DNA of 64,000 bases from Agathobacter sp. (lineage in GTDB: Bacteria; Bacillota; Clostridia; Lachnospirales; Lachnospiraceae): positions 1 through 64,000 of the forward strand of contig JAFQRZ010000024.1 of NCBI GenBank assembly GCA_017409825.1. Reading direction: 5' to 3'. This document shows positions 1-64,000 of the stretch, piece by piece. Both the position numbers and the translations under genes were made by a program. How positions within the stretch are numbered: position 1 is the stretch's first letter; the number at the start of each line of letters is the position of its first letter. The notes below the pieces were generated by a model that saw only the letters and a list, made by a program, of their open reading frames with translations, made no database searches and had not been told where the DNA came from.

Positions 1-1
1 T

Positions 2-160
2 CTTCGTCTGGTGAAAGACCCAGAAGTAGCGGACCCAATCCGCTTCCTGCGTCAGCGAGAAGTGGTACACTTCCAGAGATTTGGCGAAGGCTTAAGAATG
101 TATCAGGAGCAGTTGGATAGCAAGAACTTCTATGCATTTAACCCTTCATTTGATAAATAA
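2..160 (+). CDS. cotJC: CotJC-like spore-coat manganese catalase, 3' fragment
   Basis: Only the last 52 codons are in the window; the gene begins upstream. The translated tail contains DPEVADPIRFLRQREVVHFQ and ends FYAFNPSFDK. I recognise this as the conserved C-terminus of the CotJC / manganese-catalase family, whose members sit in the inner spore coat and are thought to dismutate peroxide at a di-manganese site. The visible E and H of REVVHF fit the family's metal-ligand helix. A strong terminator follows directly. A coat gene here and sigK at 15.2 kb suggest a spore-forming lineage. The family is fairly certain; the subfamily rests on the fragment alone. Confidence 0.8.
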   Translation, partial: LRLVKDPEVADPIRFLRQREVVHFQRFGEGLRMYQEQLDSKNFYAFNPSFDK

Positions 161-180
161 GTATAGGAATTTTTTACGGA

Positions 181-211
181 AAATCCACGGCATCTCTACC
201 GTGGATTTTTT
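181..211 (+). terminator. Rho-independent terminator after cotJC-like gene
   Basis: A perfect 10-bp stem (AAATCCACGG, 181-190, with CCGTGGATTT, 199-208) and an 8-nt loop run into a T tract 21 bp after the stop codon. Confidence 0.85.
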
Positions 212-254
212 GATGAAAAAGCAAGTTAGTATATGGTGGATAGAATATTTATGG

Positions 255-341
255 TATAATGAGCGCAAGCGAGCTTGGGAAGGCGTAGCCTTCACACAAC
301 GAGCGGCGAAATGCAACCTTAGGCTTTGCCTAAGGTATAAT
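255..341 (+). promoter_or_regulatory. Leader with serial inverted repeats and two TATAAT boxes
   Basis: The 220-bp gap before the sigma-fusion gene holds TATAAT at 255-260 and again at 336-341, neither with a convincing -35 box at 16-18 bp. Between them are three small inverted repeats: CAAGC/GCTTG (266-277), GAAGGC-GTA-GCCTTC (279-293) and a perfect 9-bp hairpin ACCTTAGGC-TTT-GCCTAAGGT (316-336) abutting the second TATAAT. They could be operators, a folded leader or part of a dispersed repeat; the sequence alone does not decide. Confidence 0.4.
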
Positions 342-379
342 AAAGACATTATAGTTGCCTTAAATGAAAGAGGAATAAA

Positions 380-2926
380 ATGGAAGACAAACAGATTATA
401 GAATTGTATTGGAATCGTTCCGAGGATTCAATAAAAGAAACCGAAGTGAAATACGGAAAGCTCTGTGCCTATATCGCATCTCATATTCTGCAAAACGAAG
501 AAGATGCGGAGTGTTGTGTTAAAGAAAGTTACGAGAGACTTTGGGAAACCATTCCACCTCGTAGACCACAGAACTTAAAGACATATTTGTGTAAAATTAC
601 AAGAGATTATGCATTACATATAAAATACAAAGATGTGAATGAGCAGGAAGAAGACTTGTTTACAGCGGAACTTATTGTACAGGATTTCCTAAAAGGCTTA
701 GAGCCACTGAATCGTAAGCTTTTTGTGGCACATTACTGGTATTTTAGTTCTGTTTCAGAGATTGCTCTGCAGTACAAGATGAGTGAACATAAGGTGGAGA
801 CGACCTTGCGTACATTACGCCAGAAACTGGATACAGAGCTGGAACAGAAGAATATCTGCTTGCAGACAGAAGAGACACTTTTGTCTGCGATGACAGAGGT
901 GGAAGATAGATATTTGGAAGAGGCAGAACCTACAATAATGATATCGCCAGAAACGATATCTCCAAAAGGACTGTCGGAAGTGAAACGAAATCAAGATACG
1001 AAGACGTTATTTGTCCAGAGGTGGAAGAAATATCAAATACCAGTAATAATAGGTGCGTTGTGCTTGGGGTTGATTTTGCTTGTACTTGTATGGCCGAAAG
1101 CTCCAGTAGAACAGAATCCGACAGAATCTCAAATGGGTGGAGCTGCCTCTGACTCAGAGAAACCAAATACAGAAGCTATAGATACAGATGGGGTTGTATT
1201 GGATGATTTGATTAGCATAGTTGGGGTTGGGACATTTCATAAAGATGACCTTGTGCAGTTGAAGGCGTTACATCCTTGGTATGAAGAAAAGGAAATCGCA
1301 GCATTGCCAGTCTATAAAAATCTTTCGGTTATCTATGATGGACAGGAAAATGTTACGGAGTACATGACGGAGGATGCACTTAATACAAGCATAACTGATA
1401 TTGCTACAAAATTGAATATGAACATAATAACCATGAAATTTGATAAGGTTCGTATTGGTGGTACAGAAAATAAATATGCAATTGTTGGTGCTCAGGTAAC
1501 GACAGACACTGGTTCGATTCAGGTTGATGCAACGGGCAAAATCACCGTAAGCTTTACAGAGGGAGTAAAACTTCCTGTGGCATACGATATGTCAGATTCT
1601 ACGACGGTTGAACATGCGAATAACAAGGTTGTCACTTATTTGATGGAAAAATATGCGGATATTATTTCGGTGCAAAATTTTGTTTCAAACTCTTATCCAA
1701 CCTATGATGAAGAAGGAAATCGCACCATGCATTTTCGAGCAATTGTGGACAGCGGTGCTATAAGTGAAGTCGAAAAAATCTTGGATTACAATTTTAATCA
1801 GATAGAATTTTATTATAATGAAGGACTTGGATTAACCGGCTTTTGTTATGGAGATATTCGTATAGCGACAGAGCTTATGGGTTATTACCCAATTATATCC
1901 TTAGAGGAAGCTAAGGTTCTCTTGCAGGAAGGAAATTTTAGAAGTGGATATTTTGGCTCTGAAGGATTGTCGTATGAAGAAGAGGATGTTTTAGCCGTAG
2001 AACTCATGTATAAAACAGATGAATGGGAAGATGTATATCAGCCATATTATTGTTTTTATATTTTATCTGCGGTAGATAATTTATATGCCAGATGCTATGT
2101 GCCAGCAGTCGAAGGTGTTAGAGTAGATGGAGTAGGGTCGGAGGTTGAGGATGTAGAATTACAAGGAGTCGAAATTATCGACTTGTCCGAATATGACAGT
2201 ATGAATAATAATGGATTCTATTTTAAAGATGGTAAGCCATATATCCTCAAAAATGGTGCAATGGTAGAAGCAACTGATTATGACGGAAGTGAAGACCCAT
2301 ACTTGGAGTATGGAGAAGTGCATGGGGAATTTACAGATAATGGAACAGAATGGTATTTGTACTATAAGGGAGAACCAATTGTAAACTTGTCTCGTTTAAA
2401 TATTCTGCAGGACGGCGATGGAAATAAGAGCTTTGATGCAAAATACATTGATGGACAGGTAGTCATATTTAGTATCCTATATCCAAATTCAGATTATGCG
2501 AAAGGTGTGGCTGAGGTTTATCTATATTCGATTGAGGACCAGTCATTAACCCAGATTATGTACTCTGTACCTATACATAGTGGTACGCAGCCGTATGGGC
2601 TAGACTTAAGAGGTGGTCGTTATTTGACCATGGGCAATGAAGCAGAAGAGGTGTTGATTGTGGATTTGCTAACGGGGGAGAGCGTCAATACAGGTATTCG
2701 TTATGAAGATGTTGATTGTATATTATCTGCAAGCGACAAGTATTATGCGTTTGCATATAAGACAGGAGAGATTGTTTTGATAGATAAGGCGAGTGGTAAG
2801 CTGTTTAAGAAAGCGAAGTACCAGCTAAGTTTTACACCAAATAATATCACCTATCAGGATGATATGCTTTATATTCCAGCAGACTATGGAACGCAGATGT
2901 TTGTAATCAAAGAGTTTGAATCGTAA
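380..2926 (+). CDS. Membrane-tethered ECF sigma factor fused to an anti-sigma-like sensor
   Basis: This 848-residue protein has three parts. Residues about 6-155 look like an ECF sigma factor: region 2 at 6-85, then region 4 with the helix-turn-helix stretch SSVSEIALQYKMSEHKVETT (123-142). Residues 165-200 are an acidic linker containing AMTEVEDRYLEEA, which resembles the start of clostridial ECF anti-sigma factors. One membrane helix (219-238) follows, and about 610 residues are predicted outside the cell. The last 280 residues repeat short strands such as GEIVLIDKASGKLF, suggesting propeller-like blades. The start has a good site (GAAAGAGGAATAAA). I infer a one-gene sigma/anti-sigma device whose DNA-binding part stays tethered until released by proteolysis or a conformational change. 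The fold and domain order are visible; activity is unproven. Confidence 0.7.
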   Translation: MEDKQIIELYWNRSEDSIKETEVKYGKLCAYIASHILQNEEDAECCVKESYERLWETIPPRRPQNLKTYLCKITRDYALHIKYKDVNEQEEDLFTAELIVQDFLKGLEPLNRKLFVAHYWYFSSVSEIALQYKMSEHKVETTLRTLRQKLDTELEQKNICLQTEETLLSAMTEVEDRYLEEAEPTIMISPETISPKGLSEVKRNQDTKTLFVQRWKKYQIPVIIGALCLGLILLVLVWPKAPVEQNPTESQMGGAASDSEKPNTEAIDTDGVVLDDLISIVGVGTFHKDDLVQLKALHPWYEEKEIAALPVYKNLSVIYDGQENVTEYMTEDALNTSITDIATKLNMNIITMKFDKVRIGGTENKYAIVGAQVTTDTGSIQVDATGKITVSFTEGVKLPVAYDMSDSTTVEHANNKVVTYLMEKYADIISVQNFVSNSYPTYDEEGNRTMHFRAIVDSGAISEVEKILDYNFNQIEFYYNEGLGLTGFCYGDIRIATELMGYYPIISLEEAKVLLQEGNFRSGYFGSEGLSYEEEDVLAVELMYKTDEWEDVYQPYYCFYILSAVDNLYARCYVPAVEGVRVDGVGSEVEDVELQGVEIIDLSEYDSMNNNGFYFKDGKPYILKNGAMVEATDYDGSEDPYLEYGEVHGEFTDNGTEWYLYYKGEPIVNLSRLNILQDGDGNKSFDAKYIDGQVVIFSILYPNSDYAKGVAEVYLYSIEDQSLTQIMYSVPIHSGTQPYGLDLRGGRYLTMGNEAEEVLIVDLLTGESVNTGIRYEDVDCILSASDKYYAFAYKTGEIVLIDKASGKLFKKAKYQLSFTPNNITYQDDMLYIPADYGTQMFVIKEFES

Positions 2927-2931
2927 GCAAG

Positions 2932-2956
2932 CGGCCACCTTCGGGTGGTCGTTTTT
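2932..2956 (+). terminator. Terminator with UUCG loop
   Basis: The stem CGGCCACC / GGTGGTCG (one G-U pair) closes a TTCG tetraloop and is followed by TTTTT, 6 bp after the fusion gene's stop. It separates the fusion gene from the next sigma operon. Confidence 0.88.
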
Positions 2957-2964
2957 CATTGCCT

Positions 2965-2994
2965 TGTCACCTGTTTTGCCTTATGATGTGTCTA
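2965..2994 (+). promoter_or_regulatory. ECF-type promoter of the sigma/anti-sigma operon
   Basis: TGTCACC (2965-2971), a 17-bp spacer and TGTCTA (2989-2994) lie just ahead of the ECF sigma gene. This layout, an -35 with AAC/CACC character and an -10 of CGTC type, is typical of promoters read by ECF sigma factors and often marks autoregulation. No good sigma-A pair fits the same stretch. Confidence 0.55.
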
Positions 2995-3016
2995 TATAGT
3001 AAAGAGGTTAGAAAAT

Positions 3017-3607
3017 ATGCTAGTTTTATATTTATCCATTATCGATGATGAAAAACACAAAAGAAAATTTGAAGAGATTTACCTGTCTTATCGAAAGCAG
3101 ATGCTTATCATGGCGAGGTCTGTGGTACACCAGGATGCCGATGCAGAAGATGTGGTGCATGAGGTGTTCTTAAATATCGCGACACGGTATATGGAAACTG
3201 TAAGTGGGATAAAAGAGGAAAAGGTCCTTCGCAATTATCTGCTGACAGCTACGAAACGCACGGCACTTAATTGGCTTCGCAAATACAAGCATATCATATA
3301 TGTGGAACCAGAAGCAGAGCTGGATTACATAGTGCCAGAGATACCAGACGATAAGTTCGTGGAGCATATCTGCGAGCGTATCGAATACGAACAGGTGATG
3401 CAAGCAATCGCGCGATTAGAAGAAAAGTATAAATGGGTCATGTATTATCACTTTGTAATGGAAATACCTATACCAAAGGTGGCAGAAATGCTACAACAAT
3501 CTGTTGCAACAACCAAGAAACAATTAGTACGCGGCAAAAAGAAGCTTCTTACATTATTAGAAATGAGAGGAGAGGAAAGCAATGTCAATGACGAGAGAGG
3601 AATTTAA
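3017..3607 (+). CDS. ECF-type RNA polymerase sigma factor
   Basis: This 196-residue protein has sigma region 2 (about 20-90, with the signature DAEDVVHEVFLNI at 42-54) and region 4 near the C-terminus (about 125-180, ending VATTKKQLVRGKKKLL). This is the two-domain build of extracytoplasmic-function sigma factors, which redirect RNA polymerase to envelope-stress promoters. An AGAGG ribosome site precedes the ATG. The 3' end overlaps the anti-sigma gene by 26 bp, so the two are translationally coupled. The ECF-like promoter upstream suggests it activates its own operon. The inducing signal cannot be read from the sequence. Confidence 0.9.
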   Translation: MLVLYLSIIDDEKHKRKFEEIYLSYRKQMLIMARSVVHQDADAEDVVHEVFLNIATRYMETVSGIKEEKVLRNYLLTATKRTALNWLRKYKHIIYVEPEAELDYIVPEIPDDKFVEHICERIEYEQVMQAIARLEEKYKWVMYYHFVMEIPIPKVAEMLQQSVATTKKQLVRGKKKLLTLLEMRGEESNVNDERGI

Positions 3608-4262
3608 ACGTGCATTTACAGAAGTCGCTTCCATGGAATTTGCAGATATACCAACGGATGAGTCAGAAATTGATTTTACTTTTTCGCAGAAATTTCTTCG
3701 AAAGATGGACAATCTTATTGCTTTGCAACAGGATGGCGTGTGGCGTTTTCTAAATATGATGCGTAGACATATTGCAGTTATCGCAATTATCATTTTGGGA
3801 GTAACGGTTTCCGCTTGTGGTATCAATCAGGTCATCACACATTTGTATGATAATGTGTATGAGGAGATGCGAGAGGAATTTTATGCAGGTGTGACTGCGA
3901 CAGAGATTTCATATATATATGAGATTTCAAAGGTGCCAGAAGGTTTTGCGTTAAAGCGTTTATCCAAGGCAGAAGGAAGTGTAATTACGGAATATCAAAA
4001 TACTGCAGGAGATGAGATTATCTTTTTACAGGACGCGACAGACGAGGTGAAAATGAATATAAAGCAAACTGGTTGGGATGATCCAATGAGAGAACAAGTG
4101 ACACGAACCAGTATGACAGTTCGCGGTATAGAGGTAGAACTTTATGAAAATAAGTATGTTACAGGTGCCATTTGGATTGAAAATGGGTATTGCATGGAGA
4201 TTCAGTATTATGGATGTGAAGGTACAGACGAAGTTATAGCTTTGGTAGAGGTTGTAAAATGA
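3582..4262 (+). CDS. Membrane anti-sigma factor, DUF4367-like
   Basis: This 226-residue protein overlaps the sigma gene. Residues 1-62 are cytoplasmic and should bind the sigma factor, 63-81 form one membrane helix, and the outside part (about 110-226) ends in a segment (NGYCMEIQYYGCEGTDEVIA) that resembles the DUF4367 domain found on clostridial anti-sigma factors. The start is well supported by GAGAGGAAAGC. Its role is inferred from gene order and topology: it would hold the preceding sigma factor at the membrane until a cell-envelope signal arrives. The DUF assignment comes from recognition, not from a search. Confidence 0.75.
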   Translation: MSMTREEFKRAFTEVASMEFADIPTDESEIDFTFSQKFLRKMDNLIALQQDGVWRFLNMMRRHIAVIAIIILGVTVSACGINQVITHLYDNVYEEMREEFYAGVTATEISYIYEISKVPEGFALKRLSKAEGSVITEYQNTAGDEIIFLQDATDEVKMNIKQTGWDDPMREQVTRTSMTVRGIEVELYENKYVTGAIWIENGYCMEIQYYGCEGTDEVIALVEVVK

Positions 4263-5047
4263 AAGGAAGTGAATTTATGTTAGGAATTAAGAAAAAAACT
4301 GTTTTGATTATTATTGTGGTTACTGTAGCGGTGTTTGCGATACTTTATGGGGGTATTTATTTTCTAACTAATGCAGGGGATAAAAATATTAGAAAGTATG
4401 ATGAAATATTGCGAGCTACATTGGATGAAAACATACATTTTATGCTAGAGGATATTGTTCCGCATCGTTCCACAGAAATAGCTCATCAAATAGAACATTA
4501 TAAATATGATCATAATAAACTTAGAATATCAAAATATCCATTAGAAGAGGAGTATAGAGAAAGTCATTGGTTTGTTTATGAAGGAAAGGACTATACATAT
4601 CGTGTTCGGGGCGAGGATATTGAAGTAAATATGAGCAATTATGTAATGCCGACAGATAAGATTCCAGATGGTATCGACGCTAGCTATTATACAATCATTG
4701 GTGCAAATGTCACATACGAAGAAACAGATTCCCACTACATATTCACGTATGATAATAAATTGAGAAAAAATATGGAAGTATGGGACGACTATTATGAAGA
4801 AGTGGTTGGTGGATATACTTCTGGTGTTTCCGTAGCATACTTAGACAAAGAATGGAATTTGGAAAAACTGGTGATTACAGAAAAGTGGAATATATTAGAT
4901 GAAAACGGAGAAGAAATAGAACGAGAGAGAACGTTTACATTGACATATTATGATACAACGGAGGAAGAGATTAAAAAGGCATTAGAAGATGAGTATGATA
5001 TGATGATGACAGAACTATATGGTCCAGAGTATGAAGAAAACAATTAA
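4259..5047 (+). CDS. Single-pass membrane protein of the ECF sigma operon, function unknown
   Basis: This 262-residue protein has an N-terminal membrane helix (about 13-36) and an outside domain rich in acidic and aromatic residues. I recognise no family. The first ATG overlaps the previous stop (ATGA). A second in-frame ATG at 4277 has the stronger Shine-Dalgarno (AAGGAAGTGA), so the protein may be 256 residues. As third gene behind an ECF sigma/anti-sigma pair it is either an accessory sensor or the regulon's first target. Confidence 0.7.
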   Translation: MKGSEFMLGIKKKTVLIIIVVTVAVFAILYGGIYFLTNAGDKNIRKYDEILRATLDENIHFMLEDIVPHRSTEIAHQIEHYKYDHNKLRISKYPLEEEYRESHWFVYEGKDYTYRVRGEDIEVNMSNYVMPTDKIPDGIDASYYTIIGANVTYEETDSHYIFTYDNKLRKNMEVWDDYYEEVVGGYTSGVSVAYLDKEWNLEKLVITEKWNILDENGEEIERERTFTLTYYDTTEEEIKKALEDEYDMMMTELYGPEYEENN

Positions 5048-5134
5048 GGTAACGTTAAGGTTTTTCTATATTAATATTAAGAATGATATGCTATACTCTA
5101 ACTAACATAAAGAATGGTAAGAGGAGGTATGCGT

Positions 5135-5353
5135 ATGAATAAAACAGTATGGAAGATAATTGCTTATATATGTATGTTTTTAGGGCTTGGCTTATTTGCT
5201 TTTGCAGTGTGGCTGGAACATGACTATGAGCTATGGATGAAAGTAAATTCGTGGATTAGCGTAGATGTTTTATTTTGGGTAGGTGCGATAATGGGGTTTG
5301 GCGGTACTGTAGCTGCGAGACGTTTGGAAAATGTATATATTGACCGCCGATGA
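5135..5353 (+). CDS. Small two-helix membrane protein
   Basis: A 72-residue protein with two membrane helices (about 7-26 and 42-60) and a basic tail (ARRLENVYIDRR). The ATG at 5135 is chosen because GAGGAGG at 5121-5127 sits 7 bp before it; an upstream in-frame ATG at 5114 lacks a site. It lies 87 bp behind the ECF operon and may have its own promoter (TATACT at 5092-5097, with no clear -35). Function unknown. Confidence 0.6.
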   Translation: MNKTVWKIIAYICMFLGLGLFAFAVWLEHDYELWMKVNSWISVDVLFWVGAIMGFGGTVAARRLENVYIDRR

Positions 5354-5371
5354 AATTATACGATTATAACA

Positions 5372-5400
5372 TTGCCTAATTGAAAATTTTGTTATATAAT
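5372..5400 (+). promoter_or_regulatory. Sigma-A promoter of gltX
   Basis: TTGCCT (5372-5377), a 17-bp spacer and a perfect TATAAT (5395-5400). The predicted start near 5407 gives a leader of about 100 nt. Confidence 0.65.
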
Positions 5401-5401
5401 G

Positions 5402-5435
5402 TGGGTTGCGACTTGCAGATGCGAGTTGCAACCCA
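5402..5435 (+). promoter_or_regulatory. Hairpin at the 5' end of the gltX leader
   Basis: GGGTTGCGACTT (5403-5414) pairs with GAGTTGCAACCC (5423-5434) through 12 bp including two G-U pairs, flanked by a T-A pair. It begins at the predicted transcript start and has no long T tract after it, so it looks like a 5'-protective or regulatory hairpin more than a terminator. Confidence 0.5.
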
Positions 5436-5508
5436 TTTATGATATAAGTAAGTGTATATGGTACACAGACTATAGAAATAATCCGAAAACACAAGAGGAG
5501 AGAAGATT

Positions 5509-6963
5509 ATGAGCAAAGTTAGAACAAGATTTGCACCAAGTCCAACAGGTAGAATGCACGTAGGTAACTTACGTTCTGCATTGTACGAATTTTTAATTGC
5601 AAAACATGCAGGTGGAGAATTTATGCTCCGTATTGAAGATACAGACCAGGAACGTTATGTAGAAGGTGCAGTAGAGATTATCTACAGAACCATGGAAAAG
5701 ACAGGACTTATCCATGATGAAGGTCCAGACAAGGATGGCGGTTTCGGTCCTTATGTACAGAGTGAACGTATGGCGACTGGTATCTATATGAAATACGCAC
5801 AGGAATTGGTAGAAAAAGGCGAAGCATATTATTGTTTCTGTGACAAGGAACGTCTTGCTACTTTGAAATCTGAAGTCGTAGAAGGCAAAGAAATCACCGT
5901 TTATGATAAGCACTGTGCATCTTTATCCAAAGAAGAAGTAGAAGCAAACCTTGCAGCAGGCAAGCCATTCGTTATCCGTCAGAACATTCCAAACGAAGGT
6001 ACAACAACCTTCCATGATGAGCTTTACGGAGATATTACAGTAGAAAATGCAGAACTTGACGATATGATTCTCATCAAATCCGATGGATATCCTACTTACA
6101 ACTTCGCAAACGTAGTAGATGACCACACCATGAATATCACACACGTCGTTCGTGGTAATGAATATCTTTCATCATCACCAAAATATCAGAGACTTTATGA
6201 TGCATTTGGCTGGGAATCACCAACCTACATTCATTTGCCTTTGATTACTGATGAAAACCACAAGAAATTGTCAAAGAGAAGCGGACATTCTTCATTCGAA
6301 GATTTAATTGAACAGGGATTTTTGACAGAAGCAATCGTAAACTACATTGCTTTGCTTGGCTGGAGCCCAGAAGATAACCGCGAAATCTTTACCTTAGACG
6401 AACTTATTCGTGATTTTGATTATACGAGAATCAGCAAATCACCAGCCGTATTCGACTATGTAAAACTCAAATGGATGAATGGCGAATACATCAAGGCTAT
6501 GGATTTCGATGCATTCTATGAAATGGCTGAGCCATACATCAAAGAAGTCATCAGCAAAGATCTTGACCTTAAGAAAATCGCGGCTATGGTGAAAACTCGT
6601 ATTGAAGTGTTCCCAGATATCAAAGAACATATCGACTTCTTTGAAAGCTTGCCAGAATACGATACTGCGATGTATACACACAAGAAGATGAAGACCAATG
6701 AAGAAACATCTTTGGAAGTGCTTACCGAAATCCTTCCTGTATTGGAAGCGCAGGAAGATTATTCAAACGATGCACTTTATGCAACACTCTGCAAGTATGT
6801 AGAAGAAAAAGGCGTAAAGAATGGTTATGTAATGTGGCCTATCCGTACTGCTGTTTCAGGTAAACAGATGACACCAGGTGGTGCAACAGAGCTTATGGAA
6901 CTTCTTGGCAAAGAAGAGTCTATTGCTCGTATTAAAAAAGGTATCGAAATGTTATCCAAATAA
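5509..6963 (+). CDS. gltX: Glutamyl-tRNA synthetase
   Basis: This 484-residue class I synthetase charges tRNA-Glu in the cytoplasm (and, in many Firmicutes, tRNA-Gln for later amidation). The HIGH-type motif is in [13 protein letters not shown] (10-22) and the KMSKS-type loop is KKLSKRSG (252-259). Cysteines C109, C111 and C136 with H135 fit the zinc-binding insert of the family. Length is normal. The start has GAGGAGAGAAG upstream. It has its own promoter, leader hairpin and terminator, so it is a single-gene unit. Whether it is discriminating cannot be told from these motifs. Confidence 0.97.
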
Positions 6964-6974
6964 ATCTAAAAATC

Positions 6975-7012
6975 CAGAGCCAAGGGCGTATGAACTTGGC
7001 TCTGCTATTTTT
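6975..7012 (+). terminator. Terminator after gltX
   Basis: A perfect 10-bp stem (CAGAGCCAAG, 6975-6984, with CTTGGCTCTG, 6995-7004) with a 10-nt loop, followed by CTATTTTTC. The next gene starts only 12 bp beyond, so it may read through from here or use an unseen promoter. Confidence 0.75.
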
Positions 7013-7023
7013 CGAGGTAATTC

Positions 7024-8943
7024 ATGAATTTCAACGACTCTCAGTTGTCCGCTATTCAGCATAAGGATGGTCCGATGCTTGTCTTGGCTGGTCCAGGTAG
7101 TGGAAAGACAGCGACCCTAGTAGAACGAACCAAAAACTTAATAGTGAAGCATGGGGTAAGTCCTTCCAATATTTTGGTGATTACCTTTACGAAAGCTGCA
7201 GCAAATGAGATGAAACTGCGTTTTCAGAAGGAGATGGAGCAGGAAAATGGAGTGCAATGTCATGGAACTGCACAGGTGACCTTCGGAACCTTCCATGCGA
7301 TTTTCTTTATGATATTGAAGTTGGCGTACCATTACAATAGCAGCAACATCATTACAGACGAAACGAAGTATCAAGCAATGCGAGAGCTGATTCATCGATA
7401 TGGTTTGGAATATCGAGATGAAAATGAGTTGATGAGTGGCATTTTCGGAGAAATCAGCATGATAAAGAATGCTCGGATTCCGCTAGAACATTTTTATTCC
7501 TCACAGTGTGGGGGAGATGTATTTCGCAAGATATATGCAGAGTATGAAGCCTTTTTGAAGACACATCGTTTGATTGATTTTGATGATATGCTGACACTGA
7601 CATTTGACCTTTTCAAGGAACGACCAGATATTTTATCTGCTTGGCAGAAAAAGTATCAGTATATTCTGGTCGATGAGTTTCAGGATATTAACCAGATTCA
7701 GTATGATATCGTGCGAATGATGGCTGCACCAGAACATAATTTGTTTATGGTGGGAGATGACGACCAGTCGATTTATCGATTTCGTGGCTCGAAACCAGAG
7801 ATTATGCTGCATGTGCCAAAGGATTATCCAGAAGTAAAACAGATTCAACTGGATGTGAACTACCGCTGCCCGAAAGCGGTGGTGGATGCGTCGCAGAAGC
7901 TGATTGCACACAATAAGGAGCGATTTGCGAAGAAGGTGGTGGCATGGGAGAATACAAGCAAAGGTCGATGTGAAGCAGTAGCACATGAGAGTGCAGCACA
8001 AGCCACAGACGTTGTTCGTTTTCAACAATTTAACAACCAGCGGGAGGAAATCCTGTTTATTATAAAAGAAATTGAAATGCGTTTGCAAAAGGGATATAAT
8101 TTATCCGATATTGCGATTTTGTTTCGTACGAATATGCAGCCACGATTCCTCATGGAACAGCTTATGGCGTACAATGTGGATTTCAAAACACGTGACCAGA
8201 TTCCGAATTTATATGACCACTGGATTGCGAAAGACATCCGAGCGTATATTGATATCGCTCGTGGAAGTCGAGCACGTAAAGATTTTCTCATGATTTTGAA
8301 TAAGCCGAAACGGTATATTGGACGGGATTCTTTATGTGAATCACAGGTGGCATTTGATGAGTGGGAGAAGATGTACGATGAGCAACCTTGGATTGCCGAG
8401 CGAATCGAAAAGTTGCACTATGATATCAAGATGCTAGAGAAGATGGCTCCTTATGCTGCGATTAATTATATTCGTCATGGAATTGGTTATGATGATTACA
8501 TTACGGAATATGCTCAGTATCGTAACCTGAATAAAGAGGATTTGTTTGATGTGCTGGACGAATTACAAGCCAGTGCCAAAGGGTTTAACAATTATCAGGC
8601 ATGGGAGCTGCATATTCAGGAGTATACAGAGGAGCTTCGTGAAAAAGCGAAAAAGAAGCAGGAAAATCCGAATGCGGTAACGTTAGCTACGATGCACAGT
8701 GCGAAAGGATTGGAGTTTAAGTCCGTTTTTATCATAGATGCGAATCAAGGAACGATGCCGTATAAAAAGGCAGTTTTAGATAAGGATATCGAGGAAGAAC
8801 GTCGTTTGTTTTATGTAGGAATGACTCGTGCGATATCGGATTTGACGATTTGTGCGGTGAAGGAGCTGCATAATAAGAGTGCAGAGGTAAGCCAGTTTGT
8901 GGCGGAGGCTGGACTAGGTATAGAAGAAAGAAAGGAAAAATAA
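7024..8943 (+). CDS. UvrD/PcrA-family superfamily I DNA helicase
   Basis: This 639-residue ATP-dependent 3'-5' helicase carries the full motif set: Walker A AGPGSGKT (22-29), Walker B ILVDEFQD (about 214-221), GDDDQSIYRFRG (motif III), VNYRCP (IV), LATMHSAKGLEF (V, near 554) and FYVGMTRA (VI, near 600). It is about 100 residues shorter than PcrA and lacks a clear C-terminal Tudor-like extension, so it may be a clostridial paralogue and not PcrA itself. A GAGGTAATTC site precedes the ATG. It reads directly into the DUF3842 gene (1-bp gap). Role: repair, replication restart or recombination control. Confidence 0.92.
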   Translation: MNFNDSQLSAIQHKDGPMLVLAGPGSGKTATLVERTKNLIVKHGVSPSNILVITFTKAAANEMKLRFQKEMEQENGVQCHGTAQVTFGTFHAIFFMILKLAYHYNSSNIITDETKYQAMRELIHRYGLEYRDENELMSGIFGEISMIKNARIPLEHFYSSQCGGDVFRKIYAEYEAFLKTHRLIDFDDMLTLTFDLFKERPDILSAWQKKYQYILVDEFQDINQIQYDIVRMMAAPEHNLFMVGDDDQSIYRFRGSKPEIMLHVPKDYPEVKQIQLDVNYRCPKAVVDASQKLIAHNKERFAKKVVAWENTSKGRCEAVAHESAAQATDVVRFQQFNNQREEILFIIKEIEMRLQKGYNLSDIAILFRTNMQPRFLMEQLMAYNVDFKTRDQIPNLYDHWIAKDIRAYIDIARGSRARKDFLMILNKPKRYIGRDSLCESQVAFDEWEKMYDEQPWIAERIEKLHYDIKMLEKMAPYAAINYIRHGIGYDDYITEYAQYRNLNKEDLFDVLDELQASAKGFNNYQAWELHIQEYTEELREKAKKKQENPNAVTLATMHSAKGLEFKSVFIIDANQGTMPYKKAVLDKDIEEERRLFYVGMTRAISDLTICAVKELHNKSAEVSQFVAEAGLGIEERKEK

Positions 8944-8944
8944 G

Positions 8945-9367
8945 ATGCGTATATTAGTAATTGATGGACAGGGCGGACAGCTTGGTGGACAGCTTATTAA
9001 AGCTCTACAAACGCAAATGGAAGGAATACATATTTCAGCGGTAGGAACCAATGCAACTGCAACTGCAACGATGCTAAAAGCTGGTGCAAATCAGGCTGCA
9101 ACAGGAGAAAATCCTGTCATTGTGGCATGTAGAAAGGCAGATGTGATTATCGGACCAATCGGAATTGTGATTGCAGATGCAATGTTTGGTGAGATTACGC
9201 CACAGATGGCAGTTGCAGTTGGGCAATCAGATGCCGTAAGGATTTTGTTACCTGTAAACAAGTGCGATAATCTAGTGGCAGGTGTTGCAGAAAGTAATAT
9301 GTCTGCCATTATAGAAGATGTTTTAACAAAAGTAAAAGATATACTTGCACATCCTATCTGCAAATGA
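8945..9367 (+). CDS. DUF3842 family protein
   Basis: A 140-residue, mostly hydrophobic alpha/beta protein beginning MRILVIDGQGGQLGGQLIKA, a glycine-rich start like a Rossmann-type nucleotide-binding loop. I recognise it as DUF3842, widespread in Clostridia with no assigned function. It is cotranscribed with the helicase. The promoter for the next gene lies inside its last codons and just past its stop. Confidence 0.8.
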   Translation: MRILVIDGQGGQLGGQLIKALQTQMEGIHISAVGTNATATATMLKAGANQAATGENPVIVACRKADVIIGPIGIVIADAMFGEITPQMAVAVGQSDAVRILLPVNKCDNLVAGVAESNMSAIIEDVLTKVKDILAHPICK

Positions 9368-9373
9368 TATAAT
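9345..9373 (+). promoter_or_regulatory. Sigma-A promoter of the ECF S-component gene
   Basis: TTGCAC (9345-9350), a 17-bp spacer and a perfect TATAAT (9368-9373), overlapping the end of the DUF3842 gene. The transcript should start near 9380, leaving a 140-nt untranslated leader. Confidence 0.65.
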
Positions 9374-9379
9374 GACGAA

Positions 9380-9508
9380 GTCGTTCAGAAGAGCGATGGA
9401 ACGGACAGAAGTCTAAGAGATATTTTATGATAATGATATAGATTGAGAACGATACTAAGAAGGTGTTATTTTTCCCCAGAAGGGGAAGAAGTGCACCTTT
9501 TTTTATTG
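9380..9508 (+). promoter_or_regulatory. Structured leader with terminator, possible riboswitch
   Basis: Near the 5' end TCGTTC (9381-9386) can pair with GAACG at 9399-9403 or, exclusively, with GAACGA at 9447-9452. A two-part hairpin follows: AAGGTG/CACCTT (9460-9465/9494-9499) around TTCCCC/GGGGAA (9472-9477/9482-9487), then seven Ts. Pairing choice ahead of an intrinsic terminator in front of a vitamin-type transporter gene is how transcriptional riboswitches are built. I cannot match it to a class I know. Confidence 0.5.
9460..9505 (+). terminator. Leader terminator before the ECF S-component
   Basis: Composite stem (6 + 6 bp, loop AGAA) followed by a run of seven Ts; it stands 20 bp before the start codon, as expected of an attenuator. 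Confidence 0.75.
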
Positions 9509-9523
9509 TAGAAAGGATTTATG

Positions 9524-10060
9524 ATGAAAACGAGAACTGACATTAAGAAACTTACATTATCTGCCATGTTTCTGGCTTTGGCATTTGTGATGCCTTTTTT
9601 GACGGGGCAGATACCGCAGATTGGTTCCATGCTTTGTCCGATGCATATTCCAGTGCTTTTGTGTGGATTTTTCTGTGGAGCACCCTGGGGACTTGGCGTA
9701 GGCTTTATCGCACCGATTTTGCGTTCATTTGTGTTAGGAATGCCATATATGTTTCCTACTGCGGTATGTATGGCATTTGAGCTGGCAACCTATGGTTTTG
9801 TTGCAGGATTTTTACATAGAAAACTGCCTAAGAAAAAAATCTATGTATATGTAGCATTGCTTTGTGCGATGGTTCTTGGACGTGTTATTTGGGGATTGGT
9901 TATGTTTGCCTGCATGGGGTTCGATGCATCGGTATTTGGCATAGCAGCATTTATTTCTGGAGCAGTTACAACCGCAATACCAGGGATTGTTTTACAGTTT
10001 GTTTTGGTTCCGATATTAGTAATTACGTTGGATAAGGTGGTAAATACGAATTCTAATTGA
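9524..10060 (+). CDS. ECF transporter substrate-binding S component
   Basis: A 178-residue integral membrane protein with about six helices. The opening KLTLSAMFLALAFVMPFLTG and the loop GSMLCPMHIPVLLCGFFCG resemble the substrate-specific S components of energy-coupling-factor importers, which use a shared A/A'/T energising module encoded elsewhere to take up vitamins or similar micronutrients. The substrate is not evident. The ATG at 9524 is preferred over 9521 because AAAGGA lies 6 nt before it. The gene has its own promoter and a terminator-bearing leader, which suggests ligand-responsive control. Confidence 0.78.
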   Translation: MKTRTDIKKLTLSAMFLALAFVMPFLTGQIPQIGSMLCPMHIPVLLCGFFCGAPWGLGVGFIAPILRSFVLGMPYMFPTAVCMAFELATYGFVAGFLHRKLPKKKIYVYVALLCAMVLGRVIWGLVMFACMGFDASVFGIAAFISGAVTTAIPGIVLQFVLVPILVITLDKVVNTNSN

Positions 10061-10085
10061 GATAAGCTATAAGGTATGTTATAAT
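10057..10085 (+). promoter_or_regulatory. Sigma-A promoter of the DUF1292 gene
   Basis: TTGAGA (10057-10062, overlapping the previous stop codon), a 17-bp spacer and a perfect TATAAT (10080-10085). Confidence 0.65.
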
Positions 10086-10121
10086 TTGAATATAGATTAT
10101 AGAAAGAATGAGGAAGAGATT

Positions 10122-10445
10122 ATGTCAGATAAAGAAAAAGTAACACCTATTTCACCTGATGAAGTAGATGATATCCGCGTAACCTTAAATACAGATGAGG
10201 GTGATATTGAATGTCGTCCACTTACGATTTTCGAAGTAGATGGAGAAGATTATATCGCTCTTATGCCAGTAGACGAAAATGATCAGGATAATGAAGAAGG
10301 TATCATATACTTCTATGGTTATTCGGAAGATGAAAATGGAATTGCAGAGCTTCGCTACATTGATGATGAAGAAGAGTACGAAGCTGCCATTGACCGTTTT
10401 GACGAATTGCAGGATGAAGCATTCTACGATTCAATTGAAGACTAA
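10122..10445 (+). CDS. DUF1292 family acidic protein
   Basis: A 107-residue, very acidic soluble protein matching the DUF1292 pattern, with PLTIFEVDGEDYIALMPV and later GIIYFYGY. The family is common in Firmicutes and uncharacterised. I start it at the ATG at 10122 (MSDKEKV), which follows GAGGAAGAGATT; the longer in-frame start at 10086 lacks a site and lies at the predicted transcript start. It is a single-gene unit between a consensus promoter and a strong terminator. Confidence 0.82.
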   Translation: MSDKEKVTPISPDEVDDIRVTLNTDEGDIECRPLTIFEVDGEDYIALMPVDENDQDNEEGIIYFYGYSEDENGIAELRYIDDEEEYEAAIDRFDELQDEAFYDSIED

Positions 10446-10458
10446 TTAGCTAAAATAG

Positions 10459-10498
10459 AAGGGCGTCGACAAATATCAATTTGTCGACGCCCTTTTGT
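10459..10498. terminator. Bidirectional terminator between convergent genes
   Basis: A perfect 16-bp stem (AAGGGCGTCGACAAAT, 10459-10474, with its complement at 10479-10494) and a 4-nt loop, followed by TTTTG on the plus strand and CTATTTTAG on the minus strand. It can serve DUF1292 and the HD-GYP gene. Confidence 0.88.
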
Positions 10499-10501
10499 GT
10501 T

Positions 10502-11596
10502 TTAGATAATGGCTTGGATATAGACATCCGGATTATGTAATAAATTCAAGAAACTATTGTCCTTATGTAGCTGTACAATTGGACGTGTCAGTCGCTCATT
10601 GATGAAAATGATGCGAGCAGTTTCATTATTGCTTAAGAGAACATCGCTATTTAAGTAGGTATTCGCGATTCTCTGCAAGAATGGTGTGATATATCTTGGA
10701 TGATATTTTTGTAAGCCTTCTTCCTCAAAGAAAGAGATAACTTCGAATGGACAGAGACCGCTTCGATAGCAACGATCTGCAGTCATGGCATCGTAGACAT
10801 CTGCAATAGAGATGATGCATTCGAAATCGCCAAGCTTCGTAATATCAAGTCCAAATGGATATCCCGTTCCGTCACAACGTTCGTGGTGATGAAGAGCGGC
10901 CTGTTTGACACGCATATCCAAATCTTGATTTTTTAGGATGTCATAACCGAATTGAGCATGCATTTTGACAAAATTGTATTCCTGAGCTGTAAGCTTACGA
11001 GGTTTCATCAGGATTTCATCTGGAATCTGACATTTGCCTACGTCATGAAGAAGACCAGCTAAGGTCAGTAAATCCAAAGTTCCTTCGTCAAAATTGCTCC
11101 AGGTACCGATGAGACGGGCAATCATGGCTACGTTTACCGAATGGGCAAAGGTAGAATCGTCAATCTGTTTCATGGAATGGAGCATACCGAAGAAGGAGAA
11201 ATATCCTTGGTTTTTGTCGAAAATCTTTACAGTATCTTCAATTAATGAAGGTGCGTTAACTGGTGTGTTACGCAAGATAATATCACTGACAGAATCTTGA
11301 AGCATATTTACGTTTGCAGTATATTCTTTTTTGAAAACCTTATATTCCTCAGATTTCAAAATACGTTCTAATTGTGTCGTTTGAACTCCGTTACGATTTT
11401 CATAAGCTTCACGAATTTCCATCGCCATTTCGCCATCGTATATATTCACTTGTTCGATTGTATAGAACTTAATATGAGAAATCATCTGGCGGCTGAGAAG
11501 AGAGTCTTTGCGGACAATAAGCTGTCCTGATTTGGAATACACATCATCACAAACCATCATACCGATTTTTAAGTCCTCGGTTTTCACAAATGGCAT
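10502..11596 (-). CDS. HD-GYP domain phosphodiesterase
   Basis: A 364-residue cytoplasmic protein with a short N-terminal region (a DUF3391-like start, MPFVKTEDLKIGM) and a C-terminal HD-GYP domain. The metal-binding HD is in GLLHDVGK (about 181-188) and the HHE-DGTGYP signature is intact (about 236-247), so c-di-GMP hydrolysis is expected. There is no receiver or membrane part. The ATG at 11596 is preferred because AAAGGTG sits 6 nt before it; a GTG three codons earlier overlaps that site. It could lower the signal read by the PilZ protein at 46.1 kb. Confidence 0.9.
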   Translation of the reverse strand: MPFVKTEDLKIGMMVCDDVYSKSGQLIVRKDSLLSRQMISHIKFYTIEQVNIYDGEMAMEIREAYENRNGVQTTQLERILKSEEYKVFKKEYTANVNMLQDSVSDIILRNTPVNAPSLIEDTVKIFDKNQGYFSFFGMLHSMKQIDDSTFAHSVNVAMIARLIGTWSNFDEGTLDLLTLAGLLHDVGKCQIPDEILMKPRKLTAQEYNFVKMHAQFGYDILKNQDLDMRVKQAALHHHERCDGTGYPFGLDITKLGDFECIISIADVYDAMTADRCYRSGLCPFEVISFFEEEGLQKYHPRYITPFLQRIANTYLNSDVLLSNNETARIIFINERLTRPIVQLHKDNSFLNLLHNPDVYIQAII

Positions 11597-11632
11597 AGTT
11601 TTCACCTTTTAAACATAGTTTTACAAAATAAT

Positions 11633-11660
11633 ATTATATCCCTTTGGGGCAGAATGTCAA
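11633..11660 (-). promoter_or_regulatory. Consensus sigma-A promoter of the HD-GYP gene
   Basis: On the minus strand, a perfect TTGACA (11660-11655), a 16-bp spacer and a perfect TATAAT (11638-11633). This is one of the strongest promoter matches in the window. Confidence 0.8.
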
Positions 11661-11695
11661 TCATAGATGCGAAGAAAAGATTATAAGAAAATTGG

Positions 11696-11724
11696 TATAC
11701 AAATGATGGAAAAAAAGGTATAAT
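11696..11724 (+). promoter_or_regulatory. Probable promoter of the GH13 gene
   Basis: TATACA (11696-11701), a 17-bp spacer and TATAAT (11719-11724). The -35 matches four of six positions. It diverges from the HD-GYP promoter 36 bp away. Confidence 0.5.
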
Positions 11725-11785
11725 AAGTACGTAAGATGAAAACCATAAAATACATTAAGAGAAGTGACAAGAATACGGAGGCAGC

Positions 11786-13660
11786 ATGAATTTAACGGTT
11801 AAAGAAGGAAATTACCTTGCATTAGGTGCAAAGGTTTTGAAAAATCAGATTACATTTACATTTGAGGGGGAAAAGGAAGATACCTGTCGTGTCGTTTTGA
11901 TTCATAAGACGACGAAGGAAAAGGAATATCTTTCGGTTCCTGCCGAATTCTGTATGGGTTCATTACGTTCGATTACAGTTTCTGGAATTAATCCACAGGA
12001 ATACAATTATTTATATGAAATCAATGGTAAAGAAAAGCTAGATCCTTATGCAACAGTAATTGTTGGCAGGGAAATCTGGAATGATGAGACGCGTAAAGAG
12101 GACAAGTATAAGCTTTCCGCAGGATTTGATGGTTTGGCTTTCTCATGGGGCAACGATAAGAATCCAGAGGTTTCCAAATCGGATATGATTATGTACAAGC
12201 TTCATGTGAGAGGCTTTACGATGGGACAGAAGACGGCCGGAAAAGTAAAGGGAACCTTCCAGGCGGTGAAGAATAAAATCCCATATTTGAAGGATTTGGG
12301 TGTGACTACAGTAGAACTTATGCCAGTGTATGAGTTTGAAGAAATGCCAATTCCAAAGGAATTAGAGATTCCAGATTATGTGAAGTGGCAGCCAGAAGCA
12401 GAAGATATGATTCAGCCAGTTGTTTTAGAGACGGAAGTGAAGAATATCAATTACTGGGGCTATGGTGAAGGCAACTATTTTGCGGTAAAGGCTTCTTATG
12501 CTTCTGAGCCAGCAAAGGCAAACGTAGAATTGAAACGTTTGGTAAAGGCGTTGCATGAAAATGGCATGGAATGCGTATTGGAATTCTTTTTTCCAGGGGA
12601 TACCAATCATAATTTGATTATGGATGTGCTACATTTCTGGGTAAAGGAATATCATGTAGATGGGTTCCATTTGGTTGGTAGCAGCCTTCCAATTACAAGT
12701 ATCGTGCAGGATCCAGTTCTTAGCAGAACCAAAATTTTTGCAGAGGATTTCTTTGGGCAGTATGATAGCCGTCGTAAATATAAGAATTTATATATTTACA
12801 AAGAGGAGTATCAGTACGCAGTGCGTCAGTTGGTAAATCATTATGATTGTGATATCAGAGAGTTTGCAAATCAGCAGAGAAAGCAGGGAGATAATTATGG
12901 CTTTGTCAATTTCCTGGCGAGCAATAATGGTTTTACGTTGGCAGACTGCTTTATGTACAATGACAAACATAACGAAGCAAATGGTGAAGACAATCGTGAT
13001 GGCAATGATTATAATCTTACCAATAATTTCGGTGTAGAAGGCCCTACTCGCAAGAAGTTTATCAATGAAATTCGTCGGAATCGTATGCGTATGGCATTTA
13101 CAATGCTGATGTTTGCGCAGGGCGTACCTTTGATTATGGCGGGGGATGAATTTGGAAATACCCAGGATGGCAATAACAATGCTTATTGTCAGGATAATGA
13201 AATCGGCTGGGTAAACTGGAGCCAGTTTGCGAAATACAAAGAAGACAGAGAGTTTATTAAAACCTTGATTGCTTTCCGTAAAGCGCATGGAATCATTACG
13301 AAGGAAGAGCCATTCCGATTCAATGATTATCGTACGATGGGAGCACCGGAATTTTCTTATCATGGAGAAAATGCTTGGATTTCTCAGCTTGACCCAGGTA
13401 GAAGAAGCCTCGGTATGCTTTATTATGGAGCATACGCAAAGGAAGGACAGAGCAAAGAAGATATTTATGTAGGCTATAATTTCTATTCGGAAGAAGTGAA
13501 ATTGGCATTGCCTATTTTAAATCAAAAGAAATGGTGTTTGGAAGGTGAGGAATTGGAAGACCAGCAGTATGTAGTCGTACCATCACACAGCATTCGGGTA
13601 CTTAAGAGCAAGGATGTTCCAAAACCAGCGAAAACAAAGAAAAAGGTTGAAAAGAAATAG
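11786..13660 (+). CDS. Isoamylase/GlgX-like GH13 protein with degenerate active site
   Basis: This 624-residue protein has an N-terminal carbohydrate-binding-like domain (about 1-110), a GH13 barrel (about 130-530) and a C-terminal beta domain with a lysine-rich tail. It keeps GlgX landmarks such as NYWGYGEGNYF (222-232) and YNDKHNEANGEDNRDG (391-406), so it descends from debranching enzymes. The catalytic residues look lost: region I reads VLEFFFPGD for the usual DVVYNH type, region II reads DGFHLV (nucleophile Asp replaced by V297), and region IV reads ASNNGF for AHDGF (N380, N381). The acid/base Glu (E320 in IFAED) remains. I infer a non-hydrolytic glycan-binding or regulatory partner, but a divergent enzyme cannot be excluded. 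Confidence 0.8.
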   Translation: MNLTVKEGNYLALGAKVLKNQITFTFEGEKEDTCRVVLIHKTTKEKEYLSVPAEFCMGSLRSITVSGINPQEYNYLYEINGKEKLDPYATVIVGREIWNDETRKEDKYKLSAGFDGLAFSWGNDKNPEVSKSDMIMYKLHVRGFTMGQKTAGKVKGTFQAVKNKIPYLKDLGVTTVELMPVYEFEEMPIPKELEIPDYVKWQPEAEDMIQPVVLETEVKNINYWGYGEGNYFAVKASYASEPAKANVELKRLVKALHENGMECVLEFFFPGDTNHNLIMDVLHFWVKEYHVDGFHLVGSSLPITSIVQDPVLSRTKIFAEDFFGQYDSRRKYKNLYIYKEEYQYAVRQLVNHYDCDIREFANQQRKQGDNYGFVNFLASNNGFTLADCFMYNDKHNEANGEDNRDGNDYNLTNNFGVEGPTRKKFINEIRRNRMRMAFTMLMFAQGVPLIMAGDEFGNTQDGNNNAYCQDNEIGWVNWSQFAKYKEDREFIKTLIAFRKAHGIITKEEPFRFNDYRTMGAPEFSYHGENAWISQLDPGRRSLGMLYYGAYAKEGQSKEDIYVGYNFYSEEVKLALPILNQKKWCLEGEELEDQQYVVVPSHSIRVLKSKDVPKPAKTKKKVEKK

Positions 13661-13662
13661 TT

Positions 13663-14253
13663 ATGAAGGTTTGGCAGCATTTTCGCACCATTACCGCTCA
13701 CAAAATCCTAGTGTTAAAGGGATGCTTTCGTGTTGGTCTGTACAGACAGGGATTACTCCATGATATGTCGAAGTATGGACCGACCGAGTTTTGGGCAGGG
13801 TGCAAGTATTACAAGGGTTATATGAGTCCGAATAATGCAGAGCGTTTTGAGCGTGGATATTCTTCGGCTTGGCTTCATCACAAAGGGATAAATAAGCATC
13901 ATTTGGAATATTGGATTGATTATGGTGCAGGTGACCAAGGTGGGGAAGGCACACAGATGGTTGGTATGAAGATGCCAATTAAGTATGTGGCAGAGATGTT
14001 CATCGATCGTGTGAGTGCATCGAAGAATTATCAAAAGGAGAAGTATACGGATGAGAGTGCTTTGATATATTATAATAACAGCAAAGAGCACTACATACTC
14101 AATCCCGATACCCGAGCGATGCTGGAATATTTGCTTACGATGCTTTGGAAATGTGGCGAAGAAAAAACCTTCACCTTTGTAAAAGAGGAGCTTTTAAAAG
14201 GGAAGGTTCCTTATGACAAAACAGAATTAGATATGAGGAAAGATGCACTTTAA
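13663..14253 (+). CDS. DUF5662 family protein
   Basis: A 196-residue soluble protein starting 2 bp after the GH13 gene. It has GLLHDMSKYGPTEF (30-43) followed by WLHHKGINKHHLEYW (70-84), a run of histidines and aspartates that could bind a metal as in HD-type proteins. I recognise the family as DUF5662, with no known function. Its 3' end overlaps the convergent pseudouridine-synthase gene by 27 bp. No terminator separates the two. Confidence 0.78.
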   Translation: MKVWQHFRTITAHKILVLKGCFRVGLYRQGLLHDMSKYGPTEFWAGCKYYKGYMSPNNAERFERGYSSAWLHHKGINKHHLEYWIDYGAGDQGGEGTQMVGMKMPIKYVAEMFIDRVSASKNYQKEKYTDESALIYYNNSKEHYILNPDTRAMLEYLLTMLWKCGEEKTFTFVKEELLKGKVPYDKTELDMRKDAL

Positions 14254-15123
14254 ATCTTCTGGAAGAGGAGATGCGAAGTGCATTTCTTTTTTTGTGATGG
14301 GATGAGTGAAAGTAAGACTGGCAGAGTGTAACGCCTGCCGCTTACTATAAGTATAATCAGGATTATATAAAAAGTCTCCGATAATAGGATAACCCAAGTG
14401 TTTCAAATGGACACGAATTTGGTGCGTGCGTCCGGTTTCCAGCTTAAGTTCGACCAAAGAGAGATTTTTCACCTCATCATAAGCGATTTTTGTAAAATGT
14501 GTTACGGCGTGTTCTCCGTTTTCGTAGTTTACACAACGCTCAATGGTAGAATCTGCCATTCGAGCAATTGGGGCATCTATAGTGCCACGTTCTGGTATGT
14601 TTCCTTGACAAATTGCAAGATAGGTACGCTGGATTTCCTTGGTAGAAGCTTGCCGGCTTAAGATTCCGCCGCTAAGCAGGTGTTTTGCCACAATGGTGAG
14701 CCCACTGGTATCTCGGTCTAAGCGGTTGATGGCTCGAAATGTAAATTCCTTTCCTTGCTCGTTAAAGTAGTACATAAGTCCATTGGCTACCGTTCCTTCG
14801 TGATGATTCATGGAAGGATGGATAGGCATATTGGCAGGCTTGTCGATAATTAGAAGGTCTTCATCCTCGTAAACAATATTTAAAGGGACATAGAGAGGTG
14901 CAATACTGCTTTCGGGTACTGTTTCTACGAGATGTAAGCATAGAAGGTCCCCGGTACACAGTTTTTCATTAACATAAGCCCATACACCATTTCGTAAAAT
15001 ACCTTCGGGCGTTTTTTTCAACTGGACAATCGCTTGATGTGGAAATTCCTGTTCCTTTAAGAATTGTTCAATGGTTTTATTGTGAAATTCGTTTGTGATA
15101 ATATATTCTAATGTTCTTTCCAT
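14227..15123 (-). CDS. RluA-family 23S/tRNA pseudouridine synthase
   Basis: A 298-residue enzyme with an N-terminal S4-like region (about 1-75) and the catalytic motif AINRLDRDTSGL, whose second Asp attacks the target uridine. LKLETGRTHQIRVHL is also typical of the RluA family. Which uridine it modifies is not evident. I start it at 15123 (MERTLEYII); longer in-frame starts add a hydrophobic stretch untypical of the family. No ribosome site precedes 15123, and AGTATA on the plus strand (15133-15138) reads TATACT on the minus strand only 10 bp upstream, so the message may have almost no leader. Confidence 0.88.
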   Translation of the reverse strand: MERTLEYIITNEFHNKTIEQFLKEQEFPHQAIVQLKKTPEGILRNGVWAYVNEKLCTGDLLCLHLVETVPESSIAPLYVPLNIVYEDEDLLIIDKPANMPIHPSMNHHEGTVANGLMYYFNEQGKEFTFRAINRLDRDTSGLTIVAKHLLSGGILSRQASTKEIQRTYLAICQGNIPERGTIDAPIARMADSTIERCVNYENGEHAVTHFTKIAYDEVKNLSLVELKLETGRTHQIRVHLKHLGYPIIGDFLYNPDYTYSKRQALHSASLTFTHPITKKEMHFASPLPEDLKCIFPHI

Positions 15124-15163
15124 AGCTATTTTAGTATAACATTTTTTCTTGGATAGGAAAAGC

Positions 15164-15191
15164 ACGTAAAACATGACCGCGACATAGAATG
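15164..15191 (+). promoter_or_regulatory. Candidate mother-cell (sigma-K/E) promoter of sigK
   Basis: AC (15164-15165), 17 bp, then CATAGAATG (15183-15191). This fits the sigma-K pattern AC-N17-CATANNNTA except for the last base, and seven of eight bases of the sigma-E -10. It is placed correctly for the sigK start at 15218. Confidence 0.4.
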
Positions 15192-15217
15192 TAGAAAGTA
15201 AGAGAAAAAGGTGCAAT

Positions 15218-15844
15218 GTGAAAGCTTTTTTGTCTCCATTGTCGCAGGAAGAGGAAAAGGAATGCCTTCAAAAGCTAAAACAAGGCGATTTGAAGGCCAA
15301 AGAGGCGCTGATATTACACAATATGCGCCTGGTTGCTCATGTGGCGAAAAAATATCAAAACGATGAGGATGAGATAGAAGATTTGATTTCGATAGGAACA
15401 ATAGGTCTTTTAAAAGCGGTGTCAACTTTTGATTACAATTATGGAAATCGTTTTGCTACATACGCAATTCGGTGTATTGAAAATGAACTACTGATGCATT
15501 TTCGTAAGAGTAAAAGGTTAAAGATGGAGGTTTCATTGTTTGAACCAATTGGAACGGATAAAGAAGGGAAACAGATTCATCTTATGGAAGTGCTATTGGT
15601 AGATGAGGTGGATGTAGCAAAGCAGATGGAAATTCGCAGGGATATTGCTCTCGTGATGCAGCATCTGGAGAAACTATTGAGCCCGCGAGAGGCTATGATT
15701 ATCAAGATGCGATATGGTTTATGCGGGGAAAAGGAATTGACGCAGAGGGAAATTGCTCAAAAGATGGGGATTTCTCGTTCTTATGTGTCCCGTATTGAAA
15801 AGAAAGCCTTAGAAAAACTAAAAAATATGCTGCTTCAGGCATAA
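15218..15844 (+). CDS. sigK: Sporulation sigma factor sigma-K, intact and without pro-sequence
   Basis: This 208-residue sigma factor opens with LSPLSQEEEKECLQKLKQGD, then region 2 (about 30-100, LVAHVAKKYQNDEDEIEDLI) and region 4 with the helix-turn-helix REIAQKMGISRSYVSRIE. It would direct late mother-cell transcription, including coat genes such as cotJC. The start is a GTG at 15218 with AAAAAGGTG just upstream; an in-frame stop at 15185-15187 rules out an N-terminal pro-peptide of the Bacillus kind. The reading frame is whole, so no skin-type element interrupts it. Sigma-K without a pro-sequence is known from Clostridioides difficile. Confidence 0.93.
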   Translation: MKAFLSPLSQEEEKECLQKLKQGDLKAKEALILHNMRLVAHVAKKYQNDEDEIEDLISIGTIGLLKAVSTFDYNYGNRFATYAIRCIENELLMHFRKSKRLKMEVSLFEPIGTDKEGKQIHLMEVLLVDEVDVAKQMEIRRDIALVMQHLEKLLSPREAMIIKMRYGLCGEKELTQREIAQKMGISRSYVSRIEKKALEKLKNMLLQA

Positions 15845-15848
15845 AGAC

Positions 15849-15876
15849 TTGAAAAAGATGGAATTTATGGTATGAT
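15849..15876 (+). promoter_or_regulatory. Sigma-A promoter of yifB-dprA
   Basis: TTGAAA (15849-15854), a 16-bp spacer and TATGAT (15871-15876), just after sigK. The leader to yifB is about 88 nt. Confidence 0.55.
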
Positions 15877-15970
15877 AATTTCATCTTTTTTCTTTTTTAT
15901 GCAGCGCAGGCGTAGGGAACTGCGAAATGCATGTTTTATACAAATCCCCATATAATGAAACAAATGAAGA

Positions 15971-17500
15971 ATGTATAGTACAATTAAAACAGCAATTTTG
16001 GAAGGTATCCAGACGCGTCAGATTCAGGTGGAAGTGGATATCAGCAGTGGTATGCCCGTTTTTGATATGGTGGGACATTTGGCACCAGAGGTAAGAGAAG
16101 GAAAGGAGCGTATTCGTACGGCGCTTCATAGCATTGGAGTCATTTTACCTGCAAAAAGGATTACCATTAATTTGTCGCCAGCACATATTCGTAAATGTGG
16201 TACTGGCTTTGATTTGCCGATTGCAATCGCGATGATGCAATCGCTAGGACTTGTTACAAAGGAGGCGTGTGAAGGGAAATTATTTATTGGAGAATTGAGC
16301 CTGAATGGGCAGATTTTGCCGGTGCATGGGATTTTGCCAGTGGTTTCGGATGGCGTGAAAGCGGGAATCCGAGAATTTGTCATACCGAAGGAAAATGAGA
16401 ATGAGGGAAGGCTGGTAAAAAATGCCAAGATATATTCGTTTACGACTTTGCAAGAGATTTTAGATTTTTTAAACGGAAAGCCTTATGAAGAAACGGTATA
16501 TAATATAGAAGAAAAAATAACAGATACAGAAAAGGATTTTCAGGATGTCTGCGGGCAGAAGTTTATCAAAAGAGCCTGTGAAGTAGCTGCTGCAGGTATG
16601 CATAATATGCTTTTGATTGGGCCGCCGGGGACTGGGAAAACGATGATATCGGAGCGATTGGCGACGATTTTGCCACCACTTACGGAGGAAGAAAGGCTGG
16701 AACTTTCCAAGATTTATAGTGTATGTGGACTTTTGACGAATAAGAATGCTTTGATAACCAAGCGTCCGTTTCGAGCGCCACATCATACGATTACGCAAAT
16801 GGGATTGACTGGTGGAGGGGCAATTCCAAAACCTGGAGAAATATCATTAGCACACAATGGTGTTTTGTTTTTGGATGAATTACCAGAATTTCAAAAAAGT
16901 ACGTTGGAAATTCTCCGACAGCCATTAGAAGAGCATGAAATTCATTTGGTGCGAGCAAAAGGAACGGTGTCTTATCCAGCTAATTTTTTGCTGCTGGCAG
17001 CGATGAATCCGTGTAATTGTGGGTATTATCCGGATATGAATAAATGTCGTTGTTCGGATGGAAGCCTGCGACGATATTTTGATAAGGTATCACAGCCTCT
17101 CTTGGACCGAATTGATATCTGTGTGGAAGCCCCAGCACTTCGTTATGAAGAATTAACAGGTGCAGAGAAAAGCGGAGAAAACTCGCAGGAAATCCAGAGT
17201 CGAGTATTGGCGTGTCATGAAATTCAGTGCGAGCGTTTTAAAGAGGAACCGTTTTCTCATAATAGTGGAATTCCAGCTTCACGATTGGAAGAATACTGTT
17301 ATCTGGGTGACAAAGAACGAAAATACATGGAGAAAACGTATGAGAAGATGAATTTGACTGCTCGTACATATCATAAGATTTTGCGCGTGGCTCGAACGAT
17401 TGCAGATTTGGAACAGGCAAAGGAAATCTCTGTTTCTCACCTGAACGAAGCAATTTGTTATCGAAATATAGATGAGAAGTTCTGGGGAGGGATCGGCTGA
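15971..17500 (+). CDS. comM: YifB/ComM-family Mg-chelatase-like AAA+ ATPase
   Basis: A full-length 509-residue protein: an N-terminal ribosomal-S5-like fold (about 1-170), a AAA+ core with Walker A GPPGTGKT (217-224) and Walker B VLFLDELPEF, and a C-terminal helical domain. NPCNCGYYPD is a family signature. ComM is a hexameric helicase that extends branch migration during natural transformation in Proteobacteria; the role in Firmicutes is less clear. The next gene is dprA, another transformation protein, and they share a TGATG junction, which supports a joint role on incoming single-stranded DNA. Confidence 0.93.
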   Translation: MYSTIKTAILEGIQTRQIQVEVDISSGMPVFDMVGHLAPEVREGKERIRTALHSIGVILPAKRITINLSPAHIRKCGTGFDLPIAIAMMQSLGLVTKEACEGKLFIGELSLNGQILPVHGILPVVSDGVKAGIREFVIPKENENEGRLVKNAKIYSFTTLQEILDFLNGKPYEETVYNIEEKITDTEKDFQDVCGQKFIKRACEVAAAGMHNMLLIGPPGTGKTMISERLATILPPLTEEERLELSKIYSVCGLLTNKNALITKRPFRAPHHTITQMGLTGGGAIPKPGEISLAHNGVLFLDELPEFQKSTLEILRQPLEEHEIHLVRAKGTVSYPANFLLLAAMNPCNCGYYPDMNKCRCSDGSLRRYFDKVSQPLLDRIDICVEAPALRYEELTGAEKSGENSQEIQSRVLACHEIQCERFKEEPFSHNSGIPASRLEEYCYLGDKERKYMEKTYEKMNLTARTYHKILRVARTIADLEQAKEISVSHLNEAICYRNIDEKFWGGIG

Positions 17501-18585
17501 TGAAGTATGCATATTGGCTACATAATGTCCCTGGAATTGGAAGTGGCAAAATTCGATATTTATATGAAGAAGCGGTTAGTGCAGAAGAGATTTATCACAT
17601 GCCGCTGGTGCAATTAAAGAAAGTACATGGCATTACAGAAGAAGATGTGAAGGCGATTCATAAAAGTCAGCGAAAATGGGATGTCGACAAGGAATGGTTT
17701 CGCCTTATGGAGCAGGGCATTGGTTTTGTATCCTTGGAACAGCAGGAATTTCCAGAAAAAGTGAGACATATTCCGAATCCTCCTTATGCATTATATTATG
17801 TAGGAAAGCTTCCCGACGAAAATCGAAAGTCTGTAGCAATTGTAGGTGCCAGAATGCGAAGTGCTTATGGAAGCCAGGTTGCAACAGAAATCGGCAAAGT
17901 TTTGGCTCAGAATGGGATACAGGTTATTAGTGGACTAGCACGTGGAATTGATCGAGATGCACATCAGGGGGCGTTAGAGGGATGCGGAGATACCTATGCT
18001 GTCCTAGGATGTGGAGTAGATATCTGCTATCCGAGGGAGAATCGGTATTTGTATCATCAAATGCTTGAAACAGGGGGCGTGATATCGGAATATCCGCCAG
18101 GGACAGAACCGATGGCGAAACGTTTTCCGGCGAGAAATCGTATCATTGCAGGATTATGTAATTGTGTGGTCGTGGTAGAGGCAAAGGAGAAGAGTGGTTC
18201 GCTGATTACAGCAGACTTTGCTATGGAACAGGGAAGAGACGTTTATGCAGTACCTGGGCGTATTTCAGATCCTCTGAGTCAAGGGTGTAACCGCTTGATT
18301 AAACAGGGAGCGGGAGCACTGATTAGTATGGAAGATTTCTTGTCTGATTTAGAGGTTTTGTCAGAGATAAATTACACACAATTAGATTTTCGAAAAAATT
18401 TACTTGAAAAAGATGAGAGCTTGGTGTATAGTTTAACCGATTTTCGTCCCATTGGAGTGGCAACTTTAGTGGAAAAGACGGGAATTTCGATTTCCAGACT
18501 GCTTGAAATCTTAGAAAGATTGGAAAGTTTGGGACTCATCAAAGAAACTTTTACGAATTATTACATTCGTACATTATTAAATTAG
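17500..18585 (+). CDS. dprA: DNA-processing protein DprA
   Basis: A 361-residue protein with the extended Rossmann fold of DprA, which binds incoming single-stranded DNA and loads RecA. Visible signatures are VAIVGARMRSAYGSQ, ISGLARGIDRDAHQGALE, the positively charged RFPARNRIIAGL and GSLITADFAMEQGRDVYAVP. The N-terminal 70 residues look like the SAM-type helical domain, and the last 60 like the winged-helix domain. Start and previous stop share one base. The clostridial host may not be transformable; the gene is broadly conserved regardless. Confidence 0.95.
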   Translation: MKYAYWLHNVPGIGSGKIRYLYEEAVSAEEIYHMPLVQLKKVHGITEEDVKAIHKSQRKWDVDKEWFRLMEQGIGFVSLEQQEFPEKVRHIPNPPYALYYVGKLPDENRKSVAIVGARMRSAYGSQVATEIGKVLAQNGIQVISGLARGIDRDAHQGALEGCGDTYAVLGCGVDICYPRENRYLYHQMLETGGVISEYPPGTEPMAKRFPARNRIIAGLCNCVVVVEAKEKSGSLITADFAMEQGRDVYAVPGRISDPLSQGCNRLIKQGAGALISMEDFLSDLEVLSEINYTQLDFRKNLLEKDESLVYSLTDFRPIGVATLVEKTGISISRLLEILERLESLGLIKETFTNYYIRTLLN

Positions 18586-18605
18586 CTATAGTTGAGGGCA
18601 ATGAA

Positions 18606-20600
18606 ATGGCAAAATACTTAGTAATTGTGGAATCTCCTGCAAAAGTGAAGACAATCAAGAAATTCTTAGGCAAAAACTATGAAGTTTTGGCTTCTAATGG
18701 TCATGTACGTGACCTGCCAAAGAGTACACTTGGGATTGATGTAGAAGGAGATTTCGAACCAAAATATATTACCATCCGTGGAAAAGGGGATGTGCTTGCA
18801 AAGCTTCGTAAGGAAGTGAAGAAGGCAGAGAAAATTTACCTCGCAACTGACCCTGACCGTGAAGGAGAAGCGATTTCATGGCATTTGATGTTTGCCCTCA
18901 AGTTAGAAGAGAAAGATGTATATCGTATCAGCTTTAACGAAATCACAAAGACAGCAGTAAAAGCAGCCCTAAAGAATCCAAGAAAGATTGATATGGATTT
19001 GGTAGATGCACAGCAGGCGAGACGTGCCCTTGACCGTATGGTAGGTTATAAGATTAGTCCATTGCTTTGGGCAAAGGTAAAGAGAGGACTTTCAGCTGGT
19101 CGTGTACAGTCTGTGGCACTTCGTATCGTTTGTGATAGAGAAGAAGAGATTAATGCATTCATTCCTGAAGAATACTGGAGTCTAGAGGCATCTCTGCTTC
19201 CAGAAGGGGAAAAGAAGCCTATCGTAGCGAAGCTTGCTTCTAAGGGAAAAGAAAAGATTACGATTTCTTCGCAAGAAGAAATGGATGCTATTTTGGCGGA
19301 TTTGGATGGAAAAGAATTTCAGGTAGCTTCTGTGAAAAAAGGCGAACGTCGTCAGAAGGCTCCGATTCCGTTTACCACAAGTACCTTACAGCAGGAAGCA
19401 TCGAAGGCATTGAATTTTCCTATTCAGAAAACCATGCGTATCGCACAGCAGCTTTATGAAGGTGTGGATATCAAAGGAGAAGGCACCGTGGGGCTTATTA
19501 CCTACTTAAGAACGGACTCTACTCGTATTTCTGAAGAAGCAGATGCTGCTGCACATGCATTTGTTGCAGAGCATTATGGCAAGGAATTTGAAGCAGATAC
19601 GGTCAATGTAAAGAAGGCGTCTGGTAAAATTCAGGATGCACATGAAGCGATTCGTCCTTCTGATATCAATCGTGTACCATCGGAAATCAAAGATTCTCTC
19701 TCGAGAGATCAGTTCCGTTTGTATCAGCTTATCTGGAAACGTTTTACTGCCAGTAGAATGGCGAATGCAGTATATGAAACAACTACCGTGAACATTGCAG
19801 CGGGAGAATACAATTTCCACGTTTCTACTTCACGACTTGCGTTTGAAGGTTTTATGTCGGTGTATGTGGAAGCTGATGAGGAGAAGGCTTCCAAACAGGC
19901 GGTGTTGAAATCGTTGGATGAAGACACAAAGCTTGCATTGGAAGAATTAGATCCAAAACAGCACTTTACCCAGCCACCAGCACATTATACAGAAGCATCA
20001 TTGGTTAAGGCGTTAGAAGAATTGGGAATTGGTCGTCCAAGTACCTATTCTCCAACCATTACGACTATTTTGGCGAGAAGATATATTACCAAAGAGCAGA
20101 AGAATCTATATGTGACTGAAATTGGTGAAGTTGTAAACAATATCATGAAGGAATCTTTCCCAACCATCGTAGATGAGAATTTTACTGCAAATATGGAATC
20201 ACTGTTGGATGGTGTTGCAGAAGGAAATGTAAACTGGAAGATGGTAATTTCAAATTTCTATCCAGATTTGGAAAGCGCAGTAGAAAAGGCTGAGCAGGAA
20301 TTGGAAAAGGTTGAGATTGCAGATGAAGTTTCTGAAGAAATCTGTGAAGAATGTGGCAGAAACATGGTAATTAAATATGGACCACATGGTAAGTTTTTAG
20401 CATGTCCTGGGTTCCCAGAATGTAAGAATACGAAGCCATATTTTGAAAAGATTGGACAGTCATGTCCAGAATGTGGCAAAGATATCGTTATCAAGAGAAC
20501 CAGAAAAGGCCGTAAATACTATGGTTGTATCGATTATCCAAATTGCGAATATATGAGCTGGAATAAGCCTGCCAAGGAAGAGGAAAAGAAAGAAAATTAA
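18606..20600 (+). CDS. topA: DNA topoisomerase I
   Basis: A 664-residue type IA topoisomerase that relaxes negative supercoils. The TOPRIM domain begins at LVIVESPAKVKTIKKFLG and includes ATDPDREGEAISWH; the strand-cleaving tyrosine is Y300 in LITYLRTDSTR. Two C-terminal zinc-ribbon units follow (CEECGRN...CPGFPEC and CPECGKD...CIDYPNC), one or two fewer than in E. coli. It begins 20 bp after dprA and is probably transcribed with it. The yifB-dprA-topA-codY-fla order resembles the smf-topA-codY-flgB region of Bacillus. Confidence 0.97.
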   Translation: MAKYLVIVESPAKVKTIKKFLGKNYEVLASNGHVRDLPKSTLGIDVEGDFEPKYITIRGKGDVLAKLRKEVKKAEKIYLATDPDREGEAISWHLMFALKLEEKDVYRISFNEITKTAVKAALKNPRKIDMDLVDAQQARRALDRMVGYKISPLLWAKVKRGLSAGRVQSVALRIVCDREEEINAFIPEEYWSLEASLLPEGEKKPIVAKLASKGKEKITISSQEEMDAILADLDGKEFQVASVKKGERRQKAPIPFTTSTLQQEASKALNFPIQKTMRIAQQLYEGVDIKGEGTVGLITYLRTDSTRISEEADAAAHAFVAEHYGKEFEADTVNVKKASGKIQDAHEAIRPSDINRVPSEIKDSLSRDQFRLYQLIWKRFTASRMANAVYETTTVNIAAGEYNFHVSTSRLAFEGFMSVYVEADEEKASKQAVLKSLDEDTKLALEELDPKQHFTQPPAHYTEASLVKALEELGIGRPSTYSPTITTILARRYITKEQKNLYVTEIGEVVNNIMKESFPTIVDENFTANMESLLDGVAEGNVNWKMVISNFYPDLESAVEKAEQELEKVEIADEVSEEICEECGRNMVIKYGPHGKFLACPGFPECKNTKPYFEKIGQSCPECGKDIVIKRTRKGRKYYGCIDYPNCEYMSWNKPAKEEEKKEN

Positions 20601-20638
20601 AAGAATTTTCTAACATTTTGTTGAATTGTCAGAAAAAT
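20591..20638 (+). promoter_or_regulatory. CodY boxes at the codY promoter
   Basis: AATTGTCAGAAAAAT (20624-20638) matches the CodY consensus AATTTTCWGAAAATT at 13 of 15 positions and lies in the promoter spacer. A second site at 20604-20618 matches 12 of 15. Its left half is also the right arm of a perfect inverted repeat, AGAAAATT (20591-20598) / AATTTTCT (20604-20611). Autorepression by GTP- and branched-chain-amino-acid-loaded CodY is the natural reading. Confidence 0.65.
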
Positions 20639-20649
20639 TATGCTAAAAT
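20621..20649 (+). promoter_or_regulatory. Sigma-A promoter of codY
   Basis: TTGAAT (20621-20626), a 17-bp spacer and TAAAAT (20644-20649). Confidence 0.65.
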
Positions 20650-20678
20650 CTATGCATAAAAATACGGAGGGCACTAGA

Positions 20679-21455
20679 ATGAGCGTCCAATTATTAGATA
20701 AAACTAGAAAAATCAATAAACTTCTTCACAATAACAATTCATCAAAGGTTGTATTTAATGATATTTGTGAGGTGCTTACAGGAATTTTGGAATCGGATAT
20801 TCTTGTTATCAGCAAAAAAGGCAAGGTTTTAGGGTCTAGCGATTGTAAAAGCGTAGATGTAATAGAAGAGCTTATTGTCGATGAAGTCGGTGGATTTATT
20901 GATCCAGACTTGAACGAAAGACTGCTTGGAATTTTGTCTACCAAAGAAAACGTAAATCTTGAGACGCTTGGTTTTGGAGATGGAACACGCAAATATCGTG
21001 CGATTATTTCGCCAATTGATATCGCAGGAGAACGTTTGGGCACTTTGTTTATTTATCGCAGCGATAGAGAATATGATATTGATGATATTATTCTGACAGA
21101 ATATGGTACTACGGTAGTGAGCTTGGAAATGCTTCGTTCTGTAAATGAAGAGAATGCAGAAGAAGAGCGCAAAGTGGCGATTGTGAAATCGGCGATTAGT
21201 ACCTTATCTTTCTCTGAATTGGAAGCAATTATTCATATTTTCGAGGAATTAGAAGGAAATGAAGGAATTTTGGTTGCGAGTCGTATTGCGGACAGAGTTG
21301 GCATTACCCGTTCGGTAATTGTAAATGCGCTTCGTAAGTTTGAGAGTGCCGGTGTCATTGAATCACGTTCTTCAGGAATGAAAGGAACCTACATAAAAGT
21401 AGTAAATGATGTGGTTTTCGAAGAACTGAACAAGTTGAAAAAATACAAGAAATAG
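20679..21455 (+). CDS. codY: Global nutritional regulator CodY
   Basis: A 258-residue DNA-binding repressor that senses GTP and branched-chain amino acids through an N-terminal GAF domain (about 1-155) and binds DNA by a C-terminal winged helix (VASRIADRVGITRSVIVNAL, about 205-225). The start MSVQLLDKTRKIN is the family's typical opening, and CGGAGGG precedes it by 8 nt; the longer frame from 20640 overlaps the promoter. Its position directly before the flagellar operon repeats the Bacillus order, where CodY lowers fla/che expression in rich medium. Confidence 0.97.
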   Translation: MSVQLLDKTRKINKLLHNNNSSKVVFNDICEVLTGILESDILVISKKGKVLGSSDCKSVDVIEELIVDEVGGFIDPDLNERLLGILSTKENVNLETLGFGDGTRKYRAIISPIDIAGERLGTLFIYRSDREYDIDDIILTEYGTTVVSLEMLRSVNEENAEEERKVAIVKSAISTLSFSELEAIIHIFEELEGNEGILVASRIADRVGITRSVIVNALRKFESAGVIESRSSGMKGTYIKVVNDVVFEELNKLKKYKK

Positions 21456-21501
21456 TAATTTTGTACAAAAATACATTATTTTATCATGGATGAATATTGT
21501 A

Positions 21502-21532
21502 AAAGGACTTAGGTTTCTAAGTCCTTTTTTTG
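21502..21532 (+). terminator. Terminator after codY
   Basis: A perfect 11-bp stem (AAAGGACTTAG, 21502-21512, with CTAAGTCCTTT, 21517-21527), loop GTTT, and a seven-T tract. It insulates the flagellar operon from codY. Confidence 0.92.
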
Positions 21533-21575
21533 TCGTAAAGGCTTGATTTTAAAGGGTTTGTAGCAATTTTTTAGA

Positions 21576-21590
21576 CAATTCCAGAAAATG
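21576..21590 (+). promoter_or_regulatory. Weak CodY-like box upstream of flgB
   Basis: CAATTCCAGAAAATG matches the CodY consensus at 11 of 15 positions and lies about 100 bp before the predicted flgB transcription start. By itself this level of match is common by chance in AT-rich DNA. Confidence 0.3.
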
Positions 21591-21627
21591 TCAAAAAACT
21601 ACATATTGTTGACAACTAAGACAAAAA

Positions 21628-21643
21628 TACACAATATTGTGTA
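21628..21643. promoter_or_regulatory. 16-bp perfect palindrome upstream of the flgB promoter
   Basis: TACACAATATTGTGTA is a perfect palindrome, flanked by AAAAA on the left and ATTTTT on the right, centred 25 bp upstream of the -35 box. A TTGACA at 21609-21614 would place a weak second -10 within it. It looks like a dimeric-regulator operator; the regulator is unknown. Confidence 0.6.
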
Positions 21644-21660
21644 ATTTTTGCAAATTTCAC

Positions 21661-21700
21661 TTGAGTTTTTTGCTCCATCATTTATAATATGTATGATGGA
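21661..21700 (+). promoter_or_regulatory. Main fla/che promoter, with an inverted repeat around the -10
   Basis: TTGAGT (21661-21666), 16 bp, TATAAT (21683-21688); start near 21695. TCCATCAT (21674-21681) and ATGATGGA (21693-21700) form a perfect 8-bp inverted repeat that brackets the -10 box, a layout suited to a repressor. This sigma-A promoter would drive the operon that encodes sigma-D itself. Confidence 0.7.
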
Positions 21701-21733
21701 CTAGGATGAGATAAGTATATGGAGGGAAGGAAT

Positions 21734-22123
21734 ATGATTTCAACAGATGCTTTTAGTTATATCAATGTATTAGATAAAGCGGCAGATGCCAGCTGGACAA
21801 GAGAAAACTTAATTGCAAATAATATCGCAAATGCAGATACTCCAGGATACAAGAGACAGGATATTGATTTTCAGTCCGTATTAAGAAATGAGTTGAGTAA
21901 CTATAAATACATGAATCTCGACCAGAAGATGAATGCGGTGGATTTGAGCAAATTAAATCCGACGGTTTATACAGACCATGGCAATTTTTCATATCGTTTG
22001 GATCGTAATAATGTGGATATTGATACAGAACAGGTAGAACTTGCTTCCGAACAGATTAAGTATCAGGCACTTACAAGCAGTATTACCTCAGAGTTTCAGA
22101 GATTACAGACCGTGATTAAATAA
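21734..22123 (+). CDS. flgB: Flagellar proximal rod protein FlgB
   Basis: A 129-residue rod subunit exported through the flagellar type III gate. It has the N-terminal rod/hook motif NLIANNIANADTPGYKRQD and a C-terminal helix ending EFQRLQTVIK. The ATG at 21734 is preceded by GGAGGGAAGGA; the earlier ATG at 21719 has no site. First gene of the fla/che operon. Confidence 0.95.
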   Translation: MISTDAFSYINVLDKAADASWTRENLIANNIANADTPGYKRQDIDFQSVLRNELSNYKYMNLDQKMNAVDLSKLNPTVYTDHGNFSYRLDRNNVDIDTEQVELASEQIKYQALTSSITSEFQRLQTVIK

Positions 22124-22146
22124 TTGATTGGAAAGGGGATTAGAGT

Positions 22147-22587
22147 ATGGGATTATTTCAGTCTTTTAACATTAGCGCATCTGGTATGACCGCACAGCGT
22201 TTTCGTACCGACATCATTGCAGAGAATATTGCAAACGTAAATACAACATCTACTGAAAGTGGTGGACCATATCGTCGTAAAATCGTTACTTTCCAGGAAA
22301 AGGATGTAACACCATTTAGCCAGTATTTTTCACATTCCAAAAATAAAGCAGTTGGTAATGGGGTAAAAATAACCAAGGTTTCAGAGGATTATGAAACCGA
22401 TTTTATCATGGAATATGACCCATCTAATCCGGACGCGGATGAAAATGGTTACGTGTCTTATCCAAACGTAAACACCGTAACAGAAATGACGAACTTAATT
22501 GATGCTACACGTGCTTATGAAGCAAATGCAACAGCTTTTGAGGCAAGCAAGAATATGGCACTTACAGGACTTAATATTGGCAAATAA
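22147..22587 (+). CDS. flgC: Flagellar proximal rod protein FlgC
   Basis: A 146-residue rod protein paired with FlgB. The N-terminus has ISASGMTAQRFRTDIIAENI and the rod signature IANVNTT, and the C-terminus has the family pattern TRAYEANATAFEASKNMA. GGAAAGGGG precedes the start. The length is normal for FlgC. Confidence 0.95.
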   Translation: MGLFQSFNISASGMTAQRFRTDIIAENIANVNTTSTESGGPYRRKIVTFQEKDVTPFSQYFSHSKNKAVGNGVKITKVSEDYETDFIMEYDPSNPDADENGYVSYPNVNTVTEMTNLIDATRAYEANATAFEASKNMALTGLNIGK

Positions 22588-22628
22588 TTTTAGTGAATAG
22601 ATTTTGAAAAGGAAAATAGGTACACAGT

Positions 22629-23024
22629 ATGGATGTTTCAGGTTTAAACAGCATAGTGGGGCTGACAGGATTAACAGGTACTTCTAGTACCAATAATTCT
22701 GCCTTGTCTCATTTATCAAATGAGGATATTACCAGCATTTACTCCGCTTACAATGACACACTCTCCTCGATATCAGGTATATCGGACGAAGTGACCGGAG
22801 ACTTTAGCTCTATTTTAGATTCTATGATGACTTCTTTGAATGAAACGAATACATTACAGAATCGAGCAGAAGCGGCGGCTATTGAGTTTGCGTTAGGGGA
22901 ATCAGTAAATACACATGATTTACTTATCGCACAGACCAAGGCAAATACCGCATTACAGTATACAGTAGCAGTAAGAGATAAGCTCATCGAAGCATATCAG
23001 CAGATTATGCAGATGCAGATTTAA
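22629..23024 (+). CDS. fliE: MS ring-rod junction protein FliE
   Basis: A 131-residue protein that joins the MS ring to the rod. The C-terminal half is the conserved part (SVNTHDLLIAQTKANTALQY and a closing helix RDKLIEAYQQIMQMQI). The first 45 residues are rich in Ser, Thr and Gly and look disordered, making it somewhat longer than the roughly 105-residue average. The order flgB-flgC-fliE-fliF is the usual one. Confidence 0.93.
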   Translation: MDVSGLNSIVGLTGLTGTSSTNNSALSHLSNEDITSIYSAYNDTLSSISGISDEVTGDFSSILDSMMTSLNETNTLQNRAEAAAIEFALGESVNTHDLLIAQTKANTALQYTVAVRDKLIEAYQQIMQMQI

Positions 23025-23045
23025 TAAACAGAGGGGATATGAATT

Positions 23046-24653
23046 ATGCCAGAACAGGTAAAACAAATTTTAGATAAAATTGTAGAGTGGTGGAAGAAAT
23101 TTAATAACAAACAGAGAATCCTTTTAATTAGTGCTTTTTCTGTTGTTATGATTGCTTTGGTGATTCTTGGAGTAGTTATGACAACACCATCTTACGATCA
23201 TTTACATACATGTAAGGACTATACAGAAGCAGCAAAAATTGAAGAAATTCTAGCTTCAGATGAAACGATTGAGTATACCTTTAATGAAAAGACATTGAGC
23301 TTTAGTGTAAAAGAAGAGGACTTAGGAAAGGCGAGTATGCTTTTAGGCTCCAGCCAGATTGAGCTTACAAGCTATAGCATCAGTAATGTTGTTGACGGAA
23401 GCTTTACTAAAACAGAAGCAGATAAGCAGAAAGCATATCAGGATTATCTGGAAAAGAAATTTGCAGATGATATCGATGATTTGGTTATGGTAGAAAGTGC
23501 AAAGGTTACTTTAACACTTCCAGAGGATGATGGAACCATTCTTTCTAGAGAAGAGAGTGCAACTGCTGCGATTAAGCTGAATTTAAGTGGTGAAATGGAT
23601 TCGGATCAGGCACATGCGTTAGCAATGTTCGTAGCGACCCAGATTGGAAATAAAACAACAGAAGGTATAACCATTATTGACCAGAATGCCAATGTGATTT
23701 ATTCGGGTGCAGATTCCCAGTCTTCTATGGGTGTAGCTTCTACACAGTTGACATACAAAGAAAAGTTAGAAAATGCAATCAAAAAAGAGATTTCTGATGT
23801 TTTGGTAAAATCTAAGGTGTTTGCAGATGTTCATGTTGCAATGAACTTAAATGTAAACTTCGACCAGAAGGAAACGGTAAAAACAGAGCTTGGCATTCCA
23901 AATGGTATGGATGGCGGTGCTGTTATGCAGGAATCACTATATGATATGGTAACAAACCAGGGATATGAAGGCGGTGTTCCAGGAACCGATAACAATGATG
24001 ATACCACCTATGTTATCGAAGATGGTACGCTTGGTCATACGGAAATTTCAGAATCCGATACGATTTATGATTATGATAAGACCGTTACAACGATTTTAGG
24101 TAATGGTGGAGATATTGTTTATGACAGTAGTTCTGCTATGGTTATGGCGACCAAGTATATCACTTATGATGAAGCTGAGGTAAGAGCGGCTGGCTTGTTA
24201 GACGATATGACTTGGGAAGAATTCAAGGCAGCAAACAGCGAAACCAGAGTGGTAGAAGTAGATGAAAGCTATGTAAATGCGATTGCAAATGCAACAGGAT
24301 TTTCCGCAAAATCAATTACATTCATGTGTTATGAAGAGCCACAGTTCTTCGATGAAGTAGATGATGGCAGAAATATCATGGATTATGCACAGATTATCGT
24401 TTGTGTACTGATTTTCGCACTTCTTGGATATGTAGTATTCCGTAGTACAAGAACACAGAAGACAGAAGAAATCGCACCAGAAATTTCAGTGGAATCCTTG
24501 TTAGAATCTACTACAGCAGCACAGGAATCTTTAGAGGATATCGGATATAATGAAAAATCTGATGTAAGAATTATGATTGAAAAATTCGTAGATGAAAATC
24601 CAGATGCGGTTGCGTCCTTGTTACGTAACTGGCTCAATGAGGATTGGGAGTAA
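23046..24653 (+). CDS. fliF: Flagellar MS-ring protein FliF
   Basis: A 535-residue membrane protein with an N-terminal helix (about 24-46), periplasm-side ring-building motifs, and a C-terminal helix (about 449-467) followed by a cytoplasmic tail. The tail ends in acidic residues (NWLNEDWE) that form the FliG-binding peptide. LVMVESAKVTLTLPEDD is a conserved FliF segment. It is the scaffold on which the C ring and export gate assemble. The spacing to fliG is 3 bp. Confidence 0.96.
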   Translation: MPEQVKQILDKIVEWWKKFNNKQRILLISAFSVVMIALVILGVVMTTPSYDHLHTCKDYTEAAKIEEILASDETIEYTFNEKTLSFSVKEEDLGKASMLLGSSQIELTSYSISNVVDGSFTKTEADKQKAYQDYLEKKFADDIDDLVMVESAKVTLTLPEDDGTILSREESATAAIKLNLSGEMDSDQAHALAMFVATQIGNKTTEGITIIDQNANVIYSGADSQSSMGVASTQLTYKEKLENAIKKEISDVLVKSKVFADVHVAMNLNVNFDQKETVKTELGIPNGMDGGAVMQESLYDMVTNQGYEGGVPGTDNNDDTTYVIEDGTLGHTEISESDTIYDYDKTVTTILGNGGDIVYDSSSAMVMATKYITYDEAEVRAAGLLDDMTWEEFKAANSETRVVEVDESYVNAIANATGFSAKSITFMCYEEPQFFDEVDDGRNIMDYAQIIVCVLIFALLGYVVFRSTRTQKTEEIAPEISVESLLESTTAAQESLEDIGYNEKSDVRIMIEKFVDENPDAVASLLRNWLNEDWE

Positions 24654-24656
24654 AGT

Positions 24657-25661
24657 ATGAGCGAAGAATATAATGGAGTCCAAAAAGCGGCGATTTTGTT
24701 AATTGCCCTTGGCCCAGAAAAGGCGGCTACTATTTTTAAGCACCTGAAAGAAGAAGAAATTGAAGAATTGACTTTGGAGATTGCGAATACTCGTAGCATA
24801 TCCCCACAGACCAAGGAAGACATTATGATGGAATTCTATCAGATTTGTCTGGCTCAGCAGTATATTGCAGAGGGTGGTATTGGCTATGCGAAGGAACTTT
24901 TGGAGAAGGCACTTGGTCAGGAGGCTGCACAGAACGTAATTATGAAGCTGACAGCATCTCTTCAGGTTCGTCCATTCGAATTCGTTCGAAAGACAGACCC
25001 AAGCCAGTTGCTGAACTTTATCCAGGACGAACATCCACAGACAATCGCTATGATTTTGTCTTATTTGGCACCGGGTCAGTCGGCACTTGTATTAGGTGCA
25101 TTGCCACCTGAAAAACAGGCAGATGTTGCGAAACGTATTGCAATGATGGACCGTACTTCGCCTGACGTTATCAAAGAAGTAGAACGTGTATTAGAACGTA
25201 AGCTTGCTTCCCTTGTAAATCAGGATTACACCATTGTGGGTGGCGTTGACTCTATCGTTAGTATCTTGGGCAATGTTGACCGTGGTACAGAAAAACATAT
25301 TATGGAATCTCTTGAAATTGAAGAGCCAGAATTGGCAGATGAAATCCGTAAGAAGATGTTCGTATTCGAAGATATTCTTCTTCTGGACGACAGAGCAATT
25401 CAGCGTGTGCTTCGTGAAGTTGATAATGCGGATCTTGAGCTTGCACTTAAGAGCACAACCGAAGAGGTACAGAATGTTGTATTCAAGAACCTGTCAAAAC
25501 GTCTTGCTGCTATGATCAAGGAAGATATGGAATTTATGGGACCAGTTCGTATGAAGGACGTAGAAGAAGCACAGCAGAAGATTGTTGGTATTATTCGAAG
25601 ATTAGAAGATTCTGCAGAAATCGTTATTTCCCGTGGTGGAGGTGATGATATCGTTGTCTAA
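24657..25661 (+). CDS. fliG: Flagellar motor switch protein FliG
   Basis: A 334-residue C-ring protein. The N-terminal domain (AAILLIALGPEKAATIFKHL) binds FliF, the middle domain carries the EHPQT motif (125-129) that contacts FliM, and the C-terminal armadillo domain contains the charged helix (LLDDRAIQRVLREVD) that interacts with MotA to generate torque. All three domains are complete. Confidence 0.97.
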   Translation: MSEEYNGVQKAAILLIALGPEKAATIFKHLKEEEIEELTLEIANTRSISPQTKEDIMMEFYQICLAQQYIAEGGIGYAKELLEKALGQEAAQNVIMKLTASLQVRPFEFVRKTDPSQLLNFIQDEHPQTIAMILSYLAPGQSALVLGALPPEKQADVAKRIAMMDRTSPDVIKEVERVLERKLASLVNQDYTIVGGVDSIVSILGNVDRGTEKHIMESLEIEEPELADEIRKKMFVFEDILLLDDRAIQRVLREVDNADLELALKSTTEEVQNVVFKNLSKRLAAMIKEDMEFMGPVRMKDVEEAQQKIVGIIRRLEDSAEIVISRGGGDDIVV

Positions 25662-26484
25662 TTTATTGAAACAACAATATGTCATAAATTATGGGAGTGA
25701 AACCCGTATCATTAATGCAGATGACAGATATAAGACAGAAGGTATAAAAACCTCCTTTGGAGGAGCTGTTTTGCCAGAAGGAATTACAGGCAGTTCCATT
25801 CCAACTAGCGAAGAAATTATTGATGGTTTTTTAGCAGGGCTAGAAGTGGAGGAAGTGCAGCTTGAGCCAGAAATTAAACCAGAAGAAATTTTGGAACAGG
25901 CCCGTGCAGAAGCAGACGGAATTCTCATTGCAGCTCGTTTAGAAGCTGAAAAAATGGCAGATAATGCTAAAATGCAGGCGGAACTTTTATTCGAGCAGAA
26001 GAAGCAGCAGGGATATCAGGAAGGTGTTTCCAAGCTTCAGGATGAGGTGTTGGAACATAAGGCAAAACTCCAGGCAGAGTTTGACGAGAAGAATCAGATG
26101 CTGCAAGCAGAATATGAAGCAAAGCTGGATACATTGGAAGCGGATATGGTAGATGTGATGATTCGCGTATTCCATAAGGTTTTTAATGTTCAATTTGATA
26201 ATAAAAAACAGATTTTACTGCATTTGATTAAAGATACATTACTTGGAATCGATGCTGGAAAGAATTTTATCATTCGTGTCGCTGAAAGTAATTACAAGTT
26301 TATTGAGTCACATGTAGAAGATATCAAAGAAAAAATTGGAAATGATGTCAGTATTGATGTGGTAAATGATATGAATCTAGAGGAAAATGATTGTATCATT
26401 GAGACTCCAACTGGGGTTTATAATTGTGGCGTTGATATGGTGCTTTCTAACCTTGAAAAAGACATCAGATCCCTTTGTAGGTAA
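25654..26484 (+). CDS. fliH: Flagellar export ATPase regulator FliH
   Basis: A protein of about 276 residues with a central acidic, coiled-coil region (LEQARAEADGILIAARLEAE and following) and a C-terminal domain (VDVMIRVFHKVF to the end) that resembles the V/A-type ATPase stator family. It binds FliI and restrains it. The best start is the TTG at 25654: a full GGAGGTGAT sits 8 nt before it, inside the fliG 3' end. Earlier GTG/ATG codons (25633-25647) lie on or too close to that site. Overlap with fliG is 8 bp. Confidence 0.85.
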   Translation: MSNLLKQQYVINYGSETRIINADDRYKTEGIKTSFGGAVLPEGITGSSIPTSEEIIDGFLAGLEVEEVQLEPEIKPEEILEQARAEADGILIAARLEAEKMADNAKMQAELLFEQKKQQGYQEGVSKLQDEVLEHKAKLQAEFDEKNQMLQAEYEAKLDTLEADMVDVMIRVFHKVFNVQFDNKKQILLHLIKDTLLGIDAGKNFIIRVAESNYKFIESHVEDIKEKIGNDVSIDVVNDMNLEENDCIIETPTGVYNCGVDMVLSNLEKDIRSLCR

Positions 26485-26489
26485 TACAA

Positions 26490-27806
26490 GTGGTAAAAGA
26501 AGCAGAGAAGTATTTGCAACTATTGGATAAACAATTTTATAAAAGTTATGGAAAAGTTTCCACTGTAGTAGGGTTAACGGTTGAATCTCTTGGACCAAAG
26601 GCCAGATTAAATGATTTGTGTAAGATTTACATCGATAAAGATATGTCGAAGTATGTCATGGCTGAGGTTGTAGGCTTTCAGGATTCAAAGTTAATCCTAA
26701 TGCCAGTTGATAGTGTAGAAGGTGTTGGTGTAGGCTGTGTGGTGGAAAACACTGGAAAACCGCTGGAAGTTCCAGTAGGGTTTGAGCTTTTAGGGCATAC
26801 TCTGGATGGAATCGGACGTATGACAGATATGGAAGAAGATTATTTGGATTTGCCTTTATCCTATCCATTGGAGGCACTTCCACCAGACCCAATGAGCCGT
26901 AAGATTATTGATGAGATTTTACCTTTGGGTGTAAAAGCGGTGGATGGCCTGATTACCATTGGAAAAGGCCAGCGTCTTGGTATCTTTGCTGGTTCTGGTG
27001 TAGGAAAAAGTACCTTGATGGGTATGTTTGCCCGTAATACCAAAGCAGATATCAATGTGATTGCCTTAATTGGCGAACGTGGCCGTGAGGTACGAGAATT
27101 TATTGAACGTGACTTGGGGCCAGAAGGTATGGCACGTTCAGTTGTTGTTGTAGCAACATCGGATAAACCGGCCTTGATTCGTAATAAAGCAGCCAAAACT
27201 GCTACAGCTATAGCAGAGTATTTCCGTGACCAAGGAAAAGATGTCCTTTTGATGATGGACTCCTTGACTCGATTTTCTATGGCACAGCGTGAGATTGGTT
27301 TGGCATCAGGGGAACCACCCGTTACCAGGGGATATCCACCAAGTGTATATGCGGAAATGCCGAAGCTTTTGGAACGAGCTGGGACTTCAGATGTTGGCTC
27401 TATTACAGGTTTGTACACGGTCTTAGTAGACGGTGATGACATGAATGAACCGATTACAGATACGGCTCGTAGTATTTTGGACGGACATATTATGTTGGAC
27501 CGTAAGCTGGCACATAAGAATCATTATCCTGCGATTGATGTATTGCAGAGTATTTCCCGTGTTATGAGTGCGATTGTTACGAAGGAACATAAGGCACAGG
27601 CGGGGAAACTTCGTAATGTGTTGGCGACATATAGCGAGGCAGAGGATTTGATTAATATTGGGGCATATAAAAATGGCTCCAACCCAGATATCGACTATGC
27701 AATACGAAAGATTCGTGCCGTAAATGGATATTTGTGTCAGGCTACGGATGAGAAATTTTTATTAGACGAGGAACTGGATCTTTTAGGACAATTATTTGCA
27801 GATTAA
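26490..27806 (+). CDS. fliI: Flagellum-specific export ATPase FliI
   Basis: A 438-residue hexameric ATPase of the flagellar type III system, related to the F1 beta subunit. Walker A is GSGVGKST (about 168-175), ERGREVREFIERD is the family signature, and DVLLMMDSLTRF is Walker B. The start is a GTG at 26490, with TAGGTAA as a modest site. It unfolds and feeds export substrates with FliH and FliJ, which flank it here. Confidence 0.96.
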   Translation: MVKEAEKYLQLLDKQFYKSYGKVSTVVGLTVESLGPKARLNDLCKIYIDKDMSKYVMAEVVGFQDSKLILMPVDSVEGVGVGCVVENTGKPLEVPVGFELLGHTLDGIGRMTDMEEDYLDLPLSYPLEALPPDPMSRKIIDEILPLGVKAVDGLITIGKGQRLGIFAGSGVGKSTLMGMFARNTKADINVIALIGERGREVREFIERDLGPEGMARSVVVVATSDKPALIRNKAAKTATAIAEYFRDQGKDVLLMMDSLTRFSMAQREIGLASGEPPVTRGYPPSVYAEMPKLLERAGTSDVGSITGLYTVLVDGDDMNEPITDTARSILDGHIMLDRKLAHKNHYPAIDVLQSISRVMSAIVTKEHKAQAGKLRNVLATYSEAEDLINIGAYKNGSNPDIDYAIRKIRAVNGYLCQATDEKFLLDEELDLLGQLFAD

Positions 27807-27819
27807 TTGGCGGTGAATT

Positions 27820-28260
27820 ATGGCGAAGTTCAGATACAGAATGCAAAATATTCTGGATGTAAAAATGAAATTGGAATCTCAGGCGAAAATTGCATACGGT
27901 ATCGCGAATCAAAAGTATCTGGAGGAGCAGAAGAAACTGCAGGAGATTATTCTTCGCCGTGCTTCCTACGAAAAGATTTTGAAAGAGAGTATGATGGGGA
28001 CGATAGATGTTCGTCAGGTTTCTCATGCGAGAGCAGATGTAAATACGATGAAAACGCTTATGCGTCGTCAGATGATTGAGGTCCATAAGGCAGAAATGCA
28101 GATGGAGGATGCCAGAAAGGTATTGAATGAAGTTATGATGGAACGTAAGACGCATGAAAAGCTAAAAGAAAAGGCGTTTGAACAGTTTAAGGAAGAACTG
28201 AAAGCGGAAGAAAGCAAAGAAATTGACCAATTAGTAAGTTATACTTACAACAATAGATAA
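27820..28260 (+). CDS. fliJ: Flagellar export chaperone FliJ
   Basis: A 146-residue protein predicted to be almost entirely one alpha-helical coiled coil, rich in Lys, Glu, Arg and Met. FKFRYRMQNILDVK-type openings (here AKFRYRMQNILDVKMKLESQ) are typical. It acts as the stalk of the FliI hexamer and couples it to FlhA. Sequence conservation is low in this family; position and build support the call. Confidence 0.9.
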   Translation: MAKFRYRMQNILDVKMKLESQAKIAYGIANQKYLEEQKKLQEIILRRASYEKILKESMMGTIDVRQVSHARADVNTMKTLMRRQMIEVHKAEMQMEDARKVLNEVMMERKTHEKLKEKAFEQFKEELKAEESKEIDQLVSYTYNNR

Positions 28261-28271
28261 GGAGTTTTCTT

Positions 28272-29066
28272 ATGCCATTGTTTAAGAAAAAAGATAAAAT
28301 AAATGATGTAAAATTAGATAAAGATGGCAAGCCTATTGAAATCGATGAAGATATGGAGGATGGGCTTGGGAATAAAATAGTCATGGTGTTTGTAACACTT
28401 TTGGTTATTTTGATTTGGCTTGGTATTATTGTACTATTTATCAAAGGTGATTTTGGCGGATTTGGGTCTACAGTTCTTCGTCCAATGATTAAGGATGTGC
28501 CATATTTGAACTGGATTCTTCCAGAAACGAATGATTTGGAGGATAGTACCGAATATCAATTCGAGACGATTGAGGATGCGATTGACCGAATCAAAGAGCT
28601 CGAAGCACTCTTGGATACAGAGCTGTCGACGAATGCCGACCATTCGGATTTGATTGCGGAATTACAGGCACAAATTGCAGAGCTTGAAGTGTATAAATTA
28701 GAACAGGATGAATTCGAAAAAAATAAAGAAAAATTCTATGAAGAGGTTGTTTTTTCGGATGAAGCACCCGATATAAAAGAATATAGGACCTATTATGAAA
28801 GCATTGATCCGGAGAATGCTGAGGTTTTATATAAACAGGTTGTAGAACAGCTTGCTTACAGAGAAGAAGTTGAGACGTATGCTAAGACATATTCTTCCAT
28901 GAAAGCGAAGGAAGCTGCCGCAATCTTTGATACCATGACAGATGATTTGCAATTGGTTGCAGACATATTGTTAAATATGAGTACGCAGGCAAGGGCAGAC
29001 ATCCTTGGTAAAATGGATCCAGAAAATGCAGCGAAGCTGACTGCAATTATGGAACCAGACAATTAA
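28272..29066 (+). CDS. MotE/YlxF-like flagellar protein with MgtE N-like domain
   Basis: A 264-residue protein: an acidic cytoplasmic start, one membrane helix (about 36-57), a coiled coil (about 95-160) and a C-terminal segment resembling the MgtE N domain (AKEAAAIFDTMTDDLQLVADIL, then MSTQARADILGKMDPENAAK). A protein of this build between fliJ and fliK is standard in Gram-positive fla operons (YlxF in Bacillus). Related proteins such as MotE act as stator or motor chaperones. The exact role here is unknown. Confidence 0.8.
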   Translation: MPLFKKKDKINDVKLDKDGKPIEIDEDMEDGLGNKIVMVFVTLLVILIWLGIIVLFIKGDFGGFGSTVLRPMIKDVPYLNWILPETNDLEDSTEYQFETIEDAIDRIKELEALLDTELSTNADHSDLIAELQAQIAELEVYKLEQDEFEKNKEKFYEEVVFSDEAPDIKEYRTYYESIDPENAEVLYKQVVEQLAYREEVETYAKTYSSMKAKEAAAIFDTMTDDLQLVADILLNMSTQARADILGKMDPENAAKLTAIMEPDN

Positions 29067-29088
29067 ATATTGAGAAAGGAGGACTTGC

Positions 29089-30594
29089 ATGACAACAGCA
29101 AATCTTATGAATGTGCCTTCTGTGAAAGGAAATGTTTCAGCACAGGTGGATGCATCGAAGAAGTTGCAGGAAGAGAGTTTGGATATCGCAGAGGTTTTTG
29201 CAGGACTGATGAATCAGACCATAGATTTTCCAAATTCGACGGTGGATGATACGTCTTCCAACATGGATGTTTCAAAGACGAACAGTAAACAGTCTCCAGC
29301 TGAATCCTACGAGCGTTACAGCTATCAGGATAAGCAGATTGATACAGCCAAAGAACCTAGCATGGAAGAAAAGCTAGAAGAAGCTGGCGATGTATTGGAA
29401 CAGGCGGGCGAAGAAATCATTGATACACTGACAGAGAAATATGGTGTCGATGAGGAAACCATTCAGAATCTCTTAAACGATATGGGACTAAGTGCCCTGG
29501 ATTTATTAAATCCACAGAATTTAGTGAGTTTTATCGTGCAGCTGACTGGTGTAGCCTCTGGGGAAGAATTGTTACTGGATGAAAACTTCTTAAGTGTAAT
29601 GGAAACCATGAACCATTTAGCAGATGGATTGATGAATGACCTGAATGTAGACATGAATGGTTTACAGGAACTGGTTGCTGAAATGGATTTGGTGACAACG
29701 ACAGAAGAAGTACCTACGGAATTTCAAGAAGTTTTGAATGAAGTGTTAAGTGATGTGGAAGGTCTGGAAAGCACAGAAATGACAGATGCTTCGGCGGTGG
29801 AACAGGTTGCAGATGACGCGGTGGAAACACAGAATGTAAAAGCAGAGCAGTCGCCAGAAGCCACAGTAGAAGAGCAGGATGAAACTTCAGAAATCAAAGT
29901 AGAGAAACAGGAGGAGTCTTTCGCGAAAGAAACGAATGATTCGGAAGAAGCAGCGGTAGGTCAGGAGCGAAGCGAAGGACAAGGTTTTAGCAGAGAACAG
30001 AATTCAGAAGGAAATTCTCTTTTGAATCACAATGCGAATGAAACCATCGTAAACACACAGACTACAGTAAATGTAAGTCAGGCAGTAGAAATGCCACAGA
30101 TGACACAATTTAGTTCATATCTTTCTGCAGATACCATGCAGATTATGGAACAGGTTGTTCAGCAGATGAGAGTGACAATCTCAAATGAAATCACAACAAT
30201 GGAAATGCAGATGAATCCGGAAAATCTTGGCAAGGTATATGTAAACATTTCCAGTGAAGAAGGAGTTGTAAATGCACAATTCCATGCAACAAATGAAGTG
30301 GTGAAAGAAGCATTAGAAGCTCAGATTTCAACTCTTCGAGAAAGTTTGAATCAGGCAGGTGTAAAGGTAGATGCTATCGAGGTTACCATTGCATCCCATG
30401 AATTTGAACGAAATTTAGAGCAGAATCATCAGAGCCCAGAAGAGCAGATGAATGCTCAGGAAACAAACGAAAAGAAACGCCGTAATCTTAACCTTGATTC
30501 GTTAGATGAATTGAGTGGTATGATGACGGAAGAAGAAGCATTAGTTGCGCAGATTATGAGAGATAACGGAAACTCCGTTGATTTCACCGCGTAA
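29089..30594 (+). CDS. fliK: Flagellar hook-length control protein FliK
   Basis: A 501-residue protein, exported and used as a molecular ruler that switches export specificity when the hook is complete. The N-terminal 340 residues are acidic, low-complexity and poorly conserved. The C-terminal hook-control domain (about 350-450) has EMQMNPENLGKVYVNISSEE and later LRESLNQAGVKVDAIEVTI, both typical. Placement directly before flgD supports the call. Confidence 0.92.
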   Translation: MTTANLMNVPSVKGNVSAQVDASKKLQEESLDIAEVFAGLMNQTIDFPNSTVDDTSSNMDVSKTNSKQSPAESYERYSYQDKQIDTAKEPSMEEKLEEAGDVLEQAGEEIIDTLTEKYGVDEETIQNLLNDMGLSALDLLNPQNLVSFIVQLTGVASGEELLLDENFLSVMETMNHLADGLMNDLNVDMNGLQELVAEMDLVTTTEEVPTEFQEVLNEVLSDVEGLESTEMTDASAVEQVADDAVETQNVKAEQSPEATVEEQDETSEIKVEKQEESFAKETNDSEEAAVGQERSEGQGFSREQNSEGNSLLNHNANETIVNTQTTVNVSQAVEMPQMTQFSSYLSADTMQIMEQVVQQMRVTISNEITTMEMQMNPENLGKVYVNISSEEGVVNAQFHATNEVVKEALEAQISTLRESLNQAGVKVDAIEVTIASHEFERNLEQNHQSPEEQMNAQETNEKKRRNLNLDSLDELSGMMTEEEALVAQIMRDNGNSVDFTA

Positions 30595-30607
30595 AAGGAG
30601 AGTTCTT

Positions 30608-31291
30608 ATGGCAAATATTATTGCACCAGTAGAAGACGGAAAGCTCAATTATGAGTATACCGACAATTCCAAAAAGAATGGAATTAATCCAACCGGTTCT
30701 ACCTTGGGTTATGACCAGTTCTTACAGCTGTTATGTGCAGAAATGCAGTATCAGGACCCTCTTGAACCAACCAGTAATACAGACTATGTAGCACAGATGG
30801 CAACCTTCTCACAGTTGGAAGCAACATTATCTCTTGCGGCAACTCAGGAAAGTGCAAATGCCAGCAACTTAGTAGGAAAGCAGGTTATCTTAAAAGTTAC
30901 TAGTGAAACAACCGGTCAGACATCTTATGTCGATGGTAGAGTAGATTATGTAATGTACGAAAATGGAGAGGTTTTCCTTTCAGTCAATGATCAGCTTTAT
31001 CCAGCAAGCACATTAGATACGGTAGCGGATTCAGAATACTACGAAGGTGTTACAATAGCAACCTCATTAAAGGATATGGTAGGAAGCTTACCACTTATGG
31101 AAAATCTTACTGTGGAATGGGAGAAAGCAGTAACACAGTTGAGAGATGTTTATGAAGGAATGACAGATTATCAGAAACAGTTTGTTCCTACAGAGACCCT
31201 TAATACCTTAAAAACCTATGAGGACAGAATGAAAGAACTTTTAGCTCAGGCAGAAGAGAATGGTTCGGGAGACGAAATCGTAACAGCATAA
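30608..31291 (+). CDS. flgD: Flagellar hook-cap protein FlgD
   Basis: A 227-residue hook assembly scaffold. The conserved FlgD segment is LGYDQFLQLLCAEMQYQDPL followed by DYVAQMATFSQLE. The C-terminal third (VEWEKAVTQLRDVYEGMTDY onward) is helical and does not look like the usual Tudor/Fn3 cap domains, a small oddity. The ATG at 30608 follows AAAAGGAGAG; an upstream frame start overlaps fliK. Confidence 0.92.
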   Translation: MANIIAPVEDGKLNYEYTDNSKKNGINPTGSTLGYDQFLQLLCAEMQYQDPLEPTSNTDYVAQMATFSQLEATLSLAATQESANASNLVGKQVILKVTSETTGQTSYVDGRVDYVMYENGEVFLSVNDQLYPASTLDTVADSEYYEGVTIATSLKDMVGSLPLMENLTVEWEKAVTQLRDVYEGMTDYQKQFVPTETLNTLKTYEDRMKELLAQAEENGSGDEIVTA

Positions 31292-31316
31292 AAATAATGG
31301 TAACGGAGGTTTGATT

Positions 31317-31721
31317 ATGCATCAGATATCCAACCAGTTTTTATCCATTGAACAAATTACCGATCAATATTTAAATAAGTCGCAAAATGTGAAAGCAAAT
31401 GCTTTGCCAGATGTTCCTTTCGAGGAGATATTAAGACAAAAGCAGACGCAGAATGTGATGGAGCAGTCGGAACTGAAATTTTCGAAGCATGCAGCCAATC
31501 GTCTGAATGACAGAAATATTGCTCTTACTGATGCACAGAATGTTCGATTGGAAAATGGAGTAAAACAGGCAAGTGAAAAAGGGATAACAGAATCCCTGGT
31601 ATTGATTGATTCGCTGGCATTTATTGTAAATGTACCGAACAAAACGGTTGTAACAGCTATGGATCAAACAGAAACAAACAGTAATATATTTACAAATATT
31701 GACGGAGCAGTCATTATTTAG
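31317..31721 (+). CDS. Flagellar operon protein (TIGR02530-type)
   Basis: A 134-residue protein always found next to flgD/flgE in Firmicutes and spirochaetes. The signature LKFSKHAANRLNDRNIALTD and ESLVLIDSLAFIVNVPNKTVVTAMD are recognisable. Function is unknown; a role in hook assembly or in its control is usually proposed. The ATG at 31317 has GGAGGT 6 nt before it. Confidence 0.88.
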   Translation: MHQISNQFLSIEQITDQYLNKSQNVKANALPDVPFEEILRQKQTQNVMEQSELKFSKHAANRLNDRNIALTDAQNVRLENGVKQASEKGITESLVLIDSLAFIVNVPNKTVVTAMDQTETNSNIFTNIDGAVII

Positions 31722-31796
31722 CTGGACCTTATGGAAGCTAACGTTTTCTGAATGACAGAAGAAAACAAACTGCTCAAACTTAGGAGGTCATTAATT

Positions 31797-33380
31797 ATGA
31801 TGAGATCACTTTACTCTGCTGTGTCAGGTTTAAAGACACATCAGACAAGAATGGACGTTATCGGTAACAATATCGCAAACGTTAATACAGAAGCATTTAA
31901 ATCATCACGTGTAACCTTTACAGAAATTATGTATCAGACAACAGCTAGTGCATCAGGTGGTAATGCTGCAACTGGTATCGGTGGTGTAAACGCAAAGCAG
32001 ATTGGTCTTGGTGTTTCTACAGGTGCTACATCTATCGCAATTACAACAGCAGGTGCGGCAGAAACAACCGGTAACCCATTCGACTTAAAGCTTACAGACA
32101 GCCAGTCAACCAACTTCTTCATCGTAAGTGACGGAACAAGTAATTTCTTTACACGTTCTGGTTCTTACTATGTAGATGGTAACGGATTCCTCTGTATGAC
32201 TTCTACAGGTTATACATTAATGGGATGGCAGATTGACCCTACAACAGGCGAAATCAAAAAGGATACCGTATCTGCACTTCAGGTTATGTCAGCTGACAAC
32301 CAGACATCGGCTCCAGAAGCTACAACATTAGCAAAAGCATCTGGTGTTTTAGATAAGAATGACCCTAACGTAACAAGTGAAGATGGTTATGTTATGACAT
32401 TAGGTTTCTATGATGATTTGGGATATGCTTATACTGCAAAATTCTCAATTCGTCCACTGAATACAGGCGATGCAGCATACGATAAGGCAAAATACACCGT
32501 TTCTTTGGCTAGTATTTTGGATTCGAATGGTGCAGATTACTTAGAAGCATATAACGAAATGGCAACACAGAATGGTGGAACTACCATTTCCTTGAATCAG
32601 TTGATTACACAGTATCAGAAAAATGCAAATGGCGAAGTAATTGGTCGTGCATTGGATGCAAATGGAAATCCAACTGGTGGAAACGTAGTGCTTGAAAAAA
32701 CTGCTGCTGGTGACTGGGTTGTTCGAGATACAGGTGCTGCTGCAGAACCTAACCTTTACGACCTTATCAATGGACCACAGAGTGCAAGCTGTGTATTAGA
32801 ATTTGACCCAGATGACGGTAAATTCGTATCTATCGGTGGTGCAGAAAATGATTCTATCGTATTAAACTTAAGAGATTTCCTTTCTACCATTGGTGCAGAT
32901 GGAAGTAACTTTAAGGATATTGAAGTGGATTTCAGCTCTTGTAAGAACTTAAATAACAGCGGAACATCTACCATGAACGTATTAAAAGGTATCAATGGTG
33001 ATGGTGTTGGTAAAAAGCTTGGTGCGTTAACAGGCCTTTCTGTTGATTCATCTGGTAAAATCTTTGGTACTTATGATAATGGTAATACCGTTCTTTTGAG
33101 CCAGATTGCAGTAGCACAGTTCTCAAATGCTTCTGGTCTTGAAAAAGTAGGCAGTAACTGTTACCAGACAACCTTGAACTCTGGTGATTTCGATGGTATC
33201 GGTGTAGAGGTTTCTGCAGACGGTAGTGCGATTTCAACTGGTGAGTTAGAAATGTCAAACGTTGACCTTTCTGCACAGTTTACAGACATGATTATTACAC
33301 AGCGTGGTTTCCAGGCAAACTCCCGTGTAATCACAACTTCCGACACATTATTGGAAGAATTAATCAATCTTAAGAGATAA
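31797..33380 (+). CDS. flgE: Flagellar hook protein FlgE
   Basis: A 527-residue hook subunit. The N-terminal rod/hook motif is in MMRSLYSAVSGLKTHQTRMD and GNNIANVNTEAFK, and the C-terminal helix ends ITQRGFQANSRVITTSDTLL. The middle is Thr/Ser/Asn-rich beta structure. AGGAGG sits 9 nt before the first of two adjacent ATGs (31797 and 31800); an upstream ATG at 31752 has no site. The start of an extra hairpin and promoter follow this gene, so it ends the first section of the operon. Confidence 0.95.
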   Translation: MMRSLYSAVSGLKTHQTRMDVIGNNIANVNTEAFKSSRVTFTEIMYQTTASASGGNAATGIGGVNAKQIGLGVSTGATSIAITTAGAAETTGNPFDLKLTDSQSTNFFIVSDGTSNFFTRSGSYYVDGNGFLCMTSTGYTLMGWQIDPTTGEIKKDTVSALQVMSADNQTSAPEATTLAKASGVLDKNDPNVTSEDGYVMTLGFYDDLGYAYTAKFSIRPLNTGDAAYDKAKYTVSLASILDSNGADYLEAYNEMATQNGGTTISLNQLITQYQKNANGEVIGRALDANGNPTGGNVVLEKTAAGDWVVRDTGAAAEPNLYDLINGPQSASCVLEFDPDDGKFVSIGGAENDSIVLNLRDFLSTIGADGSNFKDIEVDFSSCKNLNNSGTSTMNVLKGINGDGVGKKLGALTGLSVDSSGKIFGTYDNGNTVLLSQIAVAQFSNASGLEKVGSNCYQTTLNSGDFDGIGVEVSADGSAISTGELEMSNVDLSAQFTDMIITQRGFQANSRVITTSDTLLEELINLKR

Positions 33381-33409
33381 TTTACTAAGAACTGAATAAA
33401 AATGTCGAA

Positions 33410-33443
33410 AAAGGGAAATGATTTCGGTCATTTCCCTTTACAT
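33410..33443 (+). terminator. Hairpin after flgE, partial terminator
   Basis: A perfect 12-bp stem (AAAGGGAAATGA, 33410-33421, with TCATTTCCCTTT, 33428-33439) and loop TTTCGG, but only a weak T tract (ACATTT) after it. Likely slows or partly ends transcription and protects the 3' end of the flgE message. Confidence 0.6.
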
Positions 33444-33473
33444 TTGACGCAAAGTCTAGTAAAATCATATAAA
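33444..33473 (+). promoter_or_regulatory. Internal promoter before motA
   Basis: TTGACG (33444-33449), an 18-bp spacer and TATAAA (33468-33473), directly downstream of the flgE hairpin. It could supply motA and all later genes independently. The 100-nt leader that follows (33480-33582) contains short imperfect repeats (GCATACTTGG / CCCAAATGC) and no open frame of note; no flbD/swrD gene is present here. Confidence 0.55.
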
Positions 33474-33582
33474 GGTTTAATCTGCATACTTGGACTTACT
33501 ATGCCCAAATGCAAGGGTGGTATACAAGATTTAGTGGTTCATGTAGCAGTATGACCCAAATTATATTAGGAAGGTGTCACGT

Positions 33583-34383
33583 ATGGATATAGCATCTTTA
33601 GCCGGTATTTTACTCGGTGTAGTAATGGTAGTTTTCGGTATTTTCTCCAGTGGTGGGTTCGAAGCTTTTAAAAACTTCGTTGACTTGCCATCAGTATTTA
33701 TTACCATCGGTGGTTCTATCAGTTCGGTTATGACTGCACATAAATTACCAGACTTTATCAATGGTTTTAAGTCAATTAGTCTTCCTTTCCAGGATAAAGT
33801 AGTAGATCCAGGTCAGGTAATCAAACAGATTATTGATTTGTCTAATATTGGTCGTAAGGAAGGTCTTCTTGCTTTGGAAGAAGCGGCGAATAATATCGAG
33901 GATGATTTCTTGAAGAAAGGTATTATGCTTGTTGTGGATGGTACGGATCCAGAGTTGGTACGTGGCATTTTGGAGACAGACCTTTACTGTTTACAGGATC
34001 GTCATGGTAAGGTAATTGGTTTCTGGGAAAAATGGGCTGAAATGGGTCCAGCATGGGGTATGATTGGTACACTGATTGGTCTGGTTAACATGTTAAAGAC
34101 CTTAAGTGATCCGGATTCTATCGGTCCTCAGATGGCGGTAGCACTCCTTACTACATTGTATGGTTCGCTGATTGCAAACTGGTTGTGTATTCCGATTTCG
34201 AACAAGTTAAAAGCAAATGATGCTTTAGAAGTTATTATGCGAGAGATTACAATTGAAGGTCTTCTTTCGATTCAGGCTGGTGAAAACCCACGAGTTATTG
34301 AAGAGAAATTGAAATCCTTCTTAGCACCATCTGTTCGTAATGCTTTATCTGAACAGGGCGATTCCCTTGGAGGTGACGAATAG
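33583..34383 (+). CDS. motA: Flagellar motor stator protein MotA
   Basis: A 266-residue protein with four membrane helices that forms the proton (or sodium) channel with MotB. GPAWGMIGTLIGLVNML and the following helix with PQMAVALLTTLYGSLIAN line the channel. The cytoplasmic loop (about 60-150) carries the charged residues that push on FliG. AGGAAGGTG precedes the ATG at 33583. Confidence 0.96.
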   Translation: MDIASLAGILLGVVMVVFGIFSSGGFEAFKNFVDLPSVFITIGGSISSVMTAHKLPDFINGFKSISLPFQDKVVDPGQVIKQIIDLSNIGRKEGLLALEEAANNIEDDFLKKGIMLVVDGTDPELVRGILETDLYCLQDRHGKVIGFWEKWAEMGPAWGMIGTLIGLVNMLKTLSDPDSIGPQMAVALLTTLYGSLIANWLCIPISNKLKANDALEVIMREITIEGLLSIQAGENPRVIEEKLKSFLAPSVRNALSEQGDSLGGDE

Positions 34384-35198
34384 TGGCAAAGAAAAAACAA
34401 GCAGAAGCTCCGAAAGGCTCGCCTGCATGGATGTCGACGTTCTCGGATTTAATGAATCTGCTCCTTTGCTTCTTCGTACTTTTGTTCTCGATGTCGACGG
34501 TTAGTGAAGAGAAGTTCGAAATGGTAATCGCTTCCTTACAATCCAAGATTAGTATTTTCAGTCAGGGAAGTACTAGTATTGGCGAAGGTTCTATGGTAGG
34601 CGGTGGTATTCGTCAGTTAGAGTTTTTAGATAATTACTATAACGAATTAGCGAACTCTCAGAGCGAAGAAGAGAATGAAGAAGAAGAGGATTTAAAAGAC
34701 AAGTATGCAGAAGAGGCTTTGAAAGAATCCGAAGAAATGGCTGAGGATATTCAGGATGCAGTAGACCAGATGGGACTTTCGAATGCGGTAGAGATTGAGT
34801 TTGATGAGCAGTATGTCATGTTGAATTTAAGCGGCGCGATTTTGTTTGAATCTGGTAAAGCAGAAATTATGCCAGAAGCAGAGTTGATTTTACAAAAGGT
34901 TGCAGTTGTTTTGAAACAATATGACAAGAATATCATTGAAATAGAAGGACATACGGATAATGTACCTCTTGCTTCTAGCAGCAAGTATGAAAGTAATGAC
35001 GTGTTATCTATGTATCGTGCCTTATCAGTAGCGGATTTGATTCGTGAAGAGACGAAATTAAATCCTGCATATATCAAATCTTCAGGACGTGGGGATTTTG
35101 TTCCAATCGCGGACAATAGCACATCAGAAGGACGAGCAAGAAACCGTAGAGTTGTAATCAAGATTTACAATTCTTACAGCTCAAATATTGAGGAATAA
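34383..35198 (+). CDS. motB: Flagellar motor stator protein MotB
   Basis: A 271-residue protein with one membrane helix (about 18-38) carrying the ion-binding aspartate D22 in STFSDLMNLLL, an acidic linker (about 90-125, very rich in Glu), and a C-terminal OmpA-like peptidoglycan-binding domain (EIEGHTDNVPL, GRARNRRVVIKI). The start is a GTG sharing one base with the motA stop, with GGAGGTGA upstream. Confidence 0.96.
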   Translation: MAKKKQAEAPKGSPAWMSTFSDLMNLLLCFFVLLFSMSTVSEEKFEMVIASLQSKISIFSQGSTSIGEGSMVGGGIRQLEFLDNYYNELANSQSEEENEEEEDLKDKYAEEALKESEEMAEDIQDAVDQMGLSNAVEIEFDEQYVMLNLSGAILFESGKAEIMPEAELILQKVAVVLKQYDKNIIEIEGHTDNVPLASSSKYESNDVLSMYRALSVADLIREETKLNPAYIKSSGRGDFVPIADNSTSEGRARNRRVVIKIYNSYSSNIEE

Positions 35199-35213
35199 AG
35201 GGGATTGGTTTTT

Positions 35214-35723
35214 ATGAAGAAGAATTTAATGACAGTAATTATCTTGGCTTTGGTATTTGCAAACTTTGTGTTGACAGCAATTATGATGTTTACAGTTGTT
35301 CCAACAACACAGAAAGCAAATGAACTCATTACAAAGGTTTGCGAAGCGATTGATTTAGAGTTGAATAGTGGTGCTGCAACAGGCTTATCAAATTTACCAG
35401 TTGACCAGATTGCTATCTACAGTGTAAGTAGTGGTGAGACAATGACAATAAACTTAGCGGATGGTGACCATTATGCATTGGTTGCGGTGTCTCTTTCTAT
35501 CAACAAAGAAAGCGATAGATATAAAGATTCGACAACTACAATTTTAACAGAACAGGAATCAATTATAAAAAATACCATCAATCAAGTGATTCGTCAGTAT
35601 TCCAAAGATGAGCTTTTAAAGAATGATGAAAAAGCACAGGATGAGATTTGCAAGAGTCTCCAGAAAACCTATGGTGCTGATTATATAGTTGGTGTAAACT
35701 TCTCAACATTAACAGCACAATAA
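35214..35723 (+). CDS. fliL: Flagellar basal-body protein FliL
   Basis: A 169-residue single-pass membrane protein (helix about 4-25) whose outside domain encircles the stator. Family traits are the TM-anchored N-terminus, DHYALVAVSLSIN and the C-terminal VGVNFSTLTAQ. Overall similarity is low, as usual for FliL; position between motB and fliM makes the call. AAAGGGGA lies ahead of the ATG at 35214. Confidence 0.85.
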   Translation: MKKNLMTVIILALVFANFVLTAIMMFTVVPTTQKANELITKVCEAIDLELNSGAATGLSNLPVDQIAIYSVSSGETMTINLADGDHYALVAVSLSINKESDRYKDSTTTILTEQESIIKNTINQVIRQYSKDELLKNDEKAQDEICKSLQKTYGADYIVGVNFSTLTAQ

Positions 35724-35762
35724 TCGGTGGTTGAAATTTTCGTTACAGGTGGTGAATAGAGA

Positions 35763-36743
35763 ATGGGTGACGTTTTATCTCAAAACGAGATAGACGCGTT
35801 ACTGAACGCGTTAAGTAGTGGCGAGTTAGATGTAGATGAAATTAAAGAAAATGGCGAGAAACAGGTAAAAGATTACGATTTTGCCAGACCATCCAAATTC
35901 TCAAAAGAACATCTTCGAACTCTGGAGATTATCTTCGAACACTATGGAAGATTATTATCGACAAACCTTCCAGTGTATTTGAGAAAGAATGTTCAGATTG
36001 AAGTTATGAATTCGGAAGCGGTTACATATCAGGAGTTTTCCAATGCGCTTTCTAATCCAGTTCTTCTTGGAATTGTAAACTTTGCACCTTTGCAGGGTAG
36101 TATTATTATCGAAATGGCTACCAATTTAGGGTATGCGATTGTCGATCGAATGTTAGGTGGCAAAGGCGAGTCTTTGGAAAAGATGCGTGAGTACTCAGAG
36201 ATTGAGCTGCTCATTCTAGAGAGAATCTTTGTTGTTTGTGTCAATCTGTTGCATGAGCCATGGCAGAATGTAGTGGAGATACATCCGAGATTGGAACGTA
36301 TTGAGACGAACTCGCAGTATGCACAGATTATATCTCCAAGTGAGATGATTGCGATTATCACAATCAATGTCAAAATTGGAGATGTAGAAGGACTTATGAA
36401 TGTTTGTCTTCCATATATTACAGTGGAAGACGTTATTGATAAATTAAATACCAAGTACTGGTATGCCAATATGCAGCAATACGATGAGACGGATTATGCA
36501 GATGCAATTGAAGTTTTGATTCGTAAGGCACAAATTCCATTAAAAGCAGTATTGGGAAGTAGTACGATTTCCGTAAGCGATTTTTCGATGCTTCAGGTAG
36601 GGGATATCATTCGATTAGATCGAAAAGCAGAGGAAGAATTGGACGTTTATGTAGGAAATATTAGAAAATTCACTGCATTGCCAGGGGCATCTGGTGACAA
36701 TTATGCAGTGAGGGTCACAGAAGTGATCAGAGAGGAGCAATAG
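35763..36743 (+). CDS. fliM: Flagellar motor switch protein FliM
   Basis: A 326-residue C-ring protein. The N-terminal peptide LSQNEIDALLNAL binds phospho-CheY. The middle CheC-like domain includes GSIIIEMATNLGYAIVDRMLGG, and the C-terminal SpoA domain ends near VGNIRKFTALPG and joins FliY. All parts are complete and the length is normal. Confidence 0.97.
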   Translation: MGDVLSQNEIDALLNALSSGELDVDEIKENGEKQVKDYDFARPSKFSKEHLRTLEIIFEHYGRLLSTNLPVYLRKNVQIEVMNSEAVTYQEFSNALSNPVLLGIVNFAPLQGSIIIEMATNLGYAIVDRMLGGKGESLEKMREYSEIELLILERIFVVCVNLLHEPWQNVVEIHPRLERIETNSQYAQIISPSEMIAIITINVKIGDVEGLMNVCLPYITVEDVIDKLNTKYWYANMQQYDETDYADAIEVLIRKAQIPLKAVLGSSTISVSDFSMLQVGDIIRLDRKAEEELDVYVGNIRKFTALPGASGDNYAVRVTEVIREEQ

Positions 36744-36747
36744 GGGT

Positions 36748-37932
36748 ATGGATGGAGTATTATCACAAGAAGAAATCAGTGCATTACTTAATGATCCAAG
36801 TAATAGTGCGCCAGCAGCAGATAGATTAACAGAAGTGGAAAAAGATGCCATTGGCGAGATTTCCAATATCAGTATGGGAACTGCAGCAACTACACTGTTT
36901 TCTCTTGTTAATCGTAAAGTAGAGATTTCAACACCAGTTGTATCGTATGCAACCTGGGATGATTTGGCACAGTCTTATGAAAAGCCATGTGTATTCATTC
37001 GAATTGCATATACCGTTGGTCTTGATGGAAGCAACATTTTAGTGTTGAAGGAAAATGACGTTAAAATTATCACGGACCTGATGATGGGTGGTGATGGAAC
37101 CAATATCGATGGAGAATTGGGCGAACTTCATCTTAGTGCGATTAGTGAAGCGATGAACCAGATGATGGGTTCTTCTGCGACATCACTTTCCTCTATGCTG
37201 AATAAGACAATCGATATCAGTCCACCTATGGCAGACTTGATTGACTTGAAAGATCAGGTAGATGAAGCTTCGATTGATGAATTCTTATCAAAAGAATTTG
37301 TTCGTATCACATTCCGTATGGAAATTGGGGATTTGGTAGATAGTGAAATCATGCAGTTGTATCCTGTATCATTTGCACGAGAGATGTGCGAAGGTGTAAC
37401 CAAAATGATGGAATTGGATACGCAGAGTGTAAAAGAACCAACACCGGCACCTGCACCAACGCCAGCACCAGCACCTGCACCAACGCCAGCACCAGCGGCT
37501 CCAGTTCAGCCAGCAATGGATATGAATGCACAGCCGATGATGCAACAGCCAATGATGGGGCAGCCGATGATGATGCAGCAACCAATGATGATGCAACAGC
37601 CAATGATGATGCAGCAACCAGTCAATGTTCAGCCTGCACAGTTTGGTTCCTTTACCAATGTTCCAGTAGGGGTATATCAGCCAGAAAACATCAATTTGAT
37701 TATGGATGTTCCATTGGAAGTTACCGTTGAGTTGGGAAGAACCAGCAAATCTATTTCGGATATTTTGGATTTTGGTCCAGGAAAGATTATTGAATTAGAA
37801 CGAGTAGCAGGAGAACCAATTGACGTATTGGTAAATGGCAAGTTTGTTGCGAAAGGTGAAGTAGTTGTAATTGAAGAAAGTTTTGGTGTGCGTATTACAG
37901 AAATCGTAAACGCAGTTCCAATTCCACAGTAA
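36748..37932 (+). CDS. fliY: Motor-switch phosphatase FliY (CheC-FliN fusion)
   Basis: A 394-residue C-ring protein. It has a CheY-P-binding peptide (LSQEEISALLND), a CheC-like phosphatase domain with two E..N sites (EKDAIGEISNISMGTAAT and LSAISEAMNQMMGSS), a low-complexity linker, and a C-terminal FliN/SpoA domain (about 315-392, VTVELGRTSKSISDIL). The linker (about 230-300) is a Pro-Ala-Thr repeat followed by Met-Gln repeats such as MMMQQP. FliY removes the phosphate from CheY at the motor in Firmicutes. Confidence 0.95.
   Translation: MDGVLSQEEISALLNDPSNSAPAADRLTEVEKDAIGEISNISMGTAATTLFSLVNRKVEISTPVVSYATWDDLAQSYEKPCVFIRIAYTVGLDGSNILVLKENDVKIITDLMMGGDGTNIDGELGELHLSAISEAMNQMMGSSATSLSSMLNKTIDISPPMADLIDLKDQVDEASIDEFLSKEFVRITFRMEIGDLVDSEIMQLYPVSFAREMCEGVTKMMELDTQSVKEPTPAPAPTPAPAPAPTPAPAAPVQPAMDMNAQPMMQQPMMGQPMMMQQPMMMQQPMMMQQPVNVQPAQFGSFTNVPVGVYQPENINLIMDVPLEVTVELGRTSKSISDILDFGPGKIIELERVAGEPIDVLVNGKFVAKGEVVVIEESFGVRITEIVNAVPIPQ
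37440..37625 (+). repeat. Low-complexity tandem repeats in the fliY linker
   Basis: Two kinds of in-frame repeat: a CCAGCACCAGCACC-type stretch encoding PAPAPTPAP (about 37440-37505) and then 15- to 18-bp units encoding (M)MQQPM (about 37540-37622). Units differ at third positions (CAGCAA / CAACAG), showing amplification and drift. Confidence 0.8.
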
Positions 37933-37953
37933 TAGAAATGAGGAGATATAGAA

Positions 37954-38316
37954 ATGGGAAAAAACATTTTAATTTGTGACGATGCAGCATTTATGAGAAT
38001 GATGATTAAAGATATTCTTTCTAAAAACGGATACAACGTTGTTGGAGAGGCAGAAAATGGTGCAGTTGCAGTAGAAAAGTATTCAGAATTAAAACCGGAT
38101 TTAGTTCTTATGGATATTACTATGCCAGAAATGGATGGTATTCAGGCATTAAAGAAGATTAAAGAAAAAGATGGAAATGCTTCTGTTATTATGTGTTCTG
38201 CAATGGGTCAGCAGGCAATGGTTATTGAATCCATCCAGGCTGGTGCAAAAGACTTTATTGTAAAACCATTCCAGGCAGATCGTGTATTAGAAGCTGTGAA
38301 AAAAGTAGTAGGATAG
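37954..38316 (+). CDS. cheY: Chemotaxis response regulator CheY
   Basis: A 120-residue receiver domain with all catalytic residues: acidic pair D9/D10, phosphoacceptor D54 in LVLMDITMPEMDG, and K104 in FIVKPF. As phospho-CheY it binds FliM/FliY at the switch. It lies between fliY and fliO, as in Bacillus. Phosphate comes from CheA at 48 kb. Confidence 0.97.
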   Translation: MGKNILICDDAAFMRMMIKDILSKNGYNVVGEAENGAVAVEKYSELKPDLVLMDITMPEMDGIQALKKIKEKDGNASVIMCSAMGQQAMVIESIQAGAKDFIVKPFQADRVLEAVKKVVG

Positions 38317-38317
38317 T

Positions 38318-38707
38318 ATGAAAATAGTGATGTTATCATTAACTGCATCCATGGAAAGCTTTCTTCAATTAATTAGTGCATTGCTTATTTTTGCTTTCGT
38401 GCTTTTGATTACATATTTTACAACCCGCTGGGTAGGCAGCTATCAGAAAGTGCGAATGAAAAGTAGAAATCTGCAGATTCTAGAGAGTTTGTCTGTAGGC
38501 AATAATAAATCGATTTGTTTGCTGAAAACAGGTACGGAATATTTAGTGGTTGCAGTAGGAAAAGATGAGATTCATCCACTTGTTACGTTGCAAGAGGAAC
38601 AGTTGACGGATACCGCCTTTCTAAATGAAGGGGTTGAGATGACGGCAGGTGGCGAATCATTCCAAGAAATTTTGGGACAACTGAAAGATAAAATGTCCAA
38701 GAAATAG
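38318..38707 (+). CDS. fliO: Flagellar export protein FliO (FliZ-type)
   Basis: A 129-residue single-pass membrane protein (helix about 12-35) with a cytoplasmic part rich in VGNNKSICLLKTGTEYLVVA, the recognisable FliO feature. It helps the FliP ring form during export-gate assembly. The start follows one base after the cheY stop. Weak conservation is normal for the family; order cheY-fliO-fliP supports it. Confidence 0.87.
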   Translation: MKIVMLSLTASMESFLQLISALLIFAFVLLITYFTTRWVGSYQKVRMKSRNLQILESLSVGNNKSICLLKTGTEYLVVAVGKDEIHPLVTLQEEQLTDTAFLNEGVEMTAGGESFQEILGQLKDKMSKK

Positions 38708-38714
38708 GTAGTTT

Positions 38715-39533
38715 ATGAACAAGTGGAAAAAGGCTTACTGCATACTTTCGTTTGTATTTGCAGTATGTGTATTTGCGTTTACAATTGTATATACGTTTGC
38801 TGAGCCTACAGTAATGTATGCTGCAGAGGCAGGGAACGATGATGCGAACTACGCAGATGATGGTATCGATGGGATACACCTTACCATAGATACCAATAGC
38901 GAAGAGGGAACGATGTCGGCTCCGATTCGAATTCTGTTACTATTGACTATTTTGAGTTTGGCGCCATCGCTTTTGATAATGCTGACATCATATACCAGAA
39001 TTATCATTGTTCTGCACTTTGTGAGAACTGCAATAGGTACGCAGACGGCTCCACCGAATCAGGTGTTGATTGGTTTGGCATTGTTTTTAACCTTCTTTAT
39101 CATGTGGCCGACCTTTGAACAAATCAATACAACGGTGATTGAGCCAATGGATAAGAATGAGATTACGACGGAGCAGGCATTTGAACTGGCAGAAGTTCCG
39201 ATTCGTAAGTTCATGTATAAGTACACACAGGCAAATGATTTGGAATTATTTATTGATATTTCGGGCGAAAGCTATGAAACGGTAGAAGAGGTACCAATGA
39301 CAGTTTTGATTCCTGCATTTATTATTGGTGAACTTAGACAAGCTTTTATTATGGGATTTTTGATTTATATTCCATTTATTGTAATAGACATGGTTGTGTC
39401 CTCCGTACTCATGTCCATGGGTATGATGATGCTGCCGCCGACGACGATTTCTTTACCATTTAAGATTTTGTTGTTTGTATTAGCGGATGGTTGGAATTTG
39501 ATTATTGCAAACCTTGTCCGAACGTTTTACTAA
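38715..39533 (+). CDS. fliP: Flagellar export gate protein FliP
   Basis: A 272-residue protein with a cleavable signal-like N-terminus (about 1-35) and four more helices. LLTILSLAPSLLIMLTSYTR and FIMWPTFEQINTTVIEPM are conserved in FliP, and the C-terminal helices include LMSMGMMMLPPTTISLPFKI. Five copies with FliQ and FliR build the export gate. Confidence 0.96.
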   Translation: MNKWKKAYCILSFVFAVCVFAFTIVYTFAEPTVMYAAEAGNDDANYADDGIDGIHLTIDTNSEEGTMSAPIRILLLLTILSLAPSLLIMLTSYTRIIIVLHFVRTAIGTQTAPPNQVLIGLALFLTFFIMWPTFEQINTTVIEPMDKNEITTEQAFELAEVPIRKFMYKYTQANDLELFIDISGESYETVEEVPMTVLIPAFIIGELRQAFIMGFLIYIPFIVIDMVVSSVLMSMGMMMLPPTTISLPFKILLFVLADGWNLIIANLVRTFY

Positions 39534-39545
39534 GGAGTGAGATAG

Positions 39546-39821
39546 ATGATTACGCAGGATGCGGTATTAGACATAGCGAGAAATGCTATTTTCAACATCA
39601 TAATTGTATCAGCACCATTGCTTTTGATTTCTCTTATCGTAGGCCTAATCATAAGTATTTTCCAGACGGTAACATCGATTCAGGAGCAGACGCTTACCTT
39701 TGTACCAAAGATTTTGGCGGTATTTATTACCTTGATGCTGGCTGGATCTTGGATGATGAATACCATGATTGAGTTTGTGGAGTACTTATGGTCAAATTTC
39801 AGCTATTTTACAAGTATGTGA
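39546..39821 (+). CDS. fliQ: Flagellar export gate protein FliQ
   Basis: A 91-residue protein with two membrane helices. The first carries LLLISLIVGLIISIFQTVTS and the second follows LTFVPKILAVFITLML, both FliQ signatures. GGAGTGAG precedes the ATG. It fits fliP-fliQ-fliR order with short gaps. Confidence 0.95.
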   Translation: MITQDAVLDIARNAIFNIIIVSAPLLLISLIVGLIISIFQTVTSIQEQTLTFVPKILAVFITLMLAGSWMMNTMIEFVEYLWSNFSYFTSM

Positions 39822-39827
39822 TAAGCG

Positions 39828-40607
39828 ATGATAGATTTGAGTTTTTCATTAATTGATTTTGAATATATTTTACTTATTACAGTTCGAATCGCTTCCTTTG
39901 TCTTTGTGGCTCCTTTCTTCTCACAAAGAGGTGTTCCAGCACAAGCGAAGATAGGTTTATCGTTTTTTATAGCGATTATACTGTTTAGTGTAGTACCGCC
40001 ACCAGAGCAGGTGTTTACAGGAGTTCTGGGTTATGGTGTGGCAGTACTAAAAGAGGGAATTACAGGTTTACTCATAGGTTTTGCTGCGTATATCTGTAAT
40101 TCTATTGTTATTTTTGCAGGTAACATCATAGATATGGATATCGGGTTATCTATGGCACAGCAATATGATCCAAATATGAGTATGCAAGTTACTGCTACTG
40201 GAAATTTGTATTATTATATGATATTTGCATTGTTGCTTGCATCTGGAATGGATAAATATCTTCTGAGAGTTGCATGTGATTCTTTTTATGTAGTACCAAT
40301 AGGTGGTGCTGTGTTTGAGTGGGATAGTCTGCTTTTGTCTATGACCACATATATGGTGGATTTATTTGTAATTGGATTTCGAATTTTCCTTCCAGTATTT
40401 GCAGTAATTATGATTATGAACTGTATTTTGGGGGTTATGGCAAAAGTCGCACCGCAGATGAATATGTTCTCGATTGGTATTCAGCTTAAGATTTTGGTAG
40501 GTTATTTGGTATTATTTTTGATGATATTCCTGTTTCCTAGTGTGGCAGAAATGGTGTTTGATGAGATAAAGAAGATGGTGGTTTTGTTCATTGAAGGCAT
40601 GTATTGA
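39828..40607 (+). CDS. fliR: Flagellar export gate protein FliR
   Basis: A 259-residue protein with about six membrane helices. RIASFVFVAPFFSQRGVPAQ near the N-terminus and GIQLKILVGYLVLFLMI near the C-terminus are typical. A single copy completes the FliPQR gate. Its 3' end overlaps flhB by 17 bp. Confidence 0.94.
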   Translation: MIDLSFSLIDFEYILLITVRIASFVFVAPFFSQRGVPAQAKIGLSFFIAIILFSVVPPPEQVFTGVLGYGVAVLKEGITGLLIGFAAYICNSIVIFAGNIIDMDIGLSMAQQYDPNMSMQVTATGNLYYYMIFALLLASGMDKYLLRVACDSFYVVPIGGAVFEWDSLLLSMTTYMVDLFVIGFRIFLPVFAVIMIMNCILGVMAKVAPQMNMFSIGIQLKILVGYLVLFLMIFLFPSVAEMVFDEIKKMVVLFIEGMY

Positions 40608-41730
40608 CGATAATTATAGAAAAAATCTCATATTGCCCTATAACTTACAGTGGTTTGCAGATGGCGAAGGTGGCGAAAAAACGGAGCCTGCAACCCAGAA
40701 AAAGTTAGACGATGCGCGTAAAGAAGGTAAGGTTGCCAAGAGTAAGGATTTGACGCAGGGAATTGATTTACTTGTTCTGTTCCTTCTGATAAAAATCTTT
40801 GTCAGCTACATGGGCGGACGATTTATGAGTTTATTTGATTCTACCTTAGGTCGCATGGCAGAATTTATGTCAGTAAATCAAAAAGAAGTTTCTATGGCGG
40901 CATTTAGTACGGTGCTTAACAATGCTATTTTAGAATTGTTTTTGCTGATTTGGCCTTTTTTGGTGTTTGGATTTGTAATAACCTTTATCGTTACGGTGTA
41001 TCAAGTAGGGTGGAAAGTTACAGCGAAACCGATGGAACCAAAACTGTCTAAGTTTAATCCAATCAATGGATTTAAGAGAATATTCTCGAAGGATTCTTTG
41101 TTTGAATTATTGAAGTCCATTGTAAAGGTTGGCGTAATTGCTTATGTTGCATATACCAACATTGTAGATGAAGCGGATAATTTGTTTATCCTATATGAAA
41201 TTGATTTAAACCAGGCGATTGCTTTGGTTGGAAATATTATTATTGATTTTGGAATCGAGATTAGTGTTATCTTTATTGTGATTGGTCTGGTCGATTATAT
41301 CTATCAAAAATGGAAATTTGGCGAAGATATGAAGATGACCAAGCAAGAAGTAAAAGATGAATACAAGAATACAGAAGGGGATCCGCAGATTAAAGGACGT
41401 ATCCGTCAGAAGATGAGAGAAGCTTCGCAGAGACGTATGATGCAGGATGTACCGAAGGCTGACGTAGTCATCACGAACCCTACGCATTTTGCAGTAGCGA
41501 TTAAGTATGATGCAGAGGTTAGCAAAGCACCTGTCGTAGTGGCGAAGGGTGAAGATTATCTGGCACAGAAGATTAAAGAGGTAGCCAGAGAAAATAATGT
41601 AGAAATTGTAGAAAATAAACCATTGGCACGTATGCTGTATCACAATGTTGATATTGGAGCAGAGATTCCGCCAGAGTTATATCAGGCAGTAGCGGAAGTG
41701 CTTGCAATGGTATACCATATGAAAAATTAA
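40591..41730 (+). CDS. flhB: Flagellar export switch protein FlhB
   Basis: A 379-residue protein with an N-terminal amphipathic stretch (NLQWFADGEGGEKTEPATQK, typical), four membrane helices and a cytoplasmic domain with the self-cleaving NPTH motif (about 296-299 in VITNPTHFAVAIKY). Cleavage switches export from hook to filament. The start is most likely the TTG at 40591 inside fliR; no ATG lies before the conserved region and a later TTG (40633) has no ribosome site. Confidence 0.93.
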   Translation: MKACIDDNYRKNLILPYNLQWFADGEGGEKTEPATQKKLDDARKEGKVAKSKDLTQGIDLLVLFLLIKIFVSYMGGRFMSLFDSTLGRMAEFMSVNQKEVSMAAFSTVLNNAILELFLLIWPFLVFGFVITFIVTVYQVGWKVTAKPMEPKLSKFNPINGFKRIFSKDSLFELLKSIVKVGVIAYVAYTNIVDEADNLFILYEIDLNQAIALVGNIIIDFGIEISVIFIVIGLVDYIYQKWKFGEDMKMTKQEVKDEYKNTEGDPQIKGRIRQKMREASQRRMMQDVPKADVVITNPTHFAVAIKYDAEVSKAPVVVAKGEDYLAQKIKEVARENNVEIVENKPLARMLYHNVDIGAEIPPELYQAVAEVLAMVYHMKN

Positions 41731-41775
41731 AATTTGATTTATTTAAAAAGACGAAAGAAAGGAGGAAAATGGAGA

Positions 41776-43818
41776 ATGCTTAAGATGTTGCGTAGTCCAG
41801 ATATGGGTGTTGGTGTATATTTGCTGGCAGCTATTTTATTCTTCATTATTCCGATTCCTTCCATTCTTTTAGATGTAATGCTTGCCATTAATATTGGGTT
41901 GGCGTTGGTAATTTTGTTTAATGTGTTATATGTGCAGGAAGTTTTGGATATGTCCTATTTTCCAACACTTCTCTTGTTTACAACGATTTTTCGTATTTCG
42001 CTTAACGTATCGTCCACACGTTTGATTCTTCAGACAGGTGATCCAGGTAATGTAGTCGTTACCTTCGGTGAATTCGTTGGTGGAAATGATATTGTTATTG
42101 GTGCAATCGTATTTATCGTACTTGTATTGATTCAGTTTATGGTTATCAACAAAGGTACGGAACGTATTGCAGAAGTAACGGCTCGATTTACCTTGGATGC
42201 GATGCCTGGTAAACAGATGGCGATTGATGCAGACTTAAATACTGGTACGATTACCGAAAAGGAAGCTAGAGAACGTCGTAATAAGATTCAAGAAGAATCC
42301 AGCTTCTTTGGAGCCATGGATGGTGCTACAAAGTATGTAAAAGGGGATGCGACTGCAGGTCTTATTATTACCTTTATCAACTTAGTCGGTGGAACGATTA
42401 TGGGGATGATGAGAGGTCAGGAACCGATGGATGCGATTATGCAGTTCGCGGTTCTTACTATCGGTGATGGTCTGGTTTCTCAGATTCCATCCATGCTTAT
42501 TTCATTATCTACAGGTATTCTTGTTACGAAAGGTTCTAAAGATACTGACTTTAGCGAGTCTGTTCTAAAGCAACTTTTTGGTATGCCGAGAGTACTTTAT
42601 ATTGTAGGGCTTGTAATGATATTTTTAGGGGTTTTTACCCCATTACATTGGTGGCTCTTTATTGGCGTTGGCGTCTTATTTATCGTTGGTGCACGTAAAT
42701 TGGAGCAGAATATTGGCGAGCAAGCAATCGAAAGCGAGGTTGCCACACCAGAAACAGAAGCAGAAGAAATTCGAAGACCAGAGAATGTGGTTTCTCTTTT
42801 ACAGGTGGACCCAATCGAGTTGGAATTCGGTTATGGTATTATTCCACTGGCAGACGTCAACCAGGGCGGAGACTTACTTGACCGTGTGGTTATGATTCGT
42901 CGACAGATTGCGTTGGAGCTTGGAACGGTTGTACCGATTATTCGTTTGCGTGATAATATCCAGCTCAATCCAAACCAGTATATTATTAAAATTAAAGGTA
43001 TCCAGGTAACAGAAGGTGAGATTTTATTTGATCACTATATGGCCATGAACCCTGGATATGTAGAAGAGGAAATTACAGGTATTCCAACCTTTGAACCATC
43101 GTTCCATTTGCCTGCAATCTGGATTACAGAGAGTCAGCGTGAACGCGCAGAGAGCTTGGGTTATACTGTAGTAGATGCTCCTTCCATTATTGCAACACAT
43201 TTGACAGAGATTATCCGTACGCATATTGCAGAACTCCTTACCAGACAGGATACGCAGAATCTTGTCAACAATCTCAAGGAGTCAAATCCAGTACTCGTGG
43301 ACGAACTTGTTCCAAAGCTGCTTGGGCTTGGTGATGTACAGAAGGTATTGCAGAATCTCTTGTCCGAGGGTATTTCTATCCGCGATTTGCTTACTATTTT
43401 TGAAACCTTGGCAGATCATGCGAATGGAACCAGAGATACCGATGTATTGACCGAATATGTGCGTCAGGCTTTAAAACGTGCAATTTCGAATAAATATTTC
43501 CCTGCAAATGAAGTGACTAGTGTTGTGACATTAGATCCAAAGATTGAGCAGGAAATTATGTCTTCTGTAAAACAGACAGAACAAGGTGCTTATTTGACTT
43601 TAGATCCAGAGAAGACTAGAGCGATTATGAATTCTGTAGAAACAGAAATCAATAAGTTAGAAAGTCTGGGAAAGAGTCCGATTATTATTACATCACCTAT
43701 CGTTCGTATGTATTTTAAGAAATTGACAGAGGATTACTTTAAGGATTTGATTGTTATTTCATACAATGAAGTGGAAAGTAGTGTGGAATTACAGTCAGTT
43801 GGGATGGTGACAGTATAA
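41776..43818 (+). CDS. flhA: Flagellar export protein FlhA
   Basis: A 680-residue protein with about eight helices in the first 330 residues, including the conserved FHIPEP-family segment (TARFTLDAMPGKQMAIDADL), and a large cytoplasmic C-terminal domain that docks chaperones. The ATG at 41776 (MLKMLRSPDM) is used because GGAGG lies 10 nt before it; the upstream ATG at 41734 adds a basic, unconserved stretch. Confidence 0.96.
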   Translation: MLKMLRSPDMGVGVYLLAAILFFIIPIPSILLDVMLAINIGLALVILFNVLYVQEVLDMSYFPTLLLFTTIFRISLNVSSTRLILQTGDPGNVVVTFGEFVGGNDIVIGAIVFIVLVLIQFMVINKGTERIAEVTARFTLDAMPGKQMAIDADLNTGTITEKEARERRNKIQEESSFFGAMDGATKYVKGDATAGLIITFINLVGGTIMGMMRGQEPMDAIMQFAVLTIGDGLVSQIPSMLISLSTGILVTKGSKDTDFSESVLKQLFGMPRVLYIVGLVMIFLGVFTPLHWWLFIGVGVLFIVGARKLEQNIGEQAIESEVATPETEAEEIRRPENVVSLLQVDPIELEFGYGIIPLADVNQGGDLLDRVVMIRRQIALELGTVVPIIRLRDNIQLNPNQYIIKIKGIQVTEGEILFDHYMAMNPGYVEEEITGIPTFEPSFHLPAIWITESQRERAESLGYTVVDAPSIIATHLTEIIRTHIAELLTRQDTQNLVNNLKESNPVLVDELVPKLLGLGDVQKVLQNLLSEGISIRDLLTIFETLADHANGTRDTDVLTEYVRQALKRAISNKYFPANEVTSVVTLDPKIEQEIMSSVKQTEQGAYLTLDPEKTRAIMNSVETEINKLESLGKSPIIITSPIVRMYFKKLTEDYFKDLIVISYNEVESSVELQSVGMVTV

Positions 43819-45216
43819 ATGACGATTAATAAATTCCAAGGCAAAACAAAAGAAGAGGCGATTGAGAAGGCAAAGGCAGAATTTGGGCCAAGTGCTGTTA
43901 TCATGAATATCAAGGAAGTAAAACCCAAAGGGTTGTTTGGGATTTTTTCGCCTGTTACTTACGAGGTAACTGCAGCAATTGAGACAAAAGAGCCTGTTTA
44001 TAATGGCAATGTTAGTGCGATGATTACGCATGCAAAGCCAACACAGAACATTAATCTTGCTGCGGATGAAGAAATTGCAATTCCACAGCCAATGCGAACT
44101 CCTCCGAGAGAAGAGAGAAAAATAGCAGCGACAACAGAACAAATGGTTATGGCACAGCCTATACCAATGGCACAGCCAACACCAATGGCTCAGCAAGCTC
44201 CAGTTATGCAGCAACCAGAAATGACAAAGTCCAATGAGATGCCACAACAAACAGAGTCTGCATTGGATAAGCATTCGAAGTATGCAAAATTAAACCGTCA
44301 TGATGAAGAACGTGCATTAGAAGCGGAACGTCAGTTTAGAGAGCGCTTGGATGATTTATCGGAATTGCTGGAACAGAAATTTGGTGGACAGACCGATGAG
44401 TTAACCCGAAAATCGATTTCGGATGAATTAAATTTCGTTCGTATGATTTATAATACACTTTTGAAAAATGAAGTGAATGAGAAGTATATCAATCAGGTTT
44501 TGGATGAAGTGGAAAAGTTCATTCGTCCAGGCAATAATGTAGATATGATTTTGCCTAATATTTATCAGAAGCTTGTATTGAAGTTTGGTCAGCCAAAGAC
44601 GATTGAACTTTCTGGCAAGAAACCAAATGTTGTGTTCTTTATTGGACCAACAGGTGTAGGGAAAACAACTACAATTGCGAAGATTGCTTCAAAATATAAG
44701 GTGGAATACAATCGTAAAGTTGCGTTTATTACGGCTGATACATATCGTATAGCTGCAACAGAGCAGCTTCGTGTATATGCAAATATTTTAGATGCACCGA
44801 TGTCAATCGTATATTCGGTTGAAGATATCAATGAAGCAATTGAGAAGTATCAGGATTATGATTTGATATTTGTAGATACAGCAGGATTCTCTCATAAAAA
44901 TGAACAGCAGCGAAATGATACAAAGCGACTGTTGGAAGGTGTGAAAGAAGAATATCGAAAAGAGGTATATTTGGTACTCAGTGCAACTACGAAATACAAT
45001 GATTTATTGGATATCGTAGATATTTACAACGAAATTTCTTCCTACAAATTAATTTTCACGAAATTAGATGAGACGAGTTCTTATGGAAACCTGCTTAACA
45101 TAAAATTGTACGCCGATGCAGATTTGTCTTACGTAACAATTGGACAGAATGTACCAGACGATATTGAGGTGTTTGATACACAAAAAATCGTAAAACAGTT
45201 ATTAGGAGGCAAATAA
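43819..45216 (+). CDS. flhF: Flagellar placement GTPase FlhF
   Basis: A 465-residue SRP-type GTPase. The N-terminal basic domain (KFQGKTKEEAIEKAKAEFGP) is typical. A variable linker (about 80-150) holds Met-Ala-Gln-Pro repeats (MAQPIPMAQPTPMAQ). The NG domain has Walker A GPTGVGKTTT (about 276-285), ADTYRIAATEQLRVY and FVDTAGF. FlhF sets the site and number of flagella together with FlhG. Confidence 0.96.
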   Translation: MTINKFQGKTKEEAIEKAKAEFGPSAVIMNIKEVKPKGLFGIFSPVTYEVTAAIETKEPVYNGNVSAMITHAKPTQNINLAADEEIAIPQPMRTPPREERKIAATTEQMVMAQPIPMAQPTPMAQQAPVMQQPEMTKSNEMPQQTESALDKHSKYAKLNRHDEERALEAERQFRERLDDLSELLEQKFGGQTDELTRKSISDELNFVRMIYNTLLKNEVNEKYINQVLDEVEKFIRPGNNVDMILPNIYQKLVLKFGQPKTIELSGKKPNVVFFIGPTGVGKTTTIAKIASKYKVEYNRKVAFITADTYRIAATEQLRVYANILDAPMSIVYSVEDINEAIEKYQDYDLIFVDTAGFSHKNEQQRNDTKRLLEGVKEEYRKEVYLVLSATTKYNDLLDIVDIYNEISSYKLIFTKLDETSSYGNLLNIKLYADADLSYVTIGQNVPDDIEVFDTQKIVKQLLGGK

Positions 45217-45218
45217 AT

Positions 45219-46097
45219 ATGGATCAGGCACAGCAGCTTAGAAATATTATCAAAGCAAAAGACCAAAGACAGGTAAAAGCTGCCCGTGTTATTACAATCA
45301 CCAGTGGAAAAGGCGGGGTTGGGAAATCCAATCTTGCGGTAAACCTTGCAATTCAATTGAGAAAGCAAGGCAAAAGGGTGATTATTCTGGATGCCGATTT
45401 TGGATTAGCCAATATAGAGGTAATGTTTGGAGTAATTCCAAAACATAATTTGTCCAGCATGATATATCAAGGGAAGAGTATAAAAGAAGTGATTTCTCCT
45501 GGACCAATGGATATTGGTTTTGTATCAGGTGGAAATGGTGTTTTAGGTCTGAATAATCTGAATCGAGATCAGATTATGTTGCTTGTGAAGAGTATTAGCG
45601 AATTGAATGAACTGGCAGATGTTATCATTATTGATACAGGTGCTGGAGTTTCAGATCAGGTGTTGGAGTTTGTGTTGGCAAGCCCAGAGGTGCTTTTGGT
45701 AACGACACCAGAACCTAGTTCGCTAACCGATTCTTATTCATTATTAAAAGCATTATACCGCAATCCGAATTTTATCGAAGGTGGCACAACGATTCATGTT
45801 GTTGCGAATCGTGTGCATTCTGTAGAAGATGGACAGATGGTATATGATAAATTAAAATCAGTTGTAGAACAATTCTTGAATGGGAATATAAATTATTTGG
45901 GAATGATTCCTCAGGATGCAGCATTGGAACGAGCGGTACGCCAGCAAAAAATTGTATCGTTAAATGAACCAAATTCGGATTCTGCAAAAGCATTCGAGGT
46001 TTTAACGACAAACTTGCTGGAGGGAACCCACCATCTTGCTCCAATGAGACGTGGGATTGCACAGATTTTCTCACAGCTTTTGAATCAAAGAAGATAG
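45219..46097 (+). CDS. flhG: Flagellar number regulator FlhG (MinD-like ATPase)
   Basis: A 292-residue MinD/ParA-type ATPase. It starts with the FlhF-activating motif DQAQQLRNIIK, followed by the deviant Walker A SGKGGVGKS (29-37), LDADFGLANIE and IIDTGAG. The C-terminal helix (LAPMRRGIAQIFSQLLNQ) is a membrane-targeting type. It lies 2 bp after flhF. Confidence 0.96.
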   Translation: MDQAQQLRNIIKAKDQRQVKAARVITITSGKGGVGKSNLAVNLAIQLRKQGKRVIILDADFGLANIEVMFGVIPKHNLSSMIYQGKSIKEVISPGPMDIGFVSGGNGVLGLNNLNRDQIMLLVKSISELNELADVIIIDTGAGVSDQVLEFVLASPEVLLVTTPEPSSLTDSYSLLKALYRNPNFIEGGTTIHVVANRVHSVEDGQMVYDKLKSVVEQFLNGNINYLGMIPQDAALERAVRQQKIVSLNEPNSDSAKAFEVLTTNLLEGTHHLAPMRRGIAQIFSQLLNQRR

Positions 46098-46116
46098 ACA
46101 AGGAGTATATTAGGAA

Positions 46117-46842
46117 ATGGCTATTGCGGATTACGTAAAACCAGGAGATAAAATTGATATCAATTTCCTACATCAAAATAATGGAAAAACCTACAAAAGT
46201 AGTGTGTTCGATTTCTTAGGTGATAATGAATTAGAAATTGGGATGCCTACAGATTCGGGTAAAATGGTTATGTTCAATATTGGGTTTGAATGTCAGTTTT
46301 ATTTTTATACGTCAAGAGGGCTTTTTACCTGTGAAGCAGTGATTACGAATCGTTATAAAAAAGATAATTTTTATCTTTTATCTGCGAAAATAAAAACGGG
46401 ATTAAAAAAGTTTCAACGTAGAGAATTTTATCGGCTGGAATGTTTGCTTGATTTTGCTTACTACAAGATATCCAATGAAGTGGCAGCGCTGGAAACAACA
46501 GAAGATTTGTTTGAAGAAATAGCAAATCCTGATTATATTGAGCACAAACGACTTGCGAGAACGAAAGATTTGAGCGGTGGTGGGATGCGTTTTACCACAA
46601 TGGAACCGTTAGAGGTCGGTTCAAAGATTTTAACCGTGATACGTCTGTCGAATAATAAGCTGGATCATATGTTTTATTTAGTTACGGATATCATTGCTTG
46701 TGCCCCAGTCGAAAAGATGCCAGATTTGTGGGTGGCACGCGGAAAATTCGATTTTAAAAACATAAAAGACCGTGATTTGATTATTCGTTATGTTTTTGAA
46801 GAAGATAGAATGAATAGAAAGAGGGTAAATGGGGAGTTATGA
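46117..46842 (+). CDS. PilZ-domain flagellar brake protein (YcgR-like)
   Basis: A 241-residue soluble protein with an N-terminal YcgR-type domain and a C-terminal PilZ domain. The c-di-GMP-binding pattern is present: QRREFYR (RxxxR type, about 97-103) and DLSGGGMRF (D/NxSxxG, about 150-158). In Bacillus the homologue YpfA/DgrA slows the motor when c-di-GMP is high. It overlaps cheB by 4 bp (ATGA). Confidence 0.92.
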   Translation: MAIADYVKPGDKIDINFLHQNNGKTYKSSVFDFLGDNELEIGMPTDSGKMVMFNIGFECQFYFYTSRGLFTCEAVITNRYKKDNFYLLSAKIKTGLKKFQRREFYRLECLLDFAYYKISNEVAALETTEDLFEEIANPDYIEHKRLARTKDLSGGGMRFTTMEPLEVGSKILTVIRLSNNKLDHMFYLVTDIIACAPVEKMPDLWVARGKFDFKNIKDRDLIIRYVFEEDRMNRKRVNGEL

Positions 46843-47981
46843 AGAAAAATATTTTAGTTGTTGATGATTCTGCACTCATGAGAAGGGTTATCTGTGATAT
46901 AATCAATTCAGATAGTAATTTTCAGGCAAAAGATACTTGTAGAGATGGCCTCGAAGCGTATGAGAGATTAAAAACTACCTCTTATGATGGGGTGGTACTT
47001 GATGTCAATATGCCTCGTATGGACGGTCTTCAATTACTGGAGAAATTACAGGAAGACAACATCAAAGCCAATGTTATTATGGTTAGTACCCTTACGACCA
47101 AAGATGCGGAAGTAACCATTCTTGCATTGGAACGTGGTGCAATCGACTTTGTAACCAAACCTACTGCCATTGCAGAAGCAAAGGGAGAAGATTTCAAGAA
47201 GAAGGTTCTTGAAGTTTTAAATGCTGTATTAAACAGTCGTCAGTTTGTTCGTACACCTCTTAGAACTACATCTACAGCCACTAGACCTGCTAGAACAAGC
47301 AGAACAACAGAGGCAGGCAGTTCTACATTGGGACCTGGCACACAGGATACAGTAAAACCTTCCGTAGCTGCGAACTTTACTCGTTTAAAAGCCACTGGCA
47401 AAAACAAGCTTGTAGCACTTGCTTGTTCGACTGGTGGTCCAAAAGCATTACAGAGTGTAATTCCATTCTTACCAAAGAATTTGGATGCTCCAATGGTTTT
47501 GGTACAGCACATGCCAGCGGGATTTACCAAATCTATGGCGGATCGTTTGAACGAGGTTAGTCCAATTGCAGTAAAAGAAGCAGAAGATGGTGACAAGCTC
47601 GAAAAAGGACAGATTTATGTTGCACCAGGTGGAAAACACATGGAAGTAGTGAAGTGTGCAGATGGTAGCCACAAGATTAGTCTTAATAATATGCCAGCGA
47701 TTGGCGGATTAAGACCATGTGCAAACATTACATACGATTCTCTTTCTAAGAGTGGATTTGATGAAATTGTCTGTGTAGTTTTGACTGGTATGGGGGCAGA
47801 CGGAACCAATGGTATTTTATCACTTGGCCATCATAAACCAATACACGTGATTTCGCAGAGTGCGGAAACCTGTATTGTATATGGTATGCCAAAAGCGATA
47901 GAAGAATCAGGGGTTGTAGATGAGGTTGTACCGCTTGAGAAAGTTGCTGAAACAATCGTAAAGAACGTGGGGGTAAAGTAG
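46839..47981 (+). CDS. cheB: Chemoreceptor methylesterase/deamidase CheB
   Basis: A 380-residue response regulator. The receiver domain has D55 in GVVLDVNMPRMDG. A Thr-Arg-rich linker (about 135-175) follows. The C-terminal methylesterase domain has the Ser of ACSTGGPKAL, VLVQHMPAGFT and VLTGMGADGTNG, giving the Ser-His-Asp triad. It demethylates chemoreceptors when phosphorylated by CheA. No cheR methyltransferase gene is in this window. Confidence 0.96.
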   Translation: MKKNILVVDDSALMRRVICDIINSDSNFQAKDTCRDGLEAYERLKTTSYDGVVLDVNMPRMDGLQLLEKLQEDNIKANVIMVSTLTTKDAEVTILALERGAIDFVTKPTAIAEAKGEDFKKKVLEVLNAVLNSRQFVRTPLRTTSTATRPARTSRTTEAGSSTLGPGTQDTVKPSVAANFTRLKATGKNKLVALACSTGGPKALQSVIPFLPKNLDAPMVLVQHMPAGFTKSMADRLNEVSPIAVKEAEDGDKLEKGQIYVAPGGKHMEVVKCADGSHKISLNNMPAIGGLRPCANITYDSLSKSGFDEIVCVVLTGMGADGTNGILSLGHHKPIHVISQSAETCIVYGMPKAIEESGVVDEVVPLEKVAETIVKNVGVK

Positions 47982-47982
47982 A

Positions 47983-50091
47983 ATGGATGTTAGTCAGTAT
48001 CTCGAGATTTTTATTGATGAAAGTAGTGAGCATTTACAGAGCTTAAGTGATTGTATTATGACTCTGGAAAAAGAGCCAGATAATAAGGATACCATCAACG
48101 AAGTGTTCCGTGCAGCACACTCATTAAAGGGTATGGCTGGAACTATGGGCTTTAAGAGAATGCAGCATCTTACACACGATATGGAAAATGTATTCCAGGA
48201 AGTTCGTAGTGATAAGATTTCTGTAGATAGTGCCATGATTGACCTTTTATTCAAATGCTTGGATGCATTGGATCAGTATTTGGAAAATGTAAAGAGTTCA
48301 TCTGATGAAGGTACCGAAGATAATGAAATGATTATCAAGGAATTGAATGATTTCATTGCAAAGGCAAATGGTGCAGATGTTTCATCCGCTCCAGTTGTAG
48401 AGGCACCTGTAGTAGCAGCACCAGCAGCTAAGGTGGCAGAAAGCACAAACGAAGTGAAACTTCAGCTTTCTGATGCAGATAAAGATGAAGTGGCTGCAGC
48501 AAAAGAAGAAGGAAAGCATGTATATGCAATTACGGTATATGTAAATCAGGAATGTTTATTAAAAGCAGCTCGTGCATTCCTTGTGTTCCGTGCAGTAGAA
48601 GGCTTAGGACAGATTTTTGCAAATCATCCAAGTTTTCAGGATATTGAAGATGAAAAATTTGATTTAGATTTCAGTTTCTGTGTAGCATCTAACGAAAGTT
48701 TAGATGCAATTATCGCAGCGGCAAAGGATGTATCTGAAATTGATGATGTTGTAGGTAAAGAGCTTACAGAGAAAGAAGCAGAAGTGAAGGTAGAAACACC
48801 TGTGCCAGTAGCAGCGCCAGTAGAAGCACCTGCACAGACTGCTAGTGCACCAGCACCAGCGGCAAAGGCTAGTACACCAGCTCAAGCGGCAGCTCCTGCA
48901 CAGAATCAGAAGAAACAGACACCTGCGAAATCCGCAACGAACCGTACTATCCGTGTGGATATCGAAAAATTAGACAACCTTATGAATCAGGTATCTGAAC
49001 TTTTGATTGCAAAGAACTCGCTTGTTTCTGTTAGCTCATCTGAAAATGGAATTGGTGGAAATCAGGTGTTCCGTGAAAATGTTGAGTCTTTGGAAAGAAT
49101 TACGACAAACCTGCATGAATCTGTTATGAAGGTTCGAATGGTTCCTATCGAAAGTGTAGTAAATAAATTCCCAAGAATGATTCGTGATTTAGCACGTTCA
49201 TTAAATAAGAAAATGGAACTTTATATGACTGGTGAAGATACAGAACTTGACCGTACTGTAGTTGACCAGATTGGCGATCCATTGCAGCATTTACTTCGTA
49301 ACTCTGCTGACCATGGTTTGGAAAGTGCAGAAGTTCGTAGAGAAAGAGGTAAGCCAGAAACTGGTACCATCTTCTTGAATGCTTATCAGGAAGGTAACAA
49401 CGTTATCATCCAGGTTGGCGACGATGGTAATGGTATCGACGTAGAAGCTGTAAAAGCAAAAGCAGTAGAACGTGGTGTTATCACACAGGATCAGGCAGAT
49501 GTTATGACCCAGAAAGAAGCAGTAAACTTATTGTTTATGCCAAGCTTCTCTATGGCAAAACAGATTACAGACATTTCTGGACGTGGTGTAGGTCTTGACG
49601 TTGTTAAGTCAAATATCGAAGCACTCGGTGGGGATGTTGAAGTTAAGACAAAATTAGGAGAAGGCTCTACATTTACAGTTCGCCTTCCACTTACACTTGC
49701 TATTATTCAGGCATTACTTGTTAAGGTTAGAGAAGAGCTTTATGCGATTGCATTAGGTTCTATCACAAGTATTGAAGATATTCCTGTAAAAGATATTAAG
49801 TATGTAGAAGCAAAAGAAGTAATTCACCTTCGTGATACAGTTATTCCATTGGTTCGTTTAGACAGAGTCCTTGATGTAGAACCACAGGAAGAACCAGAAA
49901 GCTTAACAGTAGTTATCGTAAAGAAAGGCGACCAGCAGGCAGGTCTTGTTGTAGATGATTTGATTGGACAGCAGGAAATCGTTATCAAGTCTCTTGGTAA
50001 ATACATGACTGGCAATAAGTTGATTAGTGGTGCTACTATCTTAGGTGATGGTGAAGTTGCATTGATTATCGATGCAAACACATTAATGTAA
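47983..50091 (+). CDS. cheA: Chemotaxis sensor histidine kinase CheA
   Basis: A 702-residue kinase with the standard domains: P1 with phosphorylated H46 in RAAHSLKGMAGTM, P2 (about 170-260), a Pro-Ala linker, P3 dimerisation (starting about 325, IRVDIEKLDNLMNQVSELLI), P4 kinase (DPLQHLLRNSADHGLE and GDDGNGID) and P5 for CheW. It passes phosphate to CheY and CheB. It begins 1 bp after cheB. Confidence 0.97.
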   Translation: MDVSQYLEIFIDESSEHLQSLSDCIMTLEKEPDNKDTINEVFRAAHSLKGMAGTMGFKRMQHLTHDMENVFQEVRSDKISVDSAMIDLLFKCLDALDQYLENVKSSSDEGTEDNEMIIKELNDFIAKANGADVSSAPVVEAPVVAAPAAKVAESTNEVKLQLSDADKDEVAAAKEEGKHVYAITVYVNQECLLKAARAFLVFRAVEGLGQIFANHPSFQDIEDEKFDLDFSFCVASNESLDAIIAAAKDVSEIDDVVGKELTEKEAEVKVETPVPVAAPVEAPAQTASAPAPAAKASTPAQAAAPAQNQKKQTPAKSATNRTIRVDIEKLDNLMNQVSELLIAKNSLVSVSSSENGIGGNQVFRENVESLERITTNLHESVMKVRMVPIESVVNKFPRMIRDLARSLNKKMELYMTGEDTELDRTVVDQIGDPLQHLLRNSADHGLESAEVRRERGKPETGTIFLNAYQEGNNVIIQVGDDGNGIDVEAVKAKAVERGVITQDQADVMTQKEAVNLLFMPSFSMAKQITDISGRGVGLDVVKSNIEALGGDVEVKTKLGEGSTFTVRLPLTLAIIQALLVKVREELYAIALGSITSIEDIPVKDIKYVEAKEVIHLRDTVIPLVRLDRVLDVEPQEEPESLTVVIVKKGDQQAGLVVDDLIGQQEIVIKSLGKYMTGNKLISGATILGDGEVALIIDANTLM

Positions 50092-50107
50092 TCGGGGGTG
50101 TATGAAA

Positions 50108-50560
50108 ATGGCTGATGTAAGACTTGAGACAGATTTAGTTGAAACAAAACAATATATTGTTGTACAGATTGGCAATGAAAAATACGGTATTGATATCAAT
50201 TTTATTGATAACATTGTTCGTATGAGCAAGATTACTAGAGTGCCAAAGGTACAGAGCTATTTTAAAGGCGTTATGAATTTACGTGGTGAGATTGTTCCAG
50301 TTATGAGCATTCGTAAGAAAATGGGACTTCCAGATGATGTCATTACAGATGCATCTCGTATCATCATTATCAAATTAGAAGAAAAAGGTTCTATTGGTAT
50401 TATTGTGGATGAAGTACGTGAAGTTATTACGCTTAACATGGCAGAAGTAGAAAAGACAACTGCAAAAGACAGCTTTATCAATGGTATTGGTAAGAATGGA
50501 GATGAACTTATCTCATTATTCGAAATCAATGCAATTGTAGAAGAAAAAGAGATGAATTAA
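50108..50560 (+). CDS. cheW: Chemotaxis coupling protein CheW
   Basis: A 150-residue single CheW domain that links receptors to CheA. Typical segments are KQYIVVQIGNEKYGIDIN, VPKVQSYFKGVMNLRGEIVP and IGIIVDEVREVI. The ATG at 50108 is used because GGGGGTG is 7 nt before it; the first ATG at 50102 is too close. Confidence 0.95.
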   Translation: MADVRLETDLVETKQYIVVQIGNEKYGIDINFIDNIVRMSKITRVPKVQSYFKGVMNLRGEIVPVMSIRKKMGLPDDVITDASRIIIIKLEEKGSIGIIVDEVREVITLNMAEVEKTTAKDSFINGIGKNGDELISLFEINAIVEEKEMN

Positions 50561-50569
50561 TCATGCGAA

Positions 50570-50600
50570 ATGTATAGTGAGGCAAGTCCTCACTATACAT
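50570..50600 (+). promoter_or_regulatory. Perfect hairpin between cheW and cheC
   Basis: ATGTATAGTGAGG (50570-50582) and CCTCACTATACAT (50588-50600) form a perfect 13-bp stem with loop CAAGT. No T tract follows, and the cheC ribosome site starts 6 bp beyond, so it may stabilise the upstream message, mark a processing site or tune cheC translation. Confidence 0.65.
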
Positions 50601-50615
50601 GATTTTGGAGGGATT

Positions 50616-51233
50616 ATGGGATTTTCCTTAGACAATGTAAATGATATGTACATAGATGTACTTCGTGAAATTGGTAATATCGGTGCAGGAAATGCAACGA
50701 CAGCTATTTCACAGATGTTAGGTGCCAGACTGAATATGGAGGTTCCAAAGGTACAGCTGATGGAAGCTTCTGAATTAGGTGGAGCAATTTGTGATGAAGA
50801 AGAGACCGTTGTTGGTATTTTCTTAGAGGTTTTGGATGATATCAATGGTAGTATGATGTTCCTTATGAAAATGGAATCTGCACATATTATTGTAAATAAA
50901 CTTATGATGCGTGACCCAAGCTATAACGAGCCTTTCGATGAAATGGATTTATCTGCATTGAAAGAAATTGGTAATATCATTGCATCATCGTATTTAACCG
51001 CATTATCTTCTTTAACGAATATGAAGATTCAGCCATCTGTTCCATATATTGCAGTAGATATGGCAGCTGCTATATTAAGTGTTCCAGCAATCCAGTTTGG
51101 ACAGTATGGTGATAACGCATTATTTATCGAAACAGAATTTGGTGATGACAAAGAAATGCAGGGATACTTCATTTTGATGCCAGAACAGGATTCGTATGCA
51201 AAGATTTTAAAAGCATTAGGTATTATGAACTAA
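50616..51233 (+). CDS. cheC: CheY-phosphatase CheC
   Basis: A 205-residue phosphatase with two E..N active-site motifs: LREIGNIGAGNATTAISQM and LKEIGNIIASSYLTALSSL. It dephosphorylates CheY-P and, bound to CheD, takes part in adaptation. The ATG at 50616 follows TTGGAGGG. It is next to cheD, with which it forms a complex. Confidence 0.95.
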   Translation: MGFSLDNVNDMYIDVLREIGNIGAGNATTAISQMLGARLNMEVPKVQLMEASELGGAICDEEETVVGIFLEVLDDINGSMMFLMKMESAHIIVNKLMMRDPSYNEPFDEMDLSALKEIGNIIASSYLTALSSLTNMKIQPSVPYIAVDMAAAILSVPAIQFGQYGDNALFIETEFGDDKEMQGYFILMPEQDSYAKILKALGIMN

Positions 51234-51250
51234 AGATTGAGGGTGAAGTT

Positions 51251-51736
51251 ATGGGGAATTCGATTAAAGTCGGAATGGCAGACTTAAAGGTAGCCAAAGC
51301 TCCTGATTCTTTAATTACTCTGGGTCTTGGTTCGTGTATTGGGTTAACCCTTTATGATCCTGTTACCAAGGTTGGGGGTATGGTACACTATATGTTGCCA
51401 GATAGTACTCAGTTAAAAAACAATTCCAACATTGCAAAATTTGGGGATACAGGGATTAAAGAATTATATCGTTTGATGGTTGCGAATGGAGCATCACCAA
51501 AGCGTATGGTTGCAAAAATTGCTGGTGGTGCCAAAATGTTCGAGGTTAGTGGCTTATCTAATGTAGGACATGTTGGAGAACGTAATGCAGAGCAGGCGAA
51601 GAAACTGCTCAAAGAACTTAAGGTTCCATTGGTTGCAGAGGATACGGGGCTTAACTATGGTCGTACCGTTGAATTGTTCTGTGAAAACGGAGATTTCTTT
51701 ATTAAGGCTGTTGGCAAGTCAAATAAGACAATTTAA
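51251..51736 (+). CDS. cheD: Chemoreceptor glutamine deamidase CheD
   Basis: A 161-residue deamidase. The catalytic Cys is in LGLGSCIGLTLYD and the His in GGMVHYMLP. KIAGGAKMF is another conserved segment. It converts receptor glutamines to glutamates and binds CheC. Normal length, short gap to cheC. Confidence 0.96.
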   Translation: MGNSIKVGMADLKVAKAPDSLITLGLGSCIGLTLYDPVTKVGGMVHYMLPDSTQLKNNSNIAKFGDTGIKELYRLMVANGASPKRMVAKIAGGAKMFEVSGLSNVGHVGERNAEQAKKLLKELKVPLVAEDTGLNYGRTVELFCENGDFFIKAVGKSNKTI

Positions 51737-51751
51737 AGTGAGAGAAATAAT

Positions 51752-52048
51752 ATGAAAACAAAAGACATACCTGCCATTGTTATGCTTTTAGCGGGCGGCG
51801 TATATTGTTTGCTTGGGATTCTTTATCAGATTCCACTCATGGATTTTTTAGTGCAATTACTGATAGTTCTACTGGTATTTTGGATGATCGGTGGAATCAT
51901 TCGTATGCTTCTGGATAAATTTATGGGCGAGATAGAGGATAAGACCAAGAAAGAAGAGGAAGAGACCGAAGAAAAAGATGCAGATGGGGAAACAGAAGAA
52001 TCCGATGAGAATTCGAAAGAAGAAACGGAAGATTCAGACGTAGAATAG
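51752..52048 (+). CDS. Small membrane protein with acidic tail, in the fla/che operon
   Basis: A 98-residue protein with two membrane helices (about 7-24 and 28-48) and a 40-residue cytoplasmic tail of almost only Glu, Asp, Lys, Thr and Ser. I recognise no family. It lies between cheD and sigD, close to both, so it is translated with them. The tail is low-complexity and may be disordered. Confidence 0.72.
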   Translation: MKTKDIPAIVMLLAGGVYCLLGILYQIPLMDFLVQLLIVLLVFWMIGGIIRMLLDKFMGEIEDKTKKEEEETEEKDADGETEESDENSKEETEDSDVE

Positions 52049-52072
52049 CATCTGGAGTTTGGGGCGATTTAG

Positions 52073-52837
52073 ATGAAGACAGTAGATACAGACAAATTAT
52101 GGAGTGAATATCAGAAAAAACCGACACAAGAGATTCGCGAACAATTAATCTTAGCTTATGCACAGCTTGTAAAATTGGTTGCGGGTCGACTTAGTATGTA
52201 TTTAGGTCATAATGTTGAATTCGATGATTTGGTAAGCTATGGTATATTCGGCTTGATAGATGCCATTGATAAATTTGATATGAACAAAAATGTCAAATTT
52301 GAAACCTACGCAAGCTTGCGCATTCGTGGTGCAATTTTGGATCAAATTCGAAAAATGGACTGGATTCCACGTACGGTTCGTCAGCGTCAACGTAAGATTG
52401 ATGAAGCGATTAAGATGGTTGAGATGCGTACAGGTAAAGCGGCTACAGATGAAGAAATCGCTGTGGAGCTGGGAATTTCAGGAGATGAATTGCTTGGTTG
52501 GCAATCACAGTTAAAGGTTACGAATGTAGTGTCTTTGAGTGAGTTTGAAGAAGCGGGTCAGGAGCCTACTTTTGAGAATGTAAATCGCAATCGTTTTGCA
52601 CAGCCAGAAGATGTTGTGGAAGAACAGGAATTAAAACAAAAATTGGTAGAGGCATTGGATATGCTTACCGAAAAAGAACGAAGAGTTATTGAATTGTACT
52701 ATTATGAGGATTTAACTTTGAAGGAAATCAGCCTCGTGCTTGAGGTGTCCGAATCTCGAGTATCTCAGCTACACACGAAGGCATTATTGAAAATGCGTAA
52801 GAAAATGGGCACATATATGGATATTTTAATGGATTAA
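52073..52837 (+). CDS. sigD: Flagellar sigma factor sigma-D / sigma-28
   Basis: A 254-residue FliA/WhiG-type sigma factor. Region 2 has LVSYGIFGLIDAIDKFD and the -10-binding segment with FETYASLRIRGAILDQIRKM; region 3 has AVELGISGDELLGW; region 4 ends SLVLEVSESRVSQLHTKALL. It transcribes late flagellar and chemotaxis genes, and being encoded at the end of the fla/che operon it makes late expression depend on the operon being read to here. Confidence 0.96.
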   Translation: MKTVDTDKLWSEYQKKPTQEIREQLILAYAQLVKLVAGRLSMYLGHNVEFDDLVSYGIFGLIDAIDKFDMNKNVKFETYASLRIRGAILDQIRKMDWIPRTVRQRQRKIDEAIKMVEMRTGKAATDEEIAVELGISGDELLGWQSQLKVTNVVSLSEFEEAGQEPTFENVNRNRFAQPEDVVEEQELKQKLVEALDMLTEKERRVIELYYYEDLTLKEISLVLEVSESRVSQLHTKALLKMRKKMGTYMDILMD

Positions 52838-52851
52838 TAAATGGAGTACTT

Positions 52852-54450
52852 ATGAAAAACCAATACTTCCAACTAGAGTTTAGAGACACGATTGCATGCC
52901 TTCATATCTATCCACCAGTAGATGGTGGAAAGATGCTCAGTATTACTGAAGTTACAGAATACTTAGCTGCGAAGAAATTGGATCAATATAATTTGAAGGA
53001 GCTTAATGCTGCTATTGTAAATCACCAGGATGATTCTGTGATTATGGTCGGAGACTGGGATGGAATCCCAATCCGTGAAGAAATGAAGGTGAATATTTCT
53101 CTTGATAAGATGAAGGTTACCTGTCGTTTTTATCCACCATCTGCTGGAAGCGGAAAGGTTCTCAATGCAGAAGATATCATCAGTGATTTAGCGTTCCGTA
53201 AGGTGAAATACGGAATTGATCAAGAAGCAGTCTTAAGCTTTTTGAATGATAGACAATATTGTACCGATTATGTATTTGCATTAGGTACACAGCCGGTACA
53301 TGGAAAAGATGCGAAAATAGAATATTTCTTTAACACCAGCAAAAATCTTCAGCCGAAACGAAATGAAGATGGTAGTGTAGATTATAAAGAATTAAACACA
53401 ATCAGCCATATACAGAAAGGCGATTTGCTGGCTCGTTTGATTAAAGAAGACCCAGGCAAGCCAGGGAAAAATGTTTTTGGCGAGGAAATCAAGCCACGTA
53501 CCGTAAGAACTGCAAAATTACAGTATGGAAATAAGATTTCCATCAATGAAGAAAAGACAGAGATTTATTCGGATGTCACAGGACACGCGAATCTTGTAAA
53601 TGAAAAGGTTTTTGTTTCTGATGTATATGATGTGCCTGCGGATGTAGATAATTCGGTGGGAAATATTCAGTACGATGGCAGTGTGGAAATCAAAGGTAAC
53701 GTAAAAACCGGTTTCATGGTTCGTGCAACAGGGGATATTATTATACATGGTGTAGTAGAAAATGCATTTGTGGAAGCTGGCGGACAGATTATTGTAAAAC
53801 AGGGAATTCACGGTATGCATAAAGGTATGTTGCAGGCTGGCACCAATGTAATGGCGAAATATATTGAAAATGCAAAGGTGTCTGCAGGAGGTTTCGTAGA
53901 AGCCGAAGCAATTTTAAATAGTGATGTATCTGCCAGAGGTGAAGTCCGAGTGCAGGGCAAAAAAGGATTAATCAATGGTGGTACGATACGTGCGGGTAGA
54001 AGTATTGAAGTAATGTATGCTGGTACGGAAATGGGAACCTTTACGACATTAGAAGTAGGTGTTGACCCAGAGAAAAAGGAACGATATCTGGAACTGAAAA
54101 AGGATGTCAGCAAAAGAGCTAAGGATTTGGAGGATATGAAGGTTATCATTGATAACTATGCTTCTATGTTAAAAAAAGGTGAAGTTCTTCCAAAGGATAA
54201 ACTGCTTTATGTGCAGAACCTTGCATTAGAGTATAAAATGAAGAAAGAAGAGTTAGAACCACTGAGAAATGAGATGCGAGTGATTCATATTGAGATGATG
54301 GAATCTGACCGTTCCTATATTGCGGTAACGCGAACGATTTTCCCAGGTGTTGTGCTTTCGATTTCAGATTTGGGATATAGCATCAAAGATAAGATGAATT
54401 ATTGCAAGTTCAAGAAAGTGGACGGAGCAATCAAGTCAGTCGGATTTTAA
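52852..54450 (+). CDS. FapA-family (DUF342) protein
   Basis: A 532-residue protein with an N-terminal charged region (about 1-170), a right-handed beta-helix of repeated strands such as NVKTGFMVRATGDIIIHGVV and VEAEAILNSDVSARGEVRV (about 255-400), and a C-terminal coiled coil (about 400-470). DUF342/FapA proteins occur near flagellar genes in many Firmicutes (YlxG-like) and in Vibrio, where FapA affects FlhF localisation and polar assembly. The function here is not known. Confidence 0.85.
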   Translation: MKNQYFQLEFRDTIACLHIYPPVDGGKMLSITEVTEYLAAKKLDQYNLKELNAAIVNHQDDSVIMVGDWDGIPIREEMKVNISLDKMKVTCRFYPPSAGSGKVLNAEDIISDLAFRKVKYGIDQEAVLSFLNDRQYCTDYVFALGTQPVHGKDAKIEYFFNTSKNLQPKRNEDGSVDYKELNTISHIQKGDLLARLIKEDPGKPGKNVFGEEIKPRTVRTAKLQYGNKISINEEKTEIYSDVTGHANLVNEKVFVSDVYDVPADVDNSVGNIQYDGSVEIKGNVKTGFMVRATGDIIIHGVVENAFVEAGGQIIVKQGIHGMHKGMLQAGTNVMAKYIENAKVSAGGFVEAEAILNSDVSARGEVRVQGKKGLINGGTIRAGRSIEVMYAGTEMGTFTTLEVGVDPEKKERYLELKKDVSKRAKDLEDMKVIIDNYASMLKKGEVLPKDKLLYVQNLALEYKMKKEELEPLRNEMRVIHIEMMESDRSYIAVTRTIFPGVVLSISDLGYSIKDKMNYCKFKKVDGAIKSVGF

Positions 54451-54465
54451 GTAGGGGGTGTCGCT

Positions 54466-54783
54466 ATGGCAATTAGTCCAATATTAAATAGTGGAATGAT
54501 TCAAAGAACAGATGATGTAGCGGCATTGAAGCTGCAACAAGATAACCGACCAATGGTGGAACAGCAGAATGCACAGACACAGATGACACGAAAAGCAGAT
54601 GAGTTCCGTCATCAGGTCGTGACACCAGCAGATTCAAATAAAGCAGATACGCATGCAGATGCGAGAGAAGAAGGGAAAAATAAATATTTTTTCCAAAAGA
54701 AAACAAATAAAAAACAAGAAGAAAAACAGGAAGACAGAGTAGTTAGAAAGTATTCTTCCAGCAGTTTTGATATGAAAGTGTAG
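54466..54783 (+). CDS. Small basic/glutamine-rich protein, function unknown
   Basis: A 105-residue soluble protein with no recognised domain. It is rich in Gln, Lys and Asp, and probably unstructured (QQNAQTQMTRKADEFRHQVV, later KTNKKQEEKQ). AGGGGGTG precedes the ATG by 7 nt. It is cotranscribed between fapA and the swrB-like gene; similar small genes occur there in other Lachnospiraceae operons as far as I recall. Confidence 0.7.
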   Translation: MAISPILNSGMIQRTDDVAALKLQQDNRPMVEQQNAQTQMTRKADEFRHQVVTPADSNKADTHADAREEGKNKYFFQKKTNKKQEEKQEDRVVRKYSSSSFDMKV

Positions 54784-54794
54784 AGGTTACGGAA

Positions 54795-55514
54795 ATGTTA
54801 GCGGCTGAAATTACTCTTATTATAATAGGCGTTGCAATGATTTTTGCGAGCTTTTATGTGACAGAAAAGCTTTCACAACAGGATATAGAGCATATTTCCA
54901 TGATGAGCGAAGCGGATTTAAAAAAGATTTCGGAAAAGCAGGTAATAGATATGCGAAATAAAGTGGAATCTGAGCTTGAAACAATGATGGATGAATCGCT
55001 TGAAGTGGTGCAGAGAGGGTTGGAAAAGGAAACGAATAAAAAGATTATGGCAGTAAGCGAGTATTCGGAAACTGTTTTAGAATCCATCAATAAATCACAT
55101 AATGAAATCACCTTTTTGTACAGTATGTTAAATGATAAACAGGCGGAAACTGCTCAGCTTGTAGGAGATTTGCAGAAGATTACGAAACAGATTCGTGACA
55201 TGGATTTGGAAAATACGATTGCGAAAGCGGAAGCAGCTGTTAGTAGTGTTCCAAGCCCAAGTGTGGAAAAAGTTTTTGAATCAATTGCAGCTCCAGCGAT
55301 AGAGGTGCCAGTTGAGACGGTGAAGGTGGTAAATGAAGAAAAGACCGAAGAAATGGTTCCAGAGATTTCGGAGGAGGCACCTGTACTAAGTAAGAATGAG
55401 CAGATTCTTCTATTATATAAGGAAGGAAAAGAAGAAGTTGAAATTGCGAAGACATTGGATTGTGGTTTGGGCGAAGTAAGACTTGTTCTGGGGTTATATA
55501 ATAATGAGGCTTAA
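54795..55514 (+). CDS. SwrB-like membrane protein with C-terminal helix-turn-helix motif
   Basis: A 239-residue protein: one N-terminal membrane helix (about 4-22), a long coiled coil (about 30-150), an acidic linker, and a C-terminal stretch (LLLYKEGKEEVEIAKTLDCG, about 200-219) that resembles a helix-turn-helix of the DUF6115 type. Bacillus SwrB has the same order of membrane helix, coil and small C-terminal domain, and the same place after sigD and before rpsB. SwrB promotes basal-body maturation and export. The link rests on position and build; sequence similarity is weak. Confidence 0.72.
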   Translation: MLAAEITLIIIGVAMIFASFYVTEKLSQQDIEHISMMSEADLKKISEKQVIDMRNKVESELETMMDESLEVVQRGLEKETNKKIMAVSEYSETVLESINKSHNEITFLYSMLNDKQAETAQLVGDLQKITKQIRDMDLENTIAKAEAAVSSVPSPSVEKVFESIAAPAIEVPVETVKVVNEEKTEEMVPEISEEAPVLSKNEQILLLYKEGKEEVEIAKTLDCGLGEVRLVLGLYNNEA

Positions 55515-56127
55515 GTATTATTTGAGAGGTGTCGGAATCGGTATTATTTTTGCTACGATGGTAATGGCCGCATCTAGTTTGTTGCACAAATATAATATAT
55601 CCGATGAGTATATTATTCAAGAAGCGCGAAAACTCGGCATGGTGATGAAGGATGAAATGAAAGAAAATAATGGCCTTTGGGGTGGCGACGAGACCGAAGA
55701 GGATTCTGCAGCAGAAAGTGAGGATGCGCAGGATAGCCAGATGTCGGAAAATCCTCAAGGGACAGAAGATACGCAGGTAGCAGGCAGTGAGGCCGCACCT
55801 TCTGAATCAGAAGGTGAGCCACAAGCTCCAGTAGAGCCAGAACCACCAGCAGAACCAGAACCGCCAGTGGAACCAGAACCACCAGTGGAATCGGAAAGTG
55901 AATCCGAAGATGTGGAATATGTTACGGTAGTAATTGTAAGTGGGGACTATGCGAGACAAGTGGCTGAGAAGGTTCGTGATGCAGGATTAATAGAAGATGC
56001 AGAAGATTTCCGTAAATATATCGGAAAAATGGGATATGGTCAGAGCATGCATCCAGGTACTTACTATATACCTGTGGGATCGGATTATGAAGAAATCTGT
56101 CAAATTCTTATAGTGAGACAATATTAG
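55504..56127 (+). CDS. Membrane protein with MltG/YceG N-terminal-like domain, no catalytic domain
   Basis: A 207-residue protein. It has a membrane helix (about 7-26), a helical stretch, an acidic linker with Pro-Glu repeats (EPEPPAEPEPPVEPEPPVE, about 110-132) and a C-terminal domain (about 143-207) with VVIVSGDYARQVAEKVRDAG and MHPGTYYIPVGSDYEEI. This resembles the LysM-like N-terminal part of the lytic transglycosylase MltG, but the catalytic domain is missing. It may localise flagellar proteins to peptidoglycan. The ATG at 55504 overlaps the previous gene by 11 bp. Last gene of the fla/che operon. Confidence 0.7.
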   Translation: MRLKYYLRGVGIGIIFATMVMAASSLLHKYNISDEYIIQEARKLGMVMKDEMKENNGLWGGDETEEDSAAESEDAQDSQMSENPQGTEDTQVAGSEAAPSESEGEPQAPVEPEPPAEPEPPVEPEPPVESESESEDVEYVTVVIVSGDYARQVAEKVRDAGLIEDAEDFRKYIGKMGYGQSMHPGTYYIPVGSDYEEICQILIVRQY

Positions 56128-56146
56128 TTAAAATAAAAGAAAATAC

Positions 56147-56175
56147 TTGCAAAGTAGCCTTTGGTGTGTTATGAT
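56147..56175 (+). promoter_or_regulatory. Promoter of rpsB-tsf, inside the fla/che terminator
   Basis: TTGCAA (56147-56152), a 17-bp spacer and TATGAT (56170-56175). The spacer contains the left arm and part of the loop of the terminator hairpin, so the two signals occupy the same DNA. Confidence 0.6.
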
Positions 56176-56190
56176 ACCAAAGGCTATTTT
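56155..56190 (+). terminator. Terminator of the fla/che operon
   Basis: A perfect 11-bp stem (TAGCCTTTGGT, 56155-56165, with ACCAAAGGCTA, 56176-56186), a 10-nt loop and TTTT. The T run is short, so some readthrough into rpsB is likely. Confidence 0.75.
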
Positions 56191-56222
56191 GATGATGTCA
56201 AAATATGCCATGTCACAATAAA

Positions 56223-56290
56223 ACACGTACGCGGATGTCAAAGCCGGTGCCAATTACGCTTGTTGGTTACTTTGGCGATGAAGTGTACGG
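56223..56290 (+). promoter_or_regulatory. Folded leader upstream of rpsB
   Basis: Three nested stems: CGTAC (56226-56230)/GTACG (56285-56289), CAAAG (56239-56243)/CTTTG (56270-56274) and CCAA (56250-56253)/TTGG (56263-56266). The outermost ends 11 bp before GGAGG. A leader of about 137 nt with nested helices fits autoregulation by ribosomal protein S2, but I do not recognise a known family. Confidence 0.4.
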
Positions 56291-56318
56291 AAGAATTCAA
56301 CCAATGGAGGTAAAGAAA

Positions 56319-57059
56319 ATGAGCGTAATTTCAATGAAACAGTTACTCGAAGCAGGTGTTCACTTTGGACATCAGACAAGAAGATGGAACCCTAAAATGG
56401 CTCCATACATCTACACAGAAAGAAATGGTATCCACATCATCGACTTACAGAAATCTGTAGGTAAAGTTGATGAAGCTTACGATGCAGTATCTGACATCGC
56501 AGCTCAGGGTGGTACAATCCTTTTCGTAGGTACAAAGAAACAGGCACAGGATGCTGTTAAATCAGAAGCAGAACGTTGCGGTATGTACTTCGTAAACGAA
56601 AGATGGTTAGGCGGTATGCTTACAAACTTCAAGACAATCCAGTCTCGTATTGCTAGACTTAAAGCAATCGAAGTTATGGCTGAAGATGGAACATTCGATG
56701 TTCTTCCAAAGAAAGAAGTTATCGCTATTAAGAAAGAATGGGAAAAACTTGAAAAGAACCTTGGCGGTATCAAAGAAATGACACGTATCCCAGATGCTAT
56801 TTTCGTAGTAGACCCTAAGAAAGAAAGAATCTGTATCCAGGAAGCTCAGTCTCTTGGTATCACACTTATCGGTATCGCTGATACAAACTGTGATCCAGAA
56901 GAATTAGATTACGTTATCCCAGGTAACGATGATGCTATCCGTGCAGTTAAATTAATCGTTGGCAAGATGGCAGATGCTGTTATCGAAGCAAAACAGGGTG
57001 AAGAAGCTGTAGCAGTAGAAGAAGTTGCAGTTGAAGAAGCTGAAGTAGTAGAAGAATAA
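56319..57059 (+). CDS. rpsB: Ribosomal protein S2
   Basis: A 246-residue 30S subunit protein. [20 protein letters not shown] and [13 protein letters not shown] are universal S2 motifs, followed by [20 protein letters not shown]. The C-terminal tail is Glu-Val-Ala-rich. The start is the ATG at 56319 with GGAGG 7 nt before it; an in-frame codon at 56205 lies in the leader and would add an unconserved extension. Codon choice is noticeably more biased than in flanking genes, as expected for high expression. Confidence 0.97.
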
Positions 57060-57069
57060 TTGAACATTC

Positions 57070-57105
57070 AGAAGGGTAAGCTGGATGGTTTACCCTTCTA
57101 TTTAA
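57070..57105 (+). terminator. Hairpin between rpsB and tsf
   Basis: AGAAGGGTAA (57070-57079) pairs with TTACCCTTCT (57090-57099), 10 bp with a 10-nt loop, followed by ATTTAAATT. The tail is weak; it may attenuate transcription into tsf or stabilise the rpsB message. Confidence 0.55.
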
Positions 57106-57132
57106 ATTAAATTTATTTTGGAGGAAATTAAA

Positions 57133-58203
57133 ATGGCAATTACAGCAGCTATGGTAAAAGAATTGCGTGAAATGACAGGCGCAGGTATGATGGACTGTAA
57201 AAAAGCATTAAACGAAACAAACGGAGATATGGAAGCAGCCGTTGATGTATTAAAGAAGAGCGGTGCAGCTAAGATGGAGAAGAAAGCTTCTAGAATCGCA
57301 GCTGAAGGTATTGCACGTGTTGCTTTAAGTGGCAATGAAGCAGTTGTTGCAGAAGTAAACTCTGAAACAGACTTCGTAGCAAAGAATGAAACATTCCAGG
57401 AATTTGTACAGTTAGTAGCTGATACTGCACTTGCATCTGGCTTAAATGGTGGCAAGAATGGTGAAGACGTAGAAGCACTTCTTGAAATGAATGGTTTAAA
57501 AGATGTATTAATCGAAAAAACTGCTACTATCGGAGAAAAATTATCTGTACGTAGATTTGAAAAAGTTACTGGTGAATGTGTAGCAAGCTATATTCATGCA
57601 GGTGGTAAGATTGGTGTTCTTGTAGCAGCTGATGGTGTAGTTGATGCAAAAGAAGCGCTTACTAACGTAGCTATGCAGATTGCAGCTATGAATCCACAGT
57701 ATATCAGCAGAGATGATATTGCACAGGAAGAAATCGACAAGATGAGAGAAATCATCGTTGATTCTTCATTAAATGATCCAGCATCTCTTCCAAAGCCTAT
57801 CTTAAATGAATTAATCAACAAGGCTTGTGCTGGTGTATGGACAGCAGAAGATGTTGCTATTTACGAAGAAAAGAAGAGCAACATGAACTATTTATTCAAC
57901 TTCCTTTCAAAAGAAGCAAAGGCTGCTCTTGTAGCTTTAGCTATGGAAGACAAAGCAAATATCGTTGCAAACAAGATTTTCAACGGTGCAGTAGAAGGCC
58001 GTGTTTCTAAACAGTTAAAAGATATCTGCTTATTAGATCAGACTTATGTAAAAGCAGAAGACGGAAAACAGAGTGTTGCAGCATACCTTAAGTCTGTAAA
58101 TCCTGCTCTCGTTATCAAGAAAGCAGTTCGTTTCGAAGTAGGCGAAGGTATGGAAAAGAAAAACGAAGACTTCGCAGCAGAAGTAGCAGCTCAGATGGCT
58201 TAA
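57133..58203 (+). CDS. tsf: Translation elongation factor Ts
   Basis: A 356-residue guanine-nucleotide exchange factor for EF-Tu. The N-terminal UBA-like domain has VKELREMTGAGMMDCKKAL, and the core has EVNSETDFVAKNETF, both universal Ts motifs. It is longer than the E. coli protein (283 residues), with an extended C-terminal half. The ATG at 57133 follows TTGGAGGAAATT. Order rpsB-tsf is standard. Confidence 0.97.
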   Translation: MAITAAMVKELREMTGAGMMDCKKALNETNGDMEAAVDVLKKSGAAKMEKKASRIAAEGIARVALSGNEAVVAEVNSETDFVAKNETFQEFVQLVADTALASGLNGGKNGEDVEALLEMNGLKDVLIEKTATIGEKLSVRRFEKVTGECVASYIHAGGKIGVLVAADGVVDAKEALTNVAMQIAAMNPQYISRDDIAQEEIDKMREIIVDSSLNDPASLPKPILNELINKACAGVWTAEDVAIYEEKKSNMNYLFNFLSKEAKAALVALAMEDKANIVANKIFNGAVEGRVSKQLKDICLLDQTYVKAEDGKQSVAAYLKSVNPALVIKKAVRFEVGEGMEKKNEDFAAEVAAQMA

Positions 58204-58292
58204 TTCTTGGCTGTATACAACTATAGCTTGTATTATTATAAGTTTTGCACATACAAGATATATGAAAATTGTATAAATATACCATATAAAAT

Positions 58293-58326
58293 AACGCCAA
58301 AAAGCATTGACTTTTTGGCGTTTTTT
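58293..58326 (+). terminator. Terminator after tsf
   Basis: A perfect 12-bp stem (AACGCCAAAAAG, 58293-58304, with CTTTTTGGCGTT, 58311-58322), loop CATTGA, and TTTT. One of the clearest terminators in the window. Confidence 0.92.
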
Positions 58327-58334
58327 AGTATAAT
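58307..58334 (+). promoter_or_regulatory. Importer promoter, embedded in the tsf terminator
   Basis: TTGACT (58307-58312) starts in the terminator loop, and TATAAT (58329-58334) follows the T tract after a 16-bp spacer that is the right arm of the hairpin. Transcription would begin near 58341. Weaker hexamers downstream (TTGTAC 58400-58405 with TAAACT 58423-58428, 17-bp spacer) are a possible second promoter. Confidence 0.6.
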
Positions 58335-58527
58335 TAGGTCTATGTTGTTTGTGTCGCACGAACACTTGTCTTTAAAAATGACAAAAATTGTATTTGGTTT
58401 TGTACAATTGATATTTGTTCGGTAAACTAGACATATACGAAATCTGGTAATTAAGGGTATGTGGCTTACCCTTATTTATAAATTAATTGCAACGAAAGTT
58501 GCGAATCTCATAAAGGAGGAAATAAAT
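58335..58527 (+). other. Leader of the importer operon
   Basis: The 190-bp stretch holds no supported gene. It contains a hairpin TAAGGGTA/TACCCTTA (58452-58459/58467-58474) followed by TTTATA, and a GCAAC-GAAA-GTTGC hairpin (58489-58502) with a GNRA-type loop 7 bp before the GGAGG site. An in-frame ATG at 58459 would add 23 residues ahead of the signal peptide and is rejected. Confidence 0.55.
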
Positions 58528-60924
58528 ATGAGAAAGATGCTCAAAAGAGTTCTCGTTTTTGCTTTAGTAGCTGCTATGACACTTTCACTTGCAGCATGCG
58601 GCGGCAAAGAGAACAAAAAAGATGATGCAAAATACACATATAACACAGCATTATCTGTATTCCCAACAAACTGGAGTCCACATCAGAATCAGACAGCTAC
58701 AGACTCTGAAATTTTGGACTACATCACAGAAGGCTTCTATGCTTTCGATTACAATGAAACCAAAGATGGATACGTACTTGCTCCACAGATGGCAACAAAA
58801 GATCCAATTGACGTAACAAAGGATTATGTTGGCAAATATGGTATCGTTGAAGGTGACACAGCAAAAGCTTGGAAACTCGTTTTAAGAGATGACCTTTGCT
58901 GGGAAGATGGTACACCTATCAAAGCTCAGGACTTCGTAACAAGTGCAGAACTTTTACTTAATCCAGATGCGAATAACCACAGAGCTGACTCACTTTACTC
59001 TGGTTCTATGGTTCTTGTAAATGCTAAGAACTTCCTTTACAATGGTAAAACTGTATATGCAACAGATATGGCTGCAAATGGTTACCATGAAGTTGTAAAG
59101 GGTGAAGATGGATATTATACAACAAAAGAAGGCAATGCAGTTGCTGTTAAATTAAAAGATGCATGTTACTTCTTTGGTGCTTCTATCGAAGATTACGCAA
59201 GCTACTTTGGTGATTCTTATGCTACATTAGAATCATTAGCAGATGCTCAGGGCATTATCAAAGTAAATGATGAAGTAATCAACATCTTAAAAGCTGTTAG
59301 TACAGCAATTGGTATGGGTACACCAGATGAATGGCAGGAATTCTGTTTCATCAGTGAAGCTTTCCCAGAAATGGATTTCTCTGAAGTAGGTATTTTTGCT
59401 ACAGCAGATAACGAATTAGTACTTGTACTTGAAAAACCATTAGAAGGTTTCTATCTTCTTTACGCATTAACATCTTCATGGTTAGTAAATGAAGAACTTT
59501 ACAAAGAATGCGAAACAATGAAAGATGGCGTATACAACAACACATACTGCACATCTGCAGAAACAACAATTTCTTACGGACCATACAAGCTTGCTTCATT
59601 CCAGGCTGACAAACAGTATGTTCTTGAAAGAAATGACAAACATCATGATGTAAAAGATGGTTTCTACCAGACTACAACATGGCAGGTTGACTGCATCGCA
59701 GAAGCTTCTACAAGATTAGAATACTTCTTAAAGGGTGACTTAGACTCTTACGGATTACAGGCAGAAGATATGGCTACATATCAGCAGTCTGAACACACAT
59801 ACTTCACAGATGGTGAATCAACATTCTTCGTTGCATTAAACCCTGATAAATCAGGTTTAGAAAAAGCTCAGACAGCAGCTGGTGAAAACATCAACAAGAC
59901 AATTCTTACAGTAAAAGAATTCCGTCAGGCATTATCATTTGCTTTAAACCGTGATGAATTCGCTTTAGCTACACAGCCAACATTATCACCTGCTTTCGGT
60001 GTATTCTCTAGCTTAATCATTTCTGACCCAGAAAATGGTACAGCTTACAGAAATACAGAAGAAGCTAAGAAGGTATTAGCTGATTTCTGGGGCGTTTCAA
60101 ATGAAATCGGTGATGGCAAACTTTATGCTGACCTTGATGAAGCTGTGAACAGCATTACTGGTTACAACTTAGAAAAAGCAAAACAGCTCTTTGATGCTGC
60201 TTATGACAAAGCTATCGCTGATGGCTTAATGGATGCTGATGACGTAGTAGAAATCAAGATTGGTCTTCCATCTGCTACATCTTCAACATACACAAATGGT
60301 TATGAATTCCTTTCTAACTGCTATACAGAAGCAGTAAAAGGAACAAAATTGGAAGGTAAGTTAACATTCTCTAAAGATGATACAATTGGTAATGCATTCT
60401 CAGATGCATTAAAAGCAAACCAGGTAGACTTATTATTCTATGTAGGTTGGACTGGTGCAGCTCTTGATCCATATTCATTAATGGAAGCTTACACAACTCC
60501 AAACTATCAGTATGACCCAGCTTGGGATACATCAACATACATGTGGGATATCAAACTTTCTGATGGTGTAACATACACAGCATCTGTTCTTGATTGGACA
60601 TATTGTATGAATGGTGAAAAGATTACAATCAAAGCTGCTGATGGTTCTACAAAAGAATTCTCATGTGGTACAGCTGATAAGAACCCAGTAGATAGATTTG
60701 CTATCCTTGCTGGTTTGGAAGGCGCTATCCTTAGCACATACGACATGATTCCATTAACAGGTGATGCTACTGCAGCACTTAAAGGTATGCAGATTAAATA
60801 CTACTCAGAAGACTACATCTATGGTGTAGGCCGTGGTGGTATTAAATACATGAAATACAACTACTCAGATGCTGAATGGGCTAAATACGTTCAGGATCAG
60901 GGCGGAAAATTAGTTTATAACTAA
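58528..60924 (+). CDS. Peptide-type ABC transporter substrate-binding lipoprotein
   Basis: A 798-residue secreted lipoprotein: signal peptide with lipobox LSLAAC (lipidated Cys about 24), then a family 5 binding protein (OppA/DppA type) spanning the rest. Recognisable parts are DDLCWEDGTPIKAQDFVTSA and TVKEFRQALSFALNRDEF. It is about 250 residues longer than OppA, including segments unlike the standard fold. It is placed first in an operon with two permeases and an ATPase. Peptides or glycan fragments are possible substrates. GGAGG precedes the ATG at 58528. Confidence 0.9.
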   Translation: MRKMLKRVLVFALVAAMTLSLAACGGKENKKDDAKYTYNTALSVFPTNWSPHQNQTATDSEILDYITEGFYAFDYNETKDGYVLAPQMATKDPIDVTKDYVGKYGIVEGDTAKAWKLVLRDDLCWEDGTPIKAQDFVTSAELLLNPDANNHRADSLYSGSMVLVNAKNFLYNGKTVYATDMAANGYHEVVKGEDGYYTTKEGNAVAVKLKDACYFFGASIEDYASYFGDSYATLESLADAQGIIKVNDEVINILKAVSTAIGMGTPDEWQEFCFISEAFPEMDFSEVGIFATADNELVLVLEKPLEGFYLLYALTSSWLVNEELYKECETMKDGVYNNTYCTSAETTISYGPYKLASFQADKQYVLERNDKHHDVKDGFYQTTTWQVDCIAEASTRLEYFLKGDLDSYGLQAEDMATYQQSEHTYFTDGESTFFVALNPDKSGLEKAQTAAGENINKTILTVKEFRQALSFALNRDEFALATQPTLSPAFGVFSSLIISDPENGTAYRNTEEAKKVLADFWGVSNEIGDGKLYADLDEAVNSITGYNLEKAKQLFDAAYDKAIADGLMDADDVVEIKIGLPSATSSTYTNGYEFLSNCYTEAVKGTKLEGKLTFSKDDTIGNAFSDALKANQVDLLFYVGWTGAALDPYSLMEAYTTPNYQYDPAWDTSTYMWDIKLSDGVTYTASVLDWTYCMNGEKITIKAADGSTKEFSCGTADKNPVDRFAILAGLEGAILSTYDMIPLTGDATAALKGMQIKYYSEDYIYGVGRGGIKYMKYNYSDAEWAKYVQDQGGKLVYN

Positions 60925-60942
60925 AAAGTGTTTATACAAGCC

Positions 60943-60978
60943 AAACCCTGAGAGGATTTCCTCTTAGGGTTATGGTTT
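60943..60978 (+). terminator. Hairpin between binding protein and permease genes
   Basis: AACCCTGAGAGG (60944-60955) pairs with CCTCTTAGGGTT (60960-60971), 12 bp with one G-U pair and loop ATTT, extended outward by CCA/TGG and followed by TTTTG. Such a hairpin after a binding-protein gene usually raises its share of mRNA over the permease genes. Confidence 0.65.
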
Positions 60979-61061
60979 TGTATTTATACAACTTCTGTAA
61001 AGGTTTTTATGTTACAAAAGCTGTACAAATATAAAACTATGAAAATGGAGGCATAATTAAT

Positions 61062-62018
61062 ATGAATATGTTGAAATACGTATTAAAACGAATCGCACTG
61101 ATGTTTTTCGTGCTTTTTGTAATCTTGACCATGTGTTTCATTCTGGTAAAACTTCTTCCGGTAACAGATGCTGCACAGTTTGGTAAGGATATGAACTTAA
61201 TTTTACAGAGACGTGAGGCACTTGGTTACAACAAACCACTTTTGGAGCAGCTTTTCATTTTCTTCCAGCGAAGCATATTGGGCGGAGACTGGGGTGTTAG
61301 TGAAGCACTTTATCGTGGACAAGATGTATGGGCTGTATTTACATCTAAGCTCCCTGCAACAATCATGGTAAATATCTATTCCATGCTGTTTAGTGTGCCT
61401 ACAGGTTTGTTGCTTGGTATTTATGCTGCGTTAAAGAAAAATAAATGGCAGGATCATTTGATTTCCACATTGGTAGTAGTATTTATTTCTGTACCTAGTT
61501 ATGTATATGCATTCTTAGTACAGTATTTACTTTGCTTCAAATTGGATTTGTTCCCATTACAGATGAACAGTGGTACAGATTATTTTAGTTTGTCAATGTT
61601 CCTTTCTGTAGTGCCAGCGGTTTTATCACTTGCATTTGGTAGTATTGCAGGTCTTGCGCGTTATGTACGTGCGGAACTTTCCGAAGTTCTTACAAGTGAT
61701 TTTATGCTTTTGGCTCGTACCAAAGGTTTAACACGTTCACAGGCAACGATTCGTCATGCATTACGTAATTCTATGGTGCCTGTATTTCCTATGATTTTAG
61801 GTGAATTTGTAGCAATTCTTTCTGGTTCACTTATTATCGAAAAGATTTTCGGTGTACCTGGTGTTGGTCAGTTGTATGTAAACTCAATTACTGCGTTAGA
61901 CTATAACTTCTTCATGTTATTGTCTGCATTCTATACATTAGTAGGTCTTACAGCAGGTATCGTAGTAGATATCAGTTATGGCTTTATTGACCCAAGAATC
62001 AGAATGGGGGAACGATAA
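61062..62018 (+). CDS. oppB: ABC transporter permease, OppB type
   Basis: A 318-residue inner-membrane protein with six helices. The N-terminus MLKYVLKRIALMFFVLFVIL and the EAA loop (TKGLTRSQATIRHALRNSM), which docks on the ATPase, are typical of OppB/DppB. A long loop follows the first helix. It pairs with the next gene to form the channel. Confidence 0.93.
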   Translation: MNMLKYVLKRIALMFFVLFVILTMCFILVKLLPVTDAAQFGKDMNLILQRREALGYNKPLLEQLFIFFQRSILGGDWGVSEALYRGQDVWAVFTSKLPATIMVNIYSMLFSVPTGLLLGIYAALKKNKWQDHLISTLVVVFISVPSYVYAFLVQYLLCFKLDLFPLQMNSGTDYFSLSMFLSVVPAVLSLAFGSIAGLARYVRAELSEVLTSDFMLLARTKGLTRSQATIRHALRNSMVPVFPMILGEFVAILSGSLIIEKIFGVPGVGQLYVNSITALDYNFFMLLSAFYTLVGLTAGIVVDISYGFIDPRIRMGER

Positions 62019-62019
62019 G

Positions 62020-63561
62020 ATGACACAGAATAATATGGATTATACAAACATTCCAAAAGAGAAATTTGCGTTTTGTAATGATAACAAAGAATTACATGAC
62101 AAAAAGTTAGATACAAAGCCAGTTGGATATTTCCAGGATGCTATGATGCGTTTTGCAAGAAATAAGAGTTCTGTAACAGCAGCATGTATCATTTTATTAT
62201 TGGTTCTTTTTGCTATTTTTGCACCTATTTTGGGTAGTACAAATTATACAGAGCGTCCTACAGATACGATGTATCTGCAGTATGGTAAGCTTTTGCCTAA
62301 GTGGTCTGCATTTGAATGGGCAGGCTGGGATGGCTGCTATGATGATACGGTAAGCAAAAATGTATATCTTTCTTACAAAGCGATTGAAGCAGAGACTGGT
62401 ATGAATCCAGTTGTTGAAATTTATAAGGAAGATTATGAAAGCGATAATAAGAGTGCCATCGGTACTTATTATGATATTCGTGTGGATTCCTATGTTGAAA
62501 ATGGTATGATGTTCCTCAATTTAACACCAGATCAGTATGAGGATTTACAGAACTGGCAGGATGAAACAGGAATACAGGTTATTTATCCAGCAGTAGATGA
62601 TTCTAAGATTGCAACCAATTCTTTGAAATCAGATGCAAATATCTGGTACGAATGTAATCAGAAGGGTGCACCTATTACAAAGAATGGTAAGTTTATAAAT
62701 ATTTATTCGACCAAAGGAAATGATGGCGATTATGATAGCCTTCGTATTGATGGGGATGACGGTTCTTACAAATATGCAAAGGTTTCTGGTGATTCGAATG
62801 CGAAGTCCTATAAGGTTCGTGTTATGAAAAATACCTATTTCCAGTATCGTTATGGTTATGAGGCTGAATTTATCTTTGGAACAAACTCACTTGGACAGGA
62901 TATCTTTACTCGTTTAGGTAGTGGTGCAAGATTTAGTTTTATCTTTGCAATTTGTATCTCAGTAATTAACTTGTTAATTGGTGCCTTTTATGGTGCAATT
63001 GAAGGATACTATGGTGGTGTTATCGACTTAACTATGGAGCGTATCTCTGATATTTTAAATGGTGTTCCATTTATCGTAGTTACGACCTTATTCCAGTTGC
63101 ATTTAGCAAGCAAGGTTGGACCTATTCCATCCCTGTTATTTGCCTTTGTATTGACTGGTTGGATTGGTACAGCAAGTAAGACTCGTATGCAGTTTTATCG
63201 TTATAAAAATCAGGAATATGTATTAGCAGCTCGTACATTAGGTGCTAGTGACTTTAGAATTATGTTTAAGCATATTTTCCCTAATGCGATTGGTACTTTG
63301 ATTACAGGCTCTGTACTTGTTATTCCAAGTGTTATCTTCTCCGAAGGTAACTTAACTTATTTGGGTATCGTAAACTTAGACTCTTCAACAATGACATCTG
63401 TTGGTAGTATGTTGTCGAAAGGACAGCCATTCCTTACAACACATCCACATATTATTTTGTTCCCAGCAATTTTCATTTCGTTGTTGATGATTTCATTTAA
63501 CTTGTTCGGTAATGGTTTAAGAGATGCATTCAACCCATCACTTAGAGGAACGGAGGATTAA
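62020..63561 (+). CDS. oppC: ABC transporter permease, OppC type, with large outside insertion
   Basis: A 513-residue permease. The OppC N-terminal helix is about 52-72. The standard permease core starts at FGTNSLGQDIFTRLGSGARF (about 286) and includes the EAA loop (RTLGASDFRIMFKHIFPNAI). About 213 residues lie between them, where most OppC proteins have roughly 40. This insertion is outside the membrane and acidic/aromatic-rich. GGGGGAA precedes the ATG at 62020, 1 bp after the oppB stop; the longer frame start overlaps oppB. Confidence 0.92.
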   Translation: MTQNNMDYTNIPKEKFAFCNDNKELHDKKLDTKPVGYFQDAMMRFARNKSSVTAACIILLLVLFAIFAPILGSTNYTERPTDTMYLQYGKLLPKWSAFEWAGWDGCYDDTVSKNVYLSYKAIEAETGMNPVVEIYKEDYESDNKSAIGTYYDIRVDSYVENGMMFLNLTPDQYEDLQNWQDETGIQVIYPAVDDSKIATNSLKSDANIWYECNQKGAPITKNGKFINIYSTKGNDGDYDSLRIDGDDGSYKYAKVSGDSNAKSYKVRVMKNTYFQYRYGYEAEFIFGTNSLGQDIFTRLGSGARFSFIFAICISVINLLIGAFYGAIEGYYGGVIDLTMERISDILNGVPFIVVTTLFQLHLASKVGPIPSLLFAFVLTGWIGTASKTRMQFYRYKNQEYVLAARTLGASDFRIMFKHIFPNAIGTLITGSVLVIPSVIFSEGNLTYLGIVNLDSSTMTSVGSMLSKGQPFLTTHPHIILFPAIFISLLMISFNLFGNGLRDAFNPSLRGTED

Positions 63562-63567
63562 TAGAAG

Positions 63568-64000
63568 ATGAAGAAGAAATTATCTGTAAAAAATCTTGTA
63601 GTTTCCTTCCGTACACCGGCAGGTAAAGTACAGGCAGTTAGAAATATAAGTTTTGATTTGCATGAAGGAGAGACACTTGCTGTTGTAGGTGAATCTGGTT
63701 CAGGTAAATCTGTTACTTCAAAAGCCATTCTTGGTATTTTAGCAGGGAACTCCATTATTGAGGGTGGTTCTATTGTATATGATGGTATGGATTTGCTGAA
63801 AATTACAGAAGATGAATTCTATCGTATCCGTGGAGATAAGATAGCGATGATTTTCCAGGATCCATTATCCAGCTTAAACCCAATCATGCGTATTGGTAAC
63901 CAGCTTACAGAAGCGATGTTATTAAAGGGTGAGGCTCGCCAGAAATCATGTAAGGATGCATTCAATAGTACGCTTGCCTTACTTGGCGACGAAATGGTAG
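63568..64000 (+). CDS. oppD: ABC transporter ATPase, OppD type, 5' part only
   Basis: The first 144 codons are in the window; the gene runs off the end. The fragment has Walker A GESGSGKSVT (about 38-47), the oligopeptide-type Q-loop (MIFQDPLSSLNPIMRIG), and the usual opening VKNLVVSFRTPAGKVQAV. It should energise the oppB/oppC channel, probably with an OppF partner downstream. GGAGGATTAATAGAAG precedes the ATG. Confidence 0.9.
   Translation, partial: MKKKLSVKNLVVSFRTPAGKVQAVRNISFDLHEGETLAVVGESGSGKSVTSKAILGILAGNSIIEGGSIVYDGMDLLKITEDEFYRIRGDKIAMIFQDPLSSLNPIMRIGNQLTEAMLLKGEARQKSCKDAFNSTLALLGDEMV

Follow-up and report, generated by a model that had tools for sequence, protein, structure and literature searches.

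The window, that is, the whole stretch of 64,000 nucleotides from Agathobacter sp. analysed here, carries near its beginning a single open frame of 848 codons (380–2926, +), ahead of whose ATG a ribosome-binding site, AAAGAGG, was recognized by eye at 367–373 (Shine-Dalgarno (SD) energy of −8.5 kcal/mol). A preliminary description of this DNA had read the product as a sigma factor and an anti-sigma-like sensor in one membrane protein, and this reading stands: the frame encodes one 848-residue chain, and a sister species carries the same fusion. The features of the locus are the following.

180–209, no strand: inverted repeat with 11-nt perfect arms after the preceding gene, judged terminator-like by eye
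252–342, +: dispersed structured element resembling a promoter and leader (covariance model R1, covariation)
252–260, +: extended −10-like head of the element, TGGTATAAT, read from the sequence
380–2926, +: fused sigma-like/anti-sigma/sensor membrane protein, 848 residues; same in-frame fusion in the sister species
380–631, +: sigma2-like domain, residues 1–84; Pfam r2 below cut-off, predicted fold matching region 2 of E. coli sigmaE
632–664, +: shortened sigma2–sigma4 link, about residues 85–95, from the R75–F103 spacing against 75 relatives
665–853, +: sigma4-like domain, residues 96–158; Pfam r4_2 below cut-off, fold match to sigmaE region 4
860–934, +: anti-sigma segment, residues 161–185; score within the range of 56 separate anti-sigmas, predicted helices
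1034–1093, +: single membrane helix, residues 219–238; hydropathy maximum of the whole chain
1199–2125, +: extracytoplasmic sensor domain 1, residues 274–582; homologues in the outside parts of 7 separate anti-sigmas
2126–2923, +: extra C-terminal outside region, residues 583–848; no alignment with those 7 anti-sigmas

Both sigma regions are matched by Pfam (region 2 at residues 25–78, E 1.7e-4, 21.8 bits; region 4 at residues 99–150, E 4.8e-4, 20.2 bits), yet neither match reaches its curated cut-off (24 and 25.7, respectively), and the NCBIfam sigma70-ECF model likewise stays below its own on the fused protein (E 1.3e-9, 37.9 bits vs. 42.9). By the letter, the profile check that had been proposed for an N-terminal ECF sigma factor therefore falls short, while the proposed structure prediction supports a sigma origin. 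Residues 1–160 were predicted with a pLDDT of 80–96 per ten-residue block, except for 68 at residues 81–90, and the top fold matches of the sigma half were ECF sigmas, several of them complexed with their anti-sigmas. The predicted sigma2-like domain aligned with region 2 of E. coli sigmaE over 89 residues at 3.3 Å and the sigma4-like domain with region 4 over 71 residues at 2.3 Å; as regards ECF membership, both folds are present in the predicted structure.

The anti-sigma start motif had been placed at residue 170. The motif is present, but the segment begins near residue 161, where the codon is ATG in the sister and TTG in the window, and helices are predicted at residues 164–173 and 176–181. 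The membrane helix at 219–238 proved to be the strongest hydrophobic stretch of the chain, as described, and about 600 residues would lie outside. Among the loci examined, 7 separate anti-sigmas have an outside domain homologous to sensor domain 1 (E 3.4e-26 to 4.9e-17), and each of them has a sigma gene of its own, so that both halves of the fused protein have ordinary relatives. A sequence-only search for relatives of the sensor among solved structures found none at E ≤ 1, and Pfam searches with 8 members of the sensor family reached a best E of 0.0029, in a single member. The window sensor has one Pfam match, below its cut-off, and the outside part has none above. IutY-type hybrids have a FecR-type outside domain; no Pfam match to such a domain was found in the fused protein (E ≤ 1) or in the 8 sensor-family members (E ≤ 0.1), nor any to a receiver domain in the fused protein (E ≤ 1). 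The classical arrangement is found in the next operon, as had been noted, with a separate sigma gene (3017–3607, where sigma regions 2 and 4 both exceed their Pfam cut-offs) and, after it, a DUF4367 gene of its own (3582–4262).

At another locus (L035:1924–3342 on the minus strand, the same as G000:C8:136423–137841), an anti-sigma of the same family carries a serpin as its outside domain (Pfam PF00079, 217 bits, residues 117–471); further loci of this serpin-type anti-sigma are on G007:C72 and G066:C5. Serpin-matching places number 19, in 18 of the 62 genus genomes, and by comparison of coordinates 12 of the 19 lie within about 1.5 kb of a same-family sigma match. This suggests serpin-based protease sensing tied to ECF switches; a literature search joining serpin, anti-sigma factor and Lachnospiraceae returned nothing.

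The sigma–anti-sigma junction in two species

Since the gene starts 380 bases from the contig end in a 36-contig assembly, an assembly or frame artefact of a draft genome had to be considered. It is refuted for practical purposes by the sister Agathobacter species (G007), in whose separately assembled genome the same in-frame fusion, short link and lost SD recur at the same locus. There, too, sigma4 and the anti-sigma segment are read in one frame. The sister locus is flanked, like that of the window, by a gene ending in ...NFYAFNPSFDK and by gltX. The interval between these flanks differs by species, with two extra upstream genes in the sister and the second sigma operon downstream in the window (3017–5047), which has no match on the sister contig that carries the fused gene. 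At this locus the sister also has genes, absent from the window, for a matrixin-like metalloprotease (L054:2581–3105; PF00413, 30 bits, cut-off 24) and a probable lipoprotein (3108–3692).

The old anti-sigma start has an SD energy of −3.3 kcal/mol in window and sister alike. Its counterpart in the ordinary relatives has a median of −12.7 kcal/mol (67 of 75 with a start found); 400 control positions within the gene gave a median of −3.9 kcal/mol, with 5% at −9.5. Because the value resembles that of gene-internal positions, the anti-sigma part could hardly be made alone in either species; by this measure its own ribosome-binding site is gone in both. The stop of the sigma gene overlaps the anti-sigma start by 4 bases (ATGA) in 55 of these 67 relatives. 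Judged from the two genomes, the single-chain sigma, anti-sigma and sensor protein is real and was fused before the two species parted.

Among the 62 genomes of the genus, 31 of which have a full-protein match, the fusion was found only in the window and its sister. Among the matches listed, no further one spanned the junction in the family (397 genomes, 148 matching at E ≤ 1e-10) or the order (392 genomes, 97 matching at E ≤ 1e-6), and a scan of genome contigs with two peptide patterns only returned just the sister; the two loci from a scan of viral contigs served solely as alignment rows. Fifteen long-frame loci from the genus and family surveys were inspected as candidate fusions and none was comparable, the sigma frame closing at its own stop in 13. 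The other sigma frames listed end at 68–240 residues, including one of 155 residues that is a piece of the sister's fused gene. The 75 ordinary sigmas used for comparison were chosen for ending near their sigma domain, and their separateness is therefore not counted as a finding. The remaining two of the fifteen loci, from other genera, hold sigma genes of the same family that look broken: L087 (G283:C63) by a frame change in region 4, and L091 (G406:C11) by an insertion that by eye resembles a recombinase.

State of the sigma half and of the sister gene

The distance between the anchors R75 and F103 is 27 residues in the window and in the sister, compared with 49–53 in the 75 relatives and 44 in M. 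tuberculosis SigL, i.e. 17 more than in the fused protein (a hand count on the alignment). The deleted link, which in sigma factors presumably runs through the RNA exit channel, took out a K, an R and an E conserved in 70, 75 and 75 of the 75 relatives. At positions conserved to at least 90%, the fused sigma has lost 9 of 34 (ordinary median 1, most 5), and at those conserved to at least 95%, 6 of 21 (ordinary most 2); its profile score of 173.0 bits lies below that of every relative when these are scored leave-one-out (minimum 196.6, median 254.8). Among the lost marks are E45 (75/75 relatives), N48 and D49 (72/75 each; K and E in the fused protein), R118 (70/75) and R145 (68/75). We take N48 and D49 to correspond to residues that contact the polymerase clamp, and R145 to lie in the −35 recognition helix, where R144 could stand in for it. 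W55, P59, P63, R75, F115, Y119, L143 and R147 are still present. Part of this erosion predates the species split, since on our reading of the alignments K48 is present, and R145 missing, in the sister as well.

With a score of 33.7, the anti-sigma segment stands at the 23rd percentile of 56 ordinary ones (median 39.8), a subset of the 75 pre-filtered with a loose motif. On these scores the anti-sigma segment is ordinary and the sigma half abnormal. The fused sigma sits on a tree branch of 1.36 (median 0.29; another row has 1.44), and being joined there with another long branch it is not placed by the tree. Its descent is that of an ECF sigma, but it failed the tests of an ordinary member, and we do not file the protein as a working ECF sigma. 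The preliminary description had held that the sigma part could act only where it is anchored or after being cut free; with the link and several conserved residues lost, ordinary sigma activity is doubtful.

The sister copy contains 5 in-frame stops within, and 4 frame changes between, its five aligned pieces, and on this evidence is a dead gene. Over the whole gene (618 of 848 codons), sister and window differ by a dN of 0.48 and a dS of 1.39, a ratio of 0.34–0.35, as against 0.03 for the flanking gltX and 0.05 for a UvrD-like gene. The ratio is 0.21 (0.09–0.36; 18 of 300 resamples dropped as saturated) for the sigma part, 0.32 with a loose range of 0.10–0.91 for the anti-sigma segment and 0.49 (0.35–0.68) for sensor domain 1; residues 583–848 are saturated and yield no estimate. 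With dS close to saturation and a dead gene in the sister, these ratios mix selection with decay. In three ordinary pairs the sigma ratios were 0.17, 0.05 and 0.05 and those of the anti-sigma 0.21, 0.21 and 0.11; the sigma is the more constrained half in all three as well, and both halves of each pair lie below the matching fused halves, the sigma of the first pair only slightly (0.17 vs. 0.21). The fused sigma is 58% identical to that of the sister, compared with 80, 91 and 95% in the three pairs. In simulation, the chance that an 848-codon frame is still open once 0.05 neutral changes per site have accumulated was 0.0025, and at 0.1 changes per site it was open in 0 of 400 runs, from which we conclude that the window frame was probably maintained by selection until recently.

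The upstream inverted repeats

Inverted repeats do lie upstream of the gene, at 180–209, 276–296 and 316–336, but they are less particular to it than the preliminary description implied: the last two belong to a dispersed element of 91 bases (252–342) made of these two hairpins and an outer stem. The first was not listed by the terminator scan. The window copy, one of the 12 used to build model R1, scores 108.9 bits on it. With this 12-copy model the element was found at 75 places in 24 of the 62 genus genomes (E ≤ 0.001) and in 34 of 299 family genomes (E ≤ 1e-5), with 0 matches in the sister genome; a further locus is G000:C8:74316–74406. Rfam gave no hit at gathering over 1–6000 and three hits, all far below gathering, over 200–400.

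Across the alignment from which the structure itself was derived, 92.9% of cells are paired (83.3 in shuffles) and 31 are changed on both sides (9.8 in shuffles). None of 500 shuffles was as high on four of the five covariation measures; the fifth, further pair types, gave no signal (21 vs. 21.3). A same-strand gene follows in 11 of the 12 model-building copies, the twelfth having no called frame. Of the copies at 29 of the 75 places, some of them near-identical orthologues, 25 had a downstream frame that could be called, and 24 of these frames share the direction of the element; of the four copies that had none, one is overlapped by a 595-residue frame on the opposite strand.

Most of the element copies listed have a head similar to TGGTATAAT. 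The plain two-hexamer promoter scan found 9 sites, vs. 10.0 in shuffles, and did not list the extended −10 at 252–260. A two-block ECF promoter motif trained on the 75 upstream regions is weak, since only 32 of the 75 exceed the 95% shuffle level; the best match of the fused gene scores 13.9 (P 0.009) and falls inside the dispersed element, and that of the sister 7.8 (P 0.29). The element looks like a mobile promoter plus structured leader, and the fused gene probably has a housekeeping-type promoter supplied by it.

Possible roles of the fused protein

We propose, at a probability of roughly 45%, that the sigma-like module is tethered and has ceased to function as a sigma factor of the ordinary kind, and we lean to this reading because the anti-sigma segment has stayed ordinary while the sigma half eroded. 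An ordinary ECF sigma gene and its membrane anti-sigma gene became one frame in a common ancestor of the two Agathobacter species, with loss of the separating stop and of the anti-sigma's own ribosome-binding site, both seen as lost in the sequences. The product would be a cytoplasmic sigma-like module followed by the anti-sigma segment, the membrane helix and the outside sensor. Its sigma module retains two predicted folds, and the alignments show most of the link between them and several near-universal residues to be lost. This module may stay bound to its own anti-sigma segment and would not select promoters; any output would be unconventional, for example a swapping of anti-sigma partners with same-family pairs in the cell. 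Possible partners for the tethered domain are the six further same-family sigma genes, plus one weaker match, in the same genome. Against a tethered module stand several sigma marks that, by alignment, are still there, and a working sigma would likewise account for the constraint on this half. Nor need the lost link abolish function, as excerpts of PMC8103513 describe sigma2 and sigma4 working as two separate proteins in SigO–RsoA.

A working but altered sigma with a small regulon, set free when an outside signal leads to cleavage by a site-2 protease near the membrane as in IutY, is the main rival and strikes us as less likely. The layout would be that of IutY, in which Prc and RseP release the sigma domain according to excerpts of PMC5411451, the genome holds one M50 site-2 protease match (216 bits), and the sigma half is under more constraint than sensor domain 1; however, the anchor spacing is at least 22 residues below that of any of the 75 relatives and 17 below that of SigL, near-invariant sigma residues are lost, and the best match to the upstream motif falls inside the dispersed element. 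Alternatively, the system may have been crippled by the fusion, with the sister having lost it already and the window copy still at an earlier stage of the same decay. The stops and frame changes of the sister copy, the long branch and the low sigma identity between the species speak for such a relic, which we nonetheless hold to be unlikely given the fully open window frame, a sigma dN/dS well below 1, and a start codon, SD and promoter-like element all in place.

Although the device had been called little described, this holds only in part, for fused forms are described in excerpts of two reports, for IutY (PMC5411451) and for members of ECF36, ECF48, ECF52 and ECF53 (PMC8999054), and the present protein is on that account a variant, not a first. 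In IutY of Pseudomonas putida (ECF243), too, a single chain carries a cytoplasmic sigma, one membrane segment and an outside anti-sigma part, if the topology predicted here holds. IutY differs in its partner, a TonB-dependent receptor, in its Gram-negative host and in its demonstrated activation by cleavage; the fused protein, for its part, has a shortened link, lost residues, an outside part without a Pfam match above cut-off, and a cytoplasmic anti-sigma segment between sigma and membrane. In ECF48, ECF52 (SCO4117) and ECF53 of Actinobacteria, and in some ECF36, a sigma is likewise fused to membrane anti-sigma-like parts, but the excerpted text gives the first three one to two membrane helices together with a zinc-finger domain, and some ECF36 an N-terminal extension of three to four helices and a DUF2275 (PMC8999054). 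The fused protein has no Pfam match to zinc-finger or DUF2275 domains. With the separate ECF sigma/anti-sigma pairs of Agathobacter and related genera it shares the sigma family, the anti-sigma start motif and the sensor family; those pairs differ in having two genes, mostly with the 4-base ATGA overlap, a normal link length and a strong anti-sigma SD.

An eroded sigma half beside an ordinary anti-sigma segment would fit the PhyR type if the lost residues are indeed RNA polymerase and promoter contacts and the anti-sigma is still bound. PhyR of Alphaproteobacteria, as excerpted in PMC8103513, has an ECF fold with apparently degenerate contacts to RNA polymerase and promoter and binds an anti-sigma, as the fused protein would also do, and illustrates that the fold can lose these contacts and serve to titrate an anti-sigma. 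Unlike PhyR, which is a response regulator, the fused protein has no receiver match, and its sigma-like module shares one chain with an anti-sigma segment and a membrane sensor. By analogy, the former sigma might act as a membrane sigma mimic, held by its own anti-sigma segment until the sensor fires, when the mimic would draw other same-family anti-sigmas or yield its own segment to their sigmas; we offer this as a speculative and quite improbable elaboration. If true, one sensor would control a whole family of ECF switches while initiating no transcription of its own, as a membrane counterpart of PhyR born from a fused ordinary sigma/anti-sigma operon.

How a single-chain sigma/anti-sigma protein arises can be traced here through the loss of a stop, of an internal ribosome-binding site and of a link, after which the gene is open in one species and dead in its sister. 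The locus makes testable whether such a protein became a cleavage-activated switch, as in IutY, or a sigma turning into a non-transcribing regulator, as in PhyR.
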